Shown here one piece after another: positions 1 to 37,541 of a DNA stretch of 37,541 nucleotides (the first letter of the stretch is position 1; each line of letters opens with the position of its first letter). Source of the stretch: a virus. The position numbers and the translations under genes were made by a program. The notes beneath the pieces are model-generated. The model saw only the letters and a program-made list of their open reading frames with translations. It had not been told where the DNA came from and did no database searches. The stretch covers positions 1 to 37,541 of IMG/VR virus record IMGVR_UViG_3300035698_001793. One strand, 5' to 3'.

Positions 1-92
1 AAATCCCGCTGAAAAACTCACCAACTGCACTAAAATTACTTTTAATATTCTCCCAACCTTGTTTAAATATATCAGTAAAAAACGTTCCAACT
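1..92. repeat. 92-bp terminal direct repeat, left copy
   Basis: Bases 1-92 are identical to 37450-37541. The copy lies inside the tape-measure repeat region, and merging the two restores the reading frame. It therefore looks like assembly overlap of a circular or permuted molecule, not an extra physical end repeat. Confidence 0.95.
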
Positions 93-480
93 GCACTAAA
101 CTTTTCTTTTATTGTATCCCAAATACCGCTGAAAAATGTTCCAACTTTATTAAAATTGCTTTTAATGTTTTCCCAACCTTGTTTGAATATATCAGTAAAA
201 AACGTTCCAACTGCACTAAACGCAGCTTTAATGTTTTCCCAAATGCCACTGAAGAACTCACCAACTGTACTAAACACGCCTTTAATGAACTCCCAAGCTG
301 CGGTGAAAAACCCTTTTATATCTTCCCACATATCACTGAACCAACCGATGATTGAATCCCAGTTTTTAATTATTATGCCTAATGGTACATACTTAAAAAA
401 CAAATCTTTTATGAAATCCCATGCTTTAGTGAAAAACCCTTTTATCTTCTCCCATACTTCGCCAAACCATTCAGATATTT
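1..480. repeat. 120-bp tandem repeats in the tape measure gene (left part)
   Basis: Units begin at about 1, 121, 241 and 361, each recognisable by tccc-aaat...ccaact...tcccaa. The first two are close to each other and the later ones progressively diverged. Each unit encodes 40 residues made of two similar halves with W at the start and SAVG-x-FF in the middle. The array continues at the right end of the window (37330-37541), where units are identical. Confidence 0.9.
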
Positions 481-2125
481 TGCCCCAAACTCTAATTGCC
501 CATTCTTTTATCTTATCCCAGTTTTTATATAGCAATACACCGATTGCTATCAATGCGGCTATCGCTAACACGATTAACGTTATTGGTGAAGTTAAAACCG
601 CCATAACAGTTGCAAATGCTCCTGTTACTGCTGTTGCAACTCCCATTACTATATTATAAATTAATATGGCTGCTGCTATTATTCCAAATGCTGTTGCCAA
701 TACTTTAACAAGTGTTTCATGTTCTTTAATCCAATCAACCACTGTTATAATTATATCTACCAACCCGTTTAATAAATCCGCAAAGAAACCAACCGCTGTT
801 GCCACTCCATCCATAGCAAGTGTTAGGAAGTCCGTACCTTCTGTACTCTCTTTAAACTTATCAATTATCGGTTGAATAGCTTCTTTTATTTTTGTAAACG
901 CTTCACTAAACTTTTCTTTTATCTCATCAATCTTAGGCTTATTGTTTTCAAACCAAGCCGATACTGTATCTTTGATTTTGTTAATTAAATCAATTGAACC
1001 GTTAATAGCCTTTTCAATTGTTGGTGCCATCTTATCGCCAAATTCAATCGATGTAGCCGCTACATTAGCCTTTATTCTATCAAACGCAGATGCAATCCCT
1101 GTATCCATTGTTTCAAATGCTTCATCGGTTGCCCCTGCGCTGTTTTCCATAGCTTCTAAATTCTCAATAAACGCCGCACCGTCATTAGCTGTTAAGCCCA
1201 ATATCGCTTGTCCTGCTTCAATTGAACCAAACATATTAGTAACACTTGTGTCATTATCTTCTGCCATATCTGACATTGCCATTAATCCATCTTCGATTTT
1301 ACCGCCATTTTCAATAAAGTCTGGGAACGTTTCGCCATTTGCTTTTTCAAAATTCTTAAATGCTGCGGAACCCTCTTTGCCTAACTCTGTAAACGCACCT
1401 TTTAATTGTGTCATAACAACTGATGTTGGTGTTCCTGTTGCTGTTAATGTTGCTACTGCTGCTGTAACTTCGCCAAATTCAACACCTAAATTAGCCGCTA
1501 TTGGTGCAACATTAAATATGCTAGATGCTATTTCGTCAATTGTAGTTTTACCTTTTTTAACTGCGGTAAACATTAAATCTGAAGCATCGGCAGCATCGAT
1601 ATTTTCCGCACCATACGCATTAACTACGCTTGTTAATCCATCAACTGATGTTTCTAGTTCTGTAACACCGCCTTTAGCTAACTTTTGAGCAGTTTCCATG
1701 AACGAAAAAACATTATCTTCGGGTATGCCTGCCGATAATGCACTATATAAAGATGGTACAACTTCGTCAGGTAATACTCCGAACTTTTTAGAAAAATCTA
1801 AAACTTGACCTTCCATCTTCTTCATTGCTTCACTTGATATGCCCGGTAACAATGTAAAGACTTCATTCATGCCTTTTTCAAATGATGCGAATTGTTTAAC
1901 CGATATCGCTGCAAATCCAACTACTGCTGCCCCACCTATTACGGCTGCTTTACCAATGGTTTTGAATATTTTACCGACACCAGTACCAATACCACTCATG
2001 AACTTACTTAATCCGCCTGTTTTCGTCTGTAGTCCATCAAGTTGTTTATCGACCTGATCGCCGCCTTTTAGTCCTATTGAACCAAACAGTTTAAACGCTT
2101 CAAATCCGCCACCTGTCATAGCCAT
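1..2125 (-). CDS. Tape measure protein, N-terminal 708 codons (continues across window end)
   Basis: This gene sets tail length and is threaded through the tail tube; it starts at 2125 after an AGGTAGGTG ribosome site and runs open off the window at base 1. The translation has a basic N-terminus, then a TP901-type core (about residues 90-330, with LPDEVVPSLYSALSAGIPED and the later Ala/Thr-rich helices), a long hydrophobic stretch (about residues 465-540, several possible membrane-inserting helices), and from about residue 548 a run of Trp/Phe-rich repeats of the WENIKSNFSAVGEFFSGI type with a 40-residue period. The C-terminus is the separate open frame at 36821-37541. Removing the 92-bp end overlap gives 2,754 nt (918 codons) in one frame, whereas simple end-to-end joining would shift the frame. 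Position after the tail chaperones and before the hub is the standard siphophage order. Confidence 0.93.
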   Translation of the reverse strand, partial: MAMTGGGFEAFKLFGSIGLKGGDQVDKQLDGLQTKTGGLSKFMSGIGTGVGKIFKTIGKAAVIGGAAVVGFAAISVKQFASFEKGMNEVFTLLPGISSEAMKKMEGQVLDFSKKFGVLPDEVVPSLYSALSAGIPEDNVFSFMETAQKLAKGGVTELETSVDGLTSVVNAYGAENIDAADASDLMFTAVKKGKTTIDEIASSIFNVAPIAANLGVEFGEVTAAVATLTATGTPTSVVMTQLKGAFTELGKEGSAAFKNFEKANGETFPDFIENGGKIEDGLMAMSDMAEDNDTSVTNMFGSIEAGQAILGLTANDGAAFIENLEAMENSAGATDEAFETMDTGIASAFDRIKANVAATSIEFGDKMAPTIEKAINGSIDLINKIKDTVSAWFENNKPKIDEIKEKFSEAFTKIKEAIQPIIDKFKESTEGTDFLTLAMDGVATAVGFFADLLNGLVDIIITVVDWIKEHETLVKVLATAFGIIAAAILIYNIVMGVATAVTGAFATVMAVLTSPITLIVLAIAALIAIGVLLYKNWDKIKEWAIRVWGKISEWFGEVWEKIKGFFTKAWDFIKDLFFKYVPLGIIIKNWDSIIGWFSDMWEDIKGFFTAAWEFIKGVFSTVGEFFSGIWENIKAAFSAVGTFFTDIFKQGWENIKSNFNKVGTFFSGIWDTIKEKFSAVGTFFTDIFKQGWENIKSNFSAVGEFFSGI

Positions 2126-2144
2126 GTTAAACACCTACCTTTAG

Positions 2145-2162
2145 ACTGTATATTTATACAGT
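2145..2162 (-). promoter_or_regulatory. Inverted repeat in the tape-measure leader
   Basis: Arms actgtata (2145-2152) and tatacagt (2155-2162) are perfectly complementary and lie about 20 bases upstream of the tape-measure start, just before its ribosome site. It is either a leader hairpin or a protein-binding palindrome. A related palindrome with ACTGTA/TACAG arms precedes the scaffold gene (7159-7179). There is no T-run, so it is not a simple terminator. Confidence 0.45.
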
Positions 2163-2237
2163 AAAGACACCCAAAATTAGTATTTTGAATGTCATAGTTT
2201 ATTATTCGGTTTAGTTTATTGTTAACTATATTTTTCA

Positions 2238-2510
2238 TTATATCCACCCATGTTTCTCACGCATTTCAGCAACTTCATCTATAACTGATTTTGTCGATTT
2301 GACATTTATAATAGTATTAGGTTTCTGATAAAACTGTTCAAAAGTTTTAAAGTTCTCTTGTGTATAATGCGGATATGCAGAACAATATAACTCCCATTGT
2401 CTACGTTCTTGTCTTAACTCTATCGCCTCCCGAAACAACTCTAAACATTCACCAAAATCCATATCCATTAAATATTTAATATCTAGGTATGTAGTTGCCA
2501 ATAAATGCAA
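2238..2510 (-). CDS. Tail assembly chaperone, frameshift extension (gpT-like)
   Basis: The second frame of the tail chaperone pair, between the first chaperone and the tape measure. It has no ATG of its own at the expected place: the only early candidate start is a TTG at 2510, while the frame is open upstream through the end of the preceding gene to the slippery site at 2552-2558. The likely product is therefore a fusion of the first chaperone with this about 100-residue charged extension (beginning Y-Q-S-S-Q-R-G-E-I-R after the shift and ending with a basic/acidic tail EMREKHGWI). By analogy with lambda G/GT, the long form binds the tape measure and recruits tail tube subunits. Position and frame are seen; function is inferred from synteny. 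Confidence 0.7.
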   Translation of the reverse strand: MHLLATTYLDIKYLMDMDFGECLELFREAIELRQERRQWELYCSAYPHYTQENFKTFEQFYQKPNTIINVKSTKSVIDEVAEMREKHGWI

Positions 2511-2524
2511 TATTTCAGGATATC

Positions 2525-2827
2525 TTATTTCTCCTCTTTGGGAGGATTGATAAAATTTATCATTGATACAACAACGGTTCTCAACGCTCCTGCAATTTCT
2601 TCGAGTGCCATGTCATCAATTTCTTTGGCTGGTACATCTAATATATCGCCTAGTAATTCGTTTAACTCTTTATCGGCTAAATAAATCCTTTTAACTATCT
2701 CAATTACCATTGCAAAACCAAACGCCATTTGCGACATATCTTTCGACACTTCAACTTTGATATCCATTTTAAATATCATCTTGCTTATCATCTTAATATG
2801 TTTACCTTTTAATCTCATATCTGCCAT
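2525..2827 (-). CDS. Tail assembly chaperone (gpG-like)
   Basis: A 100-residue, mostly helical protein immediately downstream of the major tail protein gene and upstream of the frameshift extension and tape measure. That is the position of the conserved siphophage tail chaperone. The sequence alternates basic N-terminal residues with a helical middle (VEIVKRIYLADKELNELLGD) and ends PPKEEK. It carries a candidate -1 frameshift site close to its 3' end. No residue-level family motif is recognisable, so the call rests on size, position and the frameshift architecture. It would act in the cytoplasm during tail assembly and be absent from the virion. Confidence 0.65.
   Translation of the reverse strand: MADMRLKGKHIKMISKMIFKMDIKVEVSKDMSQMAFGFAMVIEIVKRIYLADKELNELLGDILDVPAKEIDDMALEEIAGALRTVVVSMINFINPPKEEK
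2532..2558 (-). promoter_or_regulatory. Candidate programmed -1 ribosomal frameshift signal
   Basis: On the minus strand the heptamer A-AAT-TTT (2558-2552) lies in the zero frame of the first chaperone and fits the X-XXY-YYZ rule. Five bases later a hairpin with arms TCCTC (2546-2542) and GAGGA (2536-2532) and a 5-base loop can form. The -1 frame is open from here into 2238-2510. The GAGGAG in the hairpin could also act as an internal Shine-Dalgarno stimulator. Confidence 0.6.
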
Positions 2828-2850
2828 TGTTCTAACCCTCCATTAATTAT

Positions 2851-3375
2851 CTAAGTAGTTGCAAATTCAACCGTCCAACTAGGTGTTGATGTAGTTGCTT
2901 CTAATGATGTGGCTGTAAATACCAGTTCAGGTACAACCTCATCTTTGTCAAGTAAATCCCAGTTTAATGGATCCATGTTAATTGCGTTATCAACCGTTAT
3001 GTTAACCGCATTACCGCCTTTAGTTTTACCAGTCCATTTAATTTTCTTATAATCACCGTCTGCAACTGCTAACAATCCCGTTATGGTGGTTACCGCTGCT
3101 CCTGCTGAACTGTTCATAGCCGGATAGAAATCATTAACGTTAGCTGGTAACATTTCTAACGCTCTAACCGTTAAAGTTGCTACTTGTTCGTCAATTGCGA
3201 TTCTACCTTTTACAAATCCTCTATCTCCGTCTGCTTCTTGTTTTCTGTAAGTGTTAGTAACGTTAAAGTTACCGCCACCCCGGGTAACTGCAATATCAGT
3301 TAATGTTGAAGTTGTTAACGCTTCCCCGAAACTAAATATTCCATCTCCTAATAAAATATCACTTGGTGATGCCAT
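2851..3375 (-). CDS. Major tail (tube) protein
   Basis: A 174-residue protein beginning MASPSDILLGDG, beta-rich with many Thr, Val and Ala residues, typical of siphophage tail tube subunits. It is the largest gene between the head-tail connector cluster and the tail chaperones, exactly where the tube gene sits in SPP1- and HK97-like genomes. The central part (TLTVRALEMLPANVNDFYPA) and the C-terminal strand-rich segment ending WTVEFATT are consistent with the tail-tube fold, although no diagnostic motif can be read by eye. It would polymerise around the tape measure to form the tail shaft. The ribosome site is an AAGGGAG-type run in front of the ATG at 3375. Confidence 0.75.
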   Translation of the reverse strand: MASPSDILLGDGIFSFGEALTTSTLTDIAVTRGGGNFNVTNTYRKQEADGDRGFVKGRIAIDEQVATLTVRALEMLPANVNDFYPAMNSSAGAAVTTITGLLAVADGDYKKIKWTGKTKGGNAVNITVDNAINMDPLNWDLLDKDEVVPELVFTATSLEATTSTPSWTVEFATT

Positions 3376-3394
3376 TTATTTCACTCCCTTTTTT

Positions 3395-3796
3395 TTATAA
3401 ACTATATACCCTACATCGGTATCTTAATTGTCTTCTTAATATCTGTTCATCGGCTGCGGGTAATAGGTTTCTACTTAACCGATACATTTTGAACGCTGGT
3501 GTACCGCCTGCCCCACTATCCCACCGATTTAATCCTGTCGGACTGGTGTTATCTCCATCTCCGTCAAGTGAATCAACTAACCCTTCTATCCGTGTTGCAT
3601 CAAATCCATTATCGGTTATATCAACTTCAATAATAAAATCTTCAACGGTTTCAATCTCGCTAGTCGATCTATATACCCAACTCACATACGGTAATTTAGT
3701 TTTAGGATCAATAACATCTCCGTAATAAACCCGACCACCGCTATATAATGCTTTAATTTTATTTGTTACGTTTGCTAAAAAACTAACTAATGCCAT
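3395..3796 (-). CDS. Tail terminator / completion-like protein
   Basis: A 133-residue protein overlapping the end of the HK97-gp10-like gene by 14 bases, so translation is probably coupled. It begins MALVSFLANVTNKIKALY and contains LPYVSWVYRSTSE followed by beta-strand-like stretches (FIIEVDITDNGFDATRIEGLVDSL). This resembles tail completion proteins of the SPP1 gp17 / lambda gpU position group, which cap the tail tube and join it to the connector. Length and location immediately before the major tail protein agree. The assignment depends on synteny plus the general pattern, not on a catalytic motif. Confidence 0.6.
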   Translation of the reverse strand: MALVSFLANVTNKIKALYSGGRVYYGDVIDPKTKLPYVSWVYRSTSEIETVEDFIIEVDITDNGFDATRIEGLVDSLDGDGDNTSPTGLNRWDSGAGGTPAFKMYRLSRNLLPAADEQILRRQLRYRCRVYSL

Positions 3797-4217
3797 GTCC
3801 GAATTTCACCTTCTTTATAATGTTTTTTATTTCGCTGATATTATCTTCGGCTGCTGGTGTCAAGAACGGTTGTGGTTCCATACCTTTTGTTACGTGCCCT
3901 ATACCCATATCATCGATATACAACCACGCTGTTTTTCTGCCATCGCCATCAGCTGCATAAATCCCCGTACCTTTTTCAACAAAAACCGCATAATCTACAT
4001 TTGTTCCTACTATAGCTATCTTATTCTTAGCATCAACTAGAAACCGTATGCTGGATTGTAGATTACCGCCTACCTTGCCACCAGTGTATTGCCCTTTAGG
4101 TGCTAATGCTGCCGCCCTACCATCTACAAACAACCCTATAGCTGTTAATACATCAATTTCGTATTTCTCGATTAGTTTCATAGCTTCGTTCCAATTATCC
4201 TTATATTCAACTGCCAT
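3783..4217 (-). CDS. HK97 gp10-like head-tail joining protein
   Basis: A 144-residue protein with the family features of HK97 gp10 / minor tail joining proteins: an N-terminal helix, then VDGRAAALAPKGQYTGGKVGGNLQSS (small residues and glycines followed by a strand), and the recurring VDYAVFVEKGTG-type strand and loop in the middle, ending with QPFLTPAAEDN and a helical tail. The motif pair 'Y-A-x-F-V-E-x-G-T' and 'Q-P-F-L-x-P-A' is characteristic of this family. It sits between the stopper-like gene and the tail completion gene and overlaps the latter. It would act at the head-tail interface of the virion. Confidence 0.8.
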   Translation of the reverse strand: MAVEYKDNWNEAMKLIEKYEIDVLTAIGLFVDGRAAALAPKGQYTGGKVGGNLQSSIRFLVDAKNKIAIVGTNVDYAVFVEKGTGIYAADGDGRKTAWLYIDDMGIGHVTKGMEPQPFLTPAAEDNISEIKNIIKKVKFGHGIS

Positions 4218-4227
4218 AACGTACCTC

Positions 4228-4572
4228 CTAAGTTGATAGATTATCCGACTTATTATACTCTAATAATATCTCAATATGATGTTGTCGTAATACAGGATCA
4301 TCATCGTGTAACACTCGGTAATATTCGCTATTACTATCTTTGATTCTATGTTTGTTTTTAATCCAACTATTAGTTGACGAACATCCAATTACATGAGTTG
4401 CTTTGTCGATATATTGCGCTCCTACCAAAGTGTCTTGCCCTGTTAGATAATCCATCCACCCTGTGAAAGTAGCTTTAGTACTCCATGTTGGGTTGTATGA
4501 ACCTATCGCAGATTGTCCTGTGGTTTCTTCTTCTACCGTAAACGTGTTTGTATAATAATCTTGAATACTCAT
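4228..4572 (-). CDS. Head-tail stopper / adaptor-like protein
   Basis: A 114-residue protein starting MSIQDYYTNTF. The ATG at 4572 overlaps the stop of the upstream connector gene as ATGA, which is why I prefer it to the ATG seven codons upstream at 4593. The body is beta-rich, with a middle segment on tolerance to water-exposed strands (GWMDYLTGQDTLVG) and an EYYRVLHDDDPV segment before the last strand (HHIEILLEY), the usual pattern of SPP1 gp16-like stoppers and HK97 gp9-like adaptors. It is placed between the portal-binding connector and the gp10-like gene, as in related phages. The function of closing the filled head is inferred from family and position. Confidence 0.65.
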   Translation of the reverse strand: MSIQDYYTNTFTVEEETTGQSAIGSYNPTWSTKATFTGWMDYLTGQDTLVGAQYIDKATHVIGCSSTNSWIKNKHRIKDSNSEYYRVLHDDDPVLRQHHIEILLEYNKSDNLST

Positions 4573-5171
4573 ACAAACGCCACGTTCCGCCATTTATTCA
4601 GGCTTTTAATAATAGCTTTAGGATAACCTTCTGCCATTTCCATATCACCTTTGTAAGTTACACTATACCTAGATACACTTTCGGATGCTACTGCATAATC
4701 GTAATTCGATAACTTATATTTCACCATCTGAGCCATTGCACTTTTCAGTGCGTTTGGATAATCAACTTGATTTATCTGTACATAAGCTGCTTCATCTTCG
4801 GTTACTAGGTTATCAAAATAAGGTCTTGAAGTACTGCTATATAAAGTCAATACCGTACTAGTAACGGTTTCAATGTCGAAAAACCCATCATTATTAAATG
4901 AGTTCTGTATTTGTACGGTATTATCTGTTTTGAAATTAGATTCAACGAATCCATCGCCTGTTCCATCATATGTAATCGTATCAGCACTTGTTGAATTTCG
5001 AGTAAAATTAATATCACCAGTGGAAATTAAAACCCTAGCACTACGAAACCCATTGTTACAATATTCCCTAATATCATCTTCGATAATCGGGATATTAATG
5101 TTAATTAAATCATCTTGAGTCGATCCTGTGATTGCTAATAACGTTTTAATTTCTGCTAAAGTTGCTATCAT
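4569..5171 (-). CDS. Head-tail connector (gp15/HK97 gp6-like) with insertion
   Basis: A 200-residue protein. Its N-terminus (MIATLAEIKTLLAITGSTQDD, then IPIIEDDIREYCNN) and C-terminal helical part (YPNALKSAMAQMVKYKLSN, later GYPKAIIKSLNKW) are typical of the phage connector family that docks on the portal. Between them is an additional strand-rich segment of about 75 residues (roughly residues 45-120), so it is longer than the usual 100-120 residue connectors. This insertion may be a surface-exposed domain. The gene is the second after the coat gene and its stop overlaps the start of the stopper gene. Confidence 0.75.
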   Translation of the reverse strand: MIATLAEIKTLLAITGSTQDDLININIPIIEDDIREYCNNGFRSARVLISTGDINFTRNSTSADTITYDGTGDGFVESNFKTDNTVQIQNSFNNDGFFDIETVTSTVLTLYSSTSRPYFDNLVTEDEAAYVQINQVDYPNALKSAMAQMVKYKLSNYDYAVASESVSRYSVTYKGDMEMAEGYPKAIIKSLNKWRNVAFV

Positions 5172-5187
5172 AATTCTACTCCTTTTT

Positions 5188-5586
5188 TTATGCGCTATAT
5201 TCTACATAAGGCATTTTTGCTACGCCAATAAATCCTGCTATACCTGATCCACTCGAACTTAGTGCTACTGATATGTTCCCTGTACTTTGCATAAATCTTG
5301 ATGATTCAAGAGGTCCGATTAATTTTCTATAAGTTACAGTGCCGGTTGATGTTAACGTAACTGTTAATGCTCCTAGATCTTTTCTCCAAGCCATTTTTGT
5401 TGAGCCTGCTGCTATTGTAAATATAGCATCATCGCCACTAGTTGTACTGTTCAATTCAACATACAGGAAGAACTTATCGTCTATCGGTTGATCGAAAGTA
5501 TAAGTTACTATTGTAGTCGTAAACGCTGTAGGCGAGAAAACTACTTCACTATCTCTTACCATTTTAGCTGGTGTTATAGCTGCCAT
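5188..5586 (-). CDS. Hypothetical virion protein, possible head decoration protein
   Basis: A 132-residue protein of almost purely beta-strand composition, rich in Thr, Ser, Val and Gly, lying directly downstream of the major coat gene. Segments such as TTTIVTYTFDQPIDDKFFLYVELN and the later GTVTYRKLIGPLESSRF look like a beta sandwich. Small beta proteins in this genome position are often capsid decoration or auxiliary head proteins, but I recognise no specific family. There is no signal peptide, membrane segment or cysteine motif. It has its own ribosome site (GGAGTG before ATG 5586). Role inferred only from location. Confidence 0.5.
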   Translation of the reverse strand: MAAITPAKMVRDSEVVFSPTAFTTTIVTYTFDQPIDDKFFLYVELNSTTSGDDAIFTIAAGSTKMAWRKDLGALTVTLTSTGTVTYRKLIGPLESSRFMQSTGNISVALSSSGSGIAGFIGVAKMPYVEYSA

Positions 5587-5619
5587 TTATATTCACTCCT
5601 TTATTAATTTAAATTATTT

Positions 5620-6468
5620 TTAAGTTGTTTCAGCTGAATAAGTCAACGCTAGTTGAACTAATCCTTTAGGTTGAACTACTTTGTAACCGTATACGTGTAA
5701 TCCCTTAACTGCATCTGAGAAACCGCTTTCAGGTCTATATGCTTCAACTTCAACGAGTTGTTCAGCATATGTTATTGCTTGTGGTACGCCTGCCATTGCG
5801 TAAGTTGTATAATCAGGTGCTGTTCCTGTTTGATATAAACCGTTAGATTCATAAACATTAAAGCCCATTATACGACCTACAAATCCGTTTGCATATTCGC
5901 CTTCTGCTGATACTGAACCTTCAGTATTTAATATCTTGGATAATACTAATTTAGTAATAGCCCAAGGTGGTAATACTAACCATCTACCTGCTTTTGGTAC
6001 TCCGGCTTCGTTCAGATATTGATTTGCTAACGCTATAGTATCTAATGCTAATGCTGAATCAAACGATGCATCTGTTACGGTGTTAGCTGCTTGATCATAT
6101 AACAATCCAATTGCTACATCAACTGCATCTGACATTTGATAAGCCGCTATGCTCATTGCTTCGCTCATAACTGATACGTTCATTTGAACTTTATCAACAT
6201 CATCAACTTTAAATGCGAAATACTTAGCTTGATCAATGTTTAGTACGGTTTGTGCGCTTTGTAATTCTTCAGGTGTAATACTAGTGCTATTCTTAACATA
6301 ATTAGCAACTGTTATATCACCGATTGAATTTATTTTAACTGTATCGCCTTGACCGCTTATTTCTCCCTCATAATTTCTATTACACAAAGATGCTAATACG
6401 TGCGATGTCTTAAACGTATTTAATATATGCGCACTCCATAATGTTGGAATAAAATTTTGTAATGCCAT
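5620..6468 (-). CDS. Major capsid (coat) protein
   Basis: A 282-residue coat protein beginning MALQNFIPTLWSAHILNTF. It is the usual pattern of Gram-positive phage coat proteins in which a short N-arm is followed by the GDTVKINSIGDITV segment and a VDDVDKVQ motif. The C-terminal part contains a KGLHVYGYKVVQPKGLVQL strand pair. The ATG at 6468 is preferred because AGGTAGG lies 11 bases upstream; the in-frame GTG at 6480 falls inside that ribosome site. It follows the scaffold gene and precedes the connector genes. Length and placement match the HK97-fold coat family. Assembled with the scaffold into the procapsid in the cytoplasm. Confidence 0.9.
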   Translation of the reverse strand: MALQNFIPTLWSAHILNTFKTSHVLASLCNRNYEGEISGQGDTVKINSIGDITVANYVKNSTSITPEELQSAQTVLNIDQAKYFAFKVDDVDKVQMNVSVMSEAMSIAAYQMSDAVDVAIGLLYDQAANTVTDASFDSALALDTIALANQYLNEAGVPKAGRWLVLPPWAITKLVLSKILNTEGSVSAEGEYANGFVGRIMGFNVYESNGLYQTGTAPDYTTYAMAGVPQAITYAEQLVEVEAYRPESGFSDAVKGLHVYGYKVVQPKGLVQLALTYSAETT

Positions 6469-6501
6469 TTTTAAATTCACCTACCTATTTTATTTTATTT
6501 T

Positions 6502-7137
6502 TTATTTCCATGTTGCTTGTGATTTTGTTATTTTGTCTAAGTTCTTTAATACTTCAGATTGCGACATTTTCTTAACTTCATCCACTGTATATAACCCATC
6601 TTGCGATGTATTTTTTTGAGTGGTGTTATTAGGATTCCTGCCACCATCTTTGAACTTACCTTCAACTGCTTTCCCTAGTGAAGCGTTCCATGTTGTTTTG
6701 AACTCTGCCATCCCTGCTTTTGTGCTATCCTCATCTTCACCAATAAAGAAATCTACCAAATTAGTCGGTAATCCTTCTTTGGTTGCTTCGGCTAAAGCGG
6801 TTGTTTTAAGTTCGGCTTTTATTCTTTTCTTTTTCTCGCTATTCAAATCCGATTCCATGCTTTTCAGTCTTTTCTCGGTTGCGGTTTCGGCTGGATATCG
6901 TTCATTGATTTCACGTTCAACCTCAATATCAGTTAACTTTTTCAGGTTATTAGTCTTCCACGTTTCCAAACCTTTAGTAAAATTACTGTCAATTAAAGGT
7001 TGCATAATCTTAGTTCCTGCATCTGAACTTAGAAAGTTTTTAACTTCATCAGGTGTTATAAAACCCCTAACGTAATCTTTAACATCTTCAGCCCCTGCAT
7101 TGTCCTTCAAATACTTTTGAACTTCTTTTAGTTCCAT
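6502..7137 (-). CDS. Capsid scaffolding protein (DUF4355-like)
   Basis: A 211-residue, highly charged protein with a long helical/coiled-coil centre (KRLKSMESDLNSEKKKRIKAE) followed by a C-terminal region containing LPTNLVDFFIG, a pattern typical of the DUF4355 phage scaffold family. The last 40 residues are basic and polar (GGRNPNNTTQKNTSQDG), the expected coat-binding region. It lies immediately upstream of the coat gene and shares the promoter at 7271-7299. An AAGGAG ribosome site precedes ATG 7137. It would form the internal core of the procapsid and leave before packaging. Confidence 0.85.
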   Translation of the reverse strand: MELKEVQKYLKDNAGAEDVKDYVRGFITPDEVKNFLSSDAGTKIMQPLIDSNFTKGLETWKTNNLKKLTDIEVEREINERYPAETATEKRLKSMESDLNSEKKKRIKAELKTTALAEATKEGLPTNLVDFFIGEDEDSTKAGMAEFKTTWNASLGKAVEGKFKDGGRNPNNTTQKNTSQDGLYTVDEVKKMSQSEVLKNLDKITKSQATWK

Positions 7138-7158
7138 GATTATATCTCCTTATTTATC

Positions 7159-7179
7159 CTGTAAGTACTAGCCTTACAG
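7159..7179 (-). promoter_or_regulatory. Inverted repeat just upstream of the scaffold ribosome site
   Basis: Arms ctgtaag (7159-7165) and cttacag (7173-7179) with a 7-base loop can form a hairpin ending about 10 bases before the AAGGAG of the scaffold gene. Its arm sequence resembles the tape-measure leader palindrome at 2145-2162. It could be a protein-binding operator in RNA or DNA; nothing in the sequence distinguishes these. Confidence 0.45.
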
Positions 7180-7184
7180 TATTA

Positions 7185-7231
7185 GTTTTTTCCAAAAATA
7201 AAGAACGTTCTCCCTATTTAGGAAAACGCTC
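7185..7231 (-). terminator. Terminator-like hairpin inside the scaffold/coat leader
   Basis: On the minus strand GAGCGTTTTCC (from 7231) pairs with GGAGAACGTTC (to 7203): 11 pairs with two G-T wobbles and a 7-base loop, followed by the T-rich TTTATTTTTGG. It lies about 35 bases downstream of the predicted start of the 7271-7299 promoter and about 65 bases before the scaffold gene. It could terminate upstream readthrough or act as an attenuator. TTTTCC in the 5' arm can alternatively pair with GGAAAA just downstream. Confidence 0.55.
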
Positions 7232-7270
7232 CAAATGGCGCCTATTTATAATATTTATTTAATTATCGTT

Positions 7271-7299
7271 ATTATACCATTATGTTGCTTATTTGTCAA
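7271..7299 (-). promoter_or_regulatory. Strong promoter for scaffold/coat operon
   Basis: On the minus strand, TTGACA (7299-7294), a 17-base spacer and TATAAT (7276-7271) form a perfect sigma-A-type consensus with an extended TGG before the -10. It overlaps the end of the Com-like gene and points to the scaffold and coat genes. Confidence 0.85.
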
Positions 7300-7489
7300 T
7301 TCTAATTGTTTCCGCTGATCCCATATGTACAGGGTACACGTTTGCTTTATGGCAATGCCCGCAATTAATGTCTAGTTTGATAGTCATAATAACCGCTCCT
7401 GTCGATTTAATTTCAAACGGTAAATCCACATCAGCGTTATACAGAAACCTACCGCAAAACTTACATTTCTGGGATGTGTGCATTTTCAT
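7289..7489 (-). CDS. Com-like zinc-ribbon protein
   Basis: A 66-residue protein starting at ATG 7489, whose A overlaps the last base of the upstream TAA stop. It contains CKFC near the N-terminus and CGHC about 28 residues later, the four-cysteine zinc ribbon pattern of the phage Mu Com family. In Mu, Com binds mom mRNA and activates its translation. Here no mom-like gene is evident, so the role is open; the protein could be an RNA-binding regulator of the neighbouring coupled genes or of the structured scaffold leader. It ends inside the scaffold/coat promoter. Family resemblance seen by eye; function inferred. Confidence 0.65.
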   Translation of the reverse strand: MKMHTSQKCKFCGRFLYNADVDLPFEIKSTGAVIMTIKLDINCGHCHKANVYPVHMGSAETIRIDK

Positions 7490-8691
7490 TACATCTGCCC
7501 CCATACTTTTAACGTCTGGTCGATATCAGCTAACGAACCTTGATATTGAAACTTAGTAGCTGTCATACGTTGGATGTTATCTTGTGCTTTCTGTATCTCT
7601 TTGTTAATAGCATCAACTTGACCTTTTTGGAACGTTTTACGATCTAACATCTTAGCTACAAACGGTTCCATCTTTGTGCTACGCCCATAAGCATCCATGC
7701 ATTTCAATAAATCAGATTGCGTTGGAATATACATCTTAATTCCTCGACCTTTAGCAATACCAACGAAGAACTCGCAACTTGGTCTTTGTTTCTCGTATTC
7801 GCCACCAACCGCCATATCAACACCATACAAACTAATTTCGTCAAACCCTTCAAATATCGCTAATGCTATCATGTAACTCACTGAATTAGTGAAATACCCT
7901 ATACCGCTAGGATCTAACTCGCCTATCATCGCATTAACTTCATCCCACGGATATTTTATGCTCATCGGTATATCATCGTAATGTTCTTGCATATAAACCG
8001 GGTACGGGCATTTTACTAACCAATCTATCCTTTTCATTTCGGGTTTATGCGGAACTTTGGTTTTCCTGCACGCTTCATTATTACATTCAAACCATCGTGT
8101 TGCTCTAGGATGATTGTTCCAATGGTCGTTCAATCCCCATATCTCCCAACTTGGATCGTCATATGGTGCAAATTGATGTGTCATAGCAGTTCCTACTATA
8201 GCTACCTTTTTAACTTTAGTCTTGCGTAGTTTAGCTTCACATTCAGCAATCGTTTTCCTAGCCTTTGTATGTACAATCTCTAACGCATCAGCATCTTCAA
8301 ACCCATCGAATTTATCGGCTATATCTTGACGGTGTTGTTCAGGTGTTTTAGGCATACCTTTTACAGCTATTGTACGCATATAGTTAGCGTTTTCATCGGC
8401 TATTTCTTTAAGCGTACTATTCGTAATTGAGTCAACCGTAGCTTGTCTTGTTACAGTATCAGCCTTTTTTACTTCCTCGATTTTAATCCTATTATTTAAT
8501 TGTTCAAGTATATATTTCCTGCCTTTATCGCCTATACCCACGTTTAATTGTTTATCGAGTTCTTCTGTAGTAAATTGATATGAGTTATCGCAAGCTTCTC
8601 TCATTTGATCGGCAGAAATTTGTCTTTTTTCAGCTTCGCTCATAGCTTTATATGCCTTTGTTCTTTTATCTATCTTTTTATCATCTATCAT
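7489..8691 (-). CDS. Predicted sugar-transferase-like phage protein (DUF115/Maf-like core)
   Basis: A 400-residue protein with three parts. Residues 1-160 are charged and helical. Residues 165-345 form an alpha/beta core beginning with a glycine-rich strand-loop (VKKVAIVGTAMTHQFAPYDD), followed by PSWEIWGLNDHW, a FTNSVSYMIALAIFEGFDEI helix-strand and ISLYGVDMAVGGEYEKQRPS, ending with KGRGIKMYIPTQSDLLK. The C-terminal 55 residues are a probable coiled coil. The core pattern is widespread in phage head regions and resembles the DUF115/6-hydroxymethylpterin-type fold shared with Maf sugar transferases, but I cannot assign a catalytic residue. The start overlaps the CMP-sugar synthetase stop (ATGA), suggesting the two products work together. 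Function is inference. Confidence 0.5.
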   Translation of the reverse strand: MIDDKKIDKRTKAYKAMSEAEKRQISADQMREACDNSYQFTTEELDKQLNVGIGDKGRKYILEQLNNRIKIEEVKKADTVTRQATVDSITNSTLKEIADENANYMRTIAVKGMPKTPEQHRQDIADKFDGFEDADALEIVHTKARKTIAECEAKLRKTKVKKVAIVGTAMTHQFAPYDDPSWEIWGLNDHWNNHPRATRWFECNNEACRKTKVPHKPEMKRIDWLVKCPYPVYMQEHYDDIPMSIKYPWDEVNAMIGELDPSGIGYFTNSVSYMIALAIFEGFDEISLYGVDMAVGGEYEKQRPSCEFFVGIAKGRGIKMYIPTQSDLLKCMDAYGRSTKMEPFVAKMLDRKTFQKGQVDAINKEIQKAQDNIQRMTATKFQYQGSLADIDQTLKVWGQM

Positions 8692-9464
8692 TTATTTAAT
8701 CCCTTTCGTCTGTTCAAAAAGTATTCCGCTAGTAACATATCATCTTCGGTATCAATATCCCATGCTGATATCTCGTCAATTACATATCCATATCTAAAAT
8801 TGATATCTTCTTGATATATCGCACAAGCACCTGAATACATCGCATCCATAATCTCCAATGACATATCTTTGGTTATCTCTGGTAAACTATCGTAATCAAT
8901 TATGTTAGGGTTGTATATTGTGAACGCTCCGTTTGTCCTGACTGTTGGTTCCATCATGGTCATATGTTCAGGCATACCACTTAATCCAAACGGACTTATC
9001 AACCGTTGCATCCTAATATCTACATATTGAATGTGTACCAATTCAGTTGATTTAACTTTCGTAACAGATGTTAAAGACTTAGTATATTTTTGATTTACGA
9101 ATTTCTCAATTGCATCGTCTACTTGCCACGTTTGTACTAATGGAGATGTACACCATAAATTAATTACATAATCATATTTATCGTGTTTTAACATTTCCTT
9201 TAACGCATGAGATTGTACTGCTCCACCATATGCGTGCGGTAATGCTAATACATACGGTCTATCTATTACATACGCCCCTGCTTGGTCTGCTAGACCTTTT
9301 ATAATATCGCATTCAGTACTAACATAAACCGCATCAATATGTTTGGATTGTATGCCAATATCAATCGCCCATTCAACTAACGTTTTCCCCGCTACCATTC
9401 GTCTGTTCTTGTTAGGTACTCGGTTGCTGGTTCCTTTAGCTTGAATTAACGCTGCTATTCTCAT
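8688..9464 (-). CDS. Acylneuraminate-type cytidylyltransferase (CMP-sugar synthetase)
   Basis: A 258-residue enzyme predicted to activate a sialic-acid-like or other 2-keto sugar acid with CTP. Evidence: an N-terminal nucleotide-binding motif (IQAKGTSNRVPNKNRRMVAG, the A-R-x-x-S-x-x-x-P-x-K-N type), the central NLWCTSPLVQ (T-S-P-L) motif, and the C-terminal AWDIDTEDDMLLAE, typical of the NeuA/KdsB-like family with its metal-binding D-I-D. Length is close to the family's usual 220-250. It overlaps the preceding and following genes by 4 bases each, so it is cotranslated with the 400-residue sugar-transferase-like gene. The sugar cannot be read from sequence. Placement inside the head module suggests virion or host-surface modification. 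Confidence 0.88.
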   Translation of the reverse strand: MRIAALIQAKGTSNRVPNKNRRMVAGKTLVEWAIDIGIQSKHIDAVYVSTECDIIKGLADQAGAYVIDRPYVLALPHAYGGAVQSHALKEMLKHDKYDYVINLWCTSPLVQTWQVDDAIEKFVNQKYTKSLTSVTKVKSTELVHIQYVDIRMQRLISPFGLSGMPEHMTMMEPTVRTNGAFTIYNPNIIDYDSLPEITKDMSLEIMDAMYSGACAIYQEDINFRYGYVIDEISAWDIDTEDDMLLAEYFLNRRKGLNK

Positions 9465-9730
9465 TTCATACCACCGCTCGGATCGAATTCCATAACGTTA
9501 TTCTTTGGCGGTTGTCCTACCCCGAAGTTCTGCGGTTTTGCAGTTTCAAATGTACCAAACTGAACATCTCCCACTAATAACCATTCCTTAGGTCGTTTGG
9601 TTTTTTGATCTGTTACCTCATGCACAAGCGTATATCCTTGACTTTCAAATGTAGCTTTCAGGTTATCTTTAGCCTGTACAGTATCGTTTTCGTCAAATGA
9701 TATTGTAATTATTTTTTTAATTAGCGCCAT
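9461..9730 (-). CDS. Hypothetical protein
   Basis: An 89-residue protein between MuF and the CMP-sugar synthetase; it overlaps the latter's start by 4 bases (ATGA). The N-terminal 75 residues look like a small alpha/beta domain (KKIITISFDENDTV, then a helix DNLKATFESQGYTLVHEVTD and a two-strand end PKEWLLVGDVQFGTF). The final 20 residues are polar with a PPKNN motif. I do not recognise it. Coupled translation suggests it functions with the downstream sugar genes or with MuF. Confidence 0.6.
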   Translation of the reverse strand: MALIKKIITISFDENDTVQAKDNLKATFESQGYTLVHEVTDQKTKRPKEWLLVGDVQFGTFETAKPQNFGVGQPPKNNVMEFDPSGGMK

Positions 9731-9754
9731 TATCGTATCGCTCCTTTCAAGTTA

Positions 9755-10681
9755 CTATATATTATGAGCATCCGCCCATTGATTATATGTTTTATATGGT
9801 ACAACCTCGCTAGTGCCATCCGCTCCCCTTGCTCTACGGAACGAAGGTCGAACTCCGTCAATGTCTACTCTCGTAGTACACCTACAATTAATATCGTCTG
9901 CCGCTGTTCCTAAAGAACCGGGCATTAAACCTACACCGCCTGAACTTGAGTGGAATTCCTCTTTTATTCCAATCGCTACACCGTCTAAACTTTGATGAGC
10001 GGATCGTGTTCTTGCATCTAATGTAGCATCCCATACTTTTTCAGTTTTTACCCCCAAATCATCAGCATGTTTCATGCTATCAAACCTACCGATGTTATTA
10101 ATCCTATGCGTTTCAGTTTGTGCTATCCGGATTGATTTACCTGCATCTCCATTATATACTTTCTTAATATCTCGCATAGTCTTACCATAACTTTGACCGT
10201 TTATTAACGCCCTAGTTATAGCTTGGTTAGTCTGACTAATCATAACCGCCCGATCTCGTATAAACCGTTCATCTAACGTCAACCCATCAATCGGGTTTTG
10301 TATAGCTGCTGTAATCCTAGCTTTATCAATCGGTACATAAGATAATTTAGATTGTAAATCTTTCTCAATAGCATACCCTGTCCGAAAATACTCTTCGCTG
10401 TATGAACCCTCTAGTCCGCCTGTAAGCGTTTTATGGTTCTGCCCGTATAAACTACTAAGTTCTTTGTTAATCTCAACCTGCGATTTCTTAAGTCTATCGT
10501 ACTTCTGCATCTCCGCATATGTTAGCGTGCCTTTGGTTTCATATTGTTCATATACATCAGCATACGCACTCTTAACAGTTGCATAAGATTGTTTGTAGTT
10601 GTTTTTTAAATTACGTTCAATAGTAGTTAACGTTTTAGCTGAAGCTTTATCTGCATCTTGGATATCGGTTAATATTGACAT
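9755..10681 (-). CDS. Minor head protein, SPP1 gp7 / MuF family
   Basis: A 308-residue protein whose start overlaps the portal stop by one base. The N-terminal 150 residues are helical. The C-terminal domain has the MuF signature: a TETHRI motif, then KVWDATLDARTRSAHQSLDG and the INCRCTTRV end with a Cys pair. These are the family's conserved residues, widely found in SPP1 gp7-like minor head proteins, which associate with the portal and enter the head with the DNA. After the MuF domain a short basic tail (RRARGADG) and TYNQWADAHNI remain; no toxin domain is fused to it. Confidence 0.9.
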   Translation of the reverse strand: MSILTDIQDADKASAKTLTTIERNLKNNYKQSYATVKSAYADVYEQYETKGTLTYAEMQKYDRLKKSQVEINKELSSLYGQNHKTLTGGLEGSYSEEYFRTGYAIEKDLQSKLSYVPIDKARITAAIQNPIDGLTLDERFIRDRAVMISQTNQAITRALINGQSYGKTMRDIKKVYNGDAGKSIRIAQTETHRINNIGRFDSMKHADDLGVKTEKVWDATLDARTRSAHQSLDGVAIGIKEEFHSSSGGVGLMPGSLGTAADDINCRCTTRVDIDGVRPSFRRARGADGTSEVVPYKTYNQWADAHNI

Positions 10682-12096
10682 TATACATCATCTTCCAACT
10701 CAAGTGGTTCGTTCATATCAATCATGTTTTCGTTCTGTTCTGCCATTTGAGCAATTACCTTTTGTGGATCATCAACGAAACTCATTAAACTATATAACAG
10801 TTCATCAGGGAAGATGCCTTTCATTAATTGTGCTGTCTTAGCTTCGTCTAATAAATTCAACGGGAAGTTTCTAGTCCATATATAATTTATCATCAGATAA
10901 TCAATAGTAGTACCTTTGATACTCCAAGCTGAACTTAATATTTTGTATTGTGTCATTAACCCTGCGTTAAATTTCCGTTCAGATATGATACATTTAGATT
11001 CTAAACTAAACATCTTGAATTTCATCGCAATACCTGATACGTTCCCACCAAATACCTCATCATTAAAATTAACAGATTTAGCGAACCTATAAATGTTATC
11101 TTCCAACCTGTCTAGATGATGTTCGACTATATCATCGTTCAAATCTTTAGTAATAAACTCAATCCTAGCATCAGTATCAGGCATACCAAACGCACCCGTT
11201 TTCTTAGCATCGCTGATAGCTTGTGCATCCGGTACCATACCATAAAACGCCATATAAGCTAACCGAAATTGTTCAATCTCGCTTGCTACGTCTGATAACG
11301 TTGCATCGTAATCATCTATCAACTTATAAACTTTATCACAATCACCTTGATTTTCTTCGTTGTTTTTAAATTGTATTAATGGAACACCGTTAAACATATG
11401 TGATATAGCTTCTTTCTCACCATATATCTTAAACGTTCTATCTGCGTTCTTATCATCTGACATATCAGATATATAAAACGTTATGTTTTTATTATCGTAC
11501 CATTCAACATAAACAAATGGTTTTTCATCAATGATAATATCATAATATCTCAATGCGTATTGTGCTTCGGTAGTACTACCATCAGTTATAAATATACATT
11601 CCCACGGTTTAACGTTCATAGCACGTTCTTTAGCATCGGTATCAATGTATAGTAATCTAGCACCATATCCGCAGATAGATGCCATCTTCTCGGTTTCACC
11701 GTCTAAATCCTCAACGTTATTTCGAGTGTTGAATTCATTAATAACCGACATATCAAGGTCATACGCAGATTCATCAACATCGCCCGCTTTGTTCGTATAA
11801 TTCTCTTTATCTAACTGATATATAATCGGGTTACCTAACAGATACCCTAATTTAACGTCAATTATATCAACATCAAACGCATTGTTATCTTGTCGGTTAA
11901 TCTTAGATGTATCGTCAAATGTCCTACTGAATATAGGTACACCATCAGGATCAATGCTTGCTTGATATCGTTTATGATTAGATATCATCTTACTTTTCAT
12001 TCGTGCATGATCGTTAATTAAATCATCGATAATCTGCGGTATTACACTCTCACCCTGACTCTTAATAGTTGCGTTCACCCATTCCATGTTTAACAT
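10681..12096 (-). CDS. Portal protein (SPP1 gp6-like)
   Basis: A 471-residue portal protein: helical N-terminus, IIDVKLGYLLGNPIIYQLD (the GYLLGNP motif shared by SPP1-like portals), a beta-rich wing with PWECIFITDGS and RYYDI, and a long helical stem and crown region (SLESKCIISERKFN...), ending acidic. The length matches the SPP1 gp6 family. It follows the large terminase and precedes MuF, and it would form the ring through which DNA is packaged. Confidence 0.92.
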   Translation of the reverse strand: MLNMEWVNATIKSQGESVIPQIIDDLINDHARMKSKMISNHKRYQASIDPDGVPIFSRTFDDTSKINRQDNNAFDVDIIDVKLGYLLGNPIIYQLDKENYTNKAGDVDESAYDLDMSVINEFNTRNNVEDLDGETEKMASICGYGARLLYIDTDAKERAMNVKPWECIFITDGSTTEAQYALRYYDIIIDEKPFVYVEWYDNKNITFYISDMSDDKNADRTFKIYGEKEAISHMFNGVPLIQFKNNEENQGDCDKVYKLIDDYDATLSDVASEIEQFRLAYMAFYGMVPDAQAISDAKKTGAFGMPDTDARIEFITKDLNDDIVEHHLDRLEDNIYRFAKSVNFNDEVFGGNVSGIAMKFKMFSLESKCIISERKFNAGLMTQYKILSSAWSIKGTTIDYLMINYIWTRNFPLNLLDEAKTAQLMKGIFPDELLYSLMSFVDDPQKVIAQMAEQNENMIDMNEPLELEDDV

Positions 12097-12116
12097 TTAA
12101 TCTACTCCTTATTTAT

Positions 12117-13370
12117 TTACATAAACGACTTGGCAGCCGTCATCCTTCGGTTTTCCATCTCATCTTCATACGCATATCGTAACGCATCAATTAGATGGTT
12201 GAACTTATCAACTGGATCACGTAATACATTCCCGTCTTTATCTTCTCGATATTTATATTGTTGAAACTCGTTCTTTGCGTTCTGACATTTAGTATCGATA
12301 ACAATGTTCAATCCTCGTAACCATTCTACCCCAAAATTAACGCTATCTTTCCCTTTTTTAGCTTTCAAGGCGTTCATACCTAATGTCCGTAACTTGGAAA
12401 TACTCTTTGGTTCTGCACTATCACATACCACATATTCTTTACCAAACAGCTTAGTACCCTCTGTGTATAAATCTTCGTTAGATAGTTCACGTTCGTAAAC
12501 CTCGTCTAAGATATACAACGTTTTAATGTTCTTATCATAATGACCTCTGACAATAGCAGCTGGTTCAGCAAACCCGAAATCCATACCGTTCCTGAACGTT
12601 TCAAAAGTCTTGCGAACCTCGGTTAAATCTTGCATTGACCAGTTCTTGAATATTACATTACCTAGCACGCCCCAATTACCCAGCGTATAAACTTCATGAT
12701 AATACTCGTCTGTTTCATCTTCTAATAACGCAATATCCCCATCATCTAAAAAACGGAGATTATCTTTATAAGTTGTTTTCATAATACTAACTTTATCATC
12801 AGTATAAGATGTTTTCTCATCATCCCATTTACCGAAATATTCAGTAAATATCCAATGGCTTTTTAATATCGGGTTGAAACTCATCATCAACCGTTTATGT
12901 ACTTTAGATTTACCTCTTAACCTACGTTGTAACTGCCGAACATCGTTCTGTAATACCTCGGTAGCTTCTTCAATCCATATGTCAGTTAATACGCCTTTTA
13001 TCGGTGTTATACTCTTTACCTTCTCAACATCATCTAACCCAACAAACAATATCTGGAACCCATTATCACACGTTATTTTCATATCGGATTTATTAATCTT
13101 GAAATACTTGATTAACCCGAATCTAGTTATAGTTTTACAAATCTCGTTGAACATACTATTATGAATCGTCTTCTGCACGTTCCTAACACATAAATAATTA
13201 TGCCCGCCTGATGCCATATCCATAATACACCTTTGAGCAACAAACACGGATTTACCGGATGCACTACCACCGTAATATATCTGTGTTGGCGTTTCATCGT
13301 TCAAATATGGTATATAACATTTATTAAACACTTTACTTTTAATTTTTAAATCAATCGTCATCTTCGTCAA
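12117..13370 (-). CDS. Terminase large subunit
   Basis: A 417-residue packaging ATPase/nuclease. The N-terminal domain carries a Walker A motif (YYGGSASGKS, about residue 33), then VLTDIWIEEATEV as the Walker B with its catalytic Glu, and SFNPILKSHWI as the coupling motif. The nuclease domain contains GMDFGFAEPAA (RNase H-like first Asp), a VVCDSAEPKSI second Asp and the C-terminal FNHLIDALRYA with the third Asp. Size and motifs match the SPP1/PBSX-like TerL group that packages by a headful mechanism. Overlaps the small subunit by 20 bases. Confidence 0.95.
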   Translation of the reverse strand: MTKMTIDLKIKSKVFNKCYIPYLNDETPTQIYYGGSASGKSVFVAQRCIMDMASGGHNYLCVRNVQKTIHNSMFNEICKTITRFGLIKYFKINKSDMKITCDNGFQILFVGLDDVEKVKSITPIKGVLTDIWIEEATEVLQNDVRQLQRRLRGKSKVHKRLMMSFNPILKSHWIFTEYFGKWDDEKTSYTDDKVSIMKTTYKDNLRFLDDGDIALLEDETDEYYHEVYTLGNWGVLGNVIFKNWSMQDLTEVRKTFETFRNGMDFGFAEPAAIVRGHYDKNIKTLYILDEVYERELSNEDLYTEGTKLFGKEYVVCDSAEPKSISKLRTLGMNALKAKKGKDSVNFGVEWLRGLNIVIDTKCQNAKNEFQQYKYREDKDGNVLRDPVDKFNHLIDALRYAYEDEMENRRMTAAKSFM

Positions 13371-13779
13371 TTACTTCAACTGTAATTTTTGTATCGCCTA
13401 TCTGTTCAATCGTTTGTTTATCCCTCCACAATTCAGGTTGTCTATTTTTCAACCAAAAAGCAACCGCCCCGGTATCTGGTGGATAATGTTTAATAGTTTC
13501 TACTATCATTTCTTCACCATTATTATTGAATATCTTATCTTCTGGATGTTCATATCCTTTAGCCCTATGATACAAACTTTCTGCTATTTCAGCATCAGCT
13601 ATTGTCTTACCTCTTTTTATGGACTCTAAAAATTCAGGATGAGCAATCTTCCAATTATTAATAGTTGACTCATCCACATCGAAATTATCGCCTAATTGTT
13701 TATCAGTAGCACCCAACAAACAATATTTATAAGCTAACTTATTATATTCTATTTTATATTTCGTTGGTGCTCCTGCCAT
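13351..13779 (-). CDS. Terminase small subunit
   Basis: A 142-residue protein; start set at ATG 13779 because AAGGATG-type ribosome site lies 9-12 bases upstream and the ATG nine bases earlier would overlap it. Residues 5-55 form a helix-turn-helix (YKYCLLGATDKQLGDNFDVDESTINNWK), followed by a helical segment containing ESLYHRAKGYEH and the conserved PPDTGAVAFWLKNRQPELW motif typical of Gram-positive TerS. The C-terminus is acidic. It recognises the packaging site on DNA and stimulates the large subunit encoded next. Confidence 0.92.
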   Translation of the reverse strand: MAGAPTKYKIEYNKLAYKYCLLGATDKQLGDNFDVDESTINNWKIAHPEFLESIKRGKTIADAEIAESLYHRAKGYEHPEDKIFNNNGEEMIVETIKHYPPDTGAVAFWLKNRQPELWRDKQTIEQIGDTKITVEVIDEDDD

Positions 13780-13807
13780 TACCCACACATCCTTTTATTT
13801 GTAAAGT

Positions 13808-13839
13808 GGGAGAATGACCGTTTTGCCAGTCAAACTCCC
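13808..13839 (-). terminator. Hairpin between the ABC transporter and terminase genes
   Basis: GGGAG/CTCCC outer arms and TGACTG/CGGTCA inner arms separated by a 2x2 internal loop form a stem on the minus strand in the 73-base gap between the substrate-binding gene and terminase. No clear T-run follows on the minus strand, but one (TGTTATGTTTTATTATTT) follows on the plus side. A terminator or transcript-stability element are both possible. Confidence 0.4.
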
Positions 13840-13852
13840 CTGTTATGTTTTA

Positions 13853-15445
13853 TTATTTATTGTACATATCAACTAACGTTTCTGCTCCCATATCATTAAC
13901 TTTCAATACAAACGCATTAAACTCATCCATGCTCTTTTTACCGTTTATGAAATTAGTAACGTTCTCTTTTATGAAAGTATCTAACGGTGTCATTATTTCT
14001 TTCTTAGTTTCGTTATCAGCTTCATTCAACACTACTGCTGGTATCGCATATGTATAAACATTATCACCATACACTTTACCCGCTGGAGCCCATAACCTAG
14101 CACCATCAAACCATCTATCATTGTAGTATTGTACATCGGTAAACACTTTAACCCAGTTCGAGTTTTCGCCTATTCCGTACATTTCATTTATTAGAGTTTT
14201 GAACGCATCTGTCTTTTGCACGCCTACTGATGTATTTCCAAATTCGCCACTTGCTAGTTGTTTAGTGGTGATACCTTCAACACCCCAATATAATAAATCA
14301 TGACTTGCTTGTTTATCATACGTCCAATCTAACATAGCTAATATATTATCTAATGATTCGGTCTTAGCAGATACAACTGATCCCGTTGTACTGAATCTAG
14401 ATTTACCCGCCCAACCATAAAACTTACCGTTATAACTTGGTGGTACAAACGCTTCAAATTGTCCGTTAATACCGTTCTCTTTCAACCCATTATTATGAGT
14501 TGGTGCGTTCATCATATTATCAACCCAGAACTGACAATCGCCTATCTTAGCATCTGCATACCATTGTGGTTCAGGATAAGCGGACCATTCAGGTGTTAAT
14601 ATTCCTGCATCAACTAACTTCTTGAAAAACAATATCGCATCTTTATAATTATCAGTTGCTACCGGATTAACAAACACTTTAGCGTATTGATCGTAATATG
14701 GGAACTCTATCAATGATGTTCCGAAACTATACGATAATAAGTTCAGATCTAATATACCGTTTCTATTAGTCCATATTGGTGTATCTGCATTAGCTTGCAT
14801 TTTCTCAAGTGTATTATACAAATCATCAAACGTTGCAAACTCGGTTGTATCAGCTAAATCTGTTCTGATAACTCCACCTAAACTACTTGTTGGATTGTAA
14901 TTTCTAACCGTTGAAGCGAAATATATCTTACCATCAGATGATGTAATTGCTCCTTTGTATTCTTCGTATTTATCTAACCACCCCGCATAATGTGGCAACT
15001 TATCCAAATTATCAGATAATGATATTAACAACCCTTTAGGACCTATCTCTTTAGCTAACATGAAATCAGGTGTATATGATTCATGGAACAAATCTTGATT
15101 CCCGATATTGATTATATCAGGTAAATCCCCGCCTGCTACTCTAACAGATAATTTATCCATGTAAACATCAGGTGGTACCATGATCGGTTCAATTACCATG
15201 TTCCCCGCTGCACCTAACATATCATAAACTACTAACGGATTACCATATTGTATCGCCCCTGATTCTCTCATCATCCACGTTACAGTTGGTGTTTCCTCAA
15301 CCTCATCAACTACTTCTTTAGTCGGTTCTGCGGTCTTAACCGCTGGTTTTACCGTTGGTGTATCAACCTCTTTAACAGTTGCACACCCTACCATAACCGA
15401 TACTAATAACATTATAGCTATTACTATACTTAACATTTTCTTCAT
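13853..15445 (-). CDS. ABC importer substrate-binding lipoprotein (YtcQ/LplA-like)
   Basis: A 530-residue extracellular sugar-binding lipoprotein. The start is ATG 15445, since an AAGGAG lies 9 bases before it; the ATG 18 bases upstream contains that site. Residues 1-20 are a lipoprotein signal peptide (basic KK, hydrophobic core, VMVGC with Cys21), followed by a Pro/Thr/Glu-rich tether of about 35 residues. The mature domain shows the large family-1 binding protein pattern: DLPDIINIGNQD, GLLISLSDNLDKLPHY and later DGKIYFASTVRNYNP, and a C-terminal lobe. This class serves LplB/YtcP permeases in oligosaccharide uptake. It has its own promoter (15502-15529). Substrate not predictable. A phage lipoprotein role in superinfection exclusion is an alternative. 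Confidence 0.88.
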   Translation of the reverse strand: MKKMLSIVIAIMLLVSVMVGCATVKEVDTPTVKPAVKTAEPTKEVVDEVEETPTVTWMMRESGAIQYGNPLVVYDMLGAAGNMVIEPIMVPPDVYMDKLSVRVAGGDLPDIINIGNQDLFHESYTPDFMLAKEIGPKGLLISLSDNLDKLPHYAGWLDKYEEYKGAITSSDGKIYFASTVRNYNPTSSLGGVIRTDLADTTEFATFDDLYNTLEKMQANADTPIWTNRNGILDLNLLSYSFGTSLIEFPYYDQYAKVFVNPVATDNYKDAILFFKKLVDAGILTPEWSAYPEPQWYADAKIGDCQFWVDNMMNAPTHNNGLKENGINGQFEAFVPPSYNGKFYGWAGKSRFSTTGSVVSAKTESLDNILAMLDWTYDKQASHDLLYWGVEGITTKQLASGEFGNTSVGVQKTDAFKTLINEMYGIGENSNWVKVFTDVQYYNDRWFDGARLWAPAGKVYGDNVYTYAIPAVVLNEADNETKKEIMTPLDTFIKENVTNFINGKKSMDEFNAFVLKVNDMGAETLVDMYNK

Positions 15446-15501
15446 TATTTGCGACTCCTTCATACTTTTTATTTTCTTTTTTAGCGCCTTTTATACTTCG
15501 T

Positions 15502-15529
15502 ATTATACTCTTTTACTACTAATTGTCAA
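15502..15529 (-). promoter_or_regulatory. Promoter for the substrate-binding lipoprotein gene
   Basis: TTGACA (15529-15524), a 16-base spacer and TATAAT (15507-15502) on the minus strand, between the second permease and the substrate-binding gene. It would supply extra transcript of the binding protein over the permeases. Confidence 0.8.
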
Positions 15530-15538
15530 TTATGCTTA

Positions 15539-16420
15539 TTACCCTTTCAAACTACCTATCATAAACCCGCTAATAAAATGTTTCTGTAATAACGGATAAA
15601 TACATAACACTGGTATTATACTGCATAACGCCATTGCCATTTTAATAGCACGTTCTAACCCTATCCCATCATGTTCGGTTGCTGCTCCTATCACCCCTTC
15701 CATGCTACCTCGCATATTCCCTACCACTATATATTTCCGTAATACTATCATCAACGGTTGTTTATCTGCACTAGTTAAATACATCAACGCAGGGAAATAA
15801 CTATTCCAATATCCCACAAACGCAAATATAGCTACTACCGCAAATATAGCTTTTGATAACGGGACCATAACTTTAGCGTATATCCACATATGTCCTGCTC
15901 CGTCTATCTTAGCAGCTTCAATTAAACTAATCGGTATCTGTTTGAAATTAGTTCTAAACAATATCAAACTCCAAGCACTTAAAGCTGGTGGTATCACTAT
16001 CGCCCAGATTGTATCTAACAACCCTAAATTCTTAATAACTAAAAACATCGGTATTATCCCACCACTGAAAAACATCGTAATTACGAAAAAGGTTGTAAAG
16101 GTTTTTTTAGGTTTAAACTCTTTAGTTATCAACACATAAGCAGGCAACGAACAAATTACTAACGTTAATATCGTACCTAACCCCGCATACATAAAACTAT
16201 TGAAATATCCTCGCCATATTGTACTATTCCGTAATATTATCTTATACGCATCTAACTGAAACCCGATCGGATATAACGTAACCTCACCCCTAGCAATTGC
16301 AAACGTATCACTCACCGATACAGATATCATATACAGAAACGGATATACGAATATCATTAATAATAAAACCATCAACGATATGTTCAGAATGTCGAATAAC
16401 CCTGTTTTAGTTTTTACCAT
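15539..16420 (-). CDS. Carbohydrate ABC transporter permease (YtcP/LplC-like)
   Basis: A 293-residue inner-membrane protein with six predicted membrane segments, starting with the N-terminal hydrophobic helix LNISLMVLLLMIFVYPFLYM. The EAA loop that contacts the transport ATPase is intact at about residue 190 (EAAKIDGAGHMWIYAKVMVP), and the C-terminus has the class-typical HFISGFMIGSLKG ending. It matches the LplC/YtcP group of carbohydrate (CUT1) permeases in length. Its ATG overlaps the stop of the small inserted gene (TTATGGTAA), reproducing the arrangement at the end of the first permease. It is followed by the binding protein gene. No ATPase gene is present in the window. Confidence 0.92.
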   Translation of the reverse strand: MVKTKTGLFDILNISLMVLLLMIFVYPFLYMISVSVSDTFAIARGEVTLYPIGFQLDAYKIILRNSTIWRGYFNSFMYAGLGTILTLVICSLPAYVLITKEFKPKKTFTTFFVITMFFSGGIIPMFLVIKNLGLLDTIWAIVIPPALSAWSLILFRTNFKQIPISLIEAAKIDGAGHMWIYAKVMVPLSKAIFAVVAIFAFVGYWNSYFPALMYLTSADKQPLMIVLRKYIVVGNMRGSMEGVIGAATEHDGIGLERAIKMAMALCSIIPVLCIYPLLQKHFISGFMIGSLKG

Positions 16421-16425
16421 AACCC
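16413..16425. repeat. 13-bp direct repeat flanking the inserted small gene (copy 1)
   Basis: tttaccataaccc here and at 16766-16778 are identical, 353 bp apart. Each copy holds a gene end (G-L-W-stop) overlapping the next start codon. Deleting one copy plus the interval would fuse the first permease directly to the second. Confidence 0.85.
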
Positions 16426-16746
16426 GTTTAGTAATCTAGTATTACAACCTTTTGCAACTCGCATTGTAGCCTCTGATAAGTTAAGCACTTCAGAATACTC
16501 ATAGTAATATCTCCCTTTTCTAATTACACCGTTAGAATGAATCCCCGTTTGATATAACCCGATTAATAAATCTCGCAATTCTTTACCATGTTTGGCAACA
16601 CCATTTTGCCAAACTGCAAAATCTTCTAAATCATTAACGGTGGTTGAATTTTTAATTAATATTTGATGCAGTCTATATAAATTGTTAATTGTACTCTTGT
16701 TTTTGCTTTGTTTTTTATACCATTTTTTTAATTCTTTTTTTGTCAT
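16414..16746 (-). CDS. Unknown small protein inserted between the two permease genes
   Basis: A 110-residue, basic, soluble protein with start at ATG 16746, eight bases after AAAGGGG; an in-frame ATG at 16773 overlaps the permease stop but has no ribosome site. The N-terminus is Lys-rich (KKELKKWYKKQSKNK), followed by two helical stretches and a tyrosine-rich segment (RKGRYYYEYSEVLNLSEA). No family, cysteine cluster or HNH motif is recognised. It has the TGAAAGGGG ribosome module shared with the phage's small early genes, not with the permeases, and lies between two copies of a 13-bp direct repeat. It looks like a phage gene inserted into a transporter operon. Whether it regulates the transporter is unknown. 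Confidence 0.75.
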   Translation of the reverse strand: MTKKELKKWYKKQSKNKSTINNLYRLHQILIKNSTTVNDLEDFAVWQNGVAKHGKELRDLLIGLYQTGIHSNGVIRKGRYYYEYSEVLNLSEATMRVAKGCNTRLLNGLW

Positions 16747-16765
16747 TTTAAACGCCCCTTTCAAA

Positions 16766-16778
16766 TTTACCATAACCC
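16766..16778. repeat. 13-bp direct repeat flanking the inserted small gene (copy 2)
   Basis: Second copy of tttaccataaccc, at the 3' end of the first permease gene; see 16413-16425. Confidence 0.85.
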
Positions 16779-17645
16779 ATGCCCTACTCGTTTAGCACCA
16801 TAATTAGCAGCCATCAATAACCCGAAATTAATCACTGAATTAAATAACCCAACTGCTATTGCGTAACTGTAATCCATTGATAATATCCCTCGCCTATAAA
16901 CGTATGTTGAAATTACATCAGCGGTTTCATAAGTACCCGGATTATACATCAAAAACACTTTCTCAAATCCTATGTTCATCAACCGCCCAACCGCTAAAAT
17001 AAACAATATCGCTATAGTTGGCATTAAACACGGTACGGTAATGTATCTAATCATCTGTAATCTATTAGCCCCTTCGATACTAGCGTGTTCGTATAGTTCG
17101 GGATTAATACCCGCTAACGCTGCCACATAAATAATGCTCGACCACCCCATACCTTCCCACACTGACGAACCTACATATAACGATCTAAACCACCCTGATT
17201 CTTGAAAAAATAACTGTACTGGCATCCCTAACCTCGTTAACGTTTGGTTCACTACACCCCTTGAAGTTAACATCTCTATCATAATACCAACTACTATAAC
17301 AGTAGATAGGAAATGCGGTACATAACTAATAGATTGTACTAACCGTTTAAATTTCCGTTGTCGAAGTTCGTTCAACATTAACGCAAATAATATAGGTGCA
17401 GGGAACGCTATCAATAACATATAAACATTTAAAACTATTGTGTTGCGTACTATCCGGCTGAAATAAGGATCCTTGAAAAACTGTATAAAATACTTGAAAC
17501 CTACCCATGAAGTACCGTATAACCCGCCTACTATATCATATCTACGAAACGCTAATATTAACCCGCTCATCGGGATATAACAGAATATTAAAAACAATAT
17601 TGTAGATGGTATTATCATTGCGTATAACTCGGTTTTATTTTTCAT
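16767..17645 (-). CDS. Carbohydrate ABC transporter permease (LplB-like)
   Basis: A 292-residue inner-membrane protein with about six membrane segments, first at residues 8-30 (MIIPSTILFLIFCYIPMSG) followed by the class-typical FRRYD and WVGFKYFIQFF motifs. The EAA-type loop (YEHASIEGANRLQMIRYITV, about residue 186) is kept, with His in place of the first Ala after Glu. Length and the LW C-terminus match the LplB group that pairs with YtcP/LplC permeases. ATG 17645 follows AAAGGGA and is two bases after the stop of a 26-residue membrane peptide gene, suggesting coupled translation. In bacteria this class often lacks an adjacent ATPase gene and uses a shared MsmX-type ATPase. Confidence 0.92.
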   Translation of the reverse strand: MKNKTELYAMIIPSTILFLIFCYIPMSGLILAFRRYDIVGGLYGTSWVGFKYFIQFFKDPYFSRIVRNTIVLNVYMLLIAFPAPILFALMLNELRQRKFKRLVQSISYVPHFLSTVIVVGIMIEMLTSRGVVNQTLTRLGMPVQLFFQESGWFRSLYVGSSVWEGMGWSSIIYVAALAGINPELYEHASIEGANRLQMIRYITVPCLMPTIAILFILAVGRLMNIGFEKVFLMYNPGTYETADVISTYVYRRGILSMDYSYAIAVGLFNSVINFGLLMAANYGAKRVGHGLW

Positions 17646-17646
17646 A

Positions 17647-17727
17647 TTATCCCTTTCTATGTTTACTGTTATAACTTATTATTATTAATGTTGCACATAT
17701 GATAGCTGTTATTATTACTGGTGTCAT
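17647..17727 (-). CDS. 26-residue membrane peptide
   Basis: The frame MTPVIITAIICATLIIISYN followed by a basic tail is one hydrophobic helix with positive C-terminal residues. Its ATG overlaps the stop of the upstream gene (ATGA), with GGGAGG 8 bases before it, and the TAA is one base before the LplB-like ATG. The AAAGGGA of the permease lies inside its 3' end, so translation could be coupled to the permease. Possibly a leader-type or transporter-associated peptide. Size, hydrophobicity and coupling are seen; function unknown. Confidence 0.55.
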   Translation of the reverse strand: MTPVIITAIICATLIIISYNSKHRKG

Positions 17728-17742
17728 TTTCTAACCTCCCTA
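17720..17742. repeat. 23-bp direct repeat carrying a stop/ribosome-site/start module (copy 1)
   Basis: ggtgtcattttctaacctcccta is identical at 17959-17981. On the minus strand it reads as a ribosome site, the end of one gene (R-E-V-R-K stop) and the start of the next (ATGACACC). Confidence 0.85.
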
Positions 17743-17966
17743 ACATTATAGTTACATCTAACTAATATCGCATTATAAAAATCGGGTTTCCAAGATAACC
17801 TATAATCCCAGTTTGTGAACCCTAAAAACTCTCTATCTTTTTCTAACTCTAATACATATGCGGTCATGGTTATTTTTGTTTTTTCAAATAACGCTTGTCT
17901 TTCTTCTTTGGTTTTATTTCTATCTATTGCAACCCATTGGGTACATCCCATCCATATCGGTGTCAT
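17724..17966 (-). CDS. Hypothetical small early protein
   Basis: An 80-residue protein with an MTPIWMGCTQWVAIDRNKTK start and a helical, charged middle (KEERQALFEKTKITMTAYVLELEK), followed by an aromatic segment (FTNWDYRLSWKPDFYNAI). Two cysteines (8 and 71) are not a paired motif. The ATG overlaps the upstream stop as ATGA. The final REVRK is encoded by the ribosome site of the following gene and is identical in the preceding gene, reflecting the 23-bp duplication. Not recognised. Belongs to the early small-gene run. Confidence 0.65.
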   Translation of the reverse strand: MTPIWMGCTQWVAIDRNKTKEERQALFEKTKITMTAYVLELEKDREFLGFTNWDYRLSWKPDFYNAILVRCNYNVREVRK

Positions 17967-17981
17967 TTTCTAACCTCCCTA
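17959..17981. repeat. 23-bp direct repeat carrying a stop/ribosome-site/start module (copy 2)
   Basis: Identical to 17720-17742; see there. Confidence 0.85.
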
Positions 17982-18154
17982 TATTTACAATCCACACACA
18001 CACAATCACACGGTTTTGTGTACGCATCCACGCTAGGGCATAACCAGAACTTAATAAACTTATAAATAATATGCTCGTATTTCATATGTTTGAACGATGC
18101 TTGGATACTTTGTACCCGTTGTTTCCGTTCAGTTGCTGTTATAAATATGCTCAT
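17963..18154 (-). CDS. Hypothetical small Cys-rich early protein
   Basis: A 63-residue protein beginning MSIFITATERKQRVQS, basic and helical to about residue 37, then a Cys-rich end (LCPSVDAYTKPCDCVCVDCKYREVRK) with five cysteines in about 20 residues, which may bind zinc. Start coupled to the upstream gene as ATGA, with AGAGGTG upstream. The end is the shared R-E-V-R-K module. Not recognised. Confidence 0.6.
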   Translation of the reverse strand: MSIFITATERKQRVQSIQASFKHMKYEHIIYKFIKFWLCPSVDAYTKPCDCVCVDCKYREVRK

Positions 18155-18507
18155 GGTTTACACCTCTTTAAGTGCATCTTATATCTTTTCTTTGGTATAT
18201 ATATTTCAGCTCTTATAAAATTTAAAAATGTTCCGTCTATTTCATATTGTTTTTTAAATAATTCTTCTATTTGCCACATATCGATTTTGGCTTGTTCTAC
18301 CTCAAACGATGAAAAACGCCAATGTACTCTGCCACTTGCTTTCTTATCATGATGTTTATAAACTTTATAAATATTCATATAAGAAACTTCACTATCATCA
18401 GATGTATAAGCAAACGCATATTCTCTTGGTGATATGGTGTCGTAATCTTCTTTTTTATATTCTCGCATTTCCCCATATCTATAATCTATTACATATATAT
18501 TACTCAT
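18151..18507 (-). CDS. Hypothetical early protein
   Basis: A 118-residue protein. ATG 18507 is preferred because GAAAGGGGG lies nine bases before it; the in-frame ATG at 18534 precedes that site. MSNIYVIDYRYGEMREY is followed by an acidic strand/helix mix and a basic C-terminus (PKKRYKMHLKRCKP). The stop overlaps the next start as ATGA. No known family. One of the tightly packed early genes, which typically encode host take-over functions. Confidence 0.65.
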   Translation of the reverse strand: MSNIYVIDYRYGEMREYKKEDYDTISPREYAFAYTSDDSEVSYMNIYKVYKHHDKKASGRVHWRFSSFEVEQAKIDMWQIEELFKKQYEIDGTFLNFIRAEIYIPKKRYKMHLKRCKP

Positions 18508-18539
18508 TGTCTTACCCCCTTTCAGCTTACGCATAGTTA

Positions 18540-18776
18540 CTATAATCTTATTATTTCTAGTTTATATATACTATTACAAGTTGTGATATAAATAGTGTTA
18601 TCTTCTATCATGATTTTTTGTAGTTGTGTGGTTCTTCTTCTTTTATTCGATCCGTCAATATATTCTAAATATACATGGTTTCCTATTATTAACAACTTTC
18701 TTTCATTCCCGATAATTCTTTGATGTGTTGGTTCTTGGGTTTTTACATCTTTAACTTCGATTATTTTTACTATCAT
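18540..18776 (-). CDS. Hypothetical early protein
   Basis: A 78-residue protein. ATG 18776 follows GAAAGGGG and a short GNRA-loop hairpin (AGCC-GAAA-GGCT); the longer frame from 18818 would translate through that ribosome site. The sequence is beta-rich: MIVKIIEVKDVKTQ, then GNERKLLIIGNHVYLEYIDG, a basic RRR turn, and NTIYITTCNSIYKLEIIRL. It looks like a small all-beta domain, such as a phage SH3-like fold, but I cannot name it. Confidence 0.65.
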   Translation of the reverse strand: MIVKIIEVKDVKTQEPTHQRIIGNERKLLIIGNHVYLEYIDGSNKRRRTTQLQKIMIEDNTIYITTCNSIYKLEIIRL

Positions 18777-18781
18777 ACTAA

Positions 18782-18801
18782 CCCCTTTCAGCCTTTCGGC
18801 T
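18782..18801. repeat. 20-bp repeat: hairpin plus ribosome-site module (copy 1)
   Basis: cccctttcagcctttcggct is identical at 19049-19068. On the minus strand it is the hairpin AGCC-GAAA-GGCT followed directly by GAAAGGGG, the ribosome site of the next gene. A shortened version (cccctttcagct) lies at 18516-18527. Confidence 0.85.
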
Positions 18802-18820
18802 ATGCGTGTTTTACTCATAG

Positions 18821-19042
18821 TTACTGTTTATCTAATACAACAAAATGTTTTTCTAGTGTTTCTATAGTAGTTTCCAACCATTCACCATCTTCTTTTTCTA
18901 GTCTAATATCACTTTTAACTAATAGTATACTATCAGTTAGTTTCCATATACTACCTTTATCAACGTAAAACATTATATCCTCACAAAGTACATCATCTTC
19001 ATATTTATCTACTTTAAACCCTTGAACACATTTATATTTCAT
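18821..19042 (-). CDS. Hypothetical early protein (small phage family)
   Basis: A 73-residue protein beginning MKYKCVQGFKVDKYEDDVLC, with a beta-strand pattern ending in DIRLEKEDGEWLETTIETLEKHF. The arrangement 'MKYKC-x-x-G-F ... KGSIWKLTD ... RLE-x-x-x-GEWLE' is a recurring small protein pattern in Bacillota phages, of unknown function. GAAAGGGGTGGAG precedes ATG 19042; this is one of the two full copies of the hairpin/ribosome-site repeat. Confidence 0.7.
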   Translation of the reverse strand: MKYKCVQGFKVDKYEDDVLCEDIMFYVDKGSIWKLTDSILLVKSDIRLEKEDGEWLETTIETLEKHFVVLDKQ

Positions 19043-19048
19043 ACTCCA

Positions 19049-19068
19049 CCCCTTTCAGCCTTTCGGCT
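19049..19068. repeat. 20-bp repeat: hairpin plus ribosome-site module (copy 2)
   Basis: Identical to 18782-18801. Here it also encodes the last residues (E-P-K-G) and TGA of the upstream gene, so the stop codon is part of the ribosome-site module (TGA-AAGGGG). Confidence 0.85.
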
Positions 19069-19258
19069 CTTGCATAACCTTTTTAGCTAGTTCGTATTTC
19101 CTGCGTTCAGCTTCAACCTCGTTTATCTTTTTATCATAATCGCATTTAGTATCAATTAGATCAAACTGTATTTTAATATAATTATGTTTAGTATCTTGCA
19201 CTAACTGTTTGTTAATATCAGTTTTCATCGCTGATACTGCTTTTTTAAATATGTTCAT
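19055..19258 (-). CDS. Hypothetical helical early protein
   Basis: A 67-residue protein, almost all helix and rich in Lys, Asp and Glu (MNIFKKAVSAMKTDINKQLV ... KKINEVEAERRKYELAKKVM), ending EPKG. Its start overlaps the upstream stop by 4 bases (ATGA). Probably a short coiled coil. No family assigned. Confidence 0.6.
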   Translation of the reverse strand: MNIFKKAVSAMKTDINKQLVQDTKHNYIKIQFDLIDTKCDYDKKINEVEAERRKYELAKKVMQEPKG

Positions 19259-19491
19259 GGTTTCACCCCAAATAGATATTTTTCCAAATCAGCCAGTAAC
19301 TTTCTTTTTTCGCTTTCGTTATCGTTGTTTTCCACTGCCCTTATAACCTCATTAAGTTCAGCCACTTGTGCTTCATATAGATTGTTCATTTGTTTATTGG
19401 TTTTTATATACCCCAGTAACTCCGTTTTCTTATCCATAGCTTTTCCTCTGTTTATTACGATTTCGTCAAGTTCTCTAACTCCATCTTTCAT
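19255..19491 (-). CDS. Hypothetical helical early protein
   Basis: A 78-residue charged, helical protein (ELDEIVINRGKAMDKKTELL, then YEAQVAELNEVIRAVENN and KRKLLADLEKYLFGVKP). GTGAAAGGAG lies before ATG 19491. The downstream start overlaps its stop (ATGA). Likely coiled coil; not recognised. Confidence 0.6.
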   Translation of the reverse strand: MKDGVRELDEIVINRGKAMDKKTELLGYIKTNKQMNNLYEAQVAELNEVIRAVENNDNESEKRKLLADLEKYLFGVKP

Positions 19492-19493
19492 AT

Positions 19494-19688
19494 TTAACTC
19501 CTTTCACTATCAACTGCCAATGGCAGATTGTTTTGATTCCATTCTCTAATGGTTTCATGTTTACTATAATGCGAGTAATACCCATCATTCGAACAATGAA
19601 AATTACTACAATGAGCAACCCAGAAATCGTTCATGTTGCTTTTTCGTAACGTGCAATCAGCACCACATTTGCATTTATTAAGATTCAT
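19494..19688 (-). CDS. Lar-like zinc-ribbon protein (copy A)
   Basis: A 64-residue protein; ATG 19688 is inside the end of the previous gene and starts the family-typical MNLNKCKCGADCTLRKS. The motif C-x-C near the start, C..C in the middle (HCSNFHCSNDG) and the REWNQNN end match the Lar restriction-alleviation family, whose typical members have C-P-F-C-G, C-x-x-C and A-x-x-x-W-N. The longer frame from 19742 is not needed. In the Rac prophage Lar modulates type I restriction. One of three such proteins in this window (also 19871-20068 and 25298-25468). Confidence 0.6.
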   Translation of the reverse strand: MNLNKCKCGADCTLRKSNMNDFWVAHCSNFHCSNDGYYSHYSKHETIREWNQNNLPLAVDSERS

Positions 19689-19878
19689 GCTCTGCCTCGC
19701 TTTCGGGATTATCAGCAGCCCATTGCATGATCCAATTTTCAAATAAATCTGGATACTTAACCATAAACCTTATCTCTTTTTCTATATCTTTTATCGACTT
19801 TTTGTGCTCATAATTTTCTTTTTTAAGTCTTATGCAATATCTATCAAATTGTTTCATAACCTCTTGAAATTCAGCCAT
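19678..19878 (-). CDS. Hypothetical early protein
   Basis: A 66-residue protein with a helical, basic N-terminus (MAEFQEVMKQFDRYCIRLKK) and an end with FENWIMQWAADNPESEAE, a pattern seen in small phage proteins near Lar-like genes (W-x-x-D-N-P-E). The start overlaps the upstream Lar-like stop by 8 bases; the next Lar-like start lies within its 3' end. No function assigned. Confidence 0.6.
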   Translation of the reverse strand: MAEFQEVMKQFDRYCIRLKKENYEHKKSIKDIEKEIRFMVKYPDLFENWIMQWAADNPESEAEHES

Positions 19879-20068
19879 TAGTCACCCTCCTTTGGTTTGC
19901 TTTATTCCATTCTGTGATAACTTTATGTTTCTTTTTTTTAATATCAGTATGATTATAGCACCCACCATTGCAGATAATTATATAACTTTTACCTTTAAAA
20001 TTACAATAATTATGAAATATCGCAATCTCACCTATATCGCCACATATAATACATTTATTAAGTTCCAT
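19871..20068 (-). CDS. Lar-like zinc-ribbon protein (copy B)
   Basis: A 65-residue protein with C-I-I-C-G near the N-terminus (MELNKCIICGDIG), a second Cys pair (IICNGGCYNH) and the VITEWNKAN end, the four-cysteine-plus-W-N architecture of Lar-type restriction-alleviation proteins. AAAAAGGGGG lies upstream of ATG 20068. Similar in layout to 19494-19688 and 25298-25468. Confidence 0.6.
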   Translation of the reverse strand: MELNKCIICGDIGEIAIFHNYCNFKGKSYIIICNGGCYNHTDIKKKKHKVITEWNKANQRRVTNG

Positions 20069-20071
20069 CAG

Positions 20072-20164
20072 TTACCCCCTTTTTGAACCTTTCAAAAGTG
20101 CTAAAGTTATAAGCCCGATATTAGCACCTATTACGATACCTATTATTAAACTTAATATATCCAT
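20072..20164 (-). CDS. 30-residue membrane peptide
   Basis: The frame MDILSLIIGIVIGANIGLIT continues to a basic tail (KGSKRG): one hydrophobic helix with a Gly-rich face. ATG 20164 overlaps the upstream TAA (TAATG) and is preceded by CAAGGAGGAATA, a strong ribosome site. Its own end contains the AAAGGGGG of the next gene. Strong initiation makes real translation plausible. Confidence 0.65.
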   Translation of the reverse strand: MDILSLIIGIVIGANIGLITLALLKGSKRG

Positions 20165-20559
20165 TATTCCTCCTTGATTTCTATTGTACATTCATCACAT
20201 ATACTGAACTTTTTTTTAACACCTTTAAATGGTTTATAACATCTAAAACATCTAACTTCTTGTATCCATGTAATTTGTCTACCAAATGCCTTTTTAAAGT
20301 TTTTAAATGGTAAAGAACTTGCACAACCATTAATGTCATTTTCAGAAAACACGCTTAAAAATAAGTTATGCACATATTCATTTGTTATAGAAGGATTAAC
20401 AGAGCTTGGTTTGTTTTTATTTTTTTCTAACCAATGCTTATGTTTATCTGATTTTAAAAACTTTAATAAATCTTTTATTCTTGCTGTTTTATAGTTTCTT
20501 GTTATATCACCACTATATTTATGTATAGTTTTAAACTTACCTACTAATTCAATTTTCAT
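20164..20559 (-). CDS. Hypothetical protein with C-terminal zinc ribbon
   Basis: A 131-residue protein. ATG 20559 follows GAAAGGGGTGGAG; the GTG three bases earlier is not needed. The N-terminal 90 residues are basic and mostly helical (LKFLKSDKHKHWLEKNKNKP, a long VHNLFLSVFSENDING stretch). The last 40 have RCFRC and CDEC motifs, four cysteines arranged as a zinc ribbon, ending in an acidic tail. Similar proteins occur next to phage replication genes, but I do not recognise a family. Perhaps nucleic-acid binding. Confidence 0.6.
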   Translation of the reverse strand: MKIELVGKFKTIHKYSGDITRNYKTARIKDLLKFLKSDKHKHWLEKNKNKPSSVNPSITNEYVHNLFLSVFSENDINGCASSLPFKNFKKAFGRQITWIQEVRCFRCYKPFKGVKKKFSICDECTIEIKEE

Positions 20560-20574
20560 CACTCCACCCCTTTC

Positions 20575-20694
20575 TTATTTTGTCGGATTTTCAAACTTTT
20601 TAATCATAGCATCTAAGTCCGTCTGTGAAATATCATGCTGTTCAAATTTATTAAACTCGGGTTTATCATCTTCAACATTAGCTGCTGATTTCAT
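20575..20694 (-). CDS. Hypothetical 39-residue acidic protein
   Basis: A frame starting at ATG 20694 (MKSAANVEDDKPEFNKFEQH) and ending LDAMIKKFENPTK. It is 24 bases downstream of the helicase stop. Ribosome site is weak (GAAATGAA region), so either the start is poor or this is a degraded tail of the helicase. The stop is followed by the ribosome site of the next gene. Composition is typical of protein coding. Confidence 0.35.
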   Translation of the reverse strand: MKSAANVEDDKPEFNKFEQHDISQTDLDAMIKKFENPTK

Positions 20695-20718
20695 TTCTTG
20701 AATCCGTTCATTTCATCT

Positions 20719-22083
20719 TTAATCAAATGGTGTCGTTTCGTTAGTGTCTTGAAATTCATCATGTGAAGTTTCGCTATCTTCATAAAATATCTGCCTTCTT
20801 GGGTTGAAATAACAAACCATATCTTTTAAATCTCCATTACGTTGTTTAGCAATTATCATATATTTACGAATATCTTTTTTATTGTTAAGATAATGTCTAC
20901 CTTTACCATCTCTTTCGGTATATAAGAATATTACGTTATCAGCATCCTGTTCAATCGCTCCCGACTCTCTTAAATCGCTTAACTTAGGTCTGGCTTCAGC
21001 TGATCCTGTCAATCCACGTTTTAACTGCGATAATAATAATATCGGGATATTAAATTCTCTAGTAATGTTTTTAATAACTCGGCTCATCTTAGCAACTTCA
21101 TTCTGTCGATTTTCGGCTTTCATTCCACTTTCAACTAATTGCAGATAATCAATAATCACTACACCATACCCACCGAAATATTTTAAAAACTTCTTAATTT
21201 CTCGTTGTAAATCTACTAACGTTGATATATTGGTTTTTGTACGAATTGGTAATCCTAACATATCACTAACCTTTTTATTAGCTCTATCGTAATTAGTTTG
21301 CGTTGTACCTTTTTTCATTTCTTGTGTGCTAATTTCAGTTTCCATTGATAAAAATCTCATACCAATTTGACTCTTTGACATTTCAAAGTTACATATTAAA
21401 ACCGGTACACTTTGTTCAGCTAAACATTTTACTATCTGTAACGCAACCGCACTCTTACCATCGCTTGGCTTCCCGCCTATTACAGTTAATTCACCTTTAA
21501 ACAATCCGCCCATATGTTTGTCAATAATAGGTATACTAGTCAACGTAGCTTCTTCATTCATGTATTTCTTCATATCAGCTAACGCTTCATGTAACACATT
21601 TTCAAAAGTATCTTCATCTTTTTCTTCTTCGTCATAATCGGTTTTCAGGTTTTTAAGTTGTAATATCATATCGTTTTTAATAGTATCAATGTCAGAGTTA
21701 CTTTTTATTTTACTATTAATATCTAACATAATATCCGTAATATGACTAGCGTTATAATTATCAATTATTAGTTTCTCGTAATATTTATAATTTTGTGCTG
21801 GTGGTAAATATGCCATTATATCAATAGTTAGTTGAGATGCAGTAACTAAACCTATTTCTAATATGTTAGCTACCTCTTGATTTAAACTAGCATAATCAAT
21901 CAATATACCTTTTTTCCTGATATTAATTATAGCTGTATAAATAGTTTTATAATCTTTAACTGTAAACATATCAGCGTTTAAACTTGTTGATACTTCGGTA
22001 ATTATTTCGTTATCATATAATAATTGTTTCAATAACGCTCTTTGTGCAAACTCATTATCTTCTAACTTTGTTGATGTATTCAT
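20719..22083 (-). CDS. Replicative DNA helicase (DnaB type)
   Basis: A 454-residue hexameric helicase. The N-terminal domain (FAQRALLKQLLYDNEIITEV...) is followed by a linker and a RecA-fold core: Walker A GGKPSDGKSAVALQ at about residue 197, a PVLICNFEMSKSQI helicase motif, VVIIDYLQLVE (Walker B), ILLLSQLKRG with the sensor residues, and LRESGAIEQDADNVIFLY near the C-terminus, with the arginine-finger region KGRHYLN. Length agrees with DnaB. It lies directly after the initiator gene (8-base gap), so both are probably one replication operon. Acts at the phage fork in the cytoplasm; no helicase loader is seen, so the DnaD-like upstream protein may fill that role. Confidence 0.93.
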   Translation of the reverse strand: MNTSTKLEDNEFAQRALLKQLLYDNEIITEVSTSLNADMFTVKDYKTIYTAIINIRKKGILIDYASLNQEVANILEIGLVTASQLTIDIMAYLPPAQNYKYYEKLIIDNYNASHITDIMLDINSKIKSNSDIDTIKNDMILQLKNLKTDYDEEEKDEDTFENVLHEALADMKKYMNEEATLTSIPIIDKHMGGLFKGELTVIGGKPSDGKSAVALQIVKCLAEQSVPVLICNFEMSKSQIGMRFLSMETEISTQEMKKGTTQTNYDRANKKVSDMLGLPIRTKTNISTLVDLQREIKKFLKYFGGYGVVIIDYLQLVESGMKAENRQNEVAKMSRVIKNITREFNIPILLLSQLKRGLTGSAEARPKLSDLRESGAIEQDADNVIFLYTERDGKGRHYLNNKKDIRKYMIIAKQRNGDLKDMVCYFNPRRQIFYEDSETSHDEFQDTNETTPFD

Positions 22084-22091
22084 ATTACCTC

Positions 22092-22940
22092 CTACAAATT
22101 AATCATAACATCCTTGATGTTGGTTGGTTGATTGTTATGTTTATTTTCATTAACTATTATCGCATCCTTAAACTCTTGCCATCTTGCCCTAAATTTTTCT
22201 GTAGACCGAACGTTTGCTGCTGTCCAGTATAAACAACCACTTGGATCAAATAACTGTTTAATAACATTTTTATAATCTTCCTTATCTGCTTTATTTATTC
22301 TAAACAACTTATCAATATGTGCTATCCATCCTTGCAACTTATCTTCATCCGTTGGCACTTCCCTATCAGGAAAAGCTTCTAACATTTCATCTATAAAATA
22401 CTTAGTTGCCTTATAAGAATTCGAATCTTTAGGAAAAAGGTTCGGAGGCTCTGCCTTCGGACTATCTGTATCTGTATCTGTATCTGTATCTGTATCTGTA
22501 GGGCAGCTTATCGATAGACTATCAATAGGCTTTGCAAACTCTATCAAATACGGGCTTTCGCTTTCTATTAATTCATCATAGAAATGGCAATACAATGCGG
22601 TTTCTCGGTATTCTTTAACTATCTTTGCACTACCCTTTGCGTGCTTAGGATTAGTTATTGGGTTGTGTTTTACATAATTTCGGATAAACAATAGTTCACT
22701 ATCGCTATTATAGACTATTAATTCGCTTAACGATAGTCTATCGATAGCCTTTCGATAGTCTATCTTACTAATACTTAAATCGGTAACTGCATATCCTTCT
22801 TTTAAATTATATAACCCTGCTGAATTACAATGCGGGCAAGTTATCATGTACAAATAAACCAATTTATCCCCTTGTTTTAAATCGTTAAACCGCCTACTGC
22901 CCCACAATGCAGAATTAACTTTTGAGTATCTGTTAGCCAT
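22092..22940 (-). CDS. Replication initiator / DnaD-like protein candidate
   Basis: A 282-residue protein beginning MANRYSKVNSALWGSRRFND, a winged-helix N-terminal domain like phage replisome organisers (aromatic residues, then LYLITCPHCNSAGLYNL and a YAVTDLSISKIDY turn). A low-complexity linker follows, with a D-T dipeptide run (TDTDTDTDTDTDS, from hexanucleotide repeats) and SPKAEPPNL. The C-terminal region (DEDKLQGWIAHIDKLFRINKADK) is helical. It directly precedes the helicase gene. The gene contains iteron-like repeats (22510-22764), typical of phage origins located inside initiator genes. It likely binds the origin and loads the helicase. Confidence 0.75.
   Translation of the reverse strand: MANRYSKVNSALWGSRRFNDLKQGDKLVYLYMITCPHCNSAGLYNLKEGYAVTDLSISKIDYRKAIDRLSLSELIVYNSDSELLFIRNYVKHNPITNPKHAKGSAKIVKEYRETALYCHFYDELIESESPYLIEFAKPIDSLSISCPTDTDTDTDTDTDSPKAEPPNLFPKDSNSYKATKYFIDEMLEAFPDREVPTDEDKLQGWIAHIDKLFRINKADKEDYKNVIKQLFDPSGCLYWTAANVRSTEKFRARWQEFKDAIIVNENKHNNQPTNIKDVMINL
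22463..22500. repeat. Hexanucleotide tandem repeat (tatctg x6) in the initiator gene
   Basis: Six perfect copies of tatctg encode the D-T run of the initiator linker. Changes by whole units keep the frame and alter the linker by two residues each. Confidence 0.95.
22510..22764. repeat. Iteron-like repeats, candidate replication origin
   Basis: The 12-mer cgatagtctatc occurs at 22731-22742 and 22753-22764, a 22-bp period, with cgatagcc between. An inverted copy with one mismatch (gatagactatca) is at 22513-22524 next to aataggc. Degenerate copies (atagactatt) lie near 22710. All sit in the initiator gene, a common place for phage origins, and the flanking sequence is AT-rich. Confidence 0.55.
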
Positions 22941-22942
22941 TA

Positions 22943-23122
22943 TTATTCACCTTTCTTAGTTACTTTCAAAAACTCATCAACATCTTTAGGATCTAATACC
23001 ATCCGTGGTTTAATTCCTATTACCTTCTCAGTATCATACCGCAACCCTTTACCTATCCAATACCTAACACCCATTGTAGTTACTCCATACATTACAGCGA
23101 TCTGTTTTATTGTATACTTCAT
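22943..23122 (-). CDS. Small excisionase/MerR-like HTH protein
   Basis: A 59-residue protein beginning MKYTIKQIAVMYGVTTMGVR and continuing YWIGKGLRYD, which is a helix-turn-helix of the MerR/excisionase type (KQIAVMYGVT as the first two helices, Y-W as a wing residue). ATG 23122 follows a near-perfect AGGAGGTG. The promoter at 23142-23169 is directly upstream, and the initiator gene starts two bases after its stop. It could regulate the replication operon or bind the origin. No lysogeny partner is seen, so an excisionase role is unlikely. Confidence 0.8.
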   Translation of the reverse strand: MKYTIKQIAVMYGVTTMGVRYWIGKGLRYDTEKVIGIKPRMVLDPKDVDEFLKVTKKGE

Positions 23123-23141
23123 TAAATCACCTCCTACCTAT

Positions 23142-23169
23142 ATTATATACTAATCTTATGTAAAGTCAA
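23142..23169 (-). promoter_or_regulatory. Promoter for the HTH/initiator/helicase operon
   Basis: Minus strand TTGACT (23169-23164), a 16-base spacer and TATAAT (23147-23142), with predicted start about 15 bases before the ribosome site of the HTH gene. Confidence 0.85.
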
Positions 23170-23200
23170 GTAAATAGGTAAATTAACCCTATTCTTTTTA

Positions 23201-23458
23201 TCACTCCCCCGGCATTTCAAACGCACTATAATCTATCATACTACTATCAGCAAATACCAACCCCATTTGATTGAACCGCTTTTGGGTTTGTCTAGCTTTA
23301 TTAATGTCTTTGATTAACTCAACACAACGTTCTTCTGTCTTGTAAGTTCCAATTATCGTACTTTGACATACTATTTGCACATAGTCTTTATTTGTTAAAA
23401 TGTCAATTCTCTTTTTTAACTCAACTAAACACTCTTTATTCTGCGACATAATCCACAT
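23201..23458 (-). CDS. Hypothetical early protein
   Basis: An 85-residue protein. ATG 23458 has AAGGAGGATAAATAG in front of it. It begins MWIMSQNKECLVELKKRIDIL and has a strand-helix pattern (DYVQIVCQSTIIGTYKTEER) and an aliphatic end (FADSSMIDYSAFEMPGE). Not recognised. Placed upstream of the replication promoter, so transcribed from the early promoter. Confidence 0.65.
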   Translation of the reverse strand: MWIMSQNKECLVELKKRIDILTNKDYVQIVCQSTIIGTYKTEERCVELIKDINKARQTQKRFNQMGLVFADSSMIDYSAFEMPGE

Positions 23459-23471
23459 CTATTTATCCTCC

Positions 23472-23555
23472 TTATTTCCCAAATACTACTATTACAAATC
23501 CAAACACTGCCAGCACCAATATAATTGTTATGCTGCCTATTAAATAAGTTCTCAT
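23472..23555 (-). CDS. 27-residue membrane peptide
   Basis: The frame MRTYLIGSITIILVLAVFGF then a few residues to FGK is a single hydrophobic helix. TAGGGGGTAG lies before ATG 23555, a good ribosome site. It occupies the gap between two small genes. Role unknown. Confidence 0.55.
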   Translation of the reverse strand: MRTYLIGSITIILVLAVFGFVIVVFGK

Positions 23556-23565
23556 AATCTACCCC

Positions 23566-23730
23566 CTAATCCGTTTCATATTTCCATGCTACGCTACTAT
23601 CACCACACCGCTTACATATTAGTACCTGCTTATTGATCGAATGTTCATATTCGTAATAATCATGCCCTGATACCCTGAACCCTGATTTAATAGTTCTGTA
23701 TATCCCTATTATTGTACATATTAGTTTCAT
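23566..23730 (-). CDS. Hypothetical 54-residue protein
   Basis: A 54-residue basic protein (MKLICTIIGIYRTIKSGFRV...) with CKRCGDSS near the end, a two-cysteine (C-x-x-C-G) zinc-knuckle-like motif, and an N-terminal Cys. The ATG overlaps the stop of the VRR-NUC gene (ATGA). Not recognised. Confidence 0.55.
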   Translation of the reverse strand: MKLICTIIGIYRTIKSGFRVSGHDYYEYEHSINKQVLICKRCGDSSVAWKYETD

Positions 23731-24029
23731 ACTCCCAACCCTTTCATAACTCTCGTAACATCATCAATACTCTTAACCACAAAGTAAAACCCTTGCTTAC
23801 TTTCAATATCAGCTTGAAATCGTTTCTGATGCTCTGACTGCTTGCCTGTCGGCTTTTTAACCTCTAGCCATACATTCACACCGTCTTTGATAGCGTATAG
23901 GTCTGCAATCCCCTTGTAGCTTAGTGCTGATTGATACAGCGTTATCGTAAACCACCCATTCCATTGCAGATATTGTTTAATTGAGTTCCTAATTTCCGTT
24001 TCAGTTGGGTTCCCACGTTTGTCCGGCAT
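23727..24029 (-). CDS. VRR-NUC domain nuclease
   Basis: A 100-residue protein with the VRR-NUC pattern: N-terminal NPTETEIRNSIKQYLQWNGW, then GIADLYAIKDGVNVWLEVKKPTGKQSEHQ, in which the D, E-x-K and Q are the catalytic residues of the PD-(D/E)XK fold, and a C-terminal FYFVVKSIDDVTRVM. Such stand-alone phage nucleases are thought to act on branched DNA in replication or recombination. It lies in the early region among replication and recombination genes; start ATG 24029. Confidence 0.88.
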   Translation of the reverse strand: MPDKRGNPTETEIRNSIKQYLQWNGWFTITLYQSALSYKGIADLYAIKDGVNVWLEVKKPTGKQSEHQKRFQADIESKQGFYFVVKSIDDVTRVMKGLGV

Positions 24030-24032
24030 ATT

Positions 24033-24614
24033 TCAACCCTCCCTATCGTAATATATTCGCATTTCTAAACTATTAACACTACCTACTATATGCGATTCCT
24101 GATATTCTTTTATAGCTGCAAGTTCCCTTTTAACGTGTCCGAGTTTGTGCAAGTTACATAACCGCTTTTTAACCGCTTCATATTCTTTGCCTGTCACCCT
24201 ACAATACTCATAGATAGCGGTTTTAACGTCTTTGTAATGTATCAGTTCAGCTACGAAACTTGACAGAAAGCCTTCATCATCATTAGATAAGTTGTTTTTA
24301 TCGGTAAGTCTATCGGGTATCGGTTTCAACCTTACTTTAGGTCGTTCCCTGTCTTTCCGAAACTCTGAATATCGTTTATCAACTAACTGTAAACAATCTT
24401 TGCAGATATCCCCACGCTCTGAACCGCCTTTATATTTCACCCTGAAAAAGTTACCCGTTAATTCCTCGCCACATTCTTTACATATCTTAACCCCATACTG
24501 TTTAGTATCTTGACACCTTTTACAAAAGCTTTGATAACCGTCTGCGTTAGTCCGTTCTTTCCTAAAATTAATTATAGGTTTTTCATCGCCACACGTTTTA
24601 CAAATCTTAGTCAT
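24033..24614 (-). CDS. Hypothetical double zinc-ribbon protein
   Basis: A 193-residue protein. Residues 1-80 hold two CxxC-type zinc motifs: CKTCGDEKP with FCKRCQD, then CKECGEEL with CKDCLQL. Residues 90-193 are charged, helical and end in a mixed strand (VNSLEMRIYYDREG). The N-terminal arrangement is common in phage proteins linked to HNH nucleases, but no H-N-H residues are visible. Nucleic-acid binding is a plausible guess only. Overlaps the YopX-like gene end by 8 bases. Confidence 0.6.
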   Translation of the reverse strand: MTKICKTCGDEKPIINFRKERTNADGYQSFCKRCQDTKQYGVKICKECGEELTGNFFRVKYKGGSERGDICKDCLQLVDKRYSEFRKDRERPKVRLKPIPDRLTDKNNLSNDDEGFLSSFVAELIHYKDVKTAIYEYCRVTGKEYEAVKKRLCNLHKLGHVKRELAAIKEYQESHIVGSVNSLEMRIYYDREG

Positions 24615-24999
24615 CGGCTTGCTCCTCGTATATATGCCCTACAACTTCAACGCCTATCTGCCCGAACGGATAATAATCGCCCTTCGGCTTTGTCCAGTGT
24701 AACATATACATATAATTATTAAATACAACTTCCGCTATTAATCCACCTTTTACCTTTACTAAATCACCTTCATATATTTCTTTATCGTTCTTATCTTTTA
24801 ATCCTGTACATTGCATTAGTATATGTCTATCTGTTTCTTGATTTTGGAAAGAATTACGCTCACCATAAGCCAAACAATCATCTTCTCTGTTAAATTCTAT
24901 AGGCGTGCAATCAACCCACCATTCAAAAAACTCTAAACTACGCACCCTAAACATTTCTTTGCGTTCTTTATCCCATGCTCTAAATCTAAATCTATCCAT
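24607..24999 (-). CDS. YopX family protein
   Basis: A 130-residue protein beginning MDRFRFRAWDKERKEMF, the typical YopX start. ATG 24999 follows AGAGGTTGCT; the frame could extend to 25005 only with a non-ATG start. Further motifs are LMQCTGLKDKNDKEIYEGDLV and IGVEVVGHIYE, both hallmarks of the family first seen in SPbeta. The structure is a beta-rich domain and no function is known. It is a common early gene of Gram-positive phages. Confidence 0.9.
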   Translation of the reverse strand: MDRFRFRAWDKERKEMFRVRSLEFFEWWVDCTPIEFNREDDCLAYGERNSFQNQETDRHILMQCTGLKDKNDKEIYEGDLVKVKGGLIAEVVFNNYMYMLHWTKPKGDYYPFGQIGVEVVGHIYEEQADD

Positions 25000-25297
25000 A
25001 AGCAACCTCTAGCATTCCCCGTTTAATCTTCAAGCCATTGTGTAACGGTTTGCTCTCAGCACTTATCCTGTGGCTTTCTAACGCTAGAAAGTAATCTAGT
25101 TGCTCAATGGTAGCTGGTAGCATATAACCACCACAAGCGGCGTACACCGGGTATTCCTCTAGGCAATTAGCTTGCTCCCTTGCAGTATGTATTAATCTGC
25201 GGTTCTGACGGTCTGTACATCCTGTTAAATACTCCAACGCTCCCCGGCTAATCGGTGATCCTGTGGGTAGATGTTCGATGATATTAATTTGTTTCAT
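24992..25297 (-). CDS. HTH-like hypothetical protein
   Basis: A 101-residue protein with MKQINIIEHLPTGSPISRGA, then LTGCTDRQNRRLIHTAREQA and AACGGYMLPATIEQLDYFLA, ending with ALESHRISAESKP. The pattern of an N-terminal HTH with a short wing and a GY-x-L-P motif is frequent in Bacillota phage replication regions. Likely a small DNA-binding protein. Coupled to the YopX-like gene by overlap. Confidence 0.6.
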   Translation of the reverse strand: MKQINIIEHLPTGSPISRGALEYLTGCTDRQNRRLIHTAREQANCLEEYPVYAACGGYMLPATIEQLDYFLALESHRISAESKPLHNGLKIKRGMLEVAYG

Positions 25298-25468
25298 TTA
25301 CTTATCCTCCTGTGGGTTAGCTTCGTTCCATGCTGTGATAGCTTCGTCTATATTATAACCAGTCTCAAACCTAGTACACCTTTCGCATATAACATAACTA
25401 TTTAACATCCTAGCTTTATTTAGTTCAAATCTTGGGTTTGCCCCACACTTGCATTTATTAACTTTCAT
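25298..25468 (-). CDS. Lar-like zinc-ribbon protein (copy C)
   Basis: A 56-residue protein too short for many gene callers: MKVNKCKCGANPRFELNKAR then VICERCTRFE and AITAWNEANPQED. The C-x-C-G start, C-x-x-C middle and A-x-x-A-W-N-E-A end fit Lar restriction-alleviation proteins. ATG 25468 follows GGAGGGGTAG, and its TAA is directly followed by the next ATG. Very similar in layout to 19494-19688 and 19871-20068. Confidence 0.6.
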   Translation of the reverse strand: MKVNKCKCGANPRFELNKARMLNSYVICERCTRFETGYNIDEAITAWNEANPQEDK

Positions 25469-25479
25469 AACTACCCCTC

Positions 25480-25677
25480 CTACTTTAATAATATAGTTGC
25501 TCGTTGTAATAACGCCAACTTACAGTTAATGTTATCGTCTGGTTCGTTAAACCTGCAATCTGTTTGGCTGCATTTATCGTTATATTTCAGATGTTCAATA
25601 CAATCACGTTCATTATCCATTACATCTAATAGTTTTATAGTATCTTGATATAGGTTATCTACTAATAAATCAATCAT
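25480..25677 (-). CDS. Hypothetical Cys-rich early protein
   Basis: A 65-residue protein, MIDLLVDNLYQDTIKLLDVM start, then RDCIEHLKYNDKCSQTDCRF and NINCKLALLQR. Four Cys residues could bind zinc. Helical at both ends. The start overlaps the end of the upstream gene (25670-25849). Not recognised. Confidence 0.6.
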   Translation of the reverse strand: MIDLLVDNLYQDTIKLLDVMDNERDCIEHLKYNDKCSQTDCRFNEPDDNINCKLALLQRATILLK

Positions 25678-25849
25678 TTTTCACCTCATAATAACTTGTT
25701 CCTTTTATCCATTCCAACATACATGAATCATTGCAGAAATGATTTTCTAAAACATATAAATCGGTTGGTTTACATCCGCAATACTCGCAACTTTCATTCT
25801 CGACAAAGTTATCAACTTCGTCTGGTATCGGTCTATCTTTCAAAAACAT
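25670..25849 (-). CDS. 59-residue zinc-binding protein
   Basis: A short gene: MFLKDRPIPDEVDNFVENES, then CEYCGCKP, FCNDSC and MLEWIKG. Four cysteines (C-x-x-C-x-C and C-x-x-x-C) plus His are typical of a small zinc finger of the FCS/TRASH-like kind (C-x-x-C...F-C-x-x-x-C). ATG 25849 follows TGAAAGGGG, where the TGA is the SSB stop: the recurring stop/ribosome-site module. No name is given. Confidence 0.65.
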   Translation of the reverse strand: MFLKDRPIPDEVDNFVENESCEYCGCKPTDLYVLENHFCNDSCMLEWIKGTSYYEVKND

Positions 25850-25863
25850 TTTTATTACCCCTT

Positions 25864-26271
25864 TCAGAAAGGAAGTCCATCCCCTGAATCTTCCGAATAA
25901 TCTGTAAACCCGTTTGTATCTGACATTTCATCTTTAGGCGTTTCGCTCTTAGGTGTCAAAAACTCAATCTCATTAACGTTTATTTCTGTGTAACTGCGTT
26001 TCTGTCCGTCTTTCTCGTATTGGTTGATGTTCAGTTCACCGCATATACCTACCTTAGCACCCTTTTTAAGATACTGCATTGCTAGTTCTGCGGTCTTATT
26101 CCATGCTTTACAGTTAATGAAATCTGTTTGATCTTTCCCAAACTTACGCTTTACCGCTATTGAGAAAGTGGCTATTGTATGTGTTCCGGCTTGCTTTTGT
26201 TCGGGATCTCTCGTTAGATTCCCTATGATACTAATAATATTAATTATTTCCACTCTCCTTAATCTTTCCAT
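25864..26271 (-). CDS. ssb: Single-stranded DNA-binding protein (SSB)
   Basis: A protein of up to 135 residues with the SSB OB fold: IISIIGNLTRDPEQKQ, FSIAVKRKFGKDQTDFINCK, then AWNKTAELAMQYLKKGAKVG, and the acidic C-terminal tip DGLPF for binding partner proteins. The first ATG (26271) lacks a ribosome site, while AAGGAG lies inside the frame ten bases before ATT-AAT-ATT, where SSBs usually begin, so initiation may use a rare start codon (ATA or ATT). It would coat ssDNA in replication and recombination. Overlaps the SbcC-like gene. Confidence 0.92.
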   Translation of the reverse strand: MERLRRVEIINIISIIGNLTRDPEQKQAGTHTIATFSIAVKRKFGKDQTDFINCKAWNKTAELAMQYLKKGAKVGICGELNINQYEKDGQKRSYTEINVNEIEFLTPKSETPKDEMSDTNGFTDYSEDSGDGLPF

Positions 26272-27514
26272 CTTCTATTATTACGCTACATTCATCATCG
26301 CTAGAAACTCTTGTTGCTATAACTTGTAATCCTTGCTCTTGCAACCAATCGCCGAATAAAGATAACTGTTCTTTATCAAACTGCTCTAGCTTATCCATTA
26401 ACACGAATCCACAATCAGGATATAATTCTCTAACAATCGCAACCGATACTTTTAGTTGTCCTGTAGAACTCATGCAATCCCATTTCTCACCCTGATATAC
26501 TAACTCGCCATTTTCTATAGTCAAGCCCTCTAATGGCAATTTTGCACCAGCTAATAACTTTTTCTTTGATATTCGGATTTCATTAATCTTATCATCTAAT
26601 TTCTTATATTCAGCTTGTGTTGATTCTACCTCTTTTGAAGCTTTTTTATAAGCTTGATTTTTGCGGATATTAACATTAACGGTTTCTACGTTTGAAATTT
26701 CTTCATTTATTGCAACTATATTAACTTCCTTTAATTCATTAATTATTATTTTGCCCCTTCCTATACTTTCGTTAATTCGATCCGCTTTTTCTTTAGCTAC
26801 CGTTATTTCTTCATGTAACGCTTTTATTTGTTTTTCGCAATCTTCTATTTCATTTAAAACGTCTACATGATCTTCCGTTAAATCTTTAAGCTGGTCTAAT
26901 TTAACTTTGTTTTCTTCATTCTGTTTAATTCCGTCTTGTTGTTTTTGAATTAAATCAGTTATAGATATTAATTCATTGGGTACATCTTCATGTTTTATTA
27001 ATTGTTCTAAATATGTTTTTTTATCTTTTACTATTTTTGAAGCAAATGTTCTATTATTAAAAGTTTCTTTTTCTGCATTGTTCAATTCTACTAATTCATC
27101 TTTAACCCCTAAAACATTTAATAAAGTTTTTGCCTTTTCAATATTACTAGAGTTCATAAACTGCGGTAAATCTAATGCAAGTTGTCCAATAAAAGAATTT
27201 AATAATCCTTGTGTACCTTTCATACCGTTTGGATCACTAACTTTTAATGTTGAGTTTTTTCCTAATCTTTCTACGATTAAACCGTTTGATAACGTTATTT
27301 TAATGTATGGGTTATTTTCTGATTGATTGTTTTGCGGATCAGTCGGCTTGAATTTATCACCACCTAAAGCCCAGCAAATAGCATCTATTACACTTGTCTT
27401 ACCTTGCTCGTTCTTACCACCAATAATGGTTAAACCGTCTTTAGTGGGTTCTAACACTACCGCTTTTACTCTTTTAGTATTCTCTACCTCTAATGCGTTG
27501 ATTTTAATTGACAT
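26240..27514 (-). CDS. SbcC/Rad50-like SMC-type ATPase
   Basis: A 424-residue ATPase. Walker A is GGKNEQGKTS at about residue 33. A coiled-coil middle (residues 150-315, rich in KEEIT- and KK-type heptads) is shorter than in bacterial SbcC. The C-terminal half holds SSTGQLKVSVAI, the SMC-type signature, and CGFVLMDKLEQF as Walker B, followed by LQVIATRVSS. Phages often carry such short proteins next to annealing proteins and SSB. No SbcD-type nuclease is evident, so the partner may be VRR-NUC or a host protein. Role: likely DNA end processing or recombination. Confidence 0.85.
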   Translation of the reverse strand: MSIKINALEVENTKRVKAVVLEPTKDGLTIIGGKNEQGKTSVIDAICWALGGDKFKPTDPQNNQSENNPYIKITLSNGLIVERLGKNSTLKVSDPNGMKGTQGLLNSFIGQLALDLPQFMNSSNIEKAKTLLNVLGVKDELVELNNAEKETFNNRTFASKIVKDKKTYLEQLIKHEDVPNELISITDLIQKQQDGIKQNEENKVKLDQLKDLTEDHVDVLNEIEDCEKQIKALHEEITVAKEKADRINESIGRGKIIINELKEVNIVAINEEISNVETVNVNIRKNQAYKKASKEVESTQAEYKKLDDKINEIRISKKKLLAGAKLPLEGLTIENGELVYQGEKWDCMSSTGQLKVSVAIVRELYPDCGFVLMDKLEQFDKEQLSLFGDWLQEQGLQVIATRVSSDDECSVIIEDGKIKESGNN

Positions 27515-27532
27515 ATAATTTCCTCCTATTAT

Positions 27533-28150
27533 TTATTTTGGATTATTCTCCATTTTCTTAATTAATTGACTCGCTTGTGTGATAGTTAGTTCTTTTGAAT
27601 GTTCTTTATCAAACATAGTATACATTTCTTCTTTTAGTTGTTCCCCTGTATAGTTGCACTTAGCCATTACTGCAAACATCATTTTAAGTTGTTTCTCGCT
27701 GGCTAGTTTTACAGTAGCTTTGTTAGTTATTACAACCTCTGCTGGTTGTTCGGCTTGTGCTTTCTTGACTTGCTCTTTTGCTGTCTCCTGTTGCTTGATA
27801 GCGTTTGCAACGTCATCTGCACTTGCTATGCCACCGTCAACCCCTATACCTAACATTCCTAACGCTCTGCCTGTGGCTGATGTATCGCAGTTTTCAACAA
27901 ATGAAGTCTTGTTAATAAATGACGATCCGTTTACTTCTCTAGCAAAACCAGTAGCTTTAATGTTCCCATCTGTACCAAATACGCTAGATTTTATTATACA
28001 TATTTGTTCGTCAAGTTGTACTATCTCGTTATCAATTCCCCAACCAATAAATTCTTCGGCTTGTCTAAACGCTCTAATTCTTTCTGATACTTCAACGTAT
28101 GGCTTACCTTTAAAATCTATCGTGTTTAGTTTAATATCTTTTAGTTTCAT
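27533..28150 (-). CDS. Single-strand annealing protein candidate (Erf/Rad52-like)
   Basis: A 205-residue protein. The N-terminal part (KGKPYVEVSERIRAFRQ ... NGSSFINKTSFVENCDTSATG) and RALGMLGIGVDGGIASADDV resemble the core of phage annealing proteins related to Erf/Rad52, in which T-S-A-x-G-R-A-L-G is strongly conserved. Residues 120-205 are a charged linker and a C-terminal helical domain (SEKQLKMMFAVMAKCNYTGE). Neighbours are the SbcC-like ATPase and SSB, a consistent recombination block. I cannot run a profile search, so this rests on the motif and context. Confidence 0.6.
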   Translation of the reverse strand: MKLKDIKLNTIDFKGKPYVEVSERIRAFRQAEEFIGWGIDNEIVQLDEQICIIKSSVFGTDGNIKATGFAREVNGSSFINKTSFVENCDTSATGRALGMLGIGVDGGIASADDVANAIKQQETAKEQVKKAQAEQPAEVVITNKATVKLASEKQLKMMFAVMAKCNYTGEQLKEEMYTMFDKEHSKELTITQASQLIKKMENNPK

Positions 28151-28281
28151 ACCTTACACCCCTTAACAAACTCTTTTATAACCTTGTTAGCTCTTGGTAT
28201 CAGTTCAATCCACCATATCAGAAACCCTGATACTATTATAACCGCTCCAATTGTTCCGAATACTCGTAATGCGTGTAACAT
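28147..28281 (-). CDS. 44-residue membrane protein
   Basis: The frame MLHALRVFGTIGAVIIVSGF continues LIWWIELIPRA, then a charged tail, one transmembrane helix. The ATG directly follows the upstream TAA, has AAAAGGGG before it, and its TGA overlaps the next gene's ATG (ATGA). A conserved coupling on both sides supports translation. Role unknown. Confidence 0.65.
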   Translation of the reverse strand: MLHALRVFGTIGAVIIVSGFLIWWIELIPRANKVIKEFVKGCKV

Positions 28282-28491
28282 TTATTTATTCCCCTTTTCT
28301 ATAACGCTTTCTATAAAACTTTCATGTAATAATATCTGGTCTGCGTAATCCAACGCAAACAACCGCACCGCTTTCCTAACGTGCTTATCGCCCATGTTAG
28401 GGTATCTAACCCGAGCAGCTTTTTTTATGCGTTCTAACTCGCTAGGTGATATTCGGATGCTATAGTATATGTTCTTGTTTAGTTCTGCCAT
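28282..28491 (-). CDS. Hypothetical RHH-like small protein
   Basis: A 69-residue protein: MAELNKNIYYSIRISPSELE then RIKKAARVRYPNMGDKHVRK and an end of AVRLFALDYADQILL. A short strand followed by basic helices (S-I-R-I-S-P-S-E-L-E-R-I-K-K-A-A) is like ribbon-helix-helix DNA-binding proteins, so it may be an early transcriptional regulator. No close family was recognised. Confidence 0.55.
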   Translation of the reverse strand: MAELNKNIYYSIRISPSELERIKKAARVRYPNMGDKHVRKAVRLFALDYADQILLHESFIESVIEKGNK

Positions 28492-28506
28492 TGTGTTTAC
28501 TCCTTT

Positions 28507-28875
28507 CTAATTTGTTTCGCAATCTCCGTAACAATATGTTCCGCATTTAGGGCAAACATTATTGTTGTAAACATTTTCATTTTTTATAGTTACTATTGGT
28601 TTTTCTGTTTTTTTAATGTCTAGTTTAATGTTTGCTGGTATTAATACCGATAAATTTTTGTTATATATATTATGTATTTTGCTGGTATCATATGAGATAT
28701 CTCCAGTTGCTTTTTTGTCATTAATCTTTAGTTCATTTAAATAATATAATGGGTGGTCTAGTTCTTTTACAAATTTATGTCCGTCTAAGCTTATTGTTTC
28801 TTGTGTAATTGTTTCTATTACTATTTCTATTTTTGTTTTTGTTTCCTCTGTTGTCCATTCGTAATTTTTTAACAT
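28507..28875 (-). CDS. Hypothetical early protein with C-terminal CxxC zinc motif
   Basis: A 122-residue protein, first gene after the early promoter. MLKNYEWTTEETKTKIEIVI is followed by mostly beta strands (ETISLDGHKFVKELDHPLYYL), and the tail VCPKCGTYCYGDCETN has four cysteines as a possible zinc site. GAAGGAAAC precedes ATG 28875. As the first product of the early operon, a host-directed role is plausible, but the family is unknown. Confidence 0.65.
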   Translation of the reverse strand: MLKNYEWTTEETKTKIEIVIETITQETISLDGHKFVKELDHPLYYLNELKINDKKATGDISYDTSKIHNIYNKNLSVLIPANIKLDIKKTEKPIVTIKNENVYNNNVCPKCGTYCYGDCETN

Positions 28876-28909
28876 TTTGTGTTTCCTTCTTTCCTTAACT
28901 TCTGTCTAT

Positions 28910-28937
28910 ATTATACCATACCTATGGCATATAACAA
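28910..28937 (-). promoter_or_regulatory. Main early promoter
   Basis: Minus strand TTGTTA (28937-28932), a 16-base spacer and TATAAT (28915-28910) preceded by TGG (extended -10). It sits 80 bases after the lysis terminator and about 30 bases before the first early gene, so it restarts transcription of the genome. Confidence 0.85.
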
Positions 28938-28994
28938 GGTAATATCTTGCGAATACATGGAATATGTTGCTGTTATACTATATAAATGTACAAC

Positions 28995-29020
28995 AAAAAA
29001 CCACCCTATTGCTAGAGTGG
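28995..29020 (-). terminator. Rho-independent terminator after the endolysin gene
   Basis: Minus strand CCACTCTA (29020-29013), a GCAA loop, TAGGGTGG (29008-29001) with one G-T wobble, then TTTTTTGTTG. The 8-bp stem with a GNRA loop and a T-run is a textbook terminator for the late operon. Confidence 0.93.
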
Positions 29021-29043
29021 AGTTTTGCCTTGTCGTGCGAAAT

Positions 29044-29613
29044 TTAGTGGTAATACCAAACAGTTGCTCTTGACCTTGTACCTTCTGAGAACCCGATATC
29101 AAGATGCAAATTCGTATATCCTCGCAATCCGAAACTGAACCGTTCCAAATCACCTATTAACTTAGTTTTATAATAAGTCGGTTCTAATAGTTTAACCGTT
29201 ATATCTGTTAATGTTTTTATGCTGACACCGCTTGCATAAATATCCACTGCTGTTCCTACTATGTGTTGTGATCCTGCTGCTCCTCCGACTTTAGCGTTAA
29301 ATATTACCGTTCTATAAGCTGATCTGATGTGGATTGGTATGTTACCTATAGCTGACCTGACCTGCTCTAATGTATTCATTAATTGTTGTATTCTTGGATA
29401 AAGGTTTTCAGGCACTTTAGTGCCATCATTACAATCAAATTCATACAACTTGAAATGTTCTGTTTCAGGTTCTTTACTTTCTATTGGTTGTAGTTTATCC
29501 AAATTAGCTGTATGTGTATTATCGCCATACTTACCGTCTACTACTAAACTTTCACCCCTTCGATTCAGTTCTTCTTGTAGTTCGCCCACTAATGGGTTAT
29601 ATTCTATAGACAC
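29044..29613 (-). CDS. Endolysin: peptidoglycan-binding plus M15 peptidase
   Basis: A 189-residue lysis enzyme. Start is GTG 29613 after GGGGGTGA. Residues 5-40 (NPLVGELQEELNRRGESLVV, DGKYGDNTH) form a PG_binding_1-like helical domain. The M15A/D-Ala-D-Ala carboxypeptidase-like domain follows: IHIRSAYRT, then GSQHIVGTAVDIY with the zinc His and Asp, and the final LHLDIG with the third zinc ligand. It would cut cell-wall peptide stems at host lysis. It has no signal peptide, so release depends on the holin gene just upstream. Followed by a strong terminator. Confidence 0.9.
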   Translation of the reverse strand: MSIEYNPLVGELQEELNRRGESLVVDGKYGDNTHTANLDKLQPIESKEPETEHFKLYEFDCNDGTKVPENLYPRIQQLMNTLEQVRSAIGNIPIHIRSAYRTVIFNAKVGGAAGSQHIVGTAVDIYASGVSIKTLTDITVKLLEPTYYKTKLIGDLERFSFGLRGYTNLHLDIGFSEGTRSRATVWYYH

Positions 29614-29626
29614 TTTGGATCACCCC

Positions 29627-29818
29627 CTAATACGTTGATTTACTAACTGGGTTATTTAAGATACCCAGCAATACTAATATTTGCAATACTGACGTTATAG
29701 TTACCTTGATTGTTTCTGCTAGGTCTGGTGCTATGGTTCCTGATGCCAATAAAATAGCGATTATTTGTGATACTATTGCTATATATATTACTGGCGACTT
29801 CCATCTTTGTTGTGTCAT
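29627..29818 (-). CDS. Holin
   Basis: A 63-residue membrane protein: MTQQRWKSPVIYIAIVSQII followed by a second hydrophobic segment (VTSVLQILVLLGIL), a polar turn between and a short polar tail. Two membrane helices, small size and a place directly before the endolysin fit class II holins (phi-LC3-like family). ATG 29818 is preferred as AAGGAG lies upstream. The ATG overlaps the end of the HNH gene (ATGA). Confidence 0.85.
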   Translation of the reverse strand: MTQQRWKSPVIYIAIVSQIIAILLASGTIAPDLAETIKVTITSVLQILVLLGILNNPVSKSTY

Positions 29819-30501
29819 GTTATACACTCCTTAAATTTAATATTTTTAACATGGTCTTTATAATACTTACCTTTTAAAATTTTGCATATAGTAGAACAGT
29901 CAACTTTTGTTTGTTCAGCACAATCATTAATTGAATTATACAATCTAGTATGTCCATCAGGGAAAGTAGCGATAACTTTTTTTGTTTTTTTCTGTGCTTG
30001 CATTTGTTGTTTATAGGTTACAAACATACAATTATCTTTATTATATAATAAACCGCTACCCTTTATATCTTTATCTATACAATATTTTTTATCTGAGTTT
30101 TGCCATAACTCAAACCCTTCTAATTGTTTGATGTCAGTTTCAAATTTTGAGTAGTCGTGCCAATCAGAACAAACAGTAACACCTTTTCCACCGTATACAT
30201 GATAGCTTTTATTCCTTTCGTCATAGCACCTCCTTAACATTTCATACCACATTCTATATAGTTTCTGGTCTGAACATTTTTTGCCTGAATTATACCCAAC
30301 ACCAAATACTTCTGGCACATATTTATCCCTAACTTGTTTTAATTTAAATCTGCCATATAGGCAGTTAATATATCTGTTAGTTTCTCTTATATGTACCTTA
30401 TATAGATAATGTGTGTCTACTTTTATGGTTGTCTTTTCCGTTATTGTGAAGGTTAACCCCTGTCTATTTATTATAGTTTCACCAATATGATTTGTTGTCA
30501 T
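29815..30501 (-). CDS. Free-standing HNH homing endonuclease with NUMOD domain
   Basis: A 228-residue protein. Its centre has LYRMWYEMLRRCYDERNKSY then HVYGGKGVTVCSDWHDYSKF and DIKGSGLLYNKDNCMFVTYK, the typical HNH/AP2-associated pattern (R-C-Y ... Y-G-G-x-G-V-x-V-C ... W ... D-N-C-x-x-V-T). The C-terminal 55 residues (TFPDGHTRLYNSINDCAEQT ... CKILKG) form a NUMOD1-like DNA-binding domain. It is inserted between the kelch fibre gene and the holin, with its own promoter (30521-30549). Such endonucleases move by gene conversion at a homing site and usually have no role in the phage cycle. Confidence 0.9.
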   Translation of the reverse strand: MTTNHIGETIINRQGLTFTITEKTTIKVDTHYLYKVHIRETNRYINCLYGRFKLKQVRDKYVPEVFGVGYNSGKKCSDQKLYRMWYEMLRRCYDERNKSYHVYGGKGVTVCSDWHDYSKFETDIKQLEGFELWQNSDKKYCIDKDIKGSGLLYNKDNCMFVTYKQQMQAQKKTKKVIATFPDGHTRLYNSINDCAEQTKVDCSTICKILKGKYYKDHVKNIKFKECIT

Positions 30502-30520
30502 AATATATCACCTCATGTAT

Positions 30521-30549
30521 ATTATATCACATATTGGCATAAATGTCTA
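30521..30549 (-). promoter_or_regulatory. Promoter for the HNH gene
   Basis: Minus strand TAGACA (30549-30544), a 17-base spacer and TATAAT (30526-30521) with an extended TGA before the -10. It lies 20 bases upstream of the HNH start and overlaps its ribosome site. Confidence 0.75.
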
Positions 30550-30611
30550 TAGGGTTCACGAAACAAACCTATTTTGTTCCATCATTTTATAACTTCCTTC
30601 CGTTATATATT

Positions 30612-31922
30612 TTATGTACTACTCAGTGTTATAGTGCCGCTAATTCCATCTGATGTAAATGCTGTTACTATTAAAACACCCTCTTCCGTTAATGTGGTTG
30701 TTGTATCAGCTTCAATGAAAATATCATTCAACCAATAATCAACATCTAATGCAATTACATTTCCCGCGTCATATGTACCTAAATAAAATAAATCATCAAT
30801 CGGTATTTTACATAAGCCATCATGCGAACTAGCACCACCAAATATATGTAATATTCCATGATACACATAACATTGTGCATGAATACTAACATCATATAAT
30901 CCGTTTATAGTAGGTCGATACCACGTATCAGTTGCAATATTATAAACTTGAATATATCCCGCATCGGAATAATTCATAGCCGCTATAATATGATTTCCAT
31001 ATACACCACAGCAATTAGCACTTGAACTATAATTCAAACTTGATAGTGCTGAACTCCAAGTTTCTGTACTTATAGTGAAAGAATATAATCCTGTACTTTC
31101 AGTTGCTCCCGAACTTCTACCACCAACTGCATATACAATACCTTTATGAGCAACCATATCATGTATGAATTTATTGCCAGGCATATCAGCTAGTGTTGCA
31201 TCCCAACTATCGCCATCAATATTATAAGAATAAAAGGTTTTAGACGATGTCGAACCCGAACTATAACCACCCGATAAATATACAATTCCATTCAATACAC
31301 AAACCGCATGATACGCTCTATTGGCGGGCATAACTGTTCCCGCACTCCAACTATTACCCGATATTGAATAAATCTGAACTGCGTCTGTATAACCACTCCC
31401 AGTATCACCACCGAAACAATATATGTTATCACCCCACACAACCGCTCTATTGGCTTTTACCCCAACCGTCATAGTTGCTAATACAGTTTTTGTTTCTGTC
31501 ATTAAATCATACGATGTCATAGTATTTTGAGTTGCCCCCGCCGCTCCTGTTCCGCCTATGATATACATTAAATTATCTTTGATAGCCATTGCACCACGTT
31601 CAATTCTATCTCCAAACGTATTCTGTGAAGTCGCCTTGTAATCATCATCGGTTGCTATTTCTGGTATTGACCTATTCATCATTATGGCTGGTTTATAATT
31701 AGTCCAAGTAATAACGCTATCGCCACCACCGCCCCCAGCGTTCCAAGCCGCACCATCATAAGAATATAACAACTCATCAACCGTATTATAATACAATTGT
31801 CCTACCGTTGGTGCTGGTGAAGTTGGTGCAGTTGTTGAAGGTGGTGCCACGACAATATCATTCGCCATCTTAACGAAAGTTACCGCATCATCAGCTATAT
31901 GTTTAGTATTAATTTTACTCAT
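30612..31922 (-). CDS. Kelch-repeat receptor-binding fibre/tip protein
   Basis: A 436-residue protein. ATG 31922 overlaps the upstream stop (ATGA) and starts MSKINTKHIADDAVTFVKMA, an N-terminal attachment module shared with the two upstream genes. After a hinge and glycine spacer (GGGGG) come five to six kelch-like blades, each with a G-G pair and a later W (MYIIGG, IYCFGG, VYLSGG, VYAVGG, LHIFGG), which together make a beta-propeller. A C-terminal beta domain follows (GNVIALDVDYWLNDIF...). The pattern suggests a virion tip that binds host surface sugars. The gene is last before the HNH insertion and the lysis genes. Confidence 0.85.
   Translation of the reverse strand: MSKINTKHIADDAVTFVKMANDIVVAPPSTTAPTSPAPTVGQLYYNTVDELLYSYDGAAWNAGGGGGDSVITWTNYKPAIMMNRSIPEIATDDDYKATSQNTFGDRIERGAMAIKDNLMYIIGGTGAAGATQNTMTSYDLMTETKTVLATMTVGVKANRAVVWGDNIYCFGGDTGSGYTDAVQIYSISGNSWSAGTVMPANRAYHAVCVLNGIVYLSGGYSSGSTSSKTFYSYNIDGDSWDATLADMPGNKFIHDMVAHKGIVYAVGGRSSGATESTGLYSFTISTETWSSALSSLNYSSSANCCGVYGNHIIAAMNYSDAGYIQVYNIATDTWYRPTINGLYDVSIHAQCYVYHGILHIFGGASSHDGLCKIPIDDLFYLGTYDAGNVIALDVDYWLNDIFIEADTTTTLTEEGVLIVTAFTSDGISGTITLSST
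31840..31922. repeat. 83-bp repeat: fibre N-terminal module (copy 1)
   Basis: Bases 31840-31922 align without gaps to 32022-32104 with about ten mismatches (roughly 88% identity). Both encode the fibre start, M-S-K-I-N-T-K to V-A-P-P, and mark a tandem duplication of the attachment module. Confidence 0.9.
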
Positions 31923-32104
31923 TGTTCCAACCACTCCGAACCGCTCCATGCGTTTAGTTTATCAGTAACCGTATTGTATTCAAGTTGTCCTGTATTTGGT
32001 GAAGTTGATAAAGCTGTTGTTGGTGGTGCCACGACTATATCATTTGCCATCTTAGCAAAAGTTACGGAATCATCCGCAAAGTGTTTAGTATTAATTTTAC
32101 TCAT
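31919..32104 (-). CDS. Short fibre fragment: N-terminal attachment module only
   Basis: A 61-residue frame beginning MSKINTKHFADDSVTFAKMA, then PNTGQLEYNTVTDKLNAWSG and ending WLEQ. It aligns closely to the first 60 residues of the kelch protein, but stops where that protein continues to its kelch domain. It is either an intact mini tail-adaptor or a remnant from swapping receptor domains. Its stop overlaps the kelch ATG, and it has a GAAAGGATAG ribosome site, so it is probably translated. Confidence 0.7.
   Translation of the reverse strand: MSKINTKHFADDSVTFAKMANDIVVAPPTTALSTSPNTGQLEYNTVTDKLNAWSGSEWLEQ
32022..32104. repeat. 83-bp repeat: fibre N-terminal module (copy 2)
   Basis: See 31840-31922. 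Confidence 0.9.
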
Positions 32105-32165
32105 TTTTATTTCTATCCTTTCAAGGTAGTTTTCAGGTTTGTCGTTACCTTTTTATAGCCATTAA

Positions 32166-32909
32166 TTAAGTTGAATAAATGTAACTAGCCATTACTTTAT
32201 CGGCTGCTTCTAGTAATCCATCTAACCCAAGTCCATTCCAATTAAATCGTTTTATATCTGCACCATCAGTTATAACAGTAAAATCATCACCATAAAATTG
32301 CGGTATTCCGCCTGCTGGTATAATTTCAACTGCTGTTGGTTCGCTCGGTATCTGCGATAAATCACGATATTTATTACTAATATCAGTACTGTTCATTGTA
32401 ATTAATTCTACAATTTTAGTACCACCGCCCGCACTTGCTCCGTCTGCTACGTTCAAGAACGATCTAACAGCAGCTGCATTAACTGGTAATGGTGCATTAT
32501 CAGATGTTGATAACATCATAGTTTCAGCGTTATAATCGGTTTCCATTACCGCTCCGGCAGTATTAACATTAGTAGCATCGGTAACATCAGCACCATCTTC
32601 AACGTTCAAGAACGCTCGAACTGTAGACGATACACTTGCAACCGGTGTTTCTGATGAAGTCGCTACCATCATGGTTAACGCACCATAATCGGTTTCCATA
32701 ACTGCGCCTGCTGTATTTACGTTAGCGGCATCCGTTACATCTGCGCCATCAGATACGTTTAGTATACCTAATGCTGCGGTTTTTGTTAATACTTCAACGT
32801 TCCCTGTCGATGCTGTATCACGACCTAAAAACGTGTCTGTTGCAACTTGTTGCATCTTAGCAATTGTAACCGCATTATCTGCAATATACTTAGTTTGTAG
32901 TTTTGACAT
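32166..32909 (-). CDS. Tail fibre protein with repeated hinges
   Basis: A 247-residue protein. N-terminus MSKLQTKYIADNAVTIAKMQ is the attachment module shared with the downstream genes. It has two near-identical middle repeats (FLNVEDGADVTDATNVNTAG and a VSDGADVTDAANVNTAG copy, plus FLNVADGAS), and the C-terminal about 85 residues match the end of the next upstream gene (32930-33364): D-I-x-N-K-Y-x-D-L, DFTVIT-x-GA and W-x-G-L. That C-domain is likely a beta-rich receptor or trimerisation head. Several fibre proteins on the baseplate follow this modular plan. Confidence 0.75.
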   Translation of the reverse strand: MSKLQTKYIADNAVTIAKMQQVATDTFLGRDTASTGNVEVLTKTAALGILNVSDGADVTDAANVNTAGAVMETDYGALTMMVATSSETPVASVSSTVRAFLNVEDGADVTDATNVNTAGAVMETDYNAETMMLSTSDNAPLPVNAAAVRSFLNVADGASAGGGTKIVELITMNSTDISNKYRDLSQIPSEPTAVEIIPAGGIPQFYGDDFTVITDGADIKRFNWNGLGLDGLLEAADKVMASYIYST

Positions 32910-32929
32910 TTTCTTTTCACTCCTTTATT

Positions 32930-33364
32930 TTAATATGTATATGTTACGACTATTATATCATTTTCAGCAAATATACTTTCTAATAATAACCCCGACCAAT
33001 TCAATCGTAAAACATTTGCGCCATTTGTTATAACCGTAAAATCTATCGTATATCGTTGTCTGATACCACCACTAGGAAACACGTTAACCGTTGTTGGTAC
33101 TAATGGTGTTTCAGCTAAATCCTTATATTTATTAGTTATATCAGTAGCATCTAACGTTAATGTTTCGATCTTAGATGTACTACCGCTTGCGGCTGTACTC
33201 CAACTAGTAGCGTAATCAGTATCGGAAGTTTTAACTAACGTTTGCCCTGTTGTACCGCCTGATGCAACCCCAAATCCTCTAGCACCTTGCAGAATTTTTA
33301 TAATCGTTGTACCTTTAGTAACTTTAACGATTGTTGTATCTTTGGTAATCTTTATTACCGACAT
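32930..33364 (-). CDS. Fibre/baseplate protein sharing the C-domain of 32166-32909
   Basis: A 144-residue protein: MSVIKITKDTTIVKVTKGTT, an Ile/Thr strand repeat with GARGFGVASGG as a hinge, and from about residue 60 the beta domain ETLTLDATDITNKYKDLAET ... DFTVITNGANVLRLNWSGLL. The last 85 residues match those of the downstream fibre gene. It probably forms a trimeric appendage. Not named, but belongs with the BppU-like neighbour. Confidence 0.65.
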   Translation of the reverse strand: MSVIKITKDTTIVKVTKGTTIIKILQGARGFGVASGGTTGQTLVKTSDTDYATSWSTAASGSTSKIETLTLDATDITNKYKDLAETPLVPTTVNVFPSGGIRQRYTIDFTVITNGANVLRLNWSGLLLESIFAENDIIVVTYTY

Positions 33365-33379
33365 AACCTCACCTCTTTT

Positions 33380-33748
33380 TTATACATCATCCCATTTAGT
33401 CTTTTGTTTGCCAATCGCTATTGTTCCATTTAATTCAGTTCTAATAACAGGCGGATCACTCCCCGTTTCTCTGAAATCAATATCATAATAATATGTAGTA
33501 CCATCAACAAAATCTTTTGTATCTGATGCACCTATTATAAAATTTACCTGATACGTTGATATGGTTAAACTACTCGGCGTGGTTGTACTAGTAATTGTAA
33601 AAAGTATATTATCAGCCTTATCTCGAATCTGACATTTTGGCGTATATGCTGACATATCTTCTTCTGTCGTTCCGTCTGATTCGTAAAACTTATAAGTTTC
33701 GTCAAACGTTGCTCCTTGATATACAGATATATTATTTTCTGCTGGCAT
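33380..33748 (-). CDS. BppU-like baseplate upper protein, N-terminal domain
   Basis: A 122-residue protein: MPAENNISVYQGATFDETYK followed by CQIRDKADNILFTITSTT and YYYDIDFRETGSDPPVIRTE, the strand pattern of the BppU N-terminal domain of Lactococcus-phage baseplates (immunoglobulin-like with D-x-x-V-x-C-Q-I-R-D). It lacks the long C-terminal stalk of classic BppU, so it may be an anchor for the fibre proteins encoded next. The gene lies between the membrane-protein-like gene at 33769 and the fibres. Confidence 0.75.
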   Translation of the reverse strand: MPAENNISVYQGATFDETYKFYESDGTTEEDMSAYTPKCQIRDKADNILFTITSTTTPSSLTISTYQVNFIIGASDTKDFVDGTTYYYDIDFRETGSDPPVIRTELNGTIAIGKQKTKWDDV

Positions 33749-33768
33749 TCCATCGCCCCCCTTATAAT

Positions 33769-34068
33769 TTAGTTACCGTTCTTGATATATTCATCTAACA
33801 TATCATTGTTTATTATTTCAAGTTCGCAATTAGTTTCATCTACTTTTTTAATCAAATCATTCAAATCACCGTTAGTCTTTTCGCCCCTAACAATCTTACA
33901 TTGTAAGATAAACCCTTCAGCTAGATACCGTTGTTGTTTGTTGCTGGCTCGTTTTTCTTTACGATATAAATTCGCTCTTATATTAATTTTTTTATCACGT
34001 TTTTTAATACTTATTCCGATATAAACTATTAATAATCCTAATAATCCATCTATTATACTGTCGATCAT
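33769..34068 (-). CDS. Hypothetical membrane-anchored protein
   Basis: A 99-residue protein with one N-terminal hydrophobic helix (MIDSIIDGLLGLLIVYIGIS) followed by basic and helical residues (KKRDKKINIRANLYRKEKRA) and an acidic tail. Its position among the baseplate genes is unusual for a membrane protein. It could be a lysis accessory (holin-like) or a scaffold for baseplate assembly. Not recognised. Confidence 0.55.
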   Translation of the reverse strand: MIDSIIDGLLGLLIVYIGISIKKRDKKINIRANLYRKEKRASNKQQRYLAEGFILQCKIVRGEKTNGDLNDLIKKVDETNCELEIINNDMLDEYIKNGN

Positions 34069-34087
34069 TGGTATACTCCTTTAAACA

Positions 34088-34834
34088 TTACGGTAATATT
34101 TGCCCGCCTGTAGTTTCGGTTTCTGCTGTTGTTCCTGCTGGTTGAGTGCTATCTTTACCTATTATTGATGCACTCGATGCCCGTAATCCAACTGTGTTCC
34201 CCGTACCACCGTTAGTATCGCTTAATATACGCGAACCTTCTAACGCATAAATCCCTATTGCTCTATCTGATATTGTACAACCTGCTGCTCTGATATACGC
34301 ACCACTTGAAGCTACTATCCCAAAATAAGCCGAACTGGTGATTGATATACAATCTGTAATCCTAACCGAACAATTACCAATAACTTCAAAGCTCGAAGCA
34401 CCCGATACAGTGGATGTAAGTGTAGACAAATAAACTGAACAAGTACATTTTAATATCTGTGCAATTGAACTAATAGTTACCGCATTATCACTTTCGTTTA
34501 TTCTAATAGTACCAGCACCTATAAATCCATACATAACAAAACCAACATACGTTCCAGCTGCAACCTCAATATCTACGACTATTGCTTCCCCGATATATTT
34601 AGCTGTCATATCAAGTGCTTTTTGAATAGTTGCATATGGCGCTCCGACTAGTCCAGTACCAGTTGTATCACTCCCTGTGGTTGCTACATAGATGGTACGA
34701 CTAACCGTTTCTTGATAAATCGTATAAGTATCTAATTCTAATGTTTTAGCTTCGTTATTATTCAAATTAATATCGTTTATCGCTGGTGCTACGCCATTAG
34801 CATATGTAACTCTTGTATAATCTCCTAATGCCAT
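34088..34834 (-). CDS. Tail-spike-like protein (beta-helix start motif)
   Basis: A 248-residue protein. The N-terminal 45 residues are an attachment part (MALGDYTRVTYANGVAPAIN); from about residue 48 the segment IYVATTGSDTTGTGLVGAPY then ATIQKALDM is the start motif of DUF1565/right-handed beta-helix proteins. The rest is repeating short strands (VVDIEVAAGTY, TIRINESD, CSVYLSTLT, SFEVIGNCSVRI), typical of beta-helix spikes. It is short and shows no catalytic residues, so it may only bind surface polysaccharide. Confidence 0.75.
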   Translation of the reverse strand: MALGDYTRVTYANGVAPAINDINLNNNEAKTLELDTYTIYQETVSRTIYVATTGSDTTGTGLVGAPYATIQKALDMTAKYIGEAIVVDIEVAAGTYVGFVMYGFIGAGTIRINESDNAVTISSIAQILKCTCSVYLSTLTSTVSGASSFEVIGNCSVRITDCISITSSAYFGIVASSGAYIRAAGCTISDRAIGIYALEGSRILSDTNGGTGNTVGLRASSASIIGKDSTQPAGTTAETETTGGQILP

Positions 34835-34840
34835 AATAAT

Positions 34841-35311
34841 CTACTTCCTTTCGAATATATCTCTACGGATAAACCTAACCGCAGTTGCTGGGCTGGTTGT
34901 GCTAGTTCGATCTGAAGTCCATAATATCCTAGATAACATAATACCAGTATCAACCGTTGTGGTAGCTGCTGAACCGCAGAACACGCCCATTTCTTTAATC
35001 GCTGCTAACGCTTCACTATCGGTTATTGAAAATTCGCTTTGCGTTTGACCGATTGATACTTTCGCTAACGCTATATCAGCGGTTCTAAACGTTTCTGTTC
35101 CTAATTGTGTATCAGTATCATCAATTGCAGATGCGTTTGTACCTAACGCTAAATATTTAATTTCTAAATTGGTAGCTGTACCTACCAACGCATTAGCCCA
35201 TGCGTTCAATCCTAAATCTGTAATTTGATTTTCTTTATTTTCAATGTTAATAATATTTTTATTATCATCTAAAAATTGTATTTCCCATTTCCCTAAATGT
35301 TTGCTAGTCAT
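34841..35311 (-). CDS. Hypothetical tail/baseplate protein
   Basis: A 156-residue, beta-rich protein starting MTSKHLGKWEIQFLDDNKNI. The central IKYLALGTNAS followed by DTQLGTETFR is a motif found in several phage structural proteins (L-A-L-G-T-x followed by T-x-L), and FSITDSEALAAIKEMGVF is a further segment of that group. It overlaps the hub gene by 8 bases. Probably a baseplate component. No precise family. Confidence 0.65.
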   Translation of the reverse strand: MTSKHLGKWEIQFLDDNKNIINIENKENQITDLGLNAWANALVGTATNLEIKYLALGTNASAIDDTDTQLGTETFRTADIALAKVSIGQTQSEFSITDSEALAAIKEMGVFCGSAATTTVDTGIMLSRILWTSDRTSTTSPATAVRFIRRDIFERK

Positions 35312-36821
35312 AAACTACCTCACCCCCTGTATATGTATCATCAGGATATTGCGTATCACTTGGATATAACGTTGCACTCGGGAATAACCCCGATAAAGTC
35401 TGACCTATCCGAACAATACCATCTGCTGTTTCAGTTTCGTTAATATTATTAATCTTAATAACGACTTCGTTTTCGTTAATGTTTATTTTTTTATTCCCAT
35501 CAACCAATCGTTTAAACATTTCTTCCCACCCACCGAAATCTTGACCGTCTAATGCTGATATACTATAAGTTTCAGTATCAGCAGTTTCGTATGCTATGTT
35601 AACAGAACTAATTAAATAAGATACATTGTTAATACCAAACAACGGTTTCTGAACTCGCATTAATTGCCCTGCTGTATATGTGTTTTCGTATACGGTGAAC
35701 GTTACAACTTGGTTAATTCTACCGTATATGTCCAATAACCCTTGTGAATATTCTTCGGCTTGTGTACTATTATTAATATCGGTGTTGCGTGTTAATTGCT
35801 CATATTTACCCGTGCCACCTTCAACCGCTAACCGGTCCGCTATACCCGGTGAATCTTGCGTAACGGTTATGATGTCATATAACCCCGTATAACTAATTTT
35901 AATATCATCGGCTGCCGCTAATACTACTTCACTATCATCTTGTGTTACTACGTTTGAACCATAATTCCAATAAAATTGTTTACCGCTTGTTAATCCACTT
36001 AATCCGATTGTCTGCGTTACATACCCAGCACCTATATCGGCTTCAATAACGGGTTCTTTAGCAAGTGGATATCTGCTAATAAAGTTTCGTGATTTCCCAT
36101 CTGGTGCTGGTGTTGGTACTTCATCAGATTGCGCTGTGGTTTCACCTCGCCCGGCTCGGATATATTGCATGTTCCTATACGCTTGATTGTTTTCTTGTAC
36201 AGTAAAGTTAGCGTGTCTAACACCAGTATAATAGCTAATGGTACCGCTACCCGGTAAATATGCGTATACTATCTCTCTTTTTTTTAATATTCTGCTAGCG
36301 CTTTCGTTATCTCTAGCAAAGAATTGTAACGCTTTATCTTTATCAATACACCATGCAAACCCTGTTAATCCACTTAACAAATCTAACGCTTGAGCGCAAG
36401 TATATTGATTGAAATTAGCTTTTGTTATGGTAGCACCTGCCGCCACTGTACCTAACGTTACGCTTTCTTCAGCTAATATCGGATATATCTTATTAGTTAC
36501 TATCCAACCCGCTGTCTGACTTGATACGTTTTCGTTTATCAACCTTCTATCTGCAATCGATGAATTATCAACCGCTGTTACTACATAATAAATTCTATCA
36601 TGTTCAATTTCAGTCATATAAACCGTATCTACAAATCCGACAAATAATTTATCAGAACTTTTAACAAACGATACGCTCATACCTTTTGCAACGCTAGTTA
36701 ATGTTTTAATATCAGTTATTGTGAATGACATTGTAGATCTAGCGTTCAATCTATCGCTAACTTTCCAATTTTTACTGATATAAACTTCAGTACCGTTCAC
36801 GGTCATTATTCGTTCAGCCAT
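35304..36821 (-). CDS. Tail hub / Gp37-like baseplate protein
   Basis: A 505-residue protein that follows the tape measure directly (ATG overlaps its TAA). N-terminus MAERIMTVNGTEVYISKN is followed by SFTITDIKTLTSVAKGMSVS, a hub-like beta barrel, with FVGFVDTVYMTEIEHDRIYY, typical of T4 gp27-like phage hubs (Siphovirus Gp37-like group). A middle insertion and VYENTYTAGQLMRVQKPLF near residue 390 complete the ring domain; the C-terminal 60 residues are polar with short repeats (SATLYPSDTQYPDDTY). It would form the distal tail hub with the baseplate. No separate distal tail (Dit) gene is seen. Confidence 0.75.
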   Translation of the reverse strand: MAERIMTVNGTEVYISKNWKVSDRLNARSTMSFTITDIKTLTSVAKGMSVSFVKSSDKLFVGFVDTVYMTEIEHDRIYYVVTAVDNSSIADRRLINENVSSQTAGWIVTNKIYPILAEESVTLGTVAAGATITKANFNQYTCAQALDLLSGLTGFAWCIDKDKALQFFARDNESASRILKKREIVYAYLPGSGTISYYTGVRHANFTVQENNQAYRNMQYIRAGRGETTAQSDEVPTPAPDGKSRNFISRYPLAKEPVIEADIGAGYVTQTIGLSGLTSGKQFYWNYGSNVVTQDDSEVVLAAADDIKISYTGLYDIITVTQDSPGIADRLAVEGGTGKYEQLTRNTDINNSTQAEEYSQGLLDIYGRINQVVTFTVYENTYTAGQLMRVQKPLFGINNVSYLISSVNIAYETADTETYSISALDGQDFGGWEEMFKRLVDGNKKININENEVVIKINNINETETADGIVRIGQTLSGLFPSATLYPSDTQYPDDTYTGGEVVYD

Positions 36822-37541
36822 TATGTTATCCCCTGCGCTCTTAATGCGGTTACAATTTGTTTACCAACATAATCGCCTACACTATGATCCGTTAATGGAT
36901 TGTTGAAATTAATAGTAATGTTGCCTGATAACATTCTTTGTCCGTTCGCCATAGCCCTACTGTCATTGATAGCAGAATTATTAATAGGTTTCATTGCATT
37001 AATCTTAACCGCTAATGTATCCATCCATCCTGTGTTGTTTTCTAATGGCAATACAGCTTCTTTCCCTTTTTCGCCTGCTTCAAGTAATGTTGCTGCGTTT
37101 ATGATACCGCCTTCTGCTAGTCTTGGTATACTTAATTGAGTAAGTTTACTAATATTAACGCCCGGTATTTTGTTTATTAACGTTATCCCTCTATTAATTG
37201 CTCTAATAAAACTATTAATCTTACGTTCTGCAAATCCAATGATAGAATTAACAACCTTTTTAAAGGCTCCGCTTACTGTATCCCCAATTGATGTACCAAT
37301 ACTTGAAAACTTTTCTTTTATCGTATCCCAAATCCCGCTGAAAAACTCACCAACTGCACTAAAATTACTTTTAATATTCTCCCAACCTTGTTTAAATATA
37401 TCAGTAAAAAACGTTCCAACTGCACTAAACTTTTCTTTTATCGTATCCCAAATCCCGCTGAAAAACTCACCAACTGCACTAAAATTACTTTTAATATTCT
37501 CCCAACCTTGTTTAAATATATCAGTAAAAAACGTTCCAACT
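36821..37541 (-). CDS. Tape measure protein, C-terminal part (open at window end)
   Basis: The continuation of the gene at 1-2125 across the end of the circular map. The frame is open from 37541 down to the TAA at 36821-36823. It contains one complete 120-bp repeat (37330-37449) and part of another, then helices KKVVNSIIGFAERKINSFIR and INRGITLINKIPGVNISKLT, the conserved LAEGGIINAATLLEAGEKGK-EAV region and the tail end SGNITINFNNPLTDHSVGDY. The last 75 residues could be mistaken for a separate short gene. Start: none here; the protein begins at 2125. Confidence 0.92.
   Translation of the reverse strand, partial: VGTFFTDIFKQGWENIKSNFSAVGEFFSGIWDTIKEKFSAVGTFFTDIFKQGWENIKSNFSAVGEFFSGIWDTIKEKFSSIGTSIGDTVSGAFKKVVNSIIGFAERKINSFIRAINRGITLINKIPGVNISKLTQLSIPRLAEGGIINAATLLEAGEKGKEAVLPLENNTGWMDTLAVKINAMKPINNSAINDSRAMANGQRMLSGNITINFNNPLTDHSVGDYVGKQIVTALRAQGIT
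37330..37541. repeat. Identical 120-bp tandem units in the tape measure gene, right part
   Basis: 37330-37449 and 37450-37541 are the same 120-bp unit (second copy cut by the window end at 92 bases) with no differences. The second copy is also the terminal repeat shared with 1-92. The following copy at 93-120 carries one change (ttg for tcg) relative to the identical pair. Confidence 0.95.

Follow-up and report, generated by a model that had tools for sequence, protein, structure and literature searches.

A predicted CUT1-type sugar importer, with no ATPase gene of its own, beside the terminase genes of a small phage lineage

The DNA considered here—'the window'—is the whole of IMG/VR virus record IMGVR_UViG_3300035698_001793, positions 1 to 37,541, and so 37,541 nucleotides in length. 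On its minus strand lie three genes, all full length and open throughout, for two membrane permeases and a solute-binding lipoprotein. A sequence-only reading of this DNA had placed these three genes correctly and had described them as complete; its gene list probably erred in the start of the lipoprotein, which we now put at 15445, and it overlooked a small ORF between the permeases. The features of the locus are these:

12117–13370, minus strand: terminase large subunit, the conserved neighbor of the cassette (Pfam Terminase_3, E 5.5e-48)
13351–13788, minus strand: candidate terminase small subunit, so called from its position directly before the large subunit; no Pfam match
13853–15445, minus strand: solute-binding lipoprotein of the AlgQ/YtcQ class, 530 aa (signal peptide and lipobox from the sequence; AF2 model)
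15502–15529, minus strand: perfect sigma-70/A-type promoter, TTGACA-N16-TATAAT, ahead of the lipoprotein gene, recognized from sequence only
15539–16420, minus strand: permease 2, LplC/YtcP-like, 293 aa (Pfam BPD_transp_1, E 5.5e-07; EAA loop)
16413–16425, minus strand: direct repeat GGGTTATGGTAAA, copy 2, at the start of permease 2, read from the sequence
16414–16773, minus strand: 119-aa ORF of no known family, between the permeases
16766–16778, minus strand: direct repeat GGGTTATGGTAAA, copy 1, at the end of permease 1, read from the sequence
16767–17645, minus strand: permease 1, LplB/AlgM1-like, 292 aa (Pfam BPD_transp_1, E 3.6e-13; AlgM1 profile match; EAA loop)

Both permeases score above the Pfam cut-off for BPD_transp_1; by hydropathy, five and six membrane helices are predicted in the two proteins. 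A profile made from permease 1 of the window and of L001 matches AlgM1 (4tqu_M) over its whole length, with E 5e-90, and relatives of both AlgM1 and MalF appear among its matches. The EAA loops, previously said to be intact, are indeed so: EHASIEGANRLQMIRYITVP and EAAKIDGAGHMWIYAKVMVP each follow the consensus EAAX3GX9IXLP, with the conservative changes IXVP and VMVP; in permease 2 of a related phage, L132, glutamine takes the place of the EAA proline. Two different BPD_transp_1 permeases with EAA loops, accompanied by a putative sugar-binding protein whose predicted fold matches, place the set among the CUT1 type I importers. An ATPase encoded alongside, another mark of such importers, is absent: there is no PF00005 match in the window record, and no frame with both Walker A and LSGGQ in that record or in its phage relatives. 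The Walker-A gene at 26240 was tried as the missing ATPase and ruled out, being SbcC/RecF-like. Absence of the ATPase had been claimed from the start, as had the irrelevance of the 26240 gene; it does not count against membership in the subset of CUT1 importers that share an ATPase, because it is absent near most of the cellular relatives, too.

The signal peptide of the lipoprotein ends in SVMVGC, the lipobox that had been noted earlier. Its frame can be extended upstream to 15463, the start originally listed, but the most likely start lies six codons downstream, at 15445, since the longer frame encloses a GGAG ribosome site that L001 and L003 have conserved. The protein has no match in Pfam, PHROG or NCBIfam. 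Its AlphaFold2 model (62-sequence alignment, pLDDT 78.7, pTM 0.79) resembles Smon0123, AlgQ2, Blon_2347 and FusA in Foldseek comparisons, with TM-scores of 0.65–0.70, and all four bind oligosaccharides. The phage lipoproteins lack a DPNGNG-type loop that many of their cellular relatives have, and so the phage ligand cannot be inferred from those relatives.

The window contains two perfect consensus promoters, against 0.12 expected by chance in the whole of it. One stands ahead of the lipoprotein gene, and is perfect in three of the four phages in which this region is visible (the window, G001 [L002] and L003, with L132 the exception). The other stands ahead of the scaffold and capsid genes. 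There, in the leader (7138–7299, minus strand, in the window; 19156–19313 in L002), the perfect promoter is followed by a strong hairpin and a T-run, terminator-like in appearance. The stem sequences differ between the window and L002, and the pairing is kept in both; this hairpin, for which Rfam has no match, is possibly an attenuator or a small RNA. No Rfam family is found anywhere in the window.

The 119-aa ORF is a latecomer. The 13-nt direct repeat GGGTTATGGTAAA brackets it and leaves both gene junctions intact. L003 and L132 have nothing between the two permease genes, which share 7 nt where they meet, and so the ORF is a later insertion. G001 has other small ORFs at the same permease–permease junction. 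Insertions of this kind, with no break in either permease frame, would fit continued selection on the permeases.

A search for the cassette in related phages, proposed by the sequence-only reading, finds the complete trio in two other IMG/VR phages, G001 and L132. The first of these, of 29.9 kb, comes from co-assembly 3300035698, from Ace Lake, Antarctica (PMC8542988), and its permease 1 is 81% identical to that of the window; in L132, permease 1 is 64%, permease 2 52% and the lipoprotein 62% identical. Two further contigs from one sample, L003 and L093, hold the permeases, lipoprotein and head block between them, with no exact overlap, and are probably one phage. A fifth contig, L095, is cut at its edge and retains the last 242 residues of the lipoprotein, just before the terminase. 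In every cassette-bearing phage the cassette adjoins the terminase, which is 62–81% identical to that of the window, and the block of terminase, portal and capsid genes lies beside it. Among 18 viral contigs with terminases at 47–54% identity, several of them short or with little upstream sequence, there is no match to the cassette. Because the trio recurs beside the packaging genes of kindred viruses, we regard it as long established and presumably functional in this lineage, and not as an error of assembly.

The genes that the window and G001 have in common are those of the head/packaging block and the cassette, together with a weak match around the endolysin, whereas the early genes differ; the cassette thus travels with the packaging block. 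Upstream of the cassette the genes change from phage to phage—a RusA-like gene and a DNA methylase in L003 (2881–4113), a ParB-methylase in L001 (8631–9869) and a PAPS-reductase-like gene in L132 (794–1486), as read from their sequences—and this border therefore looks like a point of recombination. The ends of the window, 1–212 and 37330–37541, overlap in tape-measure repeats, with 92 bases identical, as would fit a circularly permuted genome that is close to complete and of uncertain exact length, although IMG/VR classes the record as linear.

A few other genes of the window deserve mention in passing. Between MuF and the scaffold gene lie a CTP_transf_3 gene with weak resemblance to PseF (8688–9464) and a conserved gene for 400 aa that belongs to no known family (7489–8691). 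The pair is found there in the window, G001 and L093 alike, and is possibly a virion or surface sugar module. An I-HmuI/NUMOD-like homing endonuclease (29815–30501) adjoins the endolysin gene, and among the late genes is a Kelch-repeat protein (30612–31949), possibly a tail or receptor-binding protein.

Between phages, synonymous change is at or near saturation (pS 0.63–0.86), and dN is 0.11–0.21. The dN of the cassette is about that of the terminase and mostly below that of the portal, and cassette identities track terminase identities across the phages. The cassette genes, both permeases included, are under strong purifying selection. Across the deepest phage split, though, the relative rates within the cassette are the reverse of those in nearly all cellular operon pairs. 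Of 2,701 pairs of cellular LplB-LplC-SBP operons, just 40, many of them very short alignments, have a lipoprotein better conserved than permease 2, and where the permease 2 identity is 50–56% (n=109), lipoprotein identity averages 34.7%, with an sd of 5.1 and a maximum of 49.2. Phage pairs with permease 2 identities of 51–52% have lipoproteins that are 62–65% identical, although all of these pairs use one deep branch, that of L132, and are not independent, any more than the cellular pairs are. At closer range (75–77%), the phages lie within the cellular spread. That the lipoprotein should be the better conserved across the deepest phage split, contrary to nearly all cellular pairs, suggests a fixed ligand or partner; as an explanation of its unusual constraint, such a partner is no worse than general feeding.

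Where the genes came from is apparent from the permease 1 tree, in which, among 84 sequences, the three phage sequences included form one clade (100/100). Its sister group (100/96) is the pair of Clostridia genomes G092 and G364, and its stem measures 0.9 changes per site. On this tree the cassette is a single acquisition from a Clostridia-type LplB-LplC-SBP operon. These two operons are the nearest relatives known to us, with permease 1 at 53–57% and permease 2 at 45–48%, and G364 also provides the best cellular match to the lipoprotein (E 1.1e-91, about 32% identity). The G364 cluster includes a GntR/LacI-type regulator, an FAD oxidoreductase, and DHDPS-family and RraA-like proteins, with an apiosidase nearby; the phage set, in contrast, has neither the aldolases that accompany the G364 operon nor such a regulator. 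By motif scan, an ATPase lies within about 10 kb at just four of 68 cellular loci, and the genomes G092, G364, G004 and G330 have a single OB_MalK-type ATPase apiece, located away from the operon. In Bacillus subtilis, MsmX energizes YtcQP-YteP (PMC5730181), and MsmX-type ATPases are exchangeable between species (PMC7658222). The original suggestion of a CUT1 pair with its lipoprotein, plausibly using a host ATPase of the MsmX type, gains from the protein families, the fold, the tree and the ATPase-less layout in cells. Situated in a viral genome, and descended by the permease 1 tree from a cellular metabolic gene, the cassette is a candidate set of auxiliary metabolic genes.

YtcQP-YteP and YesOPQ of B. 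subtilis, both energized by MsmX (PMC5730181), are organized like the phage set, with two permeases and a lipoprotein, EAA loops for a shared ATPase, and no ATPase gene of their own. They are cellular, however, chromosomal and tied to pectin use, whereas the phage set lies by the terminase without linked sugar-degrading enzymes. In the alginate importer of Sphingomonas sp. A1, AlgQ2-AlgM1-AlgM2-AlgS, AlgM1 resembles phage permease 1 over its whole length and AlgQ2 has the fold of the lipoprotein, albeit at only about 15% identity; that system encodes its ATPase, AlgS, and the phage set does not. Among phages, the closest analogy is the PstS protein of cyanophages, also an ABC binding protein and thought to aid uptake during infection. 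PstS binds phosphate and comes alone; here both membrane subunits are added, and the predicted cargo is a sugar.

That such a set is rare in phages, as the sequence-only reading supposed, is borne out by the searches. None of 50,697 phage records has a match to the lipoprotein, plasmid records give matches of only 22–27%, and a library of viral structures gives one weak match, to a record named Inoviridae. A scan of cellular genome contigs with the lipoprotein gave no prophage copy, and the stretches examined in three sampled same-phylum genomes that have related terminases (49–55%) lack the cassette. No phage CUT1 permease–receptor set came up in our literature search, outside which most subscription papers lay. 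Phage-encoded binding proteins are already known, and what appears to be new is a phage with both permeases and the receptor.

How might the cassette work? We lean, by a modest margin over even, toward a phage CUT1 oligosaccharide importer, captured once, fixed in a small lineage, and driven during infection by an MsmX-type ATPase of the host. The lipoprotein, at the surface of the infected cell, would catch an oligosaccharide and pass it to the permease pair; the shared host ATPase would drive the permeases through their EAA loops; and extra carbon, or a needed sugar, would enter the cell as infection proceeds. A more particular version, which we advance only tentatively, makes the cassette a fixed core component whose lipoprotein, expressed from a promoter of the capsid class, keeps to a single ligand or partner peculiar to the phage, instead of serving general nutrition, and acts at the cell surface, with nothing but the ATPase borrowed from the host. 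Rather doubtful, in our opinion, is that the lipoprotein is the part selected, with the permeases simply its partners, and that it acts on a fixed partner—a glycan of the host surface, or the receptor or injection route of another phage—in superinfection exclusion or surface change. Its private, perfect promoter and its reversed order of conservation would suit such a role, but a lipoprotein acting alone would not need the kept EAA loops, nor the strong purifying selection, of both permeases.

Other explanations fare less well than an importer that serves infection generally. Feeding the phage's own sugar use, glycosylation for example, is improbable: the CMP-sugar synthetase-like gene of the head block (8688–9464) does share a conserved block with the cassette, and G001 and L093 have retained it, but it is only 48% identical to its G001 counterpart, against 74–81% for the cassette, no glycosyltransferase was identified, and nothing links the ligand to that synthetase-like enzyme. 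It is equally improbable that the genes effect lysogenic conversion, widening the diet of a host in which the phage lies dormant. The promoter ahead of the lipoprotein gene is of host type, as this would call for, but neither a tyrosine nor a serine integrase occurs in any of the phage records, which are partly fragmentary, and the searched genomes gave no prophage, leaving aside plasmid-like ones. Least credible of all is a chimeric contig or host contamination, the former having been named at the outset as a possible refutation. Some deposited phage records do contain related permease genes that look like host DNA—the matches do not exceed 42%, the records lack annotation, and we set them aside, the two examined in detail having proved to hold host-type genes. 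The present cassette, in the same order and with the same terminase junction, recurs in independent contigs at 52–85% identity, diverging in step with the terminase, and base composition shows no step in the window.

Known transport genes of phages, such as cyanophage PstS, usually give the host transporter a single protein. If the importer reading is right, this lineage of phages brings the complete set of membrane subunits, receptor included, and borrows only the motor, exploiting the interchangeability of CUT1 ATPases. With three genes, a standard ATPase, and growth or binding as a read-out, the system is a tractable one. Phages of this kind would choose which sugar the infected cell takes up, or what the cell displays on its surface.
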